IMG/VR virus record: IMGVR_UViG_3300018815_000005 | Span: 1-36,773 of that record | Strand: one strand, 5' to 3' | DNA length: 36,773 bases | Source of the DNA: a virus | Translations under genes and position numbers: made by a program | The notes under the pieces: generated by a model | Databases searched by the model: none | The model's input: the letters and a program-made list of their open reading frames with translations, nothing else | Told to the model about the DNA's origin: nothing | Shown here: in pieces, positions 1 through 36,773 of the stretch | How positions within the stretch are numbered: the first letter of the stretch is position 1 | Layout of the letters: each line of letters starts with the position of its first letter

Positions 1-52
1 AAATTTTACGATAATACCTTGATCATTGAGTTCTTATAACTACAATTAGTAC

Positions 53-1681
53 GTGCAGAAAAAATTAGTTTCTTATTTTCCTCAAAACTATACTCCGAGC
101 AGCAGTCAGATACAGTTGATTGATGGTGTTGAGAAAGCTTTTGCCAAAGGAAAGAAGTTTGTGATCTGCTGTGCGCCCACAGGCACAGGTAAAAGCTTTC
201 TTGGCAAGACATTGGCTAATCTGAGCACACCACCCACTGCAGCATATACCAGTCTTATCAACAGTTATGATGCATTCAGACAAGATTACAGTGGCAATTA
301 TACACATGAAGCAGACGCAAGGAAGGAACCTGCCTTTGGCACCTTCACTCTGACCATAACAAAATCTCTGCAAGACCAATACATTCAGTTGTTTGAGGAT
401 GGCAAACTATTGAAGGGCAAAACAAATTATCAATGCCATGTGGATGAAAATTTTGATGTGGAGTCTGCACCATGTGTATTAGTAAGCAAGCTCAAGGAGG
501 ATTGCTGGACAAAAAATATATGTCCTTATTATGCTGCAAGAAACACTGCTCTGCTGGACAGGTTCTCCATTTTAAATTACAAAATGTTTTTATCTCTGCC
601 AGATCATGTGAAACGAAAAAATTTTATTGTGTGTGATGAAGCGTCAGAATTAGAGGATGAATTGGTGAGACGGTTCTCTGCTCTCATTGATTATGACAGA
701 TTGAGGAGCTACGATATCAGTGTGCTGCCTCTGGTCACAGAGAGCATGCAGAAAACTCGTGTCTGGCTGTACGAGCTCATCTTTCGTCTCAGCGAAACAA
801 TTGGCCTGCTACAAAGCAGGAACACCAAAAAAATAACCAATCTATCTCCATTGGACAAAATTAAAATTCGCTATCTCAAGAACCTACACAGCAATCTTGC
901 AATTATTGAATCGCTGTGGGATGAGTGTGAGTTTGTTGTGGACAAGGATTCACGCCGTGCCTTGTTCACACCACTCAAAGTGGACAAATTATCAAAATAT
1001 ATCTTTGATTATGGTGACAACATCTTGTTAATGTCTGCTACCATCATTGATCATAAAAACTTTGCAAAAACGCTGGGCATCAAAGATTATGAATATGTGG
1101 AGGTTGACTCCACTTTTGAATCGTCAAAATCACCCATATATGTCACATCTAAGAACAAGTTAAACTATAAAACCATTAAAACAGAATTGCCAGAAATTGT
1201 TAACAAGATTAAGCAAATTTGTGATTTTCATAAAGATGAAAAGGGTATCATACACACCCATACCATGGAGATAACAGAATATATTAAAGCAAATTTGAGT
1301 GGTGATAGATTTCTCTTCAGGGAGCTATCGTCAAAAAATGAAGATATTCTCAAGGAGCATTCCTTGAGCAGTGCACCTACTGTGCTGGTGTCACCATCAT
1401 TGTCCTTTGGTATTGATCTCAAGGATGAATTGGCTAGATTTCAAATCATAGTCAAACTGCCATACTTGCCATTATCTTCCAAAAGAATCAAGAAGTTGTT
1501 TGAATTGGACAAAACCTGGTACATTGATAAAATGTTGAACGCCATGGTGCAAGCAACTGGAAGAGCTACAAGAAGCAAAAATGATTACTCTGTTACGTAC
1601 ATCCTGGACGGTAACATAGTGGATGTCATAAAGACACACAAAGACAGATTACCAAAATACTTTATTGATAGGGTTATCTAG
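53..1681 (+). CDS. DinG/XPD-like superfamily 2 DNA helicase
   Basis: A 542-residue ATP-dependent helicase, probably 5'-3' on DNA, acting in phage replication, recombination or repair. Walker A is APTGTGKS (residues 41-48), and motif II is DEAS (195-198) where DEAH is usual. Four cysteines (C128, C141, C151, C157) lie between motifs I and II, where XPD/DinG enzymes bind a 4Fe-4S cluster. The C-terminal motif VI reads QATGRATRS, typical of this family. The only usable start is GTG at 53, because an in-frame TAG lies at 47-49; no Shine-Dalgarno is visible. It is the first gene of the window and lies 16 bases upstream of a virion gene with its own late promoter, so it is probably expressed separately. 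The family call is firm; the exact role is inferred. Confidence 0.85.
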   Translation: MQKKLVSYFPQNYTPSSSQIQLIDGVEKAFAKGKKFVICCAPTGTGKSFLGKTLANLSTPPTAAYTSLINSYDAFRQDYSGNYTHEADARKEPAFGTFTLTITKSLQDQYIQLFEDGKLLKGKTNYQCHVDENFDVESAPCVLVSKLKEDCWTKNICPYYAARNTALLDRFSILNYKMFLSLPDHVKRKNFIVCDEASELEDELVRRFSALIDYDRLRSYDISVLPLVTESMQKTRVWLYELIFRLSETIGLLQSRNTKKITNLSPLDKIKIRYLKNLHSNLAIIESLWDECEFVVDKDSRRALFTPLKVDKLSKYIFDYGDNILLMSATIIDHKNFAKTLGIKDYEYVEVDSTFESSKSPIYVTSKNKLNYKTIKTELPEIVNKIKQICDFHKDEKGIIHTHTMEITEYIKANLSGDRFLFRELSSKNEDILKEHSLSSAPTVLVSPSLSFGIDLKDELARFQIIVKLPYLPLSSKRIKKLFELDKTWYIDKMLNAMVQATGRATRSKNDYSVTYILDGNIVDVIKTHKDRLPKYFIDRVI

Positions 1682-1684
1682 GTA

Positions 1685-1692
1685 GATAAATA
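1685..1692 (+). promoter_or_regulatory. T4-type late promoter octamer
   Basis: GATAAATA ends 5 bases before the ATG at 1698, the same spacing as at many other genes in the window. Confidence 0.6.
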
Positions 1693-1697
1693 ACTAC

Positions 1698-2540
1698 ATG
1701 GGTCAAATATCATTAACAGGACAAGCATTGGCGTTGCACAACTTGAATACAAATGGTCTCATAACTAGGACTGCAGCTGGCACAGTAGCAGGCAGAACCA
1801 TAGCAAGTGGCACTGGCATCGCGGTCACTGATGGTGATGGCGTGGCAGGCAGCCCGGTAACCGCTTTATCCGGCCAAGCATTGGCGTTGCACAACTTAGG
1901 CACAAATGGTCTCATAACCAGAACTGCAGCTGGCACAGTAGCAGGCAGAACCATAGCAAGTGGCACTGGCATCGCGGTCACTGATGGTGATGGCGTGGCA
2001 GGCAGCCCGGTAACTGCTTTGTCAGGTCAAGCATTAGCCTTGCATAACATAACTGATAACGGCATCATATATAGAACTGGCACTGGTACTTTTGCTGCTG
2101 CCACATCAGGCACAAGCTCCTTTCTAAGAAACCAAGTGTACACAACTGGCACAGTTAATTATCTGGCTGCAGTTGGCACTTATGCAACCATAGGTGTTGT
2201 GCCAGCAGGCTTTAGGTTTGCACCACAAGATCTCATTTTCACAGTGGACGCTGTGACTGGTGCTGTGGGTAGTACTGACACCATGCCCGTTTTTAGAGTT
2301 TACAACAGCAACTCAGCCACTGTCTTGGCCAATCAGATCACACCCACGGTGTCACCATTTTCAAGTAGTGCTACTTTGAGTATCAATCAGTGGGCTAGAA
2401 GCTCATTAACCGCCGCCCGGTCAACTACTGCTACACCTGGCGACACATTATATTTGCGCGTAGACACAGCATATGCCATAGGCAATGGTAGTTATACTGT
2501 ATTAAATGGTAAGGTTATTTTGACAGGATATCTGTACTAA
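1698..2540 (+). CDS. repeat-containing virion (fibre-like) protein
   Basis: A 280-residue protein, likely a fibre or decoration component of the virion. Its N-terminal half is two nearly identical 51-residue repeats beginning GQALALHN (residues 8-58 and 59-109) and a third partial copy. The repeats are rich in Gly, Thr, Ala and Val, as in beta-structured phage fibres. The C-terminal half has no motif I recognise but is also beta-rich and ends in a hydrophobic strand. The late promoter and the position beside the head genes support a structural role. No catalytic residues are apparent. The start is the ATG 5 bases after GATAAATA. Confidence 0.7.
   Translation: MGQISLTGQALALHNLNTNGLITRTAAGTVAGRTIASGTGIAVTDGDGVAGSPVTALSGQALALHNLGTNGLITRTAAGTVAGRTIASGTGIAVTDGDGVAGSPVTALSGQALALHNITDNGIIYRTGTGTFAAATSGTSSFLRNQVYTTGTVNYLAAVGTYATIGVVPAGFRFAPQDLIFTVDAVTGAVGSTDTMPVFRVYNSNSATVLANQITPTVSPFSSSATLSINQWARSSLTAARSTTATPGDTLYLRVDTAYAIGNGSYTVLNGKVILTGYLY
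1719..2024 (+). repeat. 153-bp direct tandem repeat, two full copies
   Basis: Copies at 1719-1871 and 1872-2024 differ at only a few bases, and a third degenerate copy starts at 2025. The unit is exactly 51 codons, so the reading frame is kept. The near identity in DNA suggests recent duplication within the fibre-like gene. Confidence 0.9.
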
Positions 2541-2565
2541 GCTCATAAAAATAGCATTTCCAAGA

Positions 2566-2573
2566 TATAAATA
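2566..2573 (+). promoter_or_regulatory. T4-type late promoter octamer (exact TATAAATA)
   Basis: TATAAATA is followed by TTATT and then the gp21 ATG at 2579. This is the canonical T4 late sequence with the 5-base spacing seen across the window. Confidence 0.75.
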
Positions 2574-2578
2574 TTATT

Positions 2579-3253
2579 ATGGCTCTAAAACTATTGGTAG
2601 AAAGACCTGCTCCTGAAGAACAATTTGAATATGTTTTAGAAGAGAAGAATTCCAAAGGCCCTGCCACTCTGTACATCAATGGACCATACATGATGGCTGA
2701 AGGTGTTAATAAAAATAACAGAGTGTATGATGTGAATGAAATGGCACGTGAAGTAACACGGTACAGTGACGAGCTCATCAAGAATAACCGCTCCATGGGA
2801 GAATTAAATCACCCCACCACTGCTGATGTGGACTTGGAAAGAGCTTGTCACTTGGTTACAGAGCTCAAGCAAGATGGTAATGTATTTTATGGCAAATCCA
2901 AGGTGTTAACCACCCCCATGGGCATGATTGTGCGCTCTCTTGTGAATGATGGTGTGCGAGTTGGCATGTCATCGCGCGCCTTGGGCAAGCTTGAAGAACA
3001 ATCCAGTGGCATACAACGTGTCACAGAAATGCGTCTGGTGGCCATTGATTGTGTTGCAGATCCATCGTTTCCCAAGGCCTTTGTCAATGGTATTCTGGAA
3101 TCCAAGCAGTTTGTTCTGGAAGCAGATGGCAAGTATGCAGAGGTGTATGACACGTTTTGCAACACACTGAAGAACTTGCCTAGAGTGGATGTGGAGTCAT
3201 ATTTAAAAGAACAAATATCAAATTTCTTTAAAAAAATGACTCTGGCAGTATAA
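2579..3253 (+). CDS. 21: prohead core protease (gp21-like)
   Basis: A 224-residue serine protease that matures the T4-type prohead by cleaving scaffold and capsid proteins after Glu. The family signatures are visible: GELNHP with catalytic His78, and GMSSRALG holding the catalytic Ser131 or Ser132. The length matches the gp21 family. It lies directly before a small core protein, the scaffold and the capsid protein, the standard T4-like head order. The capsid protein carries a plausible gp21 cleavage site (LRE/A, residues 59-62). Expression is late, from the TATAAATA just upstream. Confidence 0.93.
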   Translation: MALKLLVERPAPEEQFEYVLEEKNSKGPATLYINGPYMMAEGVNKNNRVYDVNEMAREVTRYSDELIKNNRSMGELNHPTTADVDLERACHLVTELKQDGNVFYGKSKVLTTPMGMIVRSLVNDGVRVGMSSRALGKLEEQSSGIQRVTEMRLVAIDCVADPSFPKAFVNGILESKQFVLEADGKYAEVYDTFCNTLKNLPRVDVESYLKEQISNFFKKMTLAV

Positions 3254-3256
3254 ATA
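3249..3256 (+). promoter_or_regulatory. T4-type late promoter octamer (exact TATAAATA)
   Basis: TATAAATA overlaps the gp21 stop codon and is followed by TTTTT and the ATG at 3262. It would start a transcript for the small core protein and gp22. Confidence 0.72.
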
Positions 3257-3261
3257 TTTTT

Positions 3262-3414
3262 ATGCAGAAAGACTTAGTCAAGAACGGGGCAAAGCTGAAA
3301 ATTAATCAATTTATTCAAGCAATTTCTGAGAAAAACTTTGCCGCGGCCAATAAATACTTAAAGACTGCAATTGAAGAGAAGATCATGCAAAGAATCTCCA
3401 AGGTTGCAAAATAA
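3262..3414 (+). CDS. small basic head-core protein between gp21 and gp22
   Basis: A 50-codon gene starting MQKDLVKNG and ending RISKVAK. It is lysine-rich and predicted helical, with a KNFAAANKYL stretch that resembles small proteins found beside gp21/gp22 in marine T4-like phages; that comparison is from memory. The start is the ATG 5 bases after TATAAATA, and the stop lies 7 bases before the scaffold start. Position suggests a prohead core component analogous to T4 gp67/gp68. No homology to those proteins can be shown by eye. Confidence 0.7.
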   Translation: MQKDLVKNGAKLKINQFIQAISEKNFAAANKYLKTAIEEKIMQRISKVAK

Positions 3415-3421
3415 ACAATTT

Positions 3422-4309
3422 ATGAAAGAAGTAAAAGACGTACTCAAAGAAGCAACCAAAGATATTTTGTCTGAAGAGACATTGAATGAGTTGCAGAATA
3501 TTTTTAATGAAGCAGTCAACACCAAGGTGCAACTGCATGTTGAGAAAGCACTCATTGAGCAAGATGAAGATTATTCCAGCAAGCTTGAGAAGCTAGTATC
3601 TGCCATTGACACAGATCACACAGCCAAGCTGACCAAAGTGTATGAAGCAGTGGTTGCTGATCACACTGGCAAATTGCAGAATGTTCTCAAAAAATATGAA
3701 AACATGTCTGACAAAGACGCCAAGAATTTCAAAGGCAATTTGGTTGAAAACATATCAAATTATTTGGAACTTTACATTGATGAAGCAATACCTGCTGCAT
3801 CAATCAATGAAGCAGTAAAGAACAAGCGAGCAGTTGCTGTTCTTGAAGGCATCAAAAAGACTCTGGCTGTTGATGAAGCACTTGCGAATAGTTCTATTCG
3901 TGATGCCATTGTTGACGGCAAGAATCAAATTAATGAAGCTTATAAAAAGCTTGAAGCTGTTCTCTCAGAGAATGCAGCATTGAAGTCAAAACTCCAAGAG
4001 ATTGAAGAAACAAATCTCTTTGCAGAAAAGACAAAAGACATGGATCCACAGAAAGTTAAACAAGTTGTTAAACTTTTTGCTGGCAAGAATCCTGAATTTG
4101 TCAAAGAGAATTTTGACTACACTGTTAAAATGTTTGAAAAGTCTGAGACAGAACGGCTCGAAACACTGGCCACTGAAGCAGTTGAAGATTCATCTTCATC
4201 CCAGGTAGATCGTCCCATTATTGAAGAAAAAATAATTGGTGAGAACACAAATCTGCCTGCTGATGATGATTCATCCAAATACTACCTCAAAGAGCTCAGC
4301 AAATACTAA
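3422..4309 (+). CDS. 22: prohead core scaffold protein (gp22-like)
   Basis: A 295-residue, highly charged, helical protein rich in Glu, Lys and Ala, with long coiled-coil-like stretches, matching the T4 gp22 scaffold in length, composition and position. It would nucleate the prohead core and then be degraded by gp21. The start at 3422 (MKEVKDVLK) is preferred to an upstream in-frame ATG at 3371, which would overlap the preceding gene. An acidic Ser-rich tail (EDSSSS) precedes the C-terminus. There is no late octamer at its start, so it is probably translated from the transcript of the preceding small gene. Confidence 0.85.
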   Translation: MKEVKDVLKEATKDILSEETLNELQNIFNEAVNTKVQLHVEKALIEQDEDYSSKLEKLVSAIDTDHTAKLTKVYEAVVADHTGKLQNVLKKYENMSDKDAKNFKGNLVENISNYLELYIDEAIPAASINEAVKNKRAVAVLEGIKKTLAVDEALANSSIRDAIVDGKNQINEAYKKLEAVLSENAALKSKLQEIEETNLFAEKTKDMDPQKVKQVVKLFAGKNPEFVKENFDYTVKMFEKSETERLETLATEAVEDSSSSQVDRPIIEEKIIGENTNLPADDDSSKYYLKELSKY

Positions 4310-4369
4310 TTTTTGCAGTTTCGTTTAGGCTTTAGCCTTAATAGGAAAAAAACGGTCGACTTATGTTAC

Positions 4370-4388
4370 GGAGAAATTTATTCAAAAT
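4370..4388 (+). promoter_or_regulatory. leader with Shine-Dalgarno for the capsid gene
   Basis: GGAG at 4370-4373, in the context ACGGAGAAA, lies about 15 bases before the gp23 ATG. It is one of very few clear purine-rich ribosome sites in the window. The upstream 4310-4369 holds a short AGGC/GCCT hairpin and no late octamer next to the start, so the capsid mRNA has a real leader. Confidence 0.5.
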
Positions 4389-5891
4389 ATGAAAAAAGTT
4401 GTTCGTCCTTCGCAGTCATACATTGACGAGTCAAGAGCTTCAGCTCTTCTTGAAAAGTGGAGTCCAGTATTGGATTACACTTCCAAGAACGTTGCAGCTA
4501 TCGAAGATGATCATACCCGTTTGAACACAGCCATTCTCTTGGAAAACCAAGAGCAGTGGTGCTTGAGAGAAGCAGGGCCTAATTATAGCCCTGCCGTTGG
4601 TTATGCTAATCAAGCTGGTTCAAATGCTGCCGGCACTGCCGGTGGCTCAATAGGCACATCACAAACAGGCGGTTGGAATTCAAATCCAGCTGGCACACCT
4701 GGAACTGATACCTATGCAGCTGGTGATTATCGTCTTCCTAAGATCTTGATTCCCATGATTCGTAGAACGTTCCCCGAACTTATTTCTAATGAAATCGTTG
4801 GCGTGCAGCCCATGTCAGGCCCAGTGGGTTTGGCATTTGCTTTGCGCTATCGTTACGAGAATGAAGCCCTTGGTAACGGTGTTGATGGTCAGCCATCAGC
4901 CACCGGTACAACCGTTGGTACAAACTACGGCAGTCAGACTGCCGCAGGTACTGATGGACAAGAATTGGGTTATCAGTTCCTAGATACACGTTTCACTGGT
5001 ACATCATCTGCCGGCTTGTCCGGTAACTCTGCCTTCTCGATCCTCGGATCAGATGCAGGTGTGGCACGTATTCTCAAGGATTACGAATTGACGGGATCTA
5101 TCCCTCAGGTCGTGGTTTCCTTCGAGAAAACTGCAGTTGAAGCCGGTACACGTAGACTAGGCGCGCGTTGGTCAGTTGAATTAGAGCAAGATCTCAAGAA
5201 CATGAACGGTATTGACATTGACACAGAATTGACAAATGCTATGAGCTATGAGCTACAGGCAGAAATCGATCGTGAAATGATCATCCGCATGATCCAGGTC
5301 GCTCTAAACGCTGGCGCAGGCGCCGGCTACTCTGTTTGGAGCCCAGCTTCAGCAGACGGCCGTTGGCTCGTTGAACGTAATCGCGATTTCTATCAGAGAC
5401 TAATTATCGAAGCTAACCGTATTGCCGTTCGTAATCGTCGTGGTGCAGCCAACTTTGTTGTTGCAACACCTCGCGTTTGTGCTATCCTAGAGATGCTCCC
5501 TGAATTCCAGTGGGTACCTGTCCAGGGTAACGTAAACACACAACCGGTAGGCGTGGCTAAGGTAGGTTCGCTTGGTGGACGTTTTAATGTGTATCGTGAC
5601 ACACGTACTGAGGCACAGTTCCAATCTGGTACCCGGAATCAGCCACTCGAGTATGCCCTTCTGGGCTACAAGGGTCCTGAGTTCTATGATACTGGTATTA
5701 TCTACTGCCCATACATCCCTGTCATGGTACAGCGTACAATTGGTCCCAATGATTTCGCACCCCGTGTTGGTCTCATGACCCGCTACGGTGTTGTCGATAA
5801 CATCTTTGGTGCTAACTTGTACTATCACGTTATCATCCTCTCGGGTCTAGGCGTTGCCTTTACCCCTGGAACACAATCAGTCTACTTCTAA
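4389..5891 (+). CDS. 23: major capsid protein (gp23-like)
   Basis: A 500-residue T4-type major capsid protein. Recognisable family features are the N-terminal delta region with a gp21-type cleavage site LRE/A at residues 59-62, the segment RRTFPELISNEIVGVQPM, and the C-terminal DNIFGANLYYH region followed by a hydrophobic end. The length is close to T4 gp23. Codon use differs from its neighbours: Arg is mostly CGT/CGC rather than AGA, and C-ending codons are common, as expected for the most abundant virion protein. A strong intrinsic terminator follows 57 bases downstream. It is the best marker of the T4-like lineage in the window. Confidence 0.95.
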   Translation: MKKVVRPSQSYIDESRASALLEKWSPVLDYTSKNVAAIEDDHTRLNTAILLENQEQWCLREAGPNYSPAVGYANQAGSNAAGTAGGSIGTSQTGGWNSNPAGTPGTDTYAAGDYRLPKILIPMIRRTFPELISNEIVGVQPMSGPVGLAFALRYRYENEALGNGVDGQPSATGTTVGTNYGSQTAAGTDGQELGYQFLDTRFTGTSSAGLSGNSAFSILGSDAGVARILKDYELTGSIPQVVVSFEKTAVEAGTRRLGARWSVELEQDLKNMNGIDIDTELTNAMSYELQAEIDREMIIRMIQVALNAGAGAGYSVWSPASADGRWLVERNRDFYQRLIIEANRIAVRNRRGAANFVVATPRVCAILEMLPEFQWVPVQGNVNTQPVGVAKVGSLGGRFNVYRDTRTEAQFQSGTRNQPLEYALLGYKGPEFYDTGIIYCPYIPVMVQRTIGPNDFAPRVGLMTRYGVVDNIFGANLYYHVIILSGLGVAFTPGTQSVYF

Positions 5892-5948
5892 CCGAAGAGA
5901 TAGAGTTGTAAAAGAAAAATATTTCACCTAGTAAGTCCTAGGATAGTT

Positions 5949-5981
5949 AAAAAAGGGCCTCTTGCGGGGCCCTTTTTTTTT
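5949..5981 (+). terminator. intrinsic terminator after gp23
   Basis: AAAAGGGCC and GGGCCCTTTT form a 9-bp stem around a 7-base loop, followed by a run of nine T. It ends the head-gene transcript. Confidence 0.92.
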
Positions 5982-6010
5982 GGTTATTAACAAAAATTAT
6001 GATAATTTTG

Positions 6011-6018
6011 CATAAATA
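6011..6018 (+). promoter_or_regulatory. T4-type late promoter octamer
   Basis: CATAAATA is followed by ATTAC and the ATG at 6024 (5-base spacing). It lies after the gp23 terminator, so it restarts transcription for the next gene. Confidence 0.65.
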
Positions 6019-6023
6019 ATTAC

Positions 6024-6416
6024 ATGGCATCAATTTCATTCACATATCAAGTCAAGGATCCCGCTGTTTCAAACCCCACATCTTTGAACCTATCCAAGTC
6101 AGCTGTAGATGCTGCAGGTAGTTTTCTGGGAGTCAATCTCATTACCATAGGCAGCACTGCACAGTCATTGCTGTTTCAAGCTGCTACTGGTAGCTTGACA
6201 AGCACATATGCAGTCCTTTCAGGCTCCCTTGATGGTGTCGACACATCATTCCGAGTGGACAAAGCTTATGATGGTGCACAATTTGCACTGCAAAGGGCAA
6301 ACAATTCCAGCTCCATCTTCACATGTGCCACTGGCACAGCAGCACAGACATTGGCAGACAATGGTTTTGACAGTGTGAGCTCAGAGCAGCGCAGGCTCTG
6401 GAATCTCAACGGTTAA
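6024..6416 (+). CDS. small virion-like protein, unknown
   Basis: A 130-residue protein rich in Ser, Ala, Thr and Gly, with no cysteine cluster or enzyme motif that I recognise. The composition and the late promoter suggest a virion component, perhaps a decoration or fibre-associated protein. It is convergent with queF, and the two stop codons abut (6416/6417). No terminator is visible between them. Function is unassigned. Confidence 0.65.
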   Translation: MASISFTYQVKDPAVSNPTSLNLSKSAVDAAGSFLGVNLITIGSTAQSLLFQAATGSLTSTYAVLSGSLDGVDTSFRVDKAYDGAQFALQRANNSSSIFTCATGTAAQTLADNGFDSVSSEQRRLWNLNG

Positions 6417-7337
6417 TCACTGACGCACTGTTTTAGTAAAGTACTTGTACTTGTCCCAAATGGCACAATTCTGTGCCAACAGCTCTGGGCTACTGGCTCG
6501 GATGGGATTGATGTCAATGCCACCACGTCTCACATACAAACAGGCCACCATGAGCTCTTCAGGTTTTGTCAGATCATGCAAGCGCTTGTAAATGGTCTCA
6601 CATATCTCTTCATGAAAATGACATTCATCTCTGAATGACACAATGTATTGCAACAAAGAGGTTTGGTTAAGCTCATAAGGTCCTTTGTAATGTATGTACA
6701 CATCACCCCAATCTGGTTGGGATGTGACCCGGCAATTGCTCTTTAACAGGGCGGAATGAAAGCGCTGCACTTTGCTTGCATCACCTTGCAACCAACCAAG
6801 TAATTCTGGATCCTCTTTGTAACCTCTGGACTTGATAGTCGTCACATCAATGTTGTTCTCCAGTGTAGGATATGCAGTGCGTGGAAACAAGGGAGGATAA
6901 TGCATCTCTTCATCAACCGCTTTTGTAAGACGAACATAGACCTGCACATCAGTTTCTAATAGGGTGGATAGGTCTTTTGCAATCACCTGTTCCAACTGCT
7001 TCAAAACGCTAACTATGCTGCCACTAAACTTCTCCATGTTGAAAGTATTCATGTACAGCTTGATGGACTTGGACTCCACAATGTATTTGTTGGTTGCAGG
7101 GTACACACACTTGGCAATGGCAGCAATGGGCATGCCTTCATTGGTCAAGCAAGACACCTCATATGCATTCCAAATATCATAACCACAAAAGGGTGGTGCT
7201 TCATCACTAATATTCAAATGCTTTCTGTTGTTGCATCTGGGTTCACGAACCAACAATGTGGGATCATAAGTGCACTTGTACCCAGTGATCTTACCCAAAT
7301 GCTTGGCAATATTACTGTTATCTAATTCTGTATTCAT
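6417..7337 (-). CDS. queF: QueF, preQ0 reductase (7-cyano-7-deazaguanine reductase)
   Basis: A 306-residue long-form QueF, which reduces the nitrile of preQ0 to the aminomethyl of preQ1 with NADPH. Family motifs are intact: ESKSIKLYMNTFN (88-100), the catalytic Cys202 in LLKSNC, Asp209 in QPDWG, FHEE (241-244), and RRGGIDINP (270-278). The length fits the unimodular E. coli-type enzyme, so it should be active. It is the last gene of the seven-gene run and its start overlaps the end of the radical SAM gene by 4 bases. PreQ0-synthesis genes (folE, queD, queE, queC) are not in this window, so preQ0 comes from the host or elsewhere in the genome. Beside DpdA-like and formyltransferase genes it likely serves DNA modification rather than tRNA queuosine. 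Confidence 0.93.
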   Translation of the reverse strand: MNTELDNSNIAKHLGKITGYKCTYDPTLLVREPRCNNRKHLNISDEAPPFCGYDIWNAYEVSCLTNEGMPIAAIAKCVYPATNKYIVESKSIKLYMNTFNMEKFSGSIVSVLKQLEQVIAKDLSTLLETDVQVYVRLTKAVDEEMHYPPLFPRTAYPTLENNIDVTTIKSRGYKEDPELLGWLQGDASKVQRFHSALLKSNCRVTSQPDWGDVYIHYKGPYELNQTSLLQYIVSFRDECHFHEEICETIYKRLHDLTKPEELMVACLYVRRGGIDINPIRASSPELLAQNCAIWDKYKYFTKTVRQ

Positions 7338-8659
7338 TGGTTATATTGTATACCATCTACAAAGTTCTTCAACTCATTATATTTGATATCCAAGTTGTAT
7401 GTTGACACATCACCTGACAACAGATGTGCAGTTTCAGGAAAAATATCTTCATAACTTTCATTGCGTCTCACATCCAGTCGCTTGATGCTCTCTTTGAATC
7501 TCTTGCTATTGAATGGCTCAATTTGATTCTTGAGCAACATGAAATTCATGATGGATGAGAACTCTTGCCGCACATATGCAACACTTTCTTCTGAGAAACG
7601 CTGCAAAAGCTTAACTGCCACATTGTCAATGAAGCAATTGTAAAACTTTAGAATTTTTAACTTGTCCTCCAACGGCAATGTTTGTATGTTCAGATATTCA
7701 GGCCCGTACAATGGTCTGCATGCAATGTCTGCATGACCAACTAACCCTTTGCGTAGAAAGTCTGCATACAGGAAAGGCACACTGTATATGGTGGGTATGC
7801 TAATGGTGGGTACCAATCTTAGGAATGCTTGAGGCACAATTTGCTTGAGCTGACTCACATTTGCAATAATTTTTTTGTATATGCTTCCTTTTCTCATGTA
7901 GTCATTAACTTGGGCATGACCATCAATGCTTAGCATGATAAAAACGTTCTTAAACTCTTTGAGTAAGTCCGGTATGTACTCACCTTTGCAAAACAAAGAT
8001 GATGCATTGGTATGAAATCTTATTTTAACGTTAAGATTGTTTACCCTTTTAAATTCTTTTATCAAAGTGAAGTAATCAGATATTAGAAAAGGCTCACCAC
8101 CTGCAAACTCAATTTCTTCCACATGCTCAATTCTGTCAATGATAAATTTGATAAGTTTTTCTTTTTGTGGTATTTCAATGACACCAGTCTTGGAATTGAA
8201 AGAATTTTGATAATTTGATGCATACTTCACATCCTCTAGCAACCAAGAAGAGCTCAAACCACTGTGACACATTCTGCATTTAAAATTGCACAAACTGGAC
8301 AACCGTATATCAATGTAGGGAAAGTTTTCAAAATGATAATGACCATCTTTGTCTGTCTTGTCAACAAGTGGCAGTGCATGTGCATACTTGGTATTCCAGT
8401 GATGACGAAAACTCTTTGTACCTGTCTTTTCCTCACTCACGCAATGGCTGCAAGCCTTCTGATCTGGCTCATTTGCCATCATCTTGCATCTGAATTGCTT
8501 GGCTTTTTCTGAATTCAAGATATCTTCAATTGCATTATCATTCAGGTCACCAAACGCGTTCTCAGGATCAAATGTGGACATGCAACAAGGATACACCAGG
8601 CCATCTGGCAATGCATGTATGCCTGCCCAAGGGGCCAAACAAAAGGGCATGTCACTCAC
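7334..8659 (-). CDS. radical SAM protein with auxiliary (SPASM/twitch-like) cysteines
   Basis: A 441-residue radical SAM enzyme. The CX3CX2C motif that binds the SAM-cleaving 4Fe-4S cluster is C124, C128, C131 (LCNFKCRMC). A GGEPF-type SAM-binding motif follows (EFAGGEPFL). The N-terminus carries an FCLAPW segment and cysteines at 7, 25, 26, 70 and 73 that could hold an auxiliary cluster, an arrangement common in phage twitch/SPASM radical SAM proteins. Its substrate is unknown. It overlaps both the kinase gene and queF by 4 bases, so it is translated with the base-modification genes and may act on a deazaguanine, a nucleotide or a peptide. It is not QueE: it is about twice that length and carries extra cysteine motifs. 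Confidence 0.85.
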   Translation of the reverse strand: MSDMPFCLAPWAGIHALPDGLVYPCCMSTFDPENAFGDLNDNAIEDILNSEKAKQFRCKMMANEPDQKACSHCVSEEKTGTKSFRHHWNTKYAHALPLVDKTDKDGHYHFENFPYIDIRLSSLCNFKCRMCHSGLSSSWLLEDVKYASNYQNSFNSKTGVIEIPQKEKLIKFIIDRIEHVEEIEFAGGEPFLISDYFTLIKEFKRVNNLNVKIRFHTNASSLFCKGEYIPDLLKEFKNVFIMLSIDGHAQVNDYMRKGSIYKKIIANVSQLKQIVPQAFLRLVPTISIPTIYSVPFLYADFLRKGLVGHADIACRPLYGPEYLNIQTLPLEDKLKILKFYNCFIDNVAVKLLQRFSEESVAYVRQEFSSIMNFMLLKNQIEPFNSKRFKESIKRLDVRRNESYEDIFPETAHLLSGDVSTYNLDIKYNELKNFVDGIQYNQ

Positions 8660-9246
8660 CGTGTAGCACTTGGCAGCAACTCATGCAATTTAGCTTTGAT
8701 CTGCTCCATACGCTCTGCCACAGTGCCCCGCAATATAGTAACTTTGCCACGAATATTGATATCATCCAACCAGAAATTTTCATACATGCTAGTGATGCGC
8801 GATCTGAAATGATCACACGTGCTTCTTTCACCATCATCTTCCATGGGCACATCATGCGGATTGGTATAAAAGATATGATCATACCGGTGTATGTGTGAAT
8901 AATAATACCGTGCACCCAAAGCTTCTGAGAATTGGAACTTGTTCCTGCCATATTTTTCTGCAAAGTAGTTTGTATATATCATGCCATCCAACAAACATCG
9001 ATCATGCAGAATACCTTGGAAGCCACTCAACTTGTAACCAATAAACAGGTTCTCAAATTCTTTATTCAAGATTAAAGTCTGAGTAATATCACATGCACCT
9101 TCTTCATTGATAGGCACATCAAACTCACGTTTGATGAGTCGTGTAACCTCTTCCACATATGTAAGCCGACTGTCATAATGCTTCTTACATGCTTGTAGCA
9201 ATGTAGATTTGCCAGAACACTGAGGGCCTGTGAAAGTGAATATCAT
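8656..9246 (-). CDS. P-loop kinase/NadR-like ATPase
   Basis: A 196-residue P-loop NTPase with Walker A GPQCSGKST (7-15) and a DRCLLDGMIY segment that resembles the DR motif of nucleoside and nucleotide kinases. The size and pattern match the AAA_28/NadR-like family often seen in phages, whose members phosphorylate small nucleoside or nicotinamide-riboside substrates. The substrate here is not known. It sits between a coiled-coil peptide and the radical SAM gene with 4-base overlaps on both sides, which points to stoichiometric co-expression with the modification genes. Confidence 0.75.
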   Translation of the reverse strand: MIFTFTGPQCSGKSTLLQACKKHYDSRLTYVEEVTRLIKREFDVPINEEGACDITQTLILNKEFENLFIGYKLSGFQGILHDRCLLDGMIYTNYFAEKYGRNKFQFSEALGARYYYSHIHRYDHIFYTNPHDVPMEDDGERSTCDHFRSRITSMYENFWLDDINIRGKVTILRGTVAERMEQIKAKLHELLPSATR

Positions 9247-9413
9247 TTGCGTCGTATCAAGGTAGTATACTCTATCTCCAAGTCATACACAAGCTTTTTA
9301 AGCATCTTTATTTCTTCCAAAAGAATCTTGTTCTCTTGCAACATGATACTCAATTCATCCTCAAGGGATTTAACTTTGGTATTCCATGTTCTCCATGCAT
9401 GCATTAATGACAT
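9243..9413 (-). CDS. short coiled-coil protein
   Basis: A 56-residue protein from the ATG at 9413 (MSLMHAWRTWN), lying one base after the Nmad1 stop. It is almost wholly a charged heptad-like helix (KVKSLEDELSIMLQENKILL) and is predicted to form a coiled coil. A longer in-frame reading back to 9512 would overlap Nmad1 by about 100 bases and is not preferred. Function unknown; it could scaffold one of the neighbouring enzymes. Confidence 0.6.
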   Translation of the reverse strand: MSLMHAWRTWNTKVKSLEDELSIMLQENKILLEEIKMLKKLVYDLEIEYTTLIRRK

Positions 9414-9414
9414 A

Positions 9415-9783
9415 CTACTTGCACCACTTGCCTCTCTTGATAATCTCAGCAATGATGCAATACACAGCAGAATCTGAAAATGCATCAAATATGGATTCAT
9501 TTGCAGCCACAAACGTCTTTCTTCTCAGCACCATGTTTATGAGTCGCTGTATTTTATCATTCAACCGCACCACAATGGCAGAGATGGATGCTTCTCTGTC
9601 TTCTTGTTGCTTCAAGTCAGATCCCAGGCTTATGTTATGAGGACCATAGTCATTCTGTTTCTTGCAAAAAACTGTGTACTGTTCCAGTTGTATCTTTTTA
9701 AATTCATCACATGTCTGTGGGTATGTATTCTCTACAACATTTACAATTTCAGCGTCACCGTCATGCACATGTTCTTTATTCAT
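9415..9783 (-). CDS. Nmad1/DUF1599-like nucleotide-modification-associated protein
   Basis: A 122-residue all-helical protein with the DUF1599 (Nucleotide modification associated domain 1) pattern: KKQNDYGPHN, then RLNDKIQRLINMV, then a DAFSDSAVYCIIAEI helix. The family resembles all-alpha NTP pyrophosphatases and has been linked by comparative genomics to phage base modification. It may hydrolyse an unwanted or modified nucleotide. A TATAAT lies 6 bases before its ATG, so the last five genes of the cluster may also have their own promoter. Confidence 0.7.
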   Translation of the reverse strand: MNKEHVHDGDAEIVNVVENTYPQTCDEFKKIQLEQYTVFCKKQNDYGPHNISLGSDLKQQEDREASISAIVVRLNDKIQRLINMVLRRKTFVAANESIFDAFSDSAVYCIIAEIIKRGKWCK

Positions 9784-9789
9784 AATGTA

Positions 9790-9795
9790 ATTATA
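9790..9795 (-). promoter_or_regulatory. possible -10 box before Nmad1
   Basis: TATAAT on the minus strand lies 6 bases before the ATG at 9783, the same spacing as at the DpdA-like gene. No convincing -35 is visible, and the 41-base gap is very AT-rich, so this is tentative. Confidence 0.35.
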
Positions 9796-9824
9796 TTATA
9801 TACACACCTGCAAAAATGCTATCA

Positions 9825-10397
9825 TTAAGCTGCAACATGTGGGCTGAGAAATGACTGCCACAGTGTCTGTGCACATGCATGCAATGCACTGTACACCTGA
9901 GGTAGTGTGAGACTATCAATATCAATTTCACTGTATGATATGATGTCACCTTCATCAACACCAGGAGTCACTTTATGAATTACACACCCTGCACTTTTGT
10001 ATCCATCAATAAAAGCGCGCTCTTGTGGGTTGTAGCCTTTGAGTTCTGGAAACTTATTAATAAGACCAGGATGCAGATTGTACATCTCATACTTGTTACA
10101 AATTTCCTTGGGTATGATGCGCAGGTAGCCATGCAGTGTGATGAGCGGATCTTTTTCCTCATACCCAGCTAATGCGTCAGTGTAATCCTTGAGACTAGGT
10201 TTCACAGGCAACACTTCCCAGTTGCGCATGTTCAATAATACAGCTCTGGATGTTGCAACAGTGAGCAAATCTTTGTTAATTTTCCCCTGTTGATGTTGAT
10301 TGGTAACAATCAAATCTGGATATGTGCCAAGCTTGTTGCATAGCTGTTGAATCTCTGTTCCCGTTTGGCTAAAAAATGCAACCCAAGGACGCTTCAT
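9825..10397 (-). CDS. PurN-fold formyltransferase, DpdN-like candidate
   Basis: A 190-residue formyltransferase of the PurN/Fmt N-terminal fold, which moves a formyl group from 10-formyl-tetrahydrofolate to an amine. The catalytic triad is visible: Asn107 and His109 in YNLHPG, and Asp148 in TPGVDEGDI. No Fmt C-terminal tRNA-binding domain is present. Annotation tools would probably call it phosphoribosylglycinamide formyltransferase, but its start overlaps the DpdA-like gene by 4 bases and queF is in the same run. That matches the predicted role of DpdN, formylation of the aminomethyl of 7-aminomethyl-7-deazaguanine to give fdPreQ1. The fold is firm; the substrate is inferred from context. 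Confidence 0.8.
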   Translation of the reverse strand: MKRPWVAFFSQTGTEIQQLCNKLGTYPDLIVTNQHQQGKINKDLLTVATSRAVLLNMRNWEVLPVKPSLKDYTDALAGYEEKDPLITLHGYLRIIPKEICNKYEMYNLHPGLINKFPELKGYNPQERAFIDGYKSAGCVIHKVTPGVDEGDIISYSEIDIDSLTLPQVYSALHACAQTLWQSFLSPHVAA

Positions 10398-11224
10398 CTG
10401 CGAATAATCTTCTTGAACATGGATGTATTATACTTTAACAGCTCAAGTTGATCAACGGTAAATTCATGTGCAATTAGATCGACCAGCTTGGTTGAAGGCT
10501 TGGTAGTCAGCCCATAATCTGCATCATATTTTAATCCATGGATGGCGGCCACAATGGGGTTGCTGGTATCACATGAAACAATGTTGCTAATATCATTGTC
10601 CACATAATACCTGAATTCCTTGGCCAAGGAGCATCCCAGCAAATGGTGAGGCTTGTTCCAGTCCCATATGCCTGTGTTCATCAAGTCTGTGATGAAACGT
10701 TGCCGGCCAGAGCACCATCTCTCCAATGGGTTCTCACCCTCTCCCGTGATCTGGTAATAGCTAAAATCGAAACTGATGGCAATCATGTCTGCATTTTCAG
10801 ACATGTACTTGTAACACTCTTGGAGCTCATGCCAGTTCTTACCTTGGATGGCACCAATGGCTTTTGTTTGAAATGCATTTCTTATGTCATCTCTCTTGTC
10901 ACCAAACTCTTTGAAACTGTGCACAGTGCCTTGCATATCCTCCAGCACATCTGGCACAATGTACATGTTTGGCTCAATGTCCAGCACAGATTTATGAAAT
11001 TGCACTGGATCAAAAGCTTTGCCAAGTTCAAATATGGAATTGTCCAGCAACACCTCTCTGTTGTGAAGAGTTCTGCCAAATTTATAGAAACTATAATAAT
11101 CTAACTGTTGAGGTGACCCCACATTTTCATGCAACAGATGCACCAGACAGTAGTCAAAATCATTGTAAGTCTTTGAATATTCCAACAGAGACACAGGCGT
11201 TTCATGTGATACTTTCATTAGCAT
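10394..11224 (-). CDS. DpdA-like DNA guanine transglycosylase (TGT superfamily), putative
   Basis: A 276-residue TIM-barrel-like protein resembling TGT/DpdA enzymes, which swap guanine for a 7-deazaguanine base. Visible landmarks are LLDNSIFELG (59-68), the acidic IVPDVLED (89-96), IQGKN (126-130), FDFSYY, HHLLG (193-197) and SCDTSNP (217-223), in the order expected of successive barrel strands, with several Asp residues that could be the nucleophile. It lacks the zinc site usual in tRNA-TGTs. It heads the operon with the formyltransferase and queF, which favours DNA over tRNA as substrate. The start may be ATG 11224 or ATG 11218. Assignment is by motif memory and context; structure comparison would settle it. 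Confidence 0.65.
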   Translation of the reverse strand: MLMKVSHETPVSLLEYSKTYNDFDYCLVHLLHENVGSPQQLDYYSFYKFGRTLHNREVLLDNSIFELGKAFDPVQFHKSVLDIEPNMYIVPDVLEDMQGTVHSFKEFGDKRDDIRNAFQTKAIGAIQGKNWHELQECYKYMSENADMIAISFDFSYYQITGEGENPLERWCSGRQRFITDLMNTGIWDWNKPHHLLGCSLAKEFRYYVDNDISNIVSCDTSNPIVAAIHGLKYDADYGLTTKPSTKLVDLIAHEFTVDQLELLKYNTSMFKKIIRR

Positions 11225-11230
11225 ATGTTC

Positions 11231-11258
11231 ATTATAACAGTAAATATTAATAATTCAA
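11231..11258 (-). promoter_or_regulatory. sigma70-like extended -10 promoter of the modification operon
   Basis: On the minus strand, TTGAAT (11258-11253), a 16-base spacer and TATAAT (11236-11231) preceded by TGT form an extended -10 promoter. The predicted start is about 11224, at the first ATG of the DpdA-like gene. A host-type promoter here implies early expression. Confidence 0.65.
11239..11246 (+). promoter_or_regulatory. late promoter octamer of the baseplate hub gene
   Basis: AGTAAATA lies 11 bases before the ATG at 11258 and overlaps the divergent early promoter, so late and early transcription of the two flanking genes may exclude each other. Confidence 0.45.
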
Positions 11259-13711
11259 TGGCTAAGAGACAGAAATTTTACGGAAATTACATGGGCATGG
11301 TGGTTCAAAATAATGATCCACAAAGACGCGGACGTGTCAAAGTGTGGGTGCCGCATTTGATGGCCACAACATACCGTGGCTGGGTGGACACATTGAATGA
11401 TAAGAAATTTAAATTTCTTGGCAACAACATCAACAGCAGCATAAACACCATATTGGAAGACTTGAAGCTGCAGCTGCCTTGGGCTGAATGTGCTGCACCC
11501 ATCAGTGGTGAAGCTGCAAGTGGTCGGTTCAATTATTTTTCTGCCACAGGTTCTGTGTCTGATACTGCAAGGTTGAGCACATTTGCCCCCACACTGGAAA
11601 AAAACGTGGACATTGGCAATCAGAACATTGATAACATTGGTGAAAAACCGGCCAATGTGTATGAGTCAGTGGAGTATAAACTAAACGATGCATTCAGTGA
11701 CCCTGCAAAATACAATACCAACATCACAAACAAGTACAGTTACAATTATGTACCCAACAGTTATTCCAACCGAGCCAAAGGCACATTTGGTGTGCCCAAT
11801 GTGGGCTCACATGTGTATGTATTTTTTACAGATGGTGACGTCATGCATCCAGTTTACTTTGCTGTTGCCTATGGCAAGGATGATTGGAAGGGCATATATG
11901 ATAGCGTGGACAGTGTGGGTGACAGTGCACCTGGGCAGGATTACCCAGGGTATTATGAAAACTATTCTCTGTCTGGCAAAGACATTTTTGACATAAATGT
12001 TGACACGTATCGCAACAAGTATGTAATCAATCAGAAAGGTGGCACACTGGAGTTCGTTAACACAGACAATCGTGAAGTGCTCAAGATGACACATTTCTCT
12101 GGCTCATTCAAGGAATTTAATAATTTTACAAACATAGAACTTGCAACTCAATCTGATCAAAAGCTTGTGATGCAGGATCAGTTCTTGACAGTCAATGGGT
12201 TTAAAAATCTGTATGTGGGCAGAGATTTTGACAGTGTTGTCAGAGGAGATTTGTACAGAAAGATTGGAAATCTAAATTACGTGCCACACGTACAATACAA
12301 AGAGTTGTTGCGTGGATTGGCTGACTTGAAGCAGTTATTTGAAACAAGAAGAGCGGATGCAGTCAAAAAAGGATTCATTAATCTGAGCTCTCCCCTGCAA
12401 TCCAAAAGTGGCAAAAATGCAGCATGTCCAGTGTGCACGAATATCAAAGATTTCTATTGGAAAATAAACAACATCTTTGTATATGCAGGCACTGGTGAAA
12501 CAACTTCCTTGATAAACTCACCATGGTCCAACATGGGCATACCAGCTGTTATACCTTTTGCCATTGGCATACCAGCCACTTCAGGCAAATTTCCTGGTGG
12601 TGGTACAATCTTTGGTGATACGTGTCCTGCATGCAATGGCTCAGGAATTAGCCCCAGCACACAAGATGGTGACTTCTTAACTGAACCTCGCAAGCAACAA
12701 ATAGCAAAATACATTTCAGATAACATGGATAATTTTGCAAATCTGGAGAAACAAATGGGAGTGGGTGGCAGCGAGATCATTAGCATTACAAAAAATAAAA
12801 TTGAAACCATTGGCATGGACATCAATGATCTGCCATCCACAAGAATTGACAAGGTAGGAAAAATGAGCATCAATGCAGTCATTGTGCACCCAGAAGGTGT
12901 GTTCAACAGTCAACAGCCAAGCCCTGTGGTTGAGTATGTGCATGTGGATGATTTGCCTGGTGGTACGTTCACACAAACCATTGGCAACAGATACAATTTA
13001 ATGGTAGGAGCTGGTGGCATCAATTTCAAAAGCTATGGACCAGTGAATGTGAGTGGCACCATTACTAACATTGCTGGTCAACAGGTAAACATTGCTAGTG
13101 AGAATGAGGTGTGCATTGATGGTGGACAAAAACTGCAATTGATAGCAGACATTGTGAACATCAAGCAGCGACACAACCAACAAGTTGTTATTGAAAGTAA
13201 CTTGGGTGTGGCGCGCAACATGGTGGTGGGTGGTGGTGCACACATTGAGGGTGAACTGACAGTCAACCACATCACAGCCCCAGTGGAAATACAAGAGACC
13301 AATCGAACAATTGTCACAGGTCAAACCAACTTGGTGCCAAAGATCATTGGATATAATGACATTGCACCTGGTGTGGGATACATTGGTTATGTGCCTGTGG
13401 GCACACCCATAGGTATATTTTTTGATTCTGCTGGTCATGAAGTGACTGTGAGTGCCATGTTTGATTTGCCTGTGAAGGCCTCTGTGACTGGATTCGTTGG
13501 AGGCATGCCTGCACCAGTGTACTCTGCAACAACCACAGGCCAATTCTCAGACAAAGACTGTGTTGTACTGTATGGTCATAGTCACACATTCAAAAATCTG
13601 CCGTTAACATTGAAGAGATCCAACAATGCAGTGAGAGACTCTGCAAGCGGGTTAACTACAAAATCTGGCAACAGAATTGCACCACAACCTACTCTGAATG
13701 CCAAGAAATAA
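11258..13711 (+). CDS. 5: baseplate hub protein (gp5-like) without lysozyme domain
   Basis: An 817-residue protein. The N-terminal part is the gp5 OB-fold region (GMVVQNNDPQRRGRVKVWVP), and a second family segment is GTFGVPNVGSHVYVFF near residue 180. The C-terminal third has a repetitive beta pattern (for example GTITNIAGQQVNIASEN), which could form the gp5 needle helix. Between them I see no GH24 E-8-D-5-T lysozyme signature. Instead there is a CPVC pair near residue 390 and a CPACNGSG motif near 457, a zinc-ribbon or DnaJ-like cysteine set. The start MAKRQKF at 11258 is preferred to an in-frame ATG at 11225, which lies inside the promoter. It is convergent with a small minus-strand gene. 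Confidence 0.8.
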   Translation: MAKRQKFYGNYMGMVVQNNDPQRRGRVKVWVPHLMATTYRGWVDTLNDKKFKFLGNNINSSINTILEDLKLQLPWAECAAPISGEAASGRFNYFSATGSVSDTARLSTFAPTLEKNVDIGNQNIDNIGEKPANVYESVEYKLNDAFSDPAKYNTNITNKYSYNYVPNSYSNRAKGTFGVPNVGSHVYVFFTDGDVMHPVYFAVAYGKDDWKGIYDSVDSVGDSAPGQDYPGYYENYSLSGKDIFDINVDTYRNKYVINQKGGTLEFVNTDNREVLKMTHFSGSFKEFNNFTNIELATQSDQKLVMQDQFLTVNGFKNLYVGRDFDSVVRGDLYRKIGNLNYVPHVQYKELLRGLADLKQLFETRRADAVKKGFINLSSPLQSKSGKNAACPVCTNIKDFYWKINNIFVYAGTGETTSLINSPWSNMGIPAVIPFAIGIPATSGKFPGGGTIFGDTCPACNGSGISPSTQDGDFLTEPRKQQIAKYISDNMDNFANLEKQMGVGGSEIISITKNKIETIGMDINDLPSTRIDKVGKMSINAVIVHPEGVFNSQQPSPVVEYVHVDDLPGGTFTQTIGNRYNLMVGAGGINFKSYGPVNVSGTITNIAGQQVNIASENEVCIDGGQKLQLIADIVNIKQRHNQQVVIESNLGVARNMVVGGGAHIEGELTVNHITAPVEIQETNRTIVTGQTNLVPKIIGYNDIAPGVGYIGYVPVGTPIGIFFDSAGHEVTVSAMFDLPVKASVTGFVGGMPAPVYSATTTGQFSDKDCVVLYGHSHTFKNLPLTLKRSNNAVRDSASGLTTKSGNRIAPQPTLNAKK

Positions 13712-13894
13712 TTATTTGTTCTTTAGCCAGTTGTTTCTGTGATTAAAAACCCAATCCAGCAGTGCTCTCTCAAACCCCACATCCCTGCCCTCACGCTCTG
13801 ACATGTACCATTTGTTTTGAAGAATACAGAACCGCTCGTCAAGAAAGCGTTGATACAAGCTGGTGCCGGTCAAGTTAGCAGTTAAACTTACCAC
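13712..13894 (-). CDS. small conserved phage protein with SEREGRDVG motif
   Basis: A 60-residue protein from GTG 13894, ending VFNHRNNWLKNK. The segment SEREGRDVGFERALLDW resembles a small protein recurrent in T4-like phages; function unknown. An in-frame ATG at 13972 lies inside the tmRNA, whereas the GTG at 13894 sits exactly 5 bases after CATAAATA, the spacing found throughout the window, so I chose the GTG. The gene follows the tmRNA on the same strand. Confidence 0.65.
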   Translation of the reverse strand: MVSLTANLTGTSLYQRFLDERFCILQNKWYMSEREGRDVGFERALLDWVFNHRNNWLKNK

Positions 13895-13899
13895 ACAAT

Positions 13900-13907
13900 T
13901 ATTTATG
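13900..13907 (-). promoter_or_regulatory. T4-type late promoter octamer
   Basis: CATAAATA on the minus strand is followed by ATTGT and the GTG at 13894. It lies just past the 3' end of the tmRNA. Confidence 0.6.
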
Positions 13908-13924
13908 CTGCAATGCAAAACAAA

Positions 13925-14328
13925 TGGAGGTGCTGGGATTTGAACCCAGGTCTTGAACAATTTCGCGCACAAGCACTACAAGTTTATTTTAGTTGAACTT
14001 CAGAGCATATTAAACTAAACAAAACATACTCAATATGATGATTTTATACGCTTGGCAGATAACCATCATAACACACCAAGTCAGGAACCTGTAACACGCC
14101 TCATCTTACTGGTTCCAACCTACAATGAGACGATTGAGCTTAAACTAGCTCAAGTGTGGCTGTTGAATCTTCGAAGTTAGCTGCAGCAAGAATTGCGTCA
14201 GCCTCCTCTAAACTCATGGCCATGTCGAATGTGTCTTCGGCATTTGATTTGATTTGCTATTGATAAACCAGCATGCCCCGGTACTTGCACTCAGGAGCCC
14301 CACTGTTCAATCGATTCCATTCACCCCC
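13925..14328 (-). ncRNA. ssrA: tmRNA (one-piece, phage-encoded)
   Basis: About 404 nt that explain a long gene-free stretch. The 5' GGGGGTG pairs with the 3' CACCTCC (7 bp, one G-U). The 3' part has a T arm (CTGGG, TTCAAAT, CCCAG) and a discriminator A, with no encoded CCA. The 5' part contains ATGGAATCGA, like the tmRNA-conserved D-loop region. A GCC at nt 88 (14241-14239) is where the resume codon is expected, and opens a 33-codon frame, AEDTFD...TLELV, ending in TAA at 14142-14140. A sigma70-like promoter lies upstream. The RNA would rescue stalled ribosomes and tag their products with host SmpB. The length and end of the tag are unusual; pseudoknots were not folded. Confidence 0.82.
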
Positions 14329-14350
14329 ATCGTTGTTAAAGAACAATATT

Positions 14351-14378
14351 AGTATATAGGCAATCTTACTGTATGCAA
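14351..14378 (-). promoter_or_regulatory. sigma70-like promoter of the tmRNA
   Basis: On the minus strand, TTGCAT (14378-14373), a 16-base spacer and TATACT (14356-14351). The start would be about 14344, giving a short 5' leader for RNase P to remove. Confidence 0.5.
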
Positions 14379-14383
14379 GCACT

Positions 14384-14869
14384 CTAAGATAGAATATCTT
14401 TGCCTTCAGCTACTAGCTGTCTCAATTGACTCAATGTCTTGCCTGTTTTATATTCAAAATGTGGGTAGTCCTTAAAAGATTTCCAACTACCGCCCCATTC
14501 AATATTATATTTTTCTGCAATAATTGCAGCTTTATTGTGAAAGGTTTGCGCTTCTGTTGGCTTTGATGCATCCAGGTACTTACCATCTTTGAAGACTCCC
14601 ATATCAACCGCAATGCCATAATTATGATTGCTGTACCCGGGTTTTGCATTTGTCACAATCTTACCGGGTGATGTTCTTCCTTGTGCATAAATCTTACCCT
14701 GCTCATCCCATGTTCGATTTCCAGAAATGGCCTTATATTCATAGCCATGAGCTTTGGCCAATATTTGACTTTCTGCTATCCAGTTTCGAAAAATTTCTTG
14801 TACTTTGGGATGCAGAGTTGCAACATTTTTTGCACTTCTTTCATCTATAATGCTTAAGTCTGTCTTCAT
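14384..14869 (-). CDS. endolysin, M15 family peptidase
   Basis: A 161-residue zinc peptidase of the M15 (VanY/L-Ala-D-Glu type) family that cuts peptidoglycan cross-links at lysis. The zinc ligands are visible: His82 and Asp89 in SNHNYGIAVDMG, and His137 in DYPHFEY. Ser49-Gly50-Asn51-Arg52 and GRTSPG are also typical. It has no signal peptide, so release would need a holin. Its ATG overlaps the stop of the upstream lipoprotein gene (4 bases). It ends the lysis cassette just upstream of the tmRNA. Confidence 0.92.
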   Translation of the reverse strand: MKTDLSIIDERSAKNVATLHPKVQEIFRNWIAESQILAKAHGYEYKAISGNRTWDEQGKIYAQGRTSPGKIVTNAKPGYSNHNYGIAVDMGVFKDGKYLDASKPTEAQTFHNKAAIIAEKYNIEWGGSWKSFKDYPHFEYKTGKTLSQLRQLVAEGKDILS

Positions 14870-15285
14870 TTGACAAGGTCCTTGGTCTTATCCCAAATGG
14901 AATCAGGCTCTTTACCATCTTTGCGCCAGCCATTGAGAACAGCGTAATACACCAAATGCTGTTGATCTATGATATAAAGCTTGTTGCTGCGTTTATCGGT
15001 GTATTCTGTTATACCATCATTTTCGTTTAGTTCCACACCTTTGAAGGACTTGAATCTTATCTTGTACGCTTTGATGAGGGTGTTGTACCGGAGCAGACCA
15101 AACTGAGTAATAAGACCCCGCCCATCATCCGTAAAGCCAATGAAGCCAGAATTCTGTACATCATACCCTGAAGGTGTTGTTGCATCATAAGAGGCTATTT
15201 CATCTGTTACTTTGTCAGGTGTAACTGTTGTACACGAGCAAAATAAAAAACTACTCAGAAAGAATATCGCGAATTTTCTTAACAT
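14866..15285 (-). CDS. lipoprotein, possible outer-membrane spanin
   Basis: A 139-residue protein with a lipoprotein-type signal, MLRKFAIFFLSSFLFCSC, lipidated probably at one of the two Cys. The start at 15285 was chosen because it begins the signal peptide; an in-frame ATG at 15327 adds a basic stretch before it. It begins 35 bases inside the upstream small membrane-protein gene, a nested arrangement reminiscent of Rz/Rz1. The body contains a YNTLIKAYKIRFKSF stretch and is not proline-rich like classical Rz1. The spanin role is inferred from position. Confidence 0.6.
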   Translation of the reverse strand: MLRKFAIFFLSSFLFCSCTTVTPDKVTDEIASYDATTPSGYDVQNSGFIGFTDDGRGLITQFGLLRYNTLIKAYKIRFKSFKGVELNENDGITEYTDKRSNKLYIIDQQHLVYYAVLNGWRKDGKEPDSIWDKTKDLVK

Positions 15286-15451
15286 TTTTCTCCTTAATAG
15301 CACTTTCAATGCCACTCTCAAAATCAATCTCTTTTTGTTGCAGTTGCCGATCCTTCATATCTTTGGTATTCTTCGCACCAAACACATTGTTAATTGCACC
15401 GAAAATACCTGCAACAGCACTCAACAAAGCCTGTATGATGCCAGTTGGCAT
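15251..15451 (-). CDS. small membrane protein of the lysis cassette
   Basis: A 66-residue protein with an N-terminal hydrophobic segment (IIQALLSAVAGIFGAI) followed by a charged helix rich in Lys and Glu. That topology, one membrane helix plus a periplasmic or cytoplasmic helix, fits an inner-membrane spanin or a pinholin-like protein. Its ATG overlaps the upstream stop by one base (TAATG), and the next lipoprotein gene starts within its 3' end. The role is inferred from the lysis neighbourhood. Confidence 0.6.
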   Translation of the reverse strand: MPTGIIQALLSAVAGIFGAINNVFGAKNTKDMKDRQLQQKEIDFESGIESAIKEKNVKKIRDILSE

Positions 15452-15900
15452 TAGTTATTGACGTAGCCTTCAGTTGCATCCTTGCAACCTTTAGCGATTG
15501 CATTGAGCACAACAACTGCAAGTTTAGCGTCACCATTTACTCTGTTGAACTGAGTGGCATATAAATCTTTCAAAGCCACAACATATTTCGCCCAATGAGT
15601 TTTTTCCACTGGCAGATAATCTGTGAGTGCTTTCTGCAGTTGGTCTGGTGTGGGTGTTGCACCACGCGTTAGCCCCTCGACAATGGTGGCAACGTTGTTG
15701 ATCATTTTTGCTTTTTCAATGCGATCATTCTCATCCAAAGCTTGGTTCAGAACAATTGTGCAAGTCAGGGTGACAGCAGGTGCAATGTATGGTAATGCAT
15801 TTTCAACAGTTTGAGCTGCATCAATTTTACCATTGGAACTGGTGGTGGCACAACCTACAACAAACAGTGGAGCAAGTGCAGCAAACAAGATGTATTTCAT
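15451..15900 (-). CDS. lipoprotein of the lysis cassette
   Basis: A 149-residue protein with a clear lipobox signal: MKYILFAALAPLFVVGC, lipidated at Cys17. The mature part is mostly helical with no motif I recognise. It has its own late octamer (CCTAAGTA, 5 bases before the ATG) and is coupled to the next gene by a TAATG overlap. It may help lysis or alter the envelope of the infected cell; it is not identifiable further. Confidence 0.65.
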   Translation of the reverse strand: MKYILFAALAPLFVVGCATTSSNGKIDAAQTVENALPYIAPAVTLTCTIVLNQALDENDRIEKAKMINNVATIVEGLTRGATPTPDQLQKALTDYLPVEKTHWAKYVVALKDLYATQFNRVNGDAKLAVVVLNAIAKGCKDATEGYVNN

Positions 15901-15904
15901 GTAA

Positions 15905-16027
15905 TTACTTAGGACCTTCCACTATTAGTTCCAATTGTTTCTCTTGTTTTTTCTGCATGGCTGCATCAATGCGAGCTCGCCCAACTGATTGATCCAAGAA
16001 TGCTCTCCAGGCAATCATGCCTTGCAA
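15905..16027 (-). pseudogene. C-terminal half of the holin-like gene, after an in-frame TAA
   Basis: The frame continues without a shift directly after the TAA at 16030-16028, reading LQGMIAWRAFLDQSVGRAR and ending EGPK at 15905. In related small membrane proteins of marine phages, as I remember them, an LQGLIAWRAF segment is fused to the membrane helices. This is therefore either a nonsense-split gene, a readthrough product, or a separate peptide restarting at an internal ATG. Confidence 0.5.
15906..15913 (-). promoter_or_regulatory. late promoter variant octamer
   Basis: CCTAAGTA, then ATTAC, then the ATG at 15900: the 5-base spacing with G for A at position 6. The octamer overlaps the stop codon of the preceding frame. 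Confidence 0.5.
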
Positions 16028-16177
16028 TTAGAAATTAACGGCTATTAAAGCGGCTTTGACAGGATTAATTTCAGAAAACGATTTAAAGTCACTCATGTCT
16101 GACATGAGCGTGGTTAATGATGCAATGCCTATGTATAATATGGCTTTTACAGTGACACAATTGCGCTGCTTGAACAT
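16028..16177 (-). CDS. small membrane (holin-like) protein, N-terminal half
   Basis: A 49-residue protein from ATG 16177 (MFKQRNCVTVKAI) with a membrane helix (AILYIGIASLTTLM) and a second hydrophobic stretch at its end (AALIAVNF). The position at the head of the lysis cassette and the topology suggest a holin. The start sits 5 bases after ACTAAGTA. An upstream in-frame ATG at 16249 falls inside tRNA-Ala and is rejected. The gene ends at a TAA beyond which the same frame stays open for 40 codons. Confidence 0.55.
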   Translation of the reverse strand: MFKQRNCVTVKAILYIGIASLTTLMSDMSDFKSFSEINPVKAALIAVNF

Positions 16178-16182
16178 ATAAT

Positions 16183-16190
16183 TACTTAGT
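16183..16190 (-). promoter_or_regulatory. late promoter variant octamer
   Basis: ACTAAGTA, then ATTAT, then the ATG at 16177 (5-base spacing). It nearly repeats the element at 15906-15913, so two lysis genes carry the same start module. Confidence 0.5.
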
Positions 16191-16208
16191 CTGGATAACT
16201 GAGTAATT

Positions 16209-16281
16209 TGGAGGATACCGGGATCGAACCGGTCACCTATAGCTTGCAAAGCTACCGCTCTACCAAATGAGCTAATCCCCC
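16209..16281 (-). tRNA. tRNA-Ala (UGC)
   Basis: A 73-nt cloverleaf. The acceptor GGGGGAT pairs with ATCCTCC, the anticodon loop is TTTGCAA (anticodon TGC), the T arm is ACCGG TTCGATC CCGGT, and the discriminator is A. CCA is not encoded. Confidence 0.95.
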
Positions 16282-16310
16282 ATCGAACAATCGTTGCAGA
16301 AGAACTATTT

Positions 16311-16337
16311 ATTATAAGTATACTTACAAATAATCAA
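16311..16337 (-). promoter_or_regulatory. possible sigma70-like promoter before tRNA-Ala
   Basis: TTGATT (16337-16332), a 15-base spacer and TATAAT (16316-16311) on the minus strand, about 30 bases before the tRNA. A late-like AATAAATA overlaps it. The spacer is short, so this is tentative. Confidence 0.35.
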
Positions 16338-16359
16338 CACCTGTGAGTTTAATTTGTTA

Positions 16360-17004
16360 TTATATGCGGTATGCTACACCCATACCACAATCGTCAAGTT
16401 GATCTGCAAAATACCTTTCAACCTTAAAAATAGAATTATCTATGGCGTCGAGAAAAATAGTAGGACCGGGGTGAAAATTCGTATCATGAAAAACAACTAT
16501 ACCATCTTCTGCTAGCAAATCTGAATACTTCCAGTCATTAATTACTGCATTTACCGAGTGCCACCCGTCAATGAACAGAAGAGAGATTTTACTTAATCCT
16601 ATTTGCTTCATATATTTACGAATATTTTCATGATCAAACGAATTAGCTTGTATTGTATAAACACTGTTTCCCCTATCGTTTATACTGCTTTTATCATCTA
16701 TATCTATGCCCAAATAGATTGTTGTTTTGGGTTTATTATTTAAAAGTGCCCATGTAAATGAACCCGCACCATTTCTGTTAACACCAATCTCAACAACACC
16801 ATCTTTTGTATATTTTTTAGCTAACTCTTCCATTAAAGAGTAATTATTAGATGATACTTCTGCAGTACACTTACAACCCAAATTTAATGCAAATTGATCT
16901 GCATCATTGTCCATATCTTTGATCTGAGGAATATACTTTAAGCCCCGTGTATCTGCAGTTAATTCATTAACTTCAATTTCAAAATTATTAATTTTTTTAA
17001 TCAC
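16360..17004 (-). CDS. class I SAM-dependent methyltransferase (Methyltransf_24-like)
   Basis: A 214-residue Rossmann-fold methyltransferase. Motif I is VVEIGVNRNGAG, the acidic end of strand 2 is YLGIDID, and later motifs are LLFIDGWHS and GIVVFHDTN, the pattern of the Methyltransf_24/CmcI-like group. Such enzymes often methylate sugars or small molecules; no target-recognition domain for DNA is present. The start is GTG at 17004, 7 bases after an exact TATAAATA, so expression is late. It may modify a virion or envelope glycan. Substrate not determinable. Confidence 0.78.
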   Translation of the reverse strand: MIKKINNFEIEVNELTADTRGLKYIPQIKDMDNDADQFALNLGCKCTAEVSSNNYSLMEELAKKYTKDGVVEIGVNRNGAGSFTWALLNNKPKTTIYLGIDIDDKSSINDRGNSVYTIQANSFDHENIRKYMKQIGLSKISLLFIDGWHSVNAVINDWKYSDLLAEDGIVVFHDTNFHPGPTIFLDAIDNSIFKVERYFADQLDDCGMGVAYRI

Positions 17005-17011
17005 CTGTCTT

Positions 17012-17019
17012 TATTTATA
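17012..17019 (-). promoter_or_regulatory. T4-type late promoter octamer (exact TATAAATA)
   Basis: TATAAATA on the minus strand, 7 bases before the GTG start at 17004. Confidence 0.65.
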
Positions 17020-17057
17020 TGATTCAATAGTGGACTATTGTTTGAAATTATATAACT

Positions 17058-17270
17058 ATGGACATGGCAGCATCAAGAACAGGTTTTAAGAATTGTATTC
17101 ACCGATATCGATACTTGGGAGACAAAAGAGTCACCCCAGTTAGACAAGGCAACAGAATGATTGGTTATGTGGATGGCCAAGCTGTTTGTGGTGCAGATGG
17201 CAGAGAATTAAATTTCAAGCAAATTGGTGAGTTGCGGATTGCACCTGAAGATCCAAAAGCAAAGAAATAA
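17058..17270 (+). CDS. small basic protein, unknown
   Basis: A 70-residue, Arg/Lys-rich protein starting MDMAASRTGFKN, with two cysteines and a beta-like middle (NRMIGYVDGQAVC). I do not recognise it. It stands alone on the plus strand between two minus-strand units and ends 9 bases before tRNA-Ser. ATG 17058 or 17064 could be the start. No late octamer is present; TATATAAC lies directly upstream. Confidence 0.5.
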   Translation: MDMAASRTGFKNCIHRYRYLGDKRVTPVRQGNRMIGYVDGQAVCGADGRELNFKQIGELRIAPEDPKAKK

Positions 17271-17279
17271 CATCTAACG

Positions 17280-17367
17280 CGGGCAGGGTAGGATTCGAAC
17301 CCACGGTACCATTGCTGGTACTTCTGATTTCAAGTCAGATGCAATAGACCAGCTCTGCCACCTACCC
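17280..17367 (-). tRNA. tRNA-Ser (UGA)
   Basis: An 88-nt class II tRNA. The acceptor GGGTAGG pairs with CCTGCCC, the anticodon loop is CTTGAAA (anticodon TGA), it has a long variable arm, the T arm is GTGGG TTCGAAT CCTAC, and the discriminator is G as in serine tRNAs. Confidence 0.95.
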
Positions 17368-17460
17368 ACTTAAGACTCAGTTATTTATTTAACAATTTTA
17401 AATATACCATATAGACATGTATTATTAACAATTGGTGATAAGTAGTGGTGTCTTACACAT

Positions 17461-17543
17461 GCCTGAGTCGCATAGTGGCCGATTGCACAGGTTTTGTAAA
17501 CCTGTCCCGCAAGGGCGCGTCAGTTCGAATCTGACCTCAGGCT
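17461..17543 (+). tRNA. tRNA-Thr (UGU) with an enlarged variable arm
   Basis: An 83-nt cloverleaf. The acceptor GCCTGAG pairs with CTCAGGC, the anticodon stem is CAGGT/ACCTG around TTTGTAA (anticodon TGT), and the T arm is GTCAG TTCGAAT CTGAC, with discriminator T. The variable region holds a CCC-GCAA-GGG hairpin, which threonine tRNAs normally lack. Shifting the loop to read a Tyr or Leu anticodon breaks the stem, so Thr stands. A GATAAGTA late-like octamer lies at 17437-17444. Confidence 0.88.
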
Positions 17544-17555
17544 GTTGATTGATAA

Positions 17556-17918
17556 TTACTTGAGAGTGAGCAGATACTTGAGAGTGTACAGCTCCTGCAA
17601 CATCTCATCTCGAATGTTGAGCAGTTCTGAATCTTCTTGTGCAGTGAGTTCAGAATTTAAATTTTTCAAGAAATCGATGCCATCTTGCATGAACAAGCTG
17701 AAGTCACCCTCATAATTCTTCAATTCAATGTTATAAGACAACCTGGCCTTATTCCTGCCATATTTGCCAAAAAAAGCTTCAATGAAGCTATCAATCAGTC
17801 CATCTAAATGTTCATATGCTTTGCCAAATGCTTTGTGCTCAGCATAACTTGTTGTTTGCCAGTGGCAGATTCGAATCTGATTTTGGATTCTTAGAAGCGG
17901 TGATACAATGCTAATCAT
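17556..17918 (-). CDS. DUF5856-like helical protein
   Basis: A 120-residue helical protein with the segment RICHWQTTSYAEHKAFGKAY near the N-terminus and FFGKYGR in the middle. These match, from memory, the phage family DUF5856, whose HWQT helix looks like those of Dps/ferritin-like bundles. Function unknown. The start is the ATG 5 bases after an exact TATAAATA, so it is late and separate from the nrd genes upstream. Confidence 0.7.
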   Translation of the reverse strand: MISIVSPLLRIQNQIRICHWQTTSYAEHKAFGKAYEHLDGLIDSFIEAFFGKYGRNKARLSYNIELKNYEGDFSLFMQDGIDFLKNLNSELTAQEDSELLNIRDEMLQELYTLKYLLTLK

Positions 17919-17923
17919 GATTA

Positions 17924-17931
17924 TATTTATA
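17924..17931 (-). promoter_or_regulatory. T4-type late promoter octamer (exact TATAAATA)
   Basis: TATAAATA on the minus strand, then TAATC, then the ATG at 17918. It lies directly at the end of the upstream gene. Confidence 0.72.
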
Positions 17932-18168
17932 CTAAGCGCTATACTCCTGAATTCTTTTTGTTAATGATTCTAAGACAGGCAATCCACTCTCAGTTGCCCT
18001 CTTCTTGAGCTTGTCAATCTGCTTCAGCGTCACATCAACTCTCAGCATAGGAACCACCTCTGGTCCAGGTTCATAATCACAAACGCGAACAATGGCATTA
18101 TAAGCTATGAGGTACAGTATGCTGTACTCCTCCTCAGACAACGTCTCAAGAAAAAAATTATTAAACAT
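17932..18168 (-). CDS. small protein at the end of the nrd operon, unknown
   Basis: A 78-residue acidic N-terminal, basic C-terminal helical protein (MFNNFFLETLSEEEYS...). Its ATG overlaps the nrdB stop as TAATG, so it is translated with nrdB. No motif recognised; possibly a regulator or partner of the reductase, by position only. Confidence 0.6.
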   Translation of the reverse strand: MFNNFFLETLSEEEYSILYLIAYNAIVRVCDYEPGPEVVPMLRVDVTLKQIDKLKKRATESGLPVLESLTKRIQEYSA

Positions 18169-19232
18169 TATAGCTTGATGTCTTCGAATGTGTCTTCAGA
18201 TAGACTAGTATCCCGCGCGCCTATCTTGTATGCACTAATTTCAGTTTCCTGAGGAGCAACTTGCACCTTGCTACTGTCCAGGTAGCTGTCTAGCCACCCT
18301 GCAATGGGATTGCTTTTCTCATTAAAGATTTTCTTGTACCCCAAAGACCGCAGTCTTGTGTCGCACAACCACCGTGAATAACCACCCAGCACATCAGCGT
18401 TCAAGCCAAGCAACGACCCTTTGCTGAACAAGTATTGGGCCCATTCAATTTCATTCTTGGCAGCTTGTTCATAAAATGCATATATCTTGTCTTCGCTCTT
18501 CTTGACCAGAGTGGAAAAACCTTCCCTATCATCATCACGCAGAGTCTTGATTAAATTTTGAGTGATTGCAAAATGCAACGCTTCATCCCTTTGAATAAAT
18601 TTAATGATCTTAGAATTGCCTTCCATTTTGCCTCTGTACCCAAAGTAAAAAGAGCATGCAAAAGACACATAGAATATCAAACCTTCCATGCAGTTAATAG
18701 ACAATATGCAGTCAAACACTTTCTCTTTCAAGTCCTTCTTGTCATCGCTGCCCAAGATTTTATCAAACCGCCCTCTGATAAATTCAGCTCTGCCCACTAT
18801 TTCCTTGTCCTCCATGATGCTATCAAAGAAACCAGATGCATCTGGGTGCACATTGTTGAGCAGGTATGAATATGAATAGCTGTGAATGCCTTCAAACCTT
18901 GCCCAGGTGTTCATGCAAATCTCAAGCTCGGGATTAGTTACATGCTCTCTCAAAGAATGAATTGATCTGGACAACATGCTGTCCCCCAATGTTTGAAACC
19001 GCAAATTGGTATCAAAAACAAAGCGCTCTTCTTTGGTAAGCTCCTTGTAATCGTTTCTATCTTTTTGCAGACTTATTTCATGTGGCCACCAGAAAAATTC
19101 TTCTTGCTTTTTAAACAATTCAAAAAATATGGGATACTTGAATCTGTCATAACGCTGCAAATTGAGATCTTCACCAAAGAACAATGGTTGTTTGGTATAA
19201 TCTACATTCTTAAGATTGAGCACAGTCTTCAT
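18168..19232 (-). CDS. nrdB: ribonucleotide reductase class Ia, beta subunit
   Basis: A 354-residue diiron-tyrosyl radical subunit that, with NrdA, makes deoxyribonucleotides for phage DNA. All ligands are visible: Asp84, Glu114, His117, Glu183, Glu217 and His220, with the radical Tyr121 in EGIHSYSY. The RDEALH motif is canonical. The C-terminal tail needed to dock on NrdA ends EDTFEDIKL. It overlaps the FkbM gene by 4 bases upstream and the next gene by one base, so it is translationally coupled on both sides. Confidence 0.96.
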   Translation of the reverse strand: MKTVLNLKNVDYTKQPLFFGEDLNLQRYDRFKYPIFFELFKKQEEFFWWPHEISLQKDRNDYKELTKEERFVFDTNLRFQTLGDSMLSRSIHSLREHVTNPELEICMNTWARFEGIHSYSYSYLLNNVHPDASGFFDSIMEDKEIVGRAEFIRGRFDKILGSDDKKDLKEKVFDCILSINCMEGLIFYVSFACSFYFGYRGKMEGNSKIIKFIQRDEALHFAITQNLIKTLRDDDREGFSTLVKKSEDKIYAFYEQAAKNEIEWAQYLFSKGSLLGLNADVLGGYSRWLCDTRLRSLGYKKIFNEKSNPIAGWLDSYLDSSKVQVAPQETEISAYKIGARDTSLSEDTFEDIKL

Positions 19233-19876
19233 GAATTCTCAATTCTTAAGATTATAAGACCATCGCCATTTTCTATATATGAAGAATCTGCAAATACAAT
19301 ATTATCATTTAAATTGTTATCAGATAATAATTTCAAATATGAATCATAATTTATATCAGCAAAATTATGTGTCATAATAAACACATAATTAGTTTTTTTA
19401 ATCAATTGATTTTCAATAATTTCTTTTAATACATAATATTCTGCACCCTGCAGATCCATATGAAGCATATCTATAAAAGTAGTATTTGATTCTGCCAATA
19501 GTTGATTAAAATTAATTTTATTAATTTTTGATTTTAGATCCACAACAAAAGGTACATCTGGTCCACCCCAACCAGCCCACACAAGGTCACAGAGATAGTT
19601 ATTATAGAAATATGCATCTTTTTTATCTTGAAAATAATTTTGCCCAAACTTCTGCCACACCTCTATAATTGGTTCTACCATAATATTTTTACATTGATGA
19701 TCAAACTTTTCATTAAAGATTGCAGAATAATGTGCTTCTGAACATCCCAATTCTACCATAGTGTACATCTCTTTGTTTTTTGATTTTAAGACGTCAAGCG
19801 CTTGCAGAAAAAAACTAACATTTCTCGGTTCATCGTGGCTCGCTTGTTTGATAATATCATCCATGTTCATATTCAT
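19229..19876 (-). CDS. FkbM-family methyltransferase inserted between nrdA and nrdB
   Basis: A 215-residue SAM-dependent methyltransferase. Motif I is MVELGCSEAHYS, and the FkbM signature is HMDLQGAEYYVLKEI. Members usually O-methylate sugars or polyketides, so it may act on a glycan. It lies exactly between nrdA and nrdB, which are normally adjacent; its end overlaps the nrdB start by 4 bases. Its sequence is visibly more A/T-rich than the flanking nrd genes, which suggests later acquisition. A TATTAT lies 6 bases before its ATG. Confidence 0.78.
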   Translation of the reverse strand: MNMNMDDIIKQASHDEPRNVSFFLQALDVLKSKNKEMYTMVELGCSEAHYSAIFNEKFDHQCKNIMVEPIIEVWQKFGQNYFQDKKDAYFYNNYLCDLVWAGWGGPDVPFVVDLKSKINKINFNQLLAESNTTFIDMLHMDLQGAEYYVLKEIIENQLIKKTNYVFIMTHNFADINYDSYLKLLSDNNLNDNIVFADSSYIENGDGLIILRIENS

Positions 19877-19901
19877 ATAATATACTCTCTATATATTTAA
19901 T

Positions 19902-22154
19902 CTACAATTTGCATGCACCGCTGGAGCAATCTCTGTCTTCTTTTTGATCCAGAGATTGTTCTTTGTCGCCGTCATCTGTGTTATTGTAGTACAGACTGAT
20001 GAGACCCACACTGTATGCATACATCAATTCTTTCATCACCTTACTGTCCGGCAATATGTTGTCTGCATAGTGTTTGTAGTTATAGTACAGGTTAGTTGAG
20101 ATGGCCATGTCGATATATTTCTGAACAACAGCATTGACATTAATAATGCCAGTGTTGTCCTGGAAGCCATAAGCCAATTCATAGTGATTACCATATTTGC
20201 TGGGGTTGGGTACAAGCACCGGCAACTTGCCCATTTTTGATGTTTTGTATGTCATCAATGATCTCACTGGTTCAACACCATTTGTTGAAGATTGAATAAC
20301 AGAACTTGACTCACATGGCATGCAGCTTGATAAAGTAGAATGTCTCAGACCATGCTTGGTGATCTCTGCTCTAAGGTCATCCCAATCAAGAGTTAGCTTG
20401 CGCTTCACAAGGTCATTAACCTTGCTCTTGTATGTGTCAATTGGCAGAATGCCTTGTGAGTATTTTGTGCGGTCAAACTTTTCACACCGACCTTTTTCTT
20501 TGGCCAGATTCACGCTGGATGCTAGCAGGTAGTATTGAAAGTGTTCCATCCATTCATCAATCAACACCAATGCAGCTTTTGAGTTGTATGATACTTCGTT
20601 CTTTGCAAAAAATGCAGCCAGGTTGGTGATGCCAATGCCCAGGCTTCTGCGCTTCTTAGCAAAATTCTCAGCTGCTTTGTTGAAATAGTCTTGCACATCA
20701 ATCACTTCATCCAAGAAGCGAACTACCAAATCACATGTTTTTTCCAGATCTTTCCAATCTCGAATTTCAAGCATATTGATTGCTGATAAAATGCACATGC
20801 CAATTTCTGCTTCCGGGTCATTGAAATCTTTCAAAGGAATGGTAGGTTGTATCACTTCTGTGCACAAATTGCTCATGGTCACCTTGTCCAGCCATGCCCC
20901 ATGTGTGTTGGCACTGTCAATATTGAGAATATATATTCTGCCTGTTTCTACTCGCTCCTTGACTATGAGAGAGAACAGTTTGCGTGCAGAAATACTTTTC
21001 TTCATCTTTATCTGTTTATCACTCTCACATTCTGCATACACCTTATCAAACCTGGGTGTGCCCCATGCTTCAAACAGATGTGGCACTTCATGAGGACTGA
21101 ACAGTGTGATACTGTCATTGCTAATGACCCTGTCGTAGAATAGCTTGGACATGCCTACTGTATAATCAAGTTTTCTCACCCTGTTATCATCAGTCCCTGC
21201 GTTGTTCTTGAGAACAACAATATCTTCTATTTCGTAATGCCACCATTGTATGTTTGTGGTGGCAGACCCGCCACGAAGTCCGTTCTGTTGCCATGCCTTG
21301 ACAGACGCTTCATAAATTTTTAAAAACGGTATCACACCAGTGTGCAGCACTTCACCATTGCGAACCGGTGCACCAATGCCACGTATTCTGGATATGTCTA
21401 TGCCTATGCCACAGCGACTGGCAGTAGCAATAGAAATTGCAGTGCCAGATGCAGTAATAGATTCCTTGTTATCATCCACACCAATCAAGCAGCAACTGGC
21501 ATAATTACGCGAAGTGGTACGCATGCCTGCCATGATGGGGGTGGGTAAATTTATCTTGTGTCTGGAAATTGCGTTGTAAAAACGCTTCACATATTCCAGG
21601 CGCACATCTTTGGGATAATTAATAAAAGAATAAGCTGCAATGAGCGCATAAGCAAATTGCGGTGTCTCATAGATCACATCAGTCACTCGATTCTTGATGA
21701 GGTACTTGTCACAAAGTTGTCTGATGCCTGCATATGTAAAAATAAAATCTCTGTCGTGATCAATGTGTTCTCCAATTTTATTCAACTCTTCAGCAGAGTA
21801 TTTCTCCATAATAACTGCATCATAGATTTGCGTCTTGATACCCCCTTTAATCACATCAATCAATCTGGGTGCATGCTTGCCACCCCAAACATCTTTTCTC
21901 AATTGATAATTCAAGAGTCTACCAGCAACATATTGGTAGTTGGGTTTGTCAAGGGAAATTAAATTAGCAGCAGACTCAATCAATACTTTGTGTATCTCTT
22001 TTGTAGTTATGTGCTCCACTAAATTTAATTTTGCATTAATTTCAACTTCAGAGAAGCTCACATCCTGTATGCCATCTACTGCCCAACTAATTATTTTATT
22101 GATTTTTTCAATATTAAATTTAGCAACAGAGCCATCACGTTTGACCACTTTCAT
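19902..22154 (-). CDS. nrdA: ribonucleotide reductase class Ia, alpha subunit
   Basis: A 750-residue catalytic subunit. An N-terminal ATP-cone (VVKRDGSVAKF) suggests allosteric control by ATP/dATP. Catalytic motifs are in place: the redox Cys in RNYASCCL, NLCTE (radical Cys with Asn and Glu), the second redox Cys in IGMCILSAIN, the paired Tyr in NLYYNY, and a C-terminal CSSGAC pair for reactivation by thioredoxin or glutaredoxin. No intein or frameshift is seen. It follows three unknown genes and precedes the FkbM gene in one minus-strand unit. Confidence 0.96.
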   Translation of the reverse strand: MKVVKRDGSVAKFNIEKINKIISWAVDGIQDVSFSEVEINAKLNLVEHITTKEIHKVLIESAANLISLDKPNYQYVAGRLLNYQLRKDVWGGKHAPRLIDVIKGGIKTQIYDAVIMEKYSAEELNKIGEHIDHDRDFIFTYAGIRQLCDKYLIKNRVTDVIYETPQFAYALIAAYSFINYPKDVRLEYVKRFYNAISRHKINLPTPIMAGMRTTSRNYASCCLIGVDDNKESITASGTAISIATASRCGIGIDISRIRGIGAPVRNGEVLHTGVIPFLKIYEASVKAWQQNGLRGGSATTNIQWWHYEIEDIVVLKNNAGTDDNRVRKLDYTVGMSKLFYDRVISNDSITLFSPHEVPHLFEAWGTPRFDKVYAECESDKQIKMKKSISARKLFSLIVKERVETGRIYILNIDSANTHGAWLDKVTMSNLCTEVIQPTIPLKDFNDPEAEIGMCILSAINMLEIRDWKDLEKTCDLVVRFLDEVIDVQDYFNKAAENFAKKRRSLGIGITNLAAFFAKNEVSYNSKAALVLIDEWMEHFQYYLLASSVNLAKEKGRCEKFDRTKYSQGILPIDTYKSKVNDLVKRKLTLDWDDLRAEITKHGLRHSTLSSCMPCESSSVIQSSTNGVEPVRSLMTYKTSKMGKLPVLVPNPSKYGNHYELAYGFQDNTGIINVNAVVQKYIDMAISTNLYYNYKHYADNILPDSKVMKELMYAYSVGLISLYYNNTDDGDKEQSLDQKEDRDCSSGACKL

Positions 22155-22181
22155 GTAATAGAATATTTAATGTATACAAGT

Positions 22182-22742
22182 CTATAGCTTGGTATTGGAC
22201 TGCAAATAATTTTTAAAATCCAGAATATTCTGTCCTGCATTTGAAAAATAAAAAATAATAGGTGACACAATAGTTAAGAAGAAAGGGTATTCAGTGTTGC
22301 CCTTGAAATACTCATTAAAATTAATCTTATTACTAAACACTTCAGTTCTGCATGCAGAATCAATGGGGTAGACACCTTGTGAAAAGTATCGATATGTTTC
22401 ATTGCAGCTCAAGCCATAAATAGAAAGTATTTTCTTGTAATTTGTTTCTGTGTGTGTTTGAGGCAAATGATAAAAAGAATCTAAATTTGTAGTAAGGTCT
22501 TTGTACTTGCTCTTGGGTTGCAAGAAAGAACCATACAAGTAGATTATGCCATAATTTTTATTATTTTTCTCAATGGCATAAAATCGTTGTGGGTGAAATT
22601 TTTTGTTAATGCCAATGCGCTCCACATCAAATTCACTGCGAAGCACAGTGCCATAAAACAGACAGCTTGTGTCCATTTCATTTAACGCAACAAACTTATC
22701 AAGCGTTAAAGCTTTGCTTGCGCTGTCAAGTACATTTACCAT
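22182..22742 (-). CDS. unknown protein upstream of nrdA
   Basis: A 186-residue protein with no recognised family. It begins MVNVLDSASKALTLD, similar in pattern to AVLDSATKLAIID in the preceding gene, so the two may share a beta-rich fold. It contains KFHPQRFYAIEKNN and ends with a hydrophobic stretch (YPFFLTIVSPIIFYF). The start at 22742 was chosen because a longer frame to 22913 would overlap the upstream gene by 94 bases and because TATAAT lies 6 bases before this ATG. A TTG near residue -11 is possible. Confidence 0.5.
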   Translation of the reverse strand: MVNVLDSASKALTLDKFVALNEMDTSCLFYGTVLRSEFDVERIGINKKFHPQRFYAIEKNNKNYGIIYLYGSFLQPKSKYKDLTTNLDSFYHLPQTHTETNYKKILSIYGLSCNETYRYFSQGVYPIDSACRTEVFSNKINFNEYFKGNTEYPFFLTIVSPIIFYFSNAGQNILDFKNYLQSNTKL

Positions 22743-22819
22743 ACCATCATTATAGGTGCAAATAAAATTTATCAACAAGTTATCTAGGCAATTTTGATGA
22801 AAAAAGAATAACTTGCTTA

Positions 22820-23062
22820 CTAGATTTGAAATTGATTTTGCAGCGCGCCTGAGGGCAGTCGATAAATTCTGCCAAACTTCGTGCCACTGGTCTTCTGCAT
22901 GATGATGGTGCACCTGTCACCGGTGATGATGGGACCGTTCACAATGTTGTAACCAACATTAATGTAGTTTATTTTTATGCCGCTCTCTGCATCAATGATG
23001 GCCAGTTTGGTAGCACTGTCGAGCACAGCAAGGTATTGTTTAACTCTGGTTATGTTGGTCAT
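22820..23062 (-). CDS. small protein with beta-strand repeats, unknown
   Basis: An 80-residue protein beginning MTNITRVKQYLAVLDS, with alternating hydrophobic residues that suggest a beta-rich fold (KINYINVGYNIVNGPIITGD). Its ATG overlaps the stop of the upstream gene by 4 bases. Not recognised; it belongs to the three-gene set that leads the nrd operon. Confidence 0.55.
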   Translation of the reverse strand: MTNITRVKQYLAVLDSATKLAIIDAESGIKINYINVGYNIVNGPIITGDRCTIIMQKTSGTKFGRIYRLPSGALQNQFQI

Positions 23063-23397
23063 ATTAAGCTCAAAAATTTTGTTACCTCTTTGTCTGTTTC
23101 AAAGCATGAAAACACCGAAAGCGGTACAAAATTATTTAATCTATTCTCAACATTATTATGTTTCTTAATGTCGTTGTAATAAGCTGCATCCACAGTTACA
23201 TCTGAAGAAGAACCTACAATCTTACGAATTTCTGCAACATTTAACCCTTTTTCTGCCAACCTCTTCACCTCTGAAGTGATGTAATACTTGACAAGATTGT
23301 CTTTGCCATTGAACTTTGCCGCTTTGCTATTGTAGTACTCCATGTTGAACAAATTCTTTTTGCCAGATATAACACAAGTAATAGGTATAGTTTTCAT
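23059..23397 (-). CDS. first gene of the nrd transcript, unknown
   Basis: A 112-residue protein that opens with a CVISGKKNLFN segment and continues helical, with AEKGLNVAEIRKIVGSSSD resembling a helix-turn-helix-like stretch. I cannot assign it. It lies 3 bases after the predicted start of a sigma70-like promoter and overlaps the next gene by 4 bases, so it leads the nrd unit and is probably early. Confidence 0.55.
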   Translation of the reverse strand: MKTIPITCVISGKKNLFNMEYYNSKAAKFNGKDNLVKYYITSEVKRLAEKGLNVAEIRKIVGSSSDVTVDAAYYNDIKKHNNVENRLNNFVPLSVFSCFETDKEVTKFLSLI

Positions 23398-23406
23398 GTA
23401 ATATCA

Positions 23407-23434
23407 ATAATACATGATAAATATTATTATGCAA
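23407..23434 (-). promoter_or_regulatory. sigma70-like promoter of the nrd unit
   Basis: TTGCAT (23434-23429), a 16-base spacer and TATTAT (23412-23407) on the minus strand; the -35 is identical to that of the tmRNA promoter. The start would be about 23400, 3 bases from the ATG. Confidence 0.5.
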
Positions 23435-23458
23435 ATTGCTAAGTTGGGATTAAGATAA
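23416..23458 (+). promoter_or_regulatory. late promoter followed by a 9-codon reading frame
   Basis: GATAAATA (23416-23423), TTATT, then ATG at 23429 opening MQIAKLGLR and TAA at 23456-23458. The stop overlaps a second GATAAATA. It could be a leader peptide or simply a tandem promoter. Confidence 0.4.
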
Positions 23459-23461
23459 ATA
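23454..23461 (+). promoter_or_regulatory. T4-type late promoter octamer of the S74 fibre
   Basis: GATAAATA lies 7 bases before the ATG at 23469. It is the second of two late octamers within 46 bases. Confidence 0.55.
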
Positions 23462-23468
23462 ACACTAT

Positions 23469-24632
23469 ATGGCCAATCAAATAACAAAGCTGGTGTTTAG
23501 ACGAGGACTCAGACAAACAGGCAAAACTGTGATTTTGAATGCAGGTGAGCCTGGTTGGTACACAGATACACAGCGGTTGTACATAGGAGATGGTTCAACC
23601 AATGGTGGCATTGCAGTGGGCGCAAGAAATTATGGCATAAGAAATTTTACTACTCTGAATTTTAACTTGCTTTCAGGTGCCGAGATAGGTGATTTTCTGT
23701 ATGATGATGACAGTAATCTCATGTACTTCTTGACAGGTGGCACTGGGCAGACACAGAGCAATTGGGCTGAAATAGATTTTGTGATCAAAGTTGATAACAG
23801 CACAGTGGAATTCAACACATCCTCTGCATTGCAGGTCAAGCAATTTGGCATCATGCCCATACACATCAATTCAAGCAATGTGGGCAGTGGGTTGGTGGGT
23901 GGTGCAGGCACAAGCATACAAGTCAATCCAGACAACACCACCATTGACATCAACAACAATCAAGTGAGATTGAAGCCAGGATCAGTGCCCATCAGTTATT
24001 TAGGATCAATCTCACCATTCACAATTCTGGGAAACACCAACAATTTTGATGCACCCATTGAACAGATCTTTATTGGCAATGGACAAGTGCTTGGCAGGTA
24101 CAGTGGGGTGCTCGGGCCCATCGATTTCTCAACAATAGTATCATCTGGTGGTGGCATTGGTGTAATTAATGCCACAAATGGCATCACAGGATCCATCACC
24201 TTGGGTGTACCCTCTACCATTAACATCGGATACGACACAGACATCATTGATGTAACAGCACCAACCAGCATTACATTGAAGCGCGACACGACAATTGTAG
24301 GCAATTGTGATGTGTCACAATTGTTGAGAGTGCAAGGAGACATCATTGCTTTCTACACATCAGATGAACGCGCAAAAACTAACATCAAAGAAATAGAGAA
24401 TTCACTTGCAAAGATTGACACACTGCGAGGTGTGGAGTTTGATTGGAAGAAAGACAGCACACATGATGTAGGAGTCATTGCACAGGATGTGCAGAAAGTA
24501 ATACCTGAAGCCACCTCATTGAGAACAGATGGTTACTTGGGTGTTAATTATGATAAGATCATCCCGCTGCTCATCAATTGTATCAAGGAGCTCAAACAAG
24601 AGGTGGAGCAACTAAAGAATGCAACCAAGTAA
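23469..24632 (+). CDS. tail fibre/spike with S74 intramolecular chaperone
   Basis: A 387-residue fibre protein. The N-terminus (LVFRRGLRQ ... GEPGWYTDTQRLYIGDG) is a common phage fibre head-binding motif. The middle is beta-rich. The last 100 residues are a peptidase S74 chaperone (TSDERAKTNIKEIE ... GVIAQDVQKVIPEAT ... VNYDKIIPLL), which trimerises the fibre and cuts itself off at the Ser of TSDER. A coiled coil ends the chain. The start follows a late octamer. It is likely a receptor-binding or fibre-tip protein. Confidence 0.9.
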   Translation: MANQITKLVFRRGLRQTGKTVILNAGEPGWYTDTQRLYIGDGSTNGGIAVGARNYGIRNFTTLNFNLLSGAEIGDFLYDDDSNLMYFLTGGTGQTQSNWAEIDFVIKVDNSTVEFNTSSALQVKQFGIMPIHINSSNVGSGLVGGAGTSIQVNPDNTTIDINNNQVRLKPGSVPISYLGSISPFTILGNTNNFDAPIEQIFIGNGQVLGRYSGVLGPIDFSTIVSSGGGIGVINATNGITGSITLGVPSTINIGYDTDIIDVTAPTSITLKRDTTIVGNCDVSQLLRVQGDIIAFYTSDERAKTNIKEIENSLAKIDTLRGVEFDWKKDSTHDVGVIAQDVQKVIPEATSLRTDGYLGVNYDKIIPLLINCIKELKQEVEQLKNATK

Positions 24633-24843
24633 GTTTGACAAGCTAGTTGACGCAGTGTTGGTGTATCACGAGAGCAACACCTTGTATTATCCTACTGTGC
24701 ATGCAACCAGAGGTCCCAGCATGGGCACCACACAAGTGGATGTGAGTAAAACGTTTCCTGCCACTGACAAAACAGCCATATTAAAATTTCCCAAGGATAC
24801 AATTCGCAAAAGAAAAAAAGTTAAGCAGTTACCAGCAGCTTAG
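24619..24843 (+). CDS. small basic protein after the fibre gene, unknown
   Basis: A 74-residue protein with a basic tail (RKRKKVKQLPAA). It starts 14 bases before the fibre stop in another frame, so translation is probably coupled. Its end overlaps the end of the convergent lysozyme gene by 23 bases. It is unrecognised; it may assist fibre assembly. Confidence 0.55.
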   Translation: MQPSKFDKLVDAVLVYHESNTLYYPTVHATRGPSMGTTQVDVSKTFPATDKTAILKFPKDTIRKRKKVKQLPAA

Positions 24844-25495
24844 CCAAGTTTTGCGCTCTGCGTTTCACCTGACCTGCCCATTTGCTGTTCATCAATTCAT
24901 TTGCTGCTTTGTTGTAGTCCCCTGCAATCAAATGTGCTTTTGTGTTCTTGAATTTGCTTAACCGGTCATATCCCAGATTGAAAGCCAGGTCAATCAATGC
25001 CAGTTTCACATTCCTGGGCTGATTGAACAAGTCAGGTATGAATTTTTCTGCATCTTTGTATGCAGTTCGCAAAGACAATTCAAACAGTGTATTGATTTGC
25101 TTGTCATTCAATAATTGTTTGCCTGTTAATACCTGGTCATAATCAGCACCCACTTGTTTGATGAGTGCACGTGCATCGGATCGAGTCAAATTGAATCCAA
25201 TGCCAATGGTGGGCTTGCCAACTGAATCTTTGTACACTTGAGGCCTGTAACCTTCATGATCTTTGATGATATCATAAATCTCTTGGTAGCTCAGTGAATT
25301 GTTAGCCGCTTTCTGCACAATGGCAGGAGGCGGAGGTGGCAGATCTGCACCTTCCGCAACAATGCGTTTATTGCTTACGCTGGCATAGATGTCAGCGAGC
25401 TCTGCATTGTCTTGTTTGATGCTCTTGGGGTCTACTGCTTGGTAGTAGTCTGATACCTCACCACCAAACAACTGTTGCTTAATCTCTGCATGCAT
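24821..25495 (-). CDS. GH24 (T4-type) lysozyme with N-terminal extension
   Basis: A 224-residue muramidase. The T4 lysozyme catalytic triad spacing is exact: Glu81, Asp90 and Thr96 in HEGYRPQVYKD...PTIGIG. About 70 extra residues precede it, with a Pro run (DLPPPPP) that looks like a linker, so it may be anchored to the virion. The hub protein in this window lacks the lysozyme domain of T4 gp5, so this could supply that activity in trans. The start was fixed by ATTAAATA plus 5 bases; three overlapping ATGs occur there and only the middle one is in frame. Confidence 0.9.
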   Translation of the reverse strand: MHAEIKQQLFGGEVSDYYQAVDPKSIKQDNAELADIYASVSNKRIVAEGADLPPPPPAIVQKAANNSLSYQEIYDIIKDHEGYRPQVYKDSVGKPTIGIGFNLTRSDARALIKQVGADYDQVLTGKQLLNDKQINTLFELSLRTAYKDAEKFIPDLFNQPRNVKLALIDLAFNLGYDRLSKFKNTKAHLIAGDYNKAANELMNSKWAGQVKRRAQNLAKLLVTA

Positions 25496-25500
25496 GCATA

Positions 25501-25508
25501 TATTTAAT
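25501..25508 (-). promoter_or_regulatory. late promoter octamer
   Basis: ATTAAATA on the minus strand, then TATGC, then the ATG at 25495. It overlaps the stop of the upstream gene. Confidence 0.5.
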
Positions 25509-26067
25509 TGAGAACAGCTACCTTAACCACTTTTGGGTAGTTATTTGCAAAACGTTCTGCATCTTCTTTATGCATGAAAAATACATCTATAACAGGCATT
25601 CTACCACCAGATGCTTTCTTTCCAACTACATCTGTGCCGGTATCCACTGCTTTAACCAATCCAACATTGGGTATGATCACATCTTTATTATATGGTATAA
25701 TCTTTGGATCCACGGCAATGGAGTCACCTTGTTTCAAGGTGTAGCCTGTGGAGCTCAAGCACTTTCTGCTGTTGCTATCAGTGTTGCCGCCTTTGGCCCA
25801 ATACACTGTGAGTCGCACTGTTAACACCCGAAAGCTGTTTGTCTTGGGGATAAACTCATTCTTGTATCGGATGCCATCATTTGCAACATTGATGGCCGTG
25901 GCCATCTGTTTCTCAGCCAATGGGGTGGCTGTCTTTAGCTCTGTCTGTATATCTTTGATGCACAGCTTTTGTTTTTGTTTGTATGAGGTGTAGCTGATGG
26001 TAACAGATGTTACCAGCAAGCACATCAACATAGCACCTAGCTTCTTTATTTTGGTTGTTATTTGCAT
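25504..26067 (-). CDS. 3D-domain protein, membrane-anchored, probable cell-wall enzyme
   Basis: A 187-residue protein with an N-terminal membrane helix (LGAMLMCLLVTSVTI) and a C-terminal 3D domain. The three Asp-bearing motifs are IAVDPKIIP, VKAVDTGTDVVG and MPVIDVFF. The 3D domain is a double-psi beta-barrel found in MltA-type lytic transglycosylases and related wall proteins. Next to the GH24 lysozyme it probably acts on peptidoglycan from the inner membrane. No late octamer lies at its start. Confidence 0.78.
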   Translation of the reverse strand: MQITTKIKKLGAMLMCLLVTSVTISYTSYKQKQKLCIKDIQTELKTATPLAEKQMATAINVANDGIRYKNEFIPKTNSFRVLTVRLTVYWAKGGNTDSNSRKCLSSTGYTLKQGDSIAVDPKIIPYNKDVIIPNVGLVKAVDTGTDVVGKKASGGRMPVIDVFFMHKEDAERFANNYPKVVKVAVLN

Positions 26068-26191
26068 AAACGGTTTGAAACTTTTTAACTTAAAAAGATA
26101 AAGTCAACAAGTGAATTTGTTTCATTAATATTTAATCTATTGTAACGGAATCTCCACCCACGTCAAGCATTCTTATGTGCTTCATGATCAA
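26068..26191 (-). other. AT-rich gap with a late octamer and a 17-codon frame
   Basis: GATAAATA (26200-26193) overlaps the end of the phosphoribosyltransferase gene and lies 7 bases before an ATG at 26185 that opens MKHIRMLDVGGDSVTID and a TAA at 26134-26132. A one-base shift at that stop would continue NINETNSLVDFIFLS. This is a weak candidate for a tiny or broken gene; nothing else is seen. Confidence 0.3.
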
Positions 26192-26632
26192 CTATTTATC
26201 CCAAGGAAATACAATCCAAATACTGGAATCCAGCTGCAATGCACTGTGGTCTGGTACCAACTTGGTGTCGCACTTTGTGGCCAAGCTTGCAGTGGTGACT
26301 TGTTTGTTGATGAGTAGTTTTTGCAGATGCAGGAATGTGTTGCCTGTGTCAGAAACATCATCCACAACCAGCACATGATGTCTCAAATCGCCAAGATTCA
26401 GGTGCTGGTACACTTGAATATCTTGCTGATCATTGTTGGTAGTGTAACTTCTTATGCCAACACTATGCACATTTTTTATGTTCAAGGCATAACTGAGTGC
26501 TGCAGCCAGCACCAACCCACCTCGAGACACACCCACTATGTCGTGCAGATCAGTGTCCATGCTTTGTTTGATGTGTTGTGCAAGCTCCTGCACATAACCA
26601 TCAAATGCATGCCAAGTTATAAAATGCTTCAC
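26192..26632 (-). CDS. purine-type phosphoribosyltransferase
   Basis: A 146-residue type I phosphoribosyltransferase. The PRPP loop is VLVVDDVSDTGNTF (87-100), and a second loop is VGVSRGGLVLA (33-43), matching the xanthine-guanine (Gpt-like) group, which turn guanine or xanthine plus PRPP into GMP or XMP. It would salvage purines during infection, including guanine released by a base-swapping transglycosylase. It starts at GTG 26632, with GGAG 3 bases before it. Confidence 0.82.
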   Translation of the reverse strand: MKHFITWHAFDGYVQELAQHIKQSMDTDLHDIVGVSRGGLVLAAALSYALNIKNVHSVGIRSYTTNNDQQDIQVYQHLNLGDLRHHVLVVDDVSDTGNTFLHLQKLLINKQVTTASLATKCDTKLVPDHSALQLDSSIWIVFPWDK

Positions 26633-26669
26633 CGCTCCATGATAACCTGAGCAGTGCGTAATTCAAGAG

Positions 26670-29204
26670 TTAAGGAATAATTCTGATGTAACCTGCAGAC
26701 AATCCCATATTTTCAAATGCAGTTGGATACGCAAAGCCAATTCTGTAGTATATGGAGTCACCTGTTGCATATGGGTATGCAATCAATTGGCCACTGGCGC
26801 CCCATGGTTGAGTAGCATTTGCACTGGGCATTACAATGCGACCATTGGCAAAAGAACCATTCACAGGCCTCATGATTGAATTGGGTGTTTCACCAGTAGC
26901 TTTGAGATATATGGATGTTTTTTGTGAAGTGAACGCAGCATCTTTTGCAAATTCCAGTGTGTATTGTTTTGTGTTCGCTGCTCCATCATTGGCAAAAAAT
27001 AACACACCATCAATTGCTCCTCGATTGTTTATGAATCTGGTTGACAATTCACTGCTGGGTATGGTACCAGACAGTGCAGCAGGGAAAAACAGAGTGCCAC
27101 CTGGACCAGTGCCAACACCGCCTGAGGTGAATGGTGTGAATGTGACTGTGTATGGGGTATAGCCTGCAAAATTACTAGCACTGATGGATCCACCTGCAGA
27201 GATACTGTTCTGTACTGTCACATTGCCAGAAACATCTATGGTCAATGTGTTGTTGATTGTGGATCCAAACAAACTACTCAAAGATAATGAATTTGTTGCT
27301 TCATTGTATTCCAATCGGAATCCAGAGAATGCAGATGCAGTGGTACTGCCAGTAGTGAATTCACCCAATTGAATGAATGCGTTGGTACCATCATTGGCTG
27401 GTGTATGCACAAGTGAGATATTGCGTGAAGTAAGTGAATTGCCTATGAGAGAACCATCTGCAGAAATGTTACCATTAACTGTGAGCTTTTCTGCAGGTAC
27501 AGTTGTGCCAATACCCACATTTCCAACTGGTCCTAATAACAAATTATTATTAGGGTTTATTAAAATGTCGCTGCTAGATCCAATGTTTAAGCTACCATAG
27601 GAACTACCAATACTGCCATTTCCAGCAGGCCCGTTTACATCTAAATTAAAATAAAGAGGGCCATATGTCCCGATACCCACTGCATTAAATGCCTGCATTC
27701 TGCTAGCTGATAATGTACCACGAGCATTAATTGAATTGGTTGTTAAATCTCCATCACTGTTAATGTTTATGACATCAGTAGTTGCAGCACCAAAAATTGA
27801 ACTCAAACCAAATGCATTGGTTAGTTCATTGTATTCCAATCGGAATCCAGAGAATGCAGATGCAGTGGTACTGCCAGTAGTGAATTCACCCAATTGAATG
27901 AATGCGTTGGTACCATCATTGGCAGGTGTGTGCACAATGGAGATGTCTCGCGCAGTCAGGGGATTAACTGCAAGGGATCCAGAAGCAGAAATGTTGCCAA
28001 CAACTGTCAGAGCATTGGCTATGCTGTCAGTGTTTATGCCCACTGCATTGTTCAAGAACAGACCATTGGCTGCACTCACCACAAACTGATCAGACCTGGT
28101 GGTAGACAATACTGCTGCATTAGTAGATCCTTTCCATGCCCAGGTTCTGTCATGAGCTGCTTCTACATAACCACCAGCTGCATGGCTATTGTAACCTGAA
28201 GCTGTGGTAACTTCACCTTCAGCATGGCTGCTATTACCTGAAGCTGTAGTACTGCTACCCTCTGCATGGCTGAAAGCGCCTGAAGCTGTGGCATTGACAC
28301 CTTCTGCATGACTGGTCTGACCTGAAGCTGTTGTATCCTGACCTTGTGCATGGCTGTACAGGCCCGAATTGTCAATCAAATATCCATTGATTGAATTACC
28401 ACCAATGACATCTGCAGTTGCAACAATTGCTCCTGTGATGCCACTTCTGCTAGCTACAACAATGTTGAAATAATCACTAAGCACATTATATTCATACCCA
28501 CCCAATACAGTACCTGCTGCAACATATGCAAAATTGGCTGATATGGCAGGAGCAAACGTAAACGTTTTGGTTGCAGCTGTGTAGGAGGCAAATGCATTGC
28601 GGCGACCAGTGGCAGTACCAAAACCTTCTGCATGACTGCCCTGACCTGAAGCTGTGGTATTGGCACCTTGTGCATGGCTGTACTGACCTGAAGCTACAGT
28701 GCTGTTACCTTCAGCGTGGCTATCAGTACCTGAAGCAAGGGTGCTGGTACCTTGTGCATGGCTACCGGTACCTGAAGCCACAGTGTTGCTGCCTTGTGCC
28801 ACAGAATATTGACCAGTAGCATGGCTGTTGAAAAAGCTAACTTTAAAATCATCATCTATGCGAAATGTGTTGTTGTTATCATCTAAAAACAGCGCAATGG
28901 GCTGTACCCCTGTTTGTTGGATTGTGAGCGCCGGTCCAGTGCCTGTGTTCACAACACTCAAAGCAGAGGTAATGGACACAATGGTTTCAAAAACACTTTG
29001 TGTGCCCAACACAGACAAGTTGCCTCGAATGGTAGTGTCTTCTGTGACCAGCAGGTTTTGCGCTGTGAACAAGCCAGCGCTTAGTCCATTCTTCAGAGCA
29101 ACTACTGGGTATTTTTGTTCCTGTACGCCAATGAATCCAACCAAGTAATCACTTGCAAATGTGGCAGAATTGCCAGTAAAATCAGTAAAATTAATCCATG
29201 ACAT
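26670..29204 (-). CDS. long tail fibre/adhesin with YadA-like head repeats
   Basis: An 844-residue fibre. Residues about 125-200 and 275-350 are two blocks of five 14-residue repeats of the form SHAEGxxTxASGxx, the YadA-head left-handed beta-roll found in trimeric adhesins. Between them lies a beta domain. The C-terminal half has two copies of a domain with VHTPANDGTNAFIQLGEF, then a distinct tip ending LSAGYIRIIP. It should be a trimeric receptor-binding fibre. The start follows AATAAATA by 6 bases. No S74 chaperone is seen. Confidence 0.85.
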   Translation of the reverse strand: MSWINFTDFTGNSATFASDYLVGFIGVQEQKYPVVALKNGLSAGLFTAQNLLVTEDTTIRGNLSVLGTQSVFETIVSITSALSVVNTGTGPALTIQQTGVQPIALFLDDNNNTFRIDDDFKVSFFNSHATGQYSVAQGSNTVASGTGSHAQGTSTLASGTDSHAEGNSTVASGQYSHAQGANTTASGQGSHAEGFGTATGRRNAFASYTAATKTFTFAPAISANFAYVAAGTVLGGYEYNVLSDYFNIVVASRSGITGAIVATADVIGGNSINGYLIDNSGLYSHAQGQDTTASGQTSHAEGVNATASGAFSHAEGSSTTASGNSSHAEGEVTTASGYNSHAAGGYVEAAHDRTWAWKGSTNAAVLSTTRSDQFVVSAANGLFLNNAVGINTDSIANALTVVGNISASGSLAVNPLTARDISIVHTPANDGTNAFIQLGEFTTGSTTASAFSGFRLEYNELTNAFGLSSIFGAATTDVININSDGDLTTNSINARGTLSASRMQAFNAVGIGTYGPLYFNLDVNGPAGNGSIGSSYGSLNIGSSSDILINPNNNLLLGPVGNVGIGTTVPAEKLTVNGNISADGSLIGNSLTSRNISLVHTPANDGTNAFIQLGEFTTGSTTASAFSGFRLEYNEATNSLSLSSLFGSTINNTLTIDVSGNVTVQNSISAGGSISASNFAGYTPYTVTFTPFTSGGVGTGPGGTLFFPAALSGTIPSSELSTRFINNRGAIDGVLFFANDGAANTKQYTLEFAKDAAFTSQKTSIYLKATGETPNSIMRPVNGSFANGRIVMPSANATQPWGASGQLIAYPYATGDSIYYRIGFAYPTAFENMGLSAGYIRIIP
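27301..27398 (-). repeat. 98-bp exact repeat, copy 1 (copy 2 at 27826-27923)
   Basis: Identical for 98 bp with the second copy 525 bp away, in the same reading frame, encoding the FIQLGEFTTGSTTASAF region twice. The exact identity implies recent duplication or gene conversion within the fibre gene. Confidence 0.9.
28160..28830 (-). repeat. two blocks of 42-bp YadA-type repeats
   Basis: About ten 14-codon units in two blocks (28610-28830 and 28160-28370). They are protein-level repeats with moderate DNA identity, not a CRISPR array. Confidence 0.8.
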
Positions 29205-29210
29205 ATAGTT

Positions 29211-29218
29211 TATTTATT
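29211..29218 (-). promoter_or_regulatory. late promoter octamer of the long fibre
   Basis: AATAAATA on the minus strand, 6 bases before the ATG at 29204. Confidence 0.55.
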
Positions 29219-29242
29219 GTTCCACAGTGTAGATCTGCATGG

Positions 29243-30889
29243 TTATGCTGTAACTTGAAATGGGTTGTGTGGTGGGTTGAGTGTTTCTGCGTCTGCACCA
29301 TCTTGCACTGGCAGTATGCGGGTGATGGGTGTGGTGAGTGGTGGTGCTATGAGTCTCAAGTAAGTTATGCTATCATTGATCAATGCCAGCAATGGATATG
29401 CATTAAAATTAGAATTATCTGAATCACCTGCCACTCTGTCTGATCCAATGCCATGTTGATGTGTCAATTGTTCCTCTTCCTTCTTCATCACATCTTCCAG
29501 AATATAATTGTATTGTTCCACTCGAGTAGCAGTATTCTCTTGTACTTCCTTAAAAGACGGTGCTATATATTTTTTCGTTCTATACACATAACCCACTTGG
29601 GCCACAGCGTCAGAATAATCTCTTAGTTCTACAGTATTAACAATTAAATTATCACCTTGAAAAAATGGTGTATACGAAAATGATTCGTTTACTGCTAACT
29701 CAATATGCTCAATATTGCCGGTCATCACATCGACAATCTCAATCTTCCTCTGCTTTGAATTTACAGTATAATTATAGCGCTTGGTGACACAAGGTGCGCT
29801 AAAATACATTTCTTGTGTGGGAAGCGGAAAATTAAGTAAAGAGGAAGAGTGTGTGGAGAGTATATTTTCTTCTAGAATCAAACCATCTCTTGAACTAATC
29901 AGCTGTCTTACAAGATTAATTCTCTCTCTATTATCAACTATAACATCAGTTAACTGCTCGGTTACAACTGCAACGTTAATGCCTTCTACTATAGGATAAC
30001 CAGCCAACTGACCTTTATATGAGAACAATACAGGATCATTATCGTTATTCTTAATTTCTAAAATATTATTTTTAGTATCCACAAAACAGCTCACATGATT
30101 CTTTTTGGTAAAAATTTGTTGCAACGCTTCAACTCGCAAAGCAATTTTATTTTTTAAACACTCTTTCAACAACAGCTCTTTTTTAAATATTTCAACAAAA
30201 TTAATATTCTTGGGCGTTTCAAACAAGGGGCGTATGTACCAGCTGGCCGGCTTGTTTGCATTGAGCGCTTCATTCACTATGTACTCTGCATCATAGAAAC
30301 TATTCTTATCCACAGGGTCCACATTCACATTCACATATGTCTCTTTGACATATTCACTGGAATCAGTGTCATTAACAACAACGGGATTGAGTTTGATGGG
30401 ATTGATTCTGAGGTTCACAATCTCTGGTGCATCTCTTCTGGCACTATTTGCAAGATTCTTTTCTGCAACAATGCCCATGGTGGGCTTTTTGTGTCTCAAT
30501 GCAACGTTGATGTCTTGTTGTGTGAAGGTCTTCTTGATCTGTTTCTTGGGGTTAATAATTTCATTCACATTGTAATGTTCATCCATCAAATGCAAAGACT
30601 TGCGACTCAATTCCAATTTGCCATGACCTTTTTTGACCTGCACCATGAGATTGACCATCTTGCCACCACTGGATACTGCCACATTGATTGCCGGGTCACT
30701 TGCCGTGCCAATGTTTTCATATATCTTTTCCACACCATTGACTGTGATGCAAAGCAGGGGAGTCACCATGTCCACATTGGGCACAAACAAATTTTCTAAT
30801 CTGTTCACATGCAGGATGTTCCGCTCTTGCAAGTTATGCACTGTGGGCAACGTTACCGTCTTTTCAAGCAGCAAGCTCAAGGTGTGCAT
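29243..30889 (-). CDS. large virion-like protein, unknown
   Basis: A 548-residue protein with no enzyme motif that I recognise. It is rich in Asn, Val and Lys, mostly beta-patterned in its first third, helical in the centre (FKKELLLKECLKNKIALRV), with a DGADAETLNPPHNP tail. Its own late octamer and the position between fibre and ligase-like genes suggest a virion role. The start is ATG 30889, 6 bases after TATAAATA; a GTG at 30892 is also in frame. Confidence 0.65.
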   Translation of the reverse strand: MHTLSLLLEKTVTLPTVHNLQERNILHVNRLENLFVPNVDMVTPLLCITVNGVEKIYENIGTASDPAINVAVSSGGKMVNLMVQVKKGHGKLELSRKSLHLMDEHYNVNEIINPKKQIKKTFTQQDINVALRHKKPTMGIVAEKNLANSARRDAPEIVNLRINPIKLNPVVVNDTDSSEYVKETYVNVNVDPVDKNSFYDAEYIVNEALNANKPASWYIRPLFETPKNINFVEIFKKELLLKECLKNKIALRVEALQQIFTKKNHVSCFVDTKNNILEIKNNDNDPVLFSYKGQLAGYPIVEGINVAVVTEQLTDVIVDNRERINLVRQLISSRDGLILEENILSTHSSSLLNFPLPTQEMYFSAPCVTKRYNYTVNSKQRKIEIVDVMTGNIEHIELAVNESFSYTPFFQGDNLIVNTVELRDYSDAVAQVGYVYRTKKYIAPSFKEVQENTATRVEQYNYILEDVMKKEEEQLTHQHGIGSDRVAGDSDNSNFNAYPLLALINDSITYLRLIAPPLTTPITRILPVQDGADAETLNPPHNPFQVTA

Positions 30890-30895
30890 CACCTG

Positions 30896-30903
30896 TATTT
30901 ATA
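30896..30903 (-). promoter_or_regulatory. T4-type late promoter octamer (exact TATAAATA)
   Basis: TATAAATA on the minus strand, then CAGGTG and the ATG at 30889. It lies at the 3' end of the upstream small gene. Confidence 0.68.
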
Positions 30904-31099
30904 CCGGTTTTGTTAGCTTTAAATCTTTTATTTTCTTCTTCTTTTTAGCATCTTCTTCTGATTCTGTGCCAACAATGTTTGCTTCAATGTTGCCTGTGCT
31001 GTGTGCATCCTCTTTGGGTGTGTAGCGGTAGCTGTTTTGCTTGGTGGTGGTGTTGTTCAGACTGCTAGGGTCTTGCATGAACTTTGCAAAGGTCTTCAT
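30899..31099 (-). CDS. small charged protein, unknown
   Basis: A 66-residue hydrophilic protein (MKTFAKFMQDPSSLNN) with a DAKKKKKIKD tail. Its ATG overlaps the stop of the ligase-like gene by 4 bases, so the two are made together. Unrecognised; low-complexity and probably disordered. Confidence 0.6.
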   Translation of the reverse strand: MKTFAKFMQDPSSLNNTTTKQNSYRYTPKEDAHSTGNIEANIVGTESEEDAKKKKKIKDLKLTKPV

Positions 31100-32190
31100 T
31101 TGCCAAAAGAACTGTCCATGCCCTTCACAATGAACTCACCAGTGATCTTCACAGGTGATGTGGATATCTTTGGATCCCTCACCACAACACCTTCATGCTT
31201 GGTGAGGTCACCAGCAGAAGATCCCAATCCTTGCAACACACTGTTGCCCAGCACTCGCGTGGCATGATACAAAATGGCACCATCCACAATCAACTTCTGC
31301 ATCTTGGGATCAGTTGCAATGGCATCAATGGGCTTGCCTTGCAGCACATACAAGTAATTGCTCTTGGTCATGGCTGGCACTTTCTTGCCTGCAACATTTA
31401 CTATTTGTGCATTGCGAGGGTTGACAGCTTTCTTGAGCCAGTTGGACAATGGCTGTGTTACACTGTTGTTGGCTGCATACACCACAGTGATGGGTTGGCT
31501 CAGAGTTTCTGTGAAGTCTGCAGCTTGTGTCAGATCCACGCGCGTGGGACCAAACACTTCAAATCCATGTTGATGCAGCACAGGTTTCAGTTTTGCAATC
31601 ATGGCATCCAATGCCACTGTATCATATGAAGTTTCACGAGACACTCTGCCAATGCGAGCCAACTTGGGGCTCTTGGCCAGATAAAATTCTTTGATGCCAT
31701 GAAACACCAGCATGTTGCGATCATACTGAGTCACATTGGTGGTGCCTGTGATGTATTCTGTGTTGAGAAATCTGTTGCTGTTGGATGTCATTTTTAATTT
31801 CTTGAACTCTGGCATTATGAGGTCAATGGCACTGTCCAGCACAGGCAACAAGAACTTGCCCACTTCAATCATTTTCTGTCCACCGCCAGTGGTGGTATCA
31901 AATCTTTGATTGATGTTGTCTACTGTGATGCCCTGAATGTCGATTTCTTTGTTGCTGCCTCTGTCCAAGGCAAAACGAAATGCACCCTCTGCAGTGCGCA
32001 CCAACTTGATGCTGGTGTTGAGACCATCAAACTTGACACTGCCACGCTTTTGCTTCAAACTGATCAGAGCTCTCTTGAAGAAAACCAACAAATCGTTGCC
32101 CCGGTTCACAGAGGGCAGATCAAAAGGATGAGACATGTGACCACCAGCGCCACCTTCTTGTATGATGATGAATTTCTTGAATGTGATCAT
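31096..32190 (-). CDS. ligase-fold (nucleotidyltransferase-like) protein
   Basis: A 364-residue protein with motifs of the covalent nucleotidyltransferase superfamily (DNA/RNA ligases, capping enzymes): motif I VKFDG with Lys53 as the candidate AMP-accepting lysine, motif IV EGVVVRD (333-339), and a motif V-like VKITGEFIVKG with Lys348 and Lys356. It resembles a phage family annotated as DUF6267 or putative RNA ligase, from memory. Its start overlaps the PD-(D/E)XK-like gene by 4 bases. It could seal DNA or RNA ends. Activity is inferred; motif III was not located. Confidence 0.6.
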   Translation of the reverse strand: MITFKKFIIIQEGGAGGHMSHPFDLPSVNRGNDLLVFFKRALISLKQKRGSVKFDGLNTSIKLVRTAEGAFRFALDRGSNKEIDIQGITVDNINQRFDTTTGGGQKMIEVGKFLLPVLDSAIDLIMPEFKKLKMTSNSNRFLNTEYITGTTNVTQYDRNMLVFHGIKEFYLAKSPKLARIGRVSRETSYDTVALDAMIAKLKPVLHQHGFEVFGPTRVDLTQAADFTETLSQPITVVYAANNSVTQPLSNWLKKAVNPRNAQIVNVAGKKVPAMTKSNYLYVLQGKPIDAIATDPKMQKLIVDGAILYHATRVLGNSVLQGLGSSAGDLTKHEGVVVRDPKISTSPVKITGEFIVKGMDSSFGK

Positions 32191-33245
32191 TTGATGACAA
32201 TCTTTGGATACAGATCATTTATTGTGAAGTTGCCAAGTGTCCTCACTTTGCCTGCATCAATGTGGCCTCCTGGTTTGATCAAATCTTCTCTTGTGGTCAC
32301 AATGTAATTGTAACGCGGATCAATAAACAGCATATAATCAGTTTTTATGTACCCATCTGCATTGAGCTTCAGCAGTGCAATGTTAATTTGCTTCACGTCA
32401 CCGGTACGGAACAACTGATCATTGAAGTATTTTTCAGCCATAGATGCATTATTTGCATATATGCTGTTGAGCTTCTTAATTGCATATGATACAAATTCTT
32501 GCTTGTTGTCCACAGCATTGTAGCTGGCAAGCAAAATGTCACCCATTCGAATGTTCAGACCTTGATCAATTTGTTTCAATTTATCTGGGTTTCTGATGAA
32601 AGGATCTAGAAAAAGAGTTTTCAACAACTTCATGCCACCCCGGCCTGATTGCTGTCCCAGATGCCCTTCATTTTTTTTCACCTCTATCTTCTTGTCTGCA
32701 TGCACCAAATCACCACCAGTGGTGCTGTTGAACACATCACTGAATACAATGGCAAACAAAATTTCACCAGGACCCACACTGTTACCACCTGCATCTCGCA
32801 GCTCATTCAAACCAGATAAATTGCCTATGAGTGCATCAGACAATCCTTTGCCACGTGCCAAGACAGCCACGTTGCCAGCAAGATGGTCATTGAATTTTAA
32901 ATCATTCTTGGTGTTAATGAATTCAACAAATTTCTTGAGATCTTCATCACTGCTATCAAAAATTGTTGACAACAGCACATTGTACCCTTTGCCTTGAAAA
33001 GCTGCAGCTGTATATTTCTTGCTGGTAAGAAATGATTGTATGGCACCTTCATATGAGGCATCACGTATCTCTTTTTTGAGCTTATCTGCAGTAGCATCTG
33101 GCACCTTGAATTCATCCACATTCTTCTCTTGATCCTTTTGAATTAAGACAGTGGCATCCTCTCTTACAAACAACACTCTGGTGTTGGAGGACTGCAGAAC
33201 CTCGTCAAGCTTGGACTGTAAACTTATATACTTCTTGATGGGCAT
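32187..33245 (-). CDS. PD-(D/E)XK-like nuclease-fold protein, putative
   Basis: A 352-residue protein. Its centre has the pattern GPGE (158-161), GGDL with Asp179, and EVK (188-190), followed by GHLGQQSGRGG. Spacing of Asp to E-x-K and the GxGE element match PD-(D/E)XK nucleases found in marine phages. The flanks are helical and unassigned. The start is the second of two adjacent ATGs, 6 bases after GATAAATA. It is coupled to the ligase-like gene. A structural role cannot be excluded. Confidence 0.55.
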   Translation of the reverse strand: MPIKKYISLQSKLDEVLQSSNTRVLFVREDATVLIQKDQEKNVDEFKVPDATADKLKKEIRDASYEGAIQSFLTSKKYTAAAFQGKGYNVLLSTIFDSSDEDLKKFVEFINTKNDLKFNDHLAGNVAVLARGKGLSDALIGNLSGLNELRDAGGNSVGPGEILFAIVFSDVFNSTTGGDLVHADKKIEVKKNEGHLGQQSGRGGMKLLKTLFLDPFIRNPDKLKQIDQGLNIRMGDILLASYNAVDNKQEFVSYAIKKLNSIYANNASMAEKYFNDQLFRTGDVKQINIALLKLNADGYIKTDYMLFIDPRYNYIVTTREDLIKPGGHIDAGKVRTLGNFTINDLYPKIVIK

Positions 33246-33251
33246 CATGGT

Positions 33252-33259
33252 TATTTATC
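33252..33259 (-). promoter_or_regulatory. T4-type late promoter octamer
   Basis: GATAAATA on the minus strand, 6 bases before the ATG at 33245 and 3 before the ATG at 33248. Confidence 0.58.
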
Positions 33260-33267
33260 TATAATCA

Positions 33268-33305
33268 TAAAAAAACCCTTACGCTCAGGGCATAAGGGCT
33301 TTTCT
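33268..33305 (-). terminator. intrinsic terminator, minus strand
   Basis: On the minus strand CCCTTA and TAAGGG (33298-33293 and 33281-33276) pair, with a run of seven T after them. It would stop minus-strand transcription coming from 34026 before the nuclease-like gene. The plus strand has only a short T stretch. Confidence 0.6.
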
Positions 33306-33388
33306 ATGTAACACACCACCACCAACCACTCTATGATAAGTGCTTTTATAATGTATTCAAGCATTTTATAAAGATAAATATGTACACC

Positions 33389-33502
33389 ATGACCTTCAAG
33401 CAATACATGAGTAAGAAAAGTAAAAACAAGAAACCCAAGAAAAAGATCAAAGAATTTCCCAAATACAAGGGTGACATGCCTGTTGCAGAGAAATACAGTT
33501 GA
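33389..33502 (+). CDS. 37-residue highly basic protein
   Basis: Reads MTFKQYMSKKSKNKKPKKK then a short tail ending EKYS. About a third of residues are Lys. GATAAATA at 33373-33380 lies 8 bases before the ATG. It is probably a late nucleic-acid-binding or packaged peptide, by composition only. Confidence 0.5.
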   Translation: MTFKQYMSKKSKNKKPKKKIKEFPKYKGDMPVAEKYS

Positions 33503-33530
33503 AATACAATAGATCTGCATAAATCACCAT

Positions 33531-33728
33531 ATGCAAACAAACTTAATTGAAACCATTACTCAGTTGGCCGCAGCTTTAACCACAGATTGTGAGAAGTTTT
33601 TCGTCAAGGAGCAGAATGCTGCTTCCTCGAGACTTCGCAAAGGCCTCAAAGCCATTGTGGATGTGTGCAAGGCAGAGCGCAAGAACATTACGGAAGTCCG
33701 TAATGCACGCAAAGCTAAAAAAGCTTAA
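33531..33728 (+). CDS. histone H1-like small basic protein
   Basis: A 65-residue protein with a helical N-terminal part (MQTNLIETITQLAAAL) and a basic C-terminus (RLRKGLKAIVDVCKAERKN, then ARKAKKA). It resembles the short histone-H1/Hc1-like proteins of marine phages. It likely binds DNA late in infection. The start lies 5 bases after CATAAATC, a late-octamer variant. It overlaps the end of the convergent gene by 14 bases. Confidence 0.65.
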   Translation: MQTNLIETITQLAAALTTDCEKFFVKEQNAASSRLRKGLKAIVDVCKAERKNITEVRNARKAKKA

Positions 33729-34026
33729 ATCCAATACACTCTAGCAGATGGCACACATTACCTGATGTAATGCTATCTGCTAGAACTGTGGGTGCATAGT
33801 TAGATTCTGCATCAATGCGCAGCCCGCTCTCTTCACCCACCTGCAGAATATCTTCAACAAATTCCATGGGCCAGCCTTTGAGATAGTTGTAGTACATGTC
33901 CTTGTTGTTGTCTGTTTCCAGCACAACAGAATAGCCACAGAACACATGTGCATAAAAGGTTAACTCTCTAAAAGACAACCTGCTAGTAGGTGGATTGCAC
34001 AAATCTGCATTGATTATCAAATTCAT
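33715..34026 (-). CDS. unknown small protein
   Basis: A 103-residue protein (MNLIINADLCNPPTSR ...) with five cysteines and no recognised domain. TCTAAATA lies 10 bases before its ATG, and a perfect 10-bp inverted repeat sits immediately upstream of that octamer, so its expression may be controlled. Confidence 0.58.
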   Translation of the reverse strand: MNLIINADLCNPPTSRLSFRELTFYAHVFCGYSVVLETDNNKDMYYNYLKGWPMEFVEDILQVGEESGLRIDAESNYAPTVLADSITSGNVCHLLECIGFKLF

Positions 34027-34044
34027 GCGTGTGAATTATTTAGA

Positions 34045-34071
34045 CAGCAGTTCACAATTATTGAACTGCTG
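34045..34071. promoter_or_regulatory. perfect 10-bp inverted repeat, possible operator
   Basis: CAGCAGTTCA (34045-34054) and TGAACTGCTG (34062-34071) with a 7-base loop. There is no T run. It abuts the late-like octamer (34044-34037) of the minus-strand gene and lies 60 bases before the adhesin start. Confidence 0.55.
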
Positions 34072-34131
34072 TGCATAGTTAACCGCACATTCAGATGGAT
34101 AATATTCATTTTTTCTGTTAAATAATAACAA

Positions 34132-36327
34132 GTGAAGATCAGTTCCAGTTACAAGAATGTTGCTAATGGCAGTAACTACACCGAGAGCATCAGAATATCT
34201 GCTGCACCTCTGCTCATTGCCAATGCTCTGGTGAATCAAACCATTCTGAACAATCTGTCCACACTCACATTCAACTACCCAGCTCTCACTTCCAATACAG
34301 ATGCACCAGTGCTGTTGTCTGGTGCACCCCTGTACATCACCAATGTGTACTACACAAACACTACAATGGATGCATACACTCTGCCATTGGGTGTGGAGGT
34401 GGATCTCACCCTGCTTGGTTACAGATTCAATTTTACAAATGGTATTTACTTGAGTGGGTCTTTTTTTGATAAAATATCAAGTGGTGTCATCATATCAAAC
34501 TTTCTCAGCTCATTTGCAGAGATTACTGATTTTGTAAATGTGGCCAGCCTGTCCACTGCCTTCCAGCCATTCTCTGGTTATGAATTTATTAATTATGACA
34601 TAGACAGCGACAACAAGCTGTCACTGATACTGCCACCATTCACAGCTGATGCTGAGCTCAGCATTGTCATCAAAGATCGTGGTGGGTATGATGCAGCAAA
34701 TATTAACTTGATCACGGCCACCCCCACACCCACCATATCTCTGACACCCACTGTGACACCTACAAATACTCCTACCATATCTCTGACACCTACTAACACT
34801 GTGACCCCCACTGTGACCCCCACTGTGTCACCCACCTTGACGCCCACAAATACCCCCACGGTCACAGTTACACAGACGCCCACTGTGACAGTCACAACCA
34901 CGCCCACTGTGACAGTCACAACCACACCCACAGTGACTCCCACCAATACCGTGACACCCACTGTGACTGTGACTCCCACCAACACTGTGACACCCACACG
35001 CACTGCAACACCCACTGTGACACCTACCAACACTGTGACACCTACTGTGACTGTAACACCCACCAACACTGTGACTCCTACTGTGACTGTAACACCCACA
35101 GTGACACCCACAGTGACACCACATGATGCATTCAGTCCCATCACATTGCTTGGCAATCAAGGCATATATGAGATACCCATAAACACAGGCAGTCCCTTTG
35201 TTAATTATGTTACTTTCTCGTACGATAATTTCGACATCCCGGACAGATACATCTGGTATGATAGCAGAAACAAGAGAGTGTTGCATGACACAGGATTCAG
35301 AGGCAATTCTGCATACAATGCTGCACTCAATGCATTAGGATATGATGCAGTGGTGGGACCAACCACAGGCCAAGAGTCTTTCATCAACCTGTCAAACATA
35401 TACACATTGCCGTCCAATCTGGACACCTGGTATGTGACATTGTGTGTGATTGCACCACTGGTGAACTCATCATGGCTTGTCACTGTTGAAGACTCTGTGC
35501 TATTTGCACTGCCAGTTGCACCAGCCATATGGCTTGATTCAAGTCGCAGTGACACTGTGCTGGATGCATCTGGCAACCCGTGTGCACCAGATGCACCAGT
35601 GGCCACATGGCGGGACTTGAGCATAAACAACAGACACTTCTCACAGAACACCAGCAGTGCCAGGCCGTTGCTGTCATCTTATGCTGGCATGAATTACATC
35701 AAGTTTAATTCTGCCAATCTAACTGCCTTGACTGGCAACAGCAATTCTCTCACTTTCTCCAATGGTGTTTCTGGTGTGACTCTGGTGTCTGTGTCACAGT
35801 TTGGCAATGCAAACGTTGCTTTTGCCACTGTGCCTGAAACTATTTTTGCAAATACTGTGGGCATTGGCCAAGGCAATGGTTCCAGAATTAAATTCATGTC
35901 CACTCCTGTGCGAGTCAAGGTGCCTGGCATTCCTGGCAATCCAGGCAATGATGGCTTCTTCTTCTCTTCTGGAGGCAGAAGAACTGATACAGATGAGAAT
36001 GATGGTGGCGCGCCATTGGACATAACCACAGCCACGGTGAAGAATCTTGTTACACCAGGTGTATTTGCAGCCACCATCAATTATGCTGCTGCTCAAGTGC
36101 AACTGTTCTTCAATGAAGCTGCTGCTGGCACTGACCCTGCATTCCAAACACCTGGCAATGTGTCATCCACCAATGCCTCCAAGGCTGCCATGGGACGCCG
36201 ATTCATTGGTACAGAACCCTTCTATCACAATGGTGTCATTGGAGAATTCATAGCTTATGAAAGAATACTCACACCAGCAGAATTAACTACCATCACCCTA
36301 TACTTGTCCAGCAAGTGGGGCATATAA
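34132..36327 (+). CDS. LamG-like adhesin with a long Val/Thr/Pro linker
   Basis: A 731-residue virion protein. An N-terminal beta domain (1-190) is followed by a stalk of about 135 residues (194-330) made of TPT and TVTPT repeats, and then a C-terminal region. The last 240 residues (from APAIWLDSS to [14 protein letters not shown]) form a LamG/concanavalin-like lectin domain, which binds sugars. A Pro/Gly patch ([12 protein letters not shown]) lies within it. It probably displays a glycan-binding head on a stiff extended stalk. The start is GTG 34132, 7 bases after TTAAATA. Confidence 0.82.
34711..35121 (+). repeat. low-complexity Thr/Pro/Val-coding repeat
   Basis: About 410 bp of short imperfect units such as ACTGTGACACCCAC, coding TVTPT/TNTVTPT. 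It creates a long false open frame on the minus strand. Confidence 0.9.
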
Positions 36328-36354
36328 AATATACAAAATTGCAATATTGCAAAA

Positions 36355-36504
36355 TTATTTGTTGCGTTTTGAATTGAGCTTTTCTAACTGCTTGAGCACA
36401 TCTGCATAATACTTGCTGGTCTTGTGTGCATCCAATTTGAACAATATGGTTTCACACTCTGTTTTGCACAAGTGTGATGTCTTTTTTCCCGTGCGTTTGG
36501 CCAT
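36355..36504 (-). CDS. 49-residue basic protein, unknown
   Basis: Reads MAKRTGKKTSHLCKTEC ... LNSKRNK, lysine-rich and helical with two close cysteines. CATAAGTA lies 5 bases before its ATG, an exact match in spacing to the late module. It is convergent with the adhesin gene. Confidence 0.6.
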   Translation of the reverse strand: MAKRTGKKTSHLCKTECETILFKLDAHKTSKYYADVLKQLEKLNSKRNK

Positions 36505-36509
36505 GACAT

Positions 36510-36517
36510 TACTTATG
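36510..36517 (-). promoter_or_regulatory. late promoter variant octamer
   Basis: CATAAGTA, then ATGTC, then the ATG at 36504. Confidence 0.5.
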
Positions 36518-36535
36518 GCCTGCAAATGCTAATTG

Positions 36536-36739
36536 TTACAGCTTGGCAAGAGAGGCACTGAGCTTCTTGTTGAACTGCTTGTGAAAAGTGTTTGAGAAAT
36601 TCTCAATGGCTTTGTTGGCAGCTTCAACACCTTGCTTGTTGATGATCTTCTGAATGTCCGAGGAATCAATGAGCGTGGTGAAGGTTTCCAATTCTCTGTT
36701 GTCTTCTGTCTTGATGACTGTTTCAATGACTAATTTCAT
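36536..36739 (-). CDS. 67-residue helical protein, unknown
   Basis: Reads MKLVIETVIKTEDNRE ... with a helix KAIENFSNTFHKQFNKKL. No motif recognised. CATAAGTA lies 5 bases before the ATG, as in the next gene downstream, which supports this frame over an overlapping one ending at 36529. Confidence 0.6.
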   Translation of the reverse strand: MKLVIETVIKTEDNRELETFTTLIDSSDIQKIINKQGVEAANKAIENFSNTFHKQFNKKLSASLAKL

Positions 36740-36744
36740 GCAGC

Positions 36745-36752
36745 TACTTATG
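36745..36752 (-). promoter_or_regulatory. late promoter variant octamer
   Basis: CATAAGTA, then GCTGC, then the ATG at 36739. Confidence 0.5.
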
Positions 36753-36773
36753 CCATCACATGCAAATGGCCAC

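Follow-up and report, generated by a model that had tools for sequence, protein, structure and literature searches.

A DUF6267-related protein of the ligase superfamily with a putative capsid-targeting sequence in T4-like phages

We analysed the record of a T4-like phage, a stretch of 36,773 bases referred to here as the window, which encodes a gp21-type prohead protease, a gp22-like scaffold and a gp23-type major head protein. The product of its gene at 31096-32190 is predicted to be a nucleotidyltransferase of the ligase superfamily, forming a lysine-NMP intermediate, and this prediction is well supported by the modelled fold together with conserved sequence motifs. As the best explanation of the whole, advanced tentatively and with slightly less than even confidence, we propose that this enzyme is packaged in the phage head and injected for work on RNA ends. 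The computed support covers the fold, the conservation of motifs, gene coupling and its recurrence, homology to the DUF6267 family, the resemblance of the N-terminus to a head tag, and the presence of the protease.

The preliminary description of this DNA had placed a nuclease-like and a ligase-like pattern in adjacent genes overlapping by 4 bases. Both reading frames were confirmed, on the minus strand, as was the overlap (an ATGA junction); a third ATGA-coupled gene, of 66 aa (31099-30899), had been overlooked. The operon comprises the following features:

30899..31099, minus strand: gene for a 66-aa protein with a capsid-targeting-like N-terminus (MKTFAKFMQD) and a lysine-rich C-terminus
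31096..31099, minus strand: ATGA overlap of 4 bases between the stop of the ligase-like gene and the start of the 66-aa gene, also found in the related locus L003
31096..32190, minus strand: predicted ligase-type nucleotidyltransferase of 364 aa, a relative of DUF6267
32187..32190, minus strand: ATGA overlap of 4 bases between the stop of the nuclease-like gene and the start of the ligase-like gene, junction ATCAAATGATC
32187..33245, minus strand: PD-(D/E)XK-like gene, 352 aa, with a G-P-G-E helix, D179 and E188-x-K190
33252..33259, minus strand: late-promoter-like octamer GATAAATA, matching TATAAATA at 7/8 positions, 14 nt 5′ of ATG 33245
33269..33298, minus strand: terminator-like hairpin (CCCTTATGCCCTGAGCGTAAGGG) and T run just 5′ of the operon promoter, read from the sequence

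The 4-base overlap between the nuclease-like and ligase-like genes is repeated in L003, L007, L087, L110 and L111. If begun at the first ATG (33248), the nuclease-like protein would have 353 aa; we favoured ATG 33245 because a promoter-like octamer stands at the identical distance of exactly 14 nt in the window and in L003, where it matches TATAAATA at 8/8 positions. At the place equivalent to the hairpin, L003 has a differing hairpin and T run. Exact copies of TATAAATA number 5 in the window against 1.31 expected, with at least 5 in 0/100 shuffles; the octamer 5′ of the nuclease-like gene, being the 7/8 version, is not among them, and exact copies also precede the next gene (548 aa) and the prohead protease gene. 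Late expression of the operon would fit with the promoter-like octamer. Elsewhere in the window, genes for a GTP cyclohydrolase, a radical SAM protein and an AAA_28 protein stand in a row (6417-9246, minus strand), possibly forming a cluster for 7-deazaguanine-type or other nucleotide modification; a formyltransferase-like gene (PF00551) lies at 9825-10397 (minus strand), and 34132-36327 (plus strand) encodes a 731-aa protein with a long TPT/TVT-rich repeat and a C-terminal match to the virion structural family phrog_10356.

The ligase fold ascribed to the product of 31096-32190 was borne out by structure prediction. The AF2 model had a pLDDT of 90.9, with residues 1-14 below 50, and the best 50 VIA-align rows were all RNA or DNA ligases. 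The first of these was T4 Rnl1 (5tt6), aligned over 185 residues with a Z of 8.4, a value near the level that can reflect merely a common arrangement. Foldseek against the PDB gave a best E of just 0.045, its leading rows being mostly ligases and capping enzymes. Since the single fold-match scores are modest or weak, we base the superfamily assignment on fold and motifs in combination. The nearest solved folds, T4 Rnl1 and the adenylyltransferase domain of fungal Trl1 (Z 8.4 and 7.1), share with the window protein motif I (KxDG), motif IV (EG) and the motif V lysine in the same order. The window protein differs from them in its low identity (at most 13%), in having no C-terminal domain and a single motif V lysine, in a long insert between the H164-G165 region and motif IV, which we take to be some 120 residues longer than in Rnl1, and in that no kinase or phosphatase partner was recognised nearby. 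Because of the missing C-terminal domain, the threonine (T350) in place of a second lysine and the long insert, the substrate class is not readable from the fold. DNA ligases use an OB domain; only 16 residues follow K348 in the window protein, which the model folds into short helices, and no OB-fold was found after motif V. An identity as DNA ligase or capping enzyme was therefore rejected.

Members of the ligase superfamily carry their nucleotidyl-transfer motifs in the order K-x-D-G, a Glu further on, E-G and a Lys. All the motifs named in the preliminary description (GPGE, D179, E188-x-K190, KFDG and EGVVVR) are present, the nuclease-like numbering counting from the second ATG (33245). Those of the ligase-like protein lie as follows:

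32023..32034, minus strand: motif I, K53-F-D-G56; K53, D55 and G56 invariant (51/51), K53 being the lysine predicted to be adenylylated
31189..31194, minus strand: motif IV, E333-G334, invariant (51/51)
31132..31149, minus strand: motif V-like, K348-I-T-G-E-F353; K348, T350, G351 and F353 invariant (51/51)

In an alignment of 51 family sequences with identities down to 21%, 20 positions were invariant, among them G13, G14, G17, H18, H21, P22, F23, K53, D55, G56, E145 (the acidic residue of the motif III region), N152, Y156, E333, G334, K348, T350, G351 and F353. The predicted catalytic positions K53, D55, G56, E145, E333, G334 and K348 are all among them. The two-lysine motif V (KxK) of ATP-dependent RNA and DNA ligases is replaced by K348-I-T350, the second lysine being T350 in 51/51 sequences. 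NAD+ ligases have a single motif V lysine, so that this replacement does not exclude the ligase superfamily. Purifying selection on the gene is strong (dN/dS 0.022, window versus L003). Conceivably, the fold could have been kept for binding only, in a structural or DNA-protecting head protein devoid of nucleotidyltransferase activity, as the late-gene context and the weak Foldseek E-values would allow. Such a role, however, would not require that every predicted catalytic residue be invariant in 51 divergent sequences and again in DUF6267, and we regard it as improbable.

With matches weaker than E 0.01 counted as chance, the window ligase-like protein (P0002) had no naming match in Pfam, PHROGs or NCBIfam, and neither P0001 nor P0002 had a convincing match in these libraries, in PADLOC or among PDB sequences. 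Weak tblastn matches of the ligase-like protein were obtained in two annotated phage records, Microcystis phage Mel-JY01 and the uncultured LR756500. An alignment of the proteins from these two records, the window and L003 seeded a scan of IMG/VR, which yielded at least 517 confirmed matches. When cellular genomes were scanned with a profile, just 3 related contigs came up, all of them from MAGs or from an assembly of an uncultured bacterium; at that sensitivity, the family therefore looks phage-specific.

A link to a named family came from a structure search of the viral models in BFVD, in which the window protein matched an S-PM2 protein (E 2e-5). This protein, S-PM2d138, consists of DUF6267 (PF19782, E 1.6e-111) followed by a cytidylyltransferase-like domain. 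Comparison of the window family with DUF6267 by hhalign gave 84% and 82% at two settings, and at most 0.5% for decoys (reversed, shuffled and three unrelated alignments). The DUF6267 invariants K50-x-D-G, K78, D123, Y151, H173, E370-G and K382 match those of the window family. DUF6267 (phrog_455; T4-GC 71 of cyanophages) thus has H..H, KxDG, acidic, EG and K positions in common with the window protein, and like the window family it occurs with a cytidylyl/NMN-adenylyltransferase-like domain, either fused to it or encoded just after it, the genes often overlapping. The two differ in sequence, HxEHxED and KxVxR of DUF6267 corresponding to EGGxxGHMxHPFD and KxTGxF of the window protein, and they are beyond each other's reach by tblastn or Pfam, P0002 scoring no PF19782 match, that is, falling under the Pfam cut-off. 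As the homology is established by profile-profile comparison and fold only, we treat the window family as a sister group of DUF6267 and not as a member of it. By tblastn, DUF6267 occurs in 469 phage records, mostly of Synechococcus and Prochlorococcus phages; it is annotated as of 'unknown function', and the term was not mentioned in the literature that we searched.

The steadiest partner of the ligase-like family is a HIGH-type (NMNAT-like) nucleotidylyltransferase and not a nuclease. Such a domain (PF01467; GRFQPFxxxH and variants) is fused at either end or encoded next to the ligase-like protein in about half of the distinct members, on both deep branches. The gene after DUF6267 is annotated as a cytidyltransferase in cyanophages MED4-213, S-WAM2 and P-SSM4; the sister contig G001 has two PF01467 genes, located elsewhere. 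In the branch nearest the window (L007, L009, L011-L024 and Mel-JY01, L005), HxGH of the HIGH motif has become (G/S)xHH, as in GRFQPFGKHH, in which the first His is absent, whereas L053, L072, L075 and L080 retain HxGH. The altered motif may reflect a changed substrate, and since many HIGH motifs are altered in this way, NMN adenylylation by these domains is uncertain.

This partnership raises the alternative of an NAD module, in which the HIGH-type domain would make NAD+ from NMN and ATP and the ligase-like domain would draw its AMP from NAD+ or from a nucleotide related to NMN. In a variant, the ligase-like domain would modify a cofactor or a protein. In either form, the pair would counter an NAD+-depleting defence or recycle NMN. 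Fusion or adjacency to NMNAT-like domains in both deep branches, the fusion in S-PM2 and the single motif V lysine, as in NAD+ ligases, all argue for this alternative. NMNAT-like proteins have moreover been reported in cyanophage virions (PMC10665884), and one relative has a weak LigA match over motif I (E 0.055). This match is not significant, however, no NAD-ligase Ia domain was recognised in Pfam or NCBIfam, in which P0002 itself had no match, and many HIGH motifs are altered. We consider both forms of the NAD module rather unlikely.

A further partner was seen in one large subgroup, where a protein of ~260 aa with KVLLLTTSNRW...KSTQLA overlaps the ligase-like gene by ~16 nt (L031, 5202-5987, and many alike among L028-L060; L053, 3619-4368); by eye it is of the NADPH-FMN-reductase or flavodoxin type. 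In L058 (5115-7005), an inserted ORF falls exactly on the GGAGGH codons, leaving the start of the ligase-like gene duplicated or interrupted, and the terminase of this locus also appears split by an insert, possibly pointing to homing elements.

The 352-aa product of the upstream gene is a candidate nuclease by its motif and by its gene position. It has the PD-(D/E)XK core residues, a D and an E/D-x-K after a Glu-bearing helix; G-x-G-E, D179 and E188-x-K190 are conserved in L003, L007 and L087, and the D, E and K residues, more loosely, in the nuclease-like genes of L110-L112. A loose PD-(D/E)XK regex, written after the motif had been seen, matched 3/432 distinct ORFs of at least 200 aa in the related loci, all 3 coupled upstream of the ligase-like gene. 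Between the window and L003, the nuclease-like gene shows 79% aa identity, with synonymous sites saturated and a pN of 0.12. The nuclease fold claimed earlier thus has the motif and the position on its side; it drew no support from the AF2 model (4 sequences, pLDDT 43.5) or from the libraries, since the protein had no convincing match in Pfam, PHROGs, NCBIfam, PADLOC or PDB sequences, and tblastn of P0001, P0008 and P0010 in annotated phages gave no matches. By eye only, the genes upstream of DUF6267 in MED4-213, S-WAM2 and P-SSM4, with P(A/M)DI and then G(I/V)SLK ~40-55 residues on, and that of HTVC008M, with KTDF...ISLK, are also nuclease-like, albeit without E-x-K.

In the window, L003, L007, L087, L110, L111 and L112, the ligase-like gene is preceded by a PD-(D/E)XK-like gene that overlaps it by 4 bases. 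These PD-(D/E)XK-like genes fall into three divergent families, all with the G-x-(G)-E / D / E-V-K pattern; their profile-profile comparison was not significant, although the catalytic blocks align. The preliminary description had seen in the gene pair a late cut-and-seal device for packaging, end repair or counter-defence. As weighed here, the PD-(D/E)XK protein would cut phage DNA and the ligase-like protein would seal it within the infected cell, in the course of packaging, end repair or the processing of branched DNA, and the pair would not itself be packaged. The overlap of the two genes under one late-promoter-like sequence and its recurrence with three nuclease-like families are in agreement with this proposal. 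DNA ligases belong to the same superfamily, and the 217-kb sister contig G001 has no DNA ligase, RNA_ligase or NAD-ligase family match. Most members of the ligase-like family, however, have no adjoining nuclease gene; the nuclease was therefore rejected as an obligatory partner, and the family as a whole does not follow the scheme of a dedicated cut-and-seal pair. In addition, G003 encodes both a canonical DNA ligase and an RNA ligase on top of its family member, the OB domain of DNA ligases is missing, the steadiest partner is a nucleotidylyltransferase, and the N-termini resemble head tags. We judge that the cut-and-seal proposal is unlikely. As a comparison, a jumbo-phage survey described Rnl2 ligases fused to HNH nucleases (PMC7824862).

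The resemblance to head tags concerns the following features:

32155..32190, minus strand: putative T4-type capsid-targeting sequence, codons 1-12 of the ligase-like gene (MITFKKFIIIQE), with a cut predicted after E12, before G13-G14
2579..3253, plus strand: T4 gp21-type prohead protease (Peptidase_S77; PF03420, E 7.1e-30; phrog_207, E 1.6e-55), the predicted processing enzyme

According to a review, the 10 N-terminal residues of T4 IPIII are enough for packaging, positions 4 and 7 being important for targeting and positions 8 and 10 for processing, and gp21 cleaves after L/I-x-E (PMC9026906). Aromatic residues stand at positions 4 and 7 of both window N-termini, MITFKKFIIIQE/GG and MKTFAKFMQD, as they do in the T4 internal proteins (AF158101; MKTYQEFIAE/A in IPII and IPIII, MKTFKEF in IPI). 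The ligase-like protein further resembles the latter in a nearby L/I-x-E-type site and in the presence of a gp21-type protease in the phage. By sequence resemblance, the window protein thus looks like a packaged internal protein with an I-x-E site, its E standing at position 12 versus 10 in IPIII; the T4 internal proteins are small, whereas the putative window tag sits on an enzyme fold. The earlier statement that the gene pair lies outside the T4 paradigm therefore holds for the enzymes, which are not T4's, and not for the proposed route of tagging, cleavage and packaging, which is that of T4 internal proteins.

N-termini of this kind were found in 2/44 window ORFs against 0.06 expected, both in the ligase-like operon, and in 5/307 ORFs of the sister genome G001 against 0.54 expected (p 2e-4). 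The regex followed the T4 layout and was written with T4 and some of the tested N-termini in view, so these statistics are supportive but not independent. Similar N-termini occur in the ligase-like protein of L064 (MLSFLQFLAE/GG), the coupled nucleotidylyltransferase of L010 (MQTFKQFVHE/A), the nuclease-like protein of HTVC008M (MLSFTGYSNLSE/A) and the cytidylyltransferase gp154 of S-CREM2 (MKNFSSFLTE/A). The last of these is a virion protein according to mass spectrometry (PMC10665884, Table 3), and the same paper states that the virions of three further cyanomyoviruses contained NMNAT-like proteins. S-CREM2 gp154 has the HIGH-type domain that is the commonest ligase-like partner; with no annotated DUF6267 gene adjoining, it is a counterpart of the partner and not of the ligase-like protein. 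For a ligase-like member itself, we found no proteomic detection. Forms with an N-terminally fused HIGH-type domain have no tag and yet keep L/I-x-E or L/I-x-x-E before GG (48/50). The E12-GG stretch may therefore be structural, and we rejected it as proof of cleavage. In L065 (5998), a family member begins directly with M-GGAYGHM, the first residues left by cleavage after E. S-CREM2 also has a virion-detected 'hypothetical protein', gp156 (L129, 5613-6326), with GG..YTPYSDIDLHLVV and, by eye, a polymerase-beta-type nucleotidyltransferase-like motif.

From these findings we infer packaging, cleavage, injection, RNA as the substrate and the roles of both partners. The ligase-like protein would be made late, from an operon of overlapping genes shared with the PD-(D/E)XK-like and the 66-aa proteins. 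Its first 12 residues would act as a T4-type capsid-targeting sequence that loads it into the prohead, where the gp21-type protease would cut it after E12, and the processed enzyme, starting with GGAGGHM, would be injected with the DNA. In the host, it would join or adenylylate nucleic-acid ends before phage gene expression, the likeliest targets being RNA ends, for example of tRNA broken by a host defence. It would share a pathway with the NMNAT-like nucleotidylyltransferase so often fused to it, while in a subset of phages the nuclease-like protein would be a partner expressed, and possibly also packaged, along with it. We prefer RNA repair because Rnl1 and Trl1 are the nearest folds and because an injected repair enzyme would act ahead of phage expression; RNA as the substrate is a guess from these folds, and an NAD-linked role comes close behind on account of the NMNAT-like partner.

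Enzymes of the ligase type, NMNAT-like proteins in virions and capsid-targeting sequences are all known individually. What is new, as far as we searched, is that DUF6267 and its uncultured sister family are placed in the ligase superfamily and linked to head packaging. Each enzyme type has a putative tag somewhere: the ligase-like protein in the window and L064, the nucleotidylyltransferase in S-CREM2 and L010, and the nuclease-like protein in HTVC008M. In a wider reading that we hold to be possible but doubtful, T4-like phages of cyanobacteria, pelagibacteria and many uncultured hosts would carry in their heads, and inject, a multi-enzyme kit that repairs nucleic acid or restores NAD+ before phage expression. 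The kit would consist of a ligase-type nucleotidyltransferase (DUF6267 and the sister family), an NMNAT-like nucleotidylyltransferase and, in some phages, a PD-(D/E)XK nuclease. The superfamily placement gives DUF6267 (469 records) and the sister family (at least 517 matches) a testable catalytic residue. The evidence for head tags would offer a simple account of why cytidylyl/NMN-adenylyltransferase-like proteins occur in cyanophage virions, namely a T4-type tag followed by injection, and both the ligase placement and the loading by head tags are testable in culturable phages such as S-PM2 and P-SSM4.
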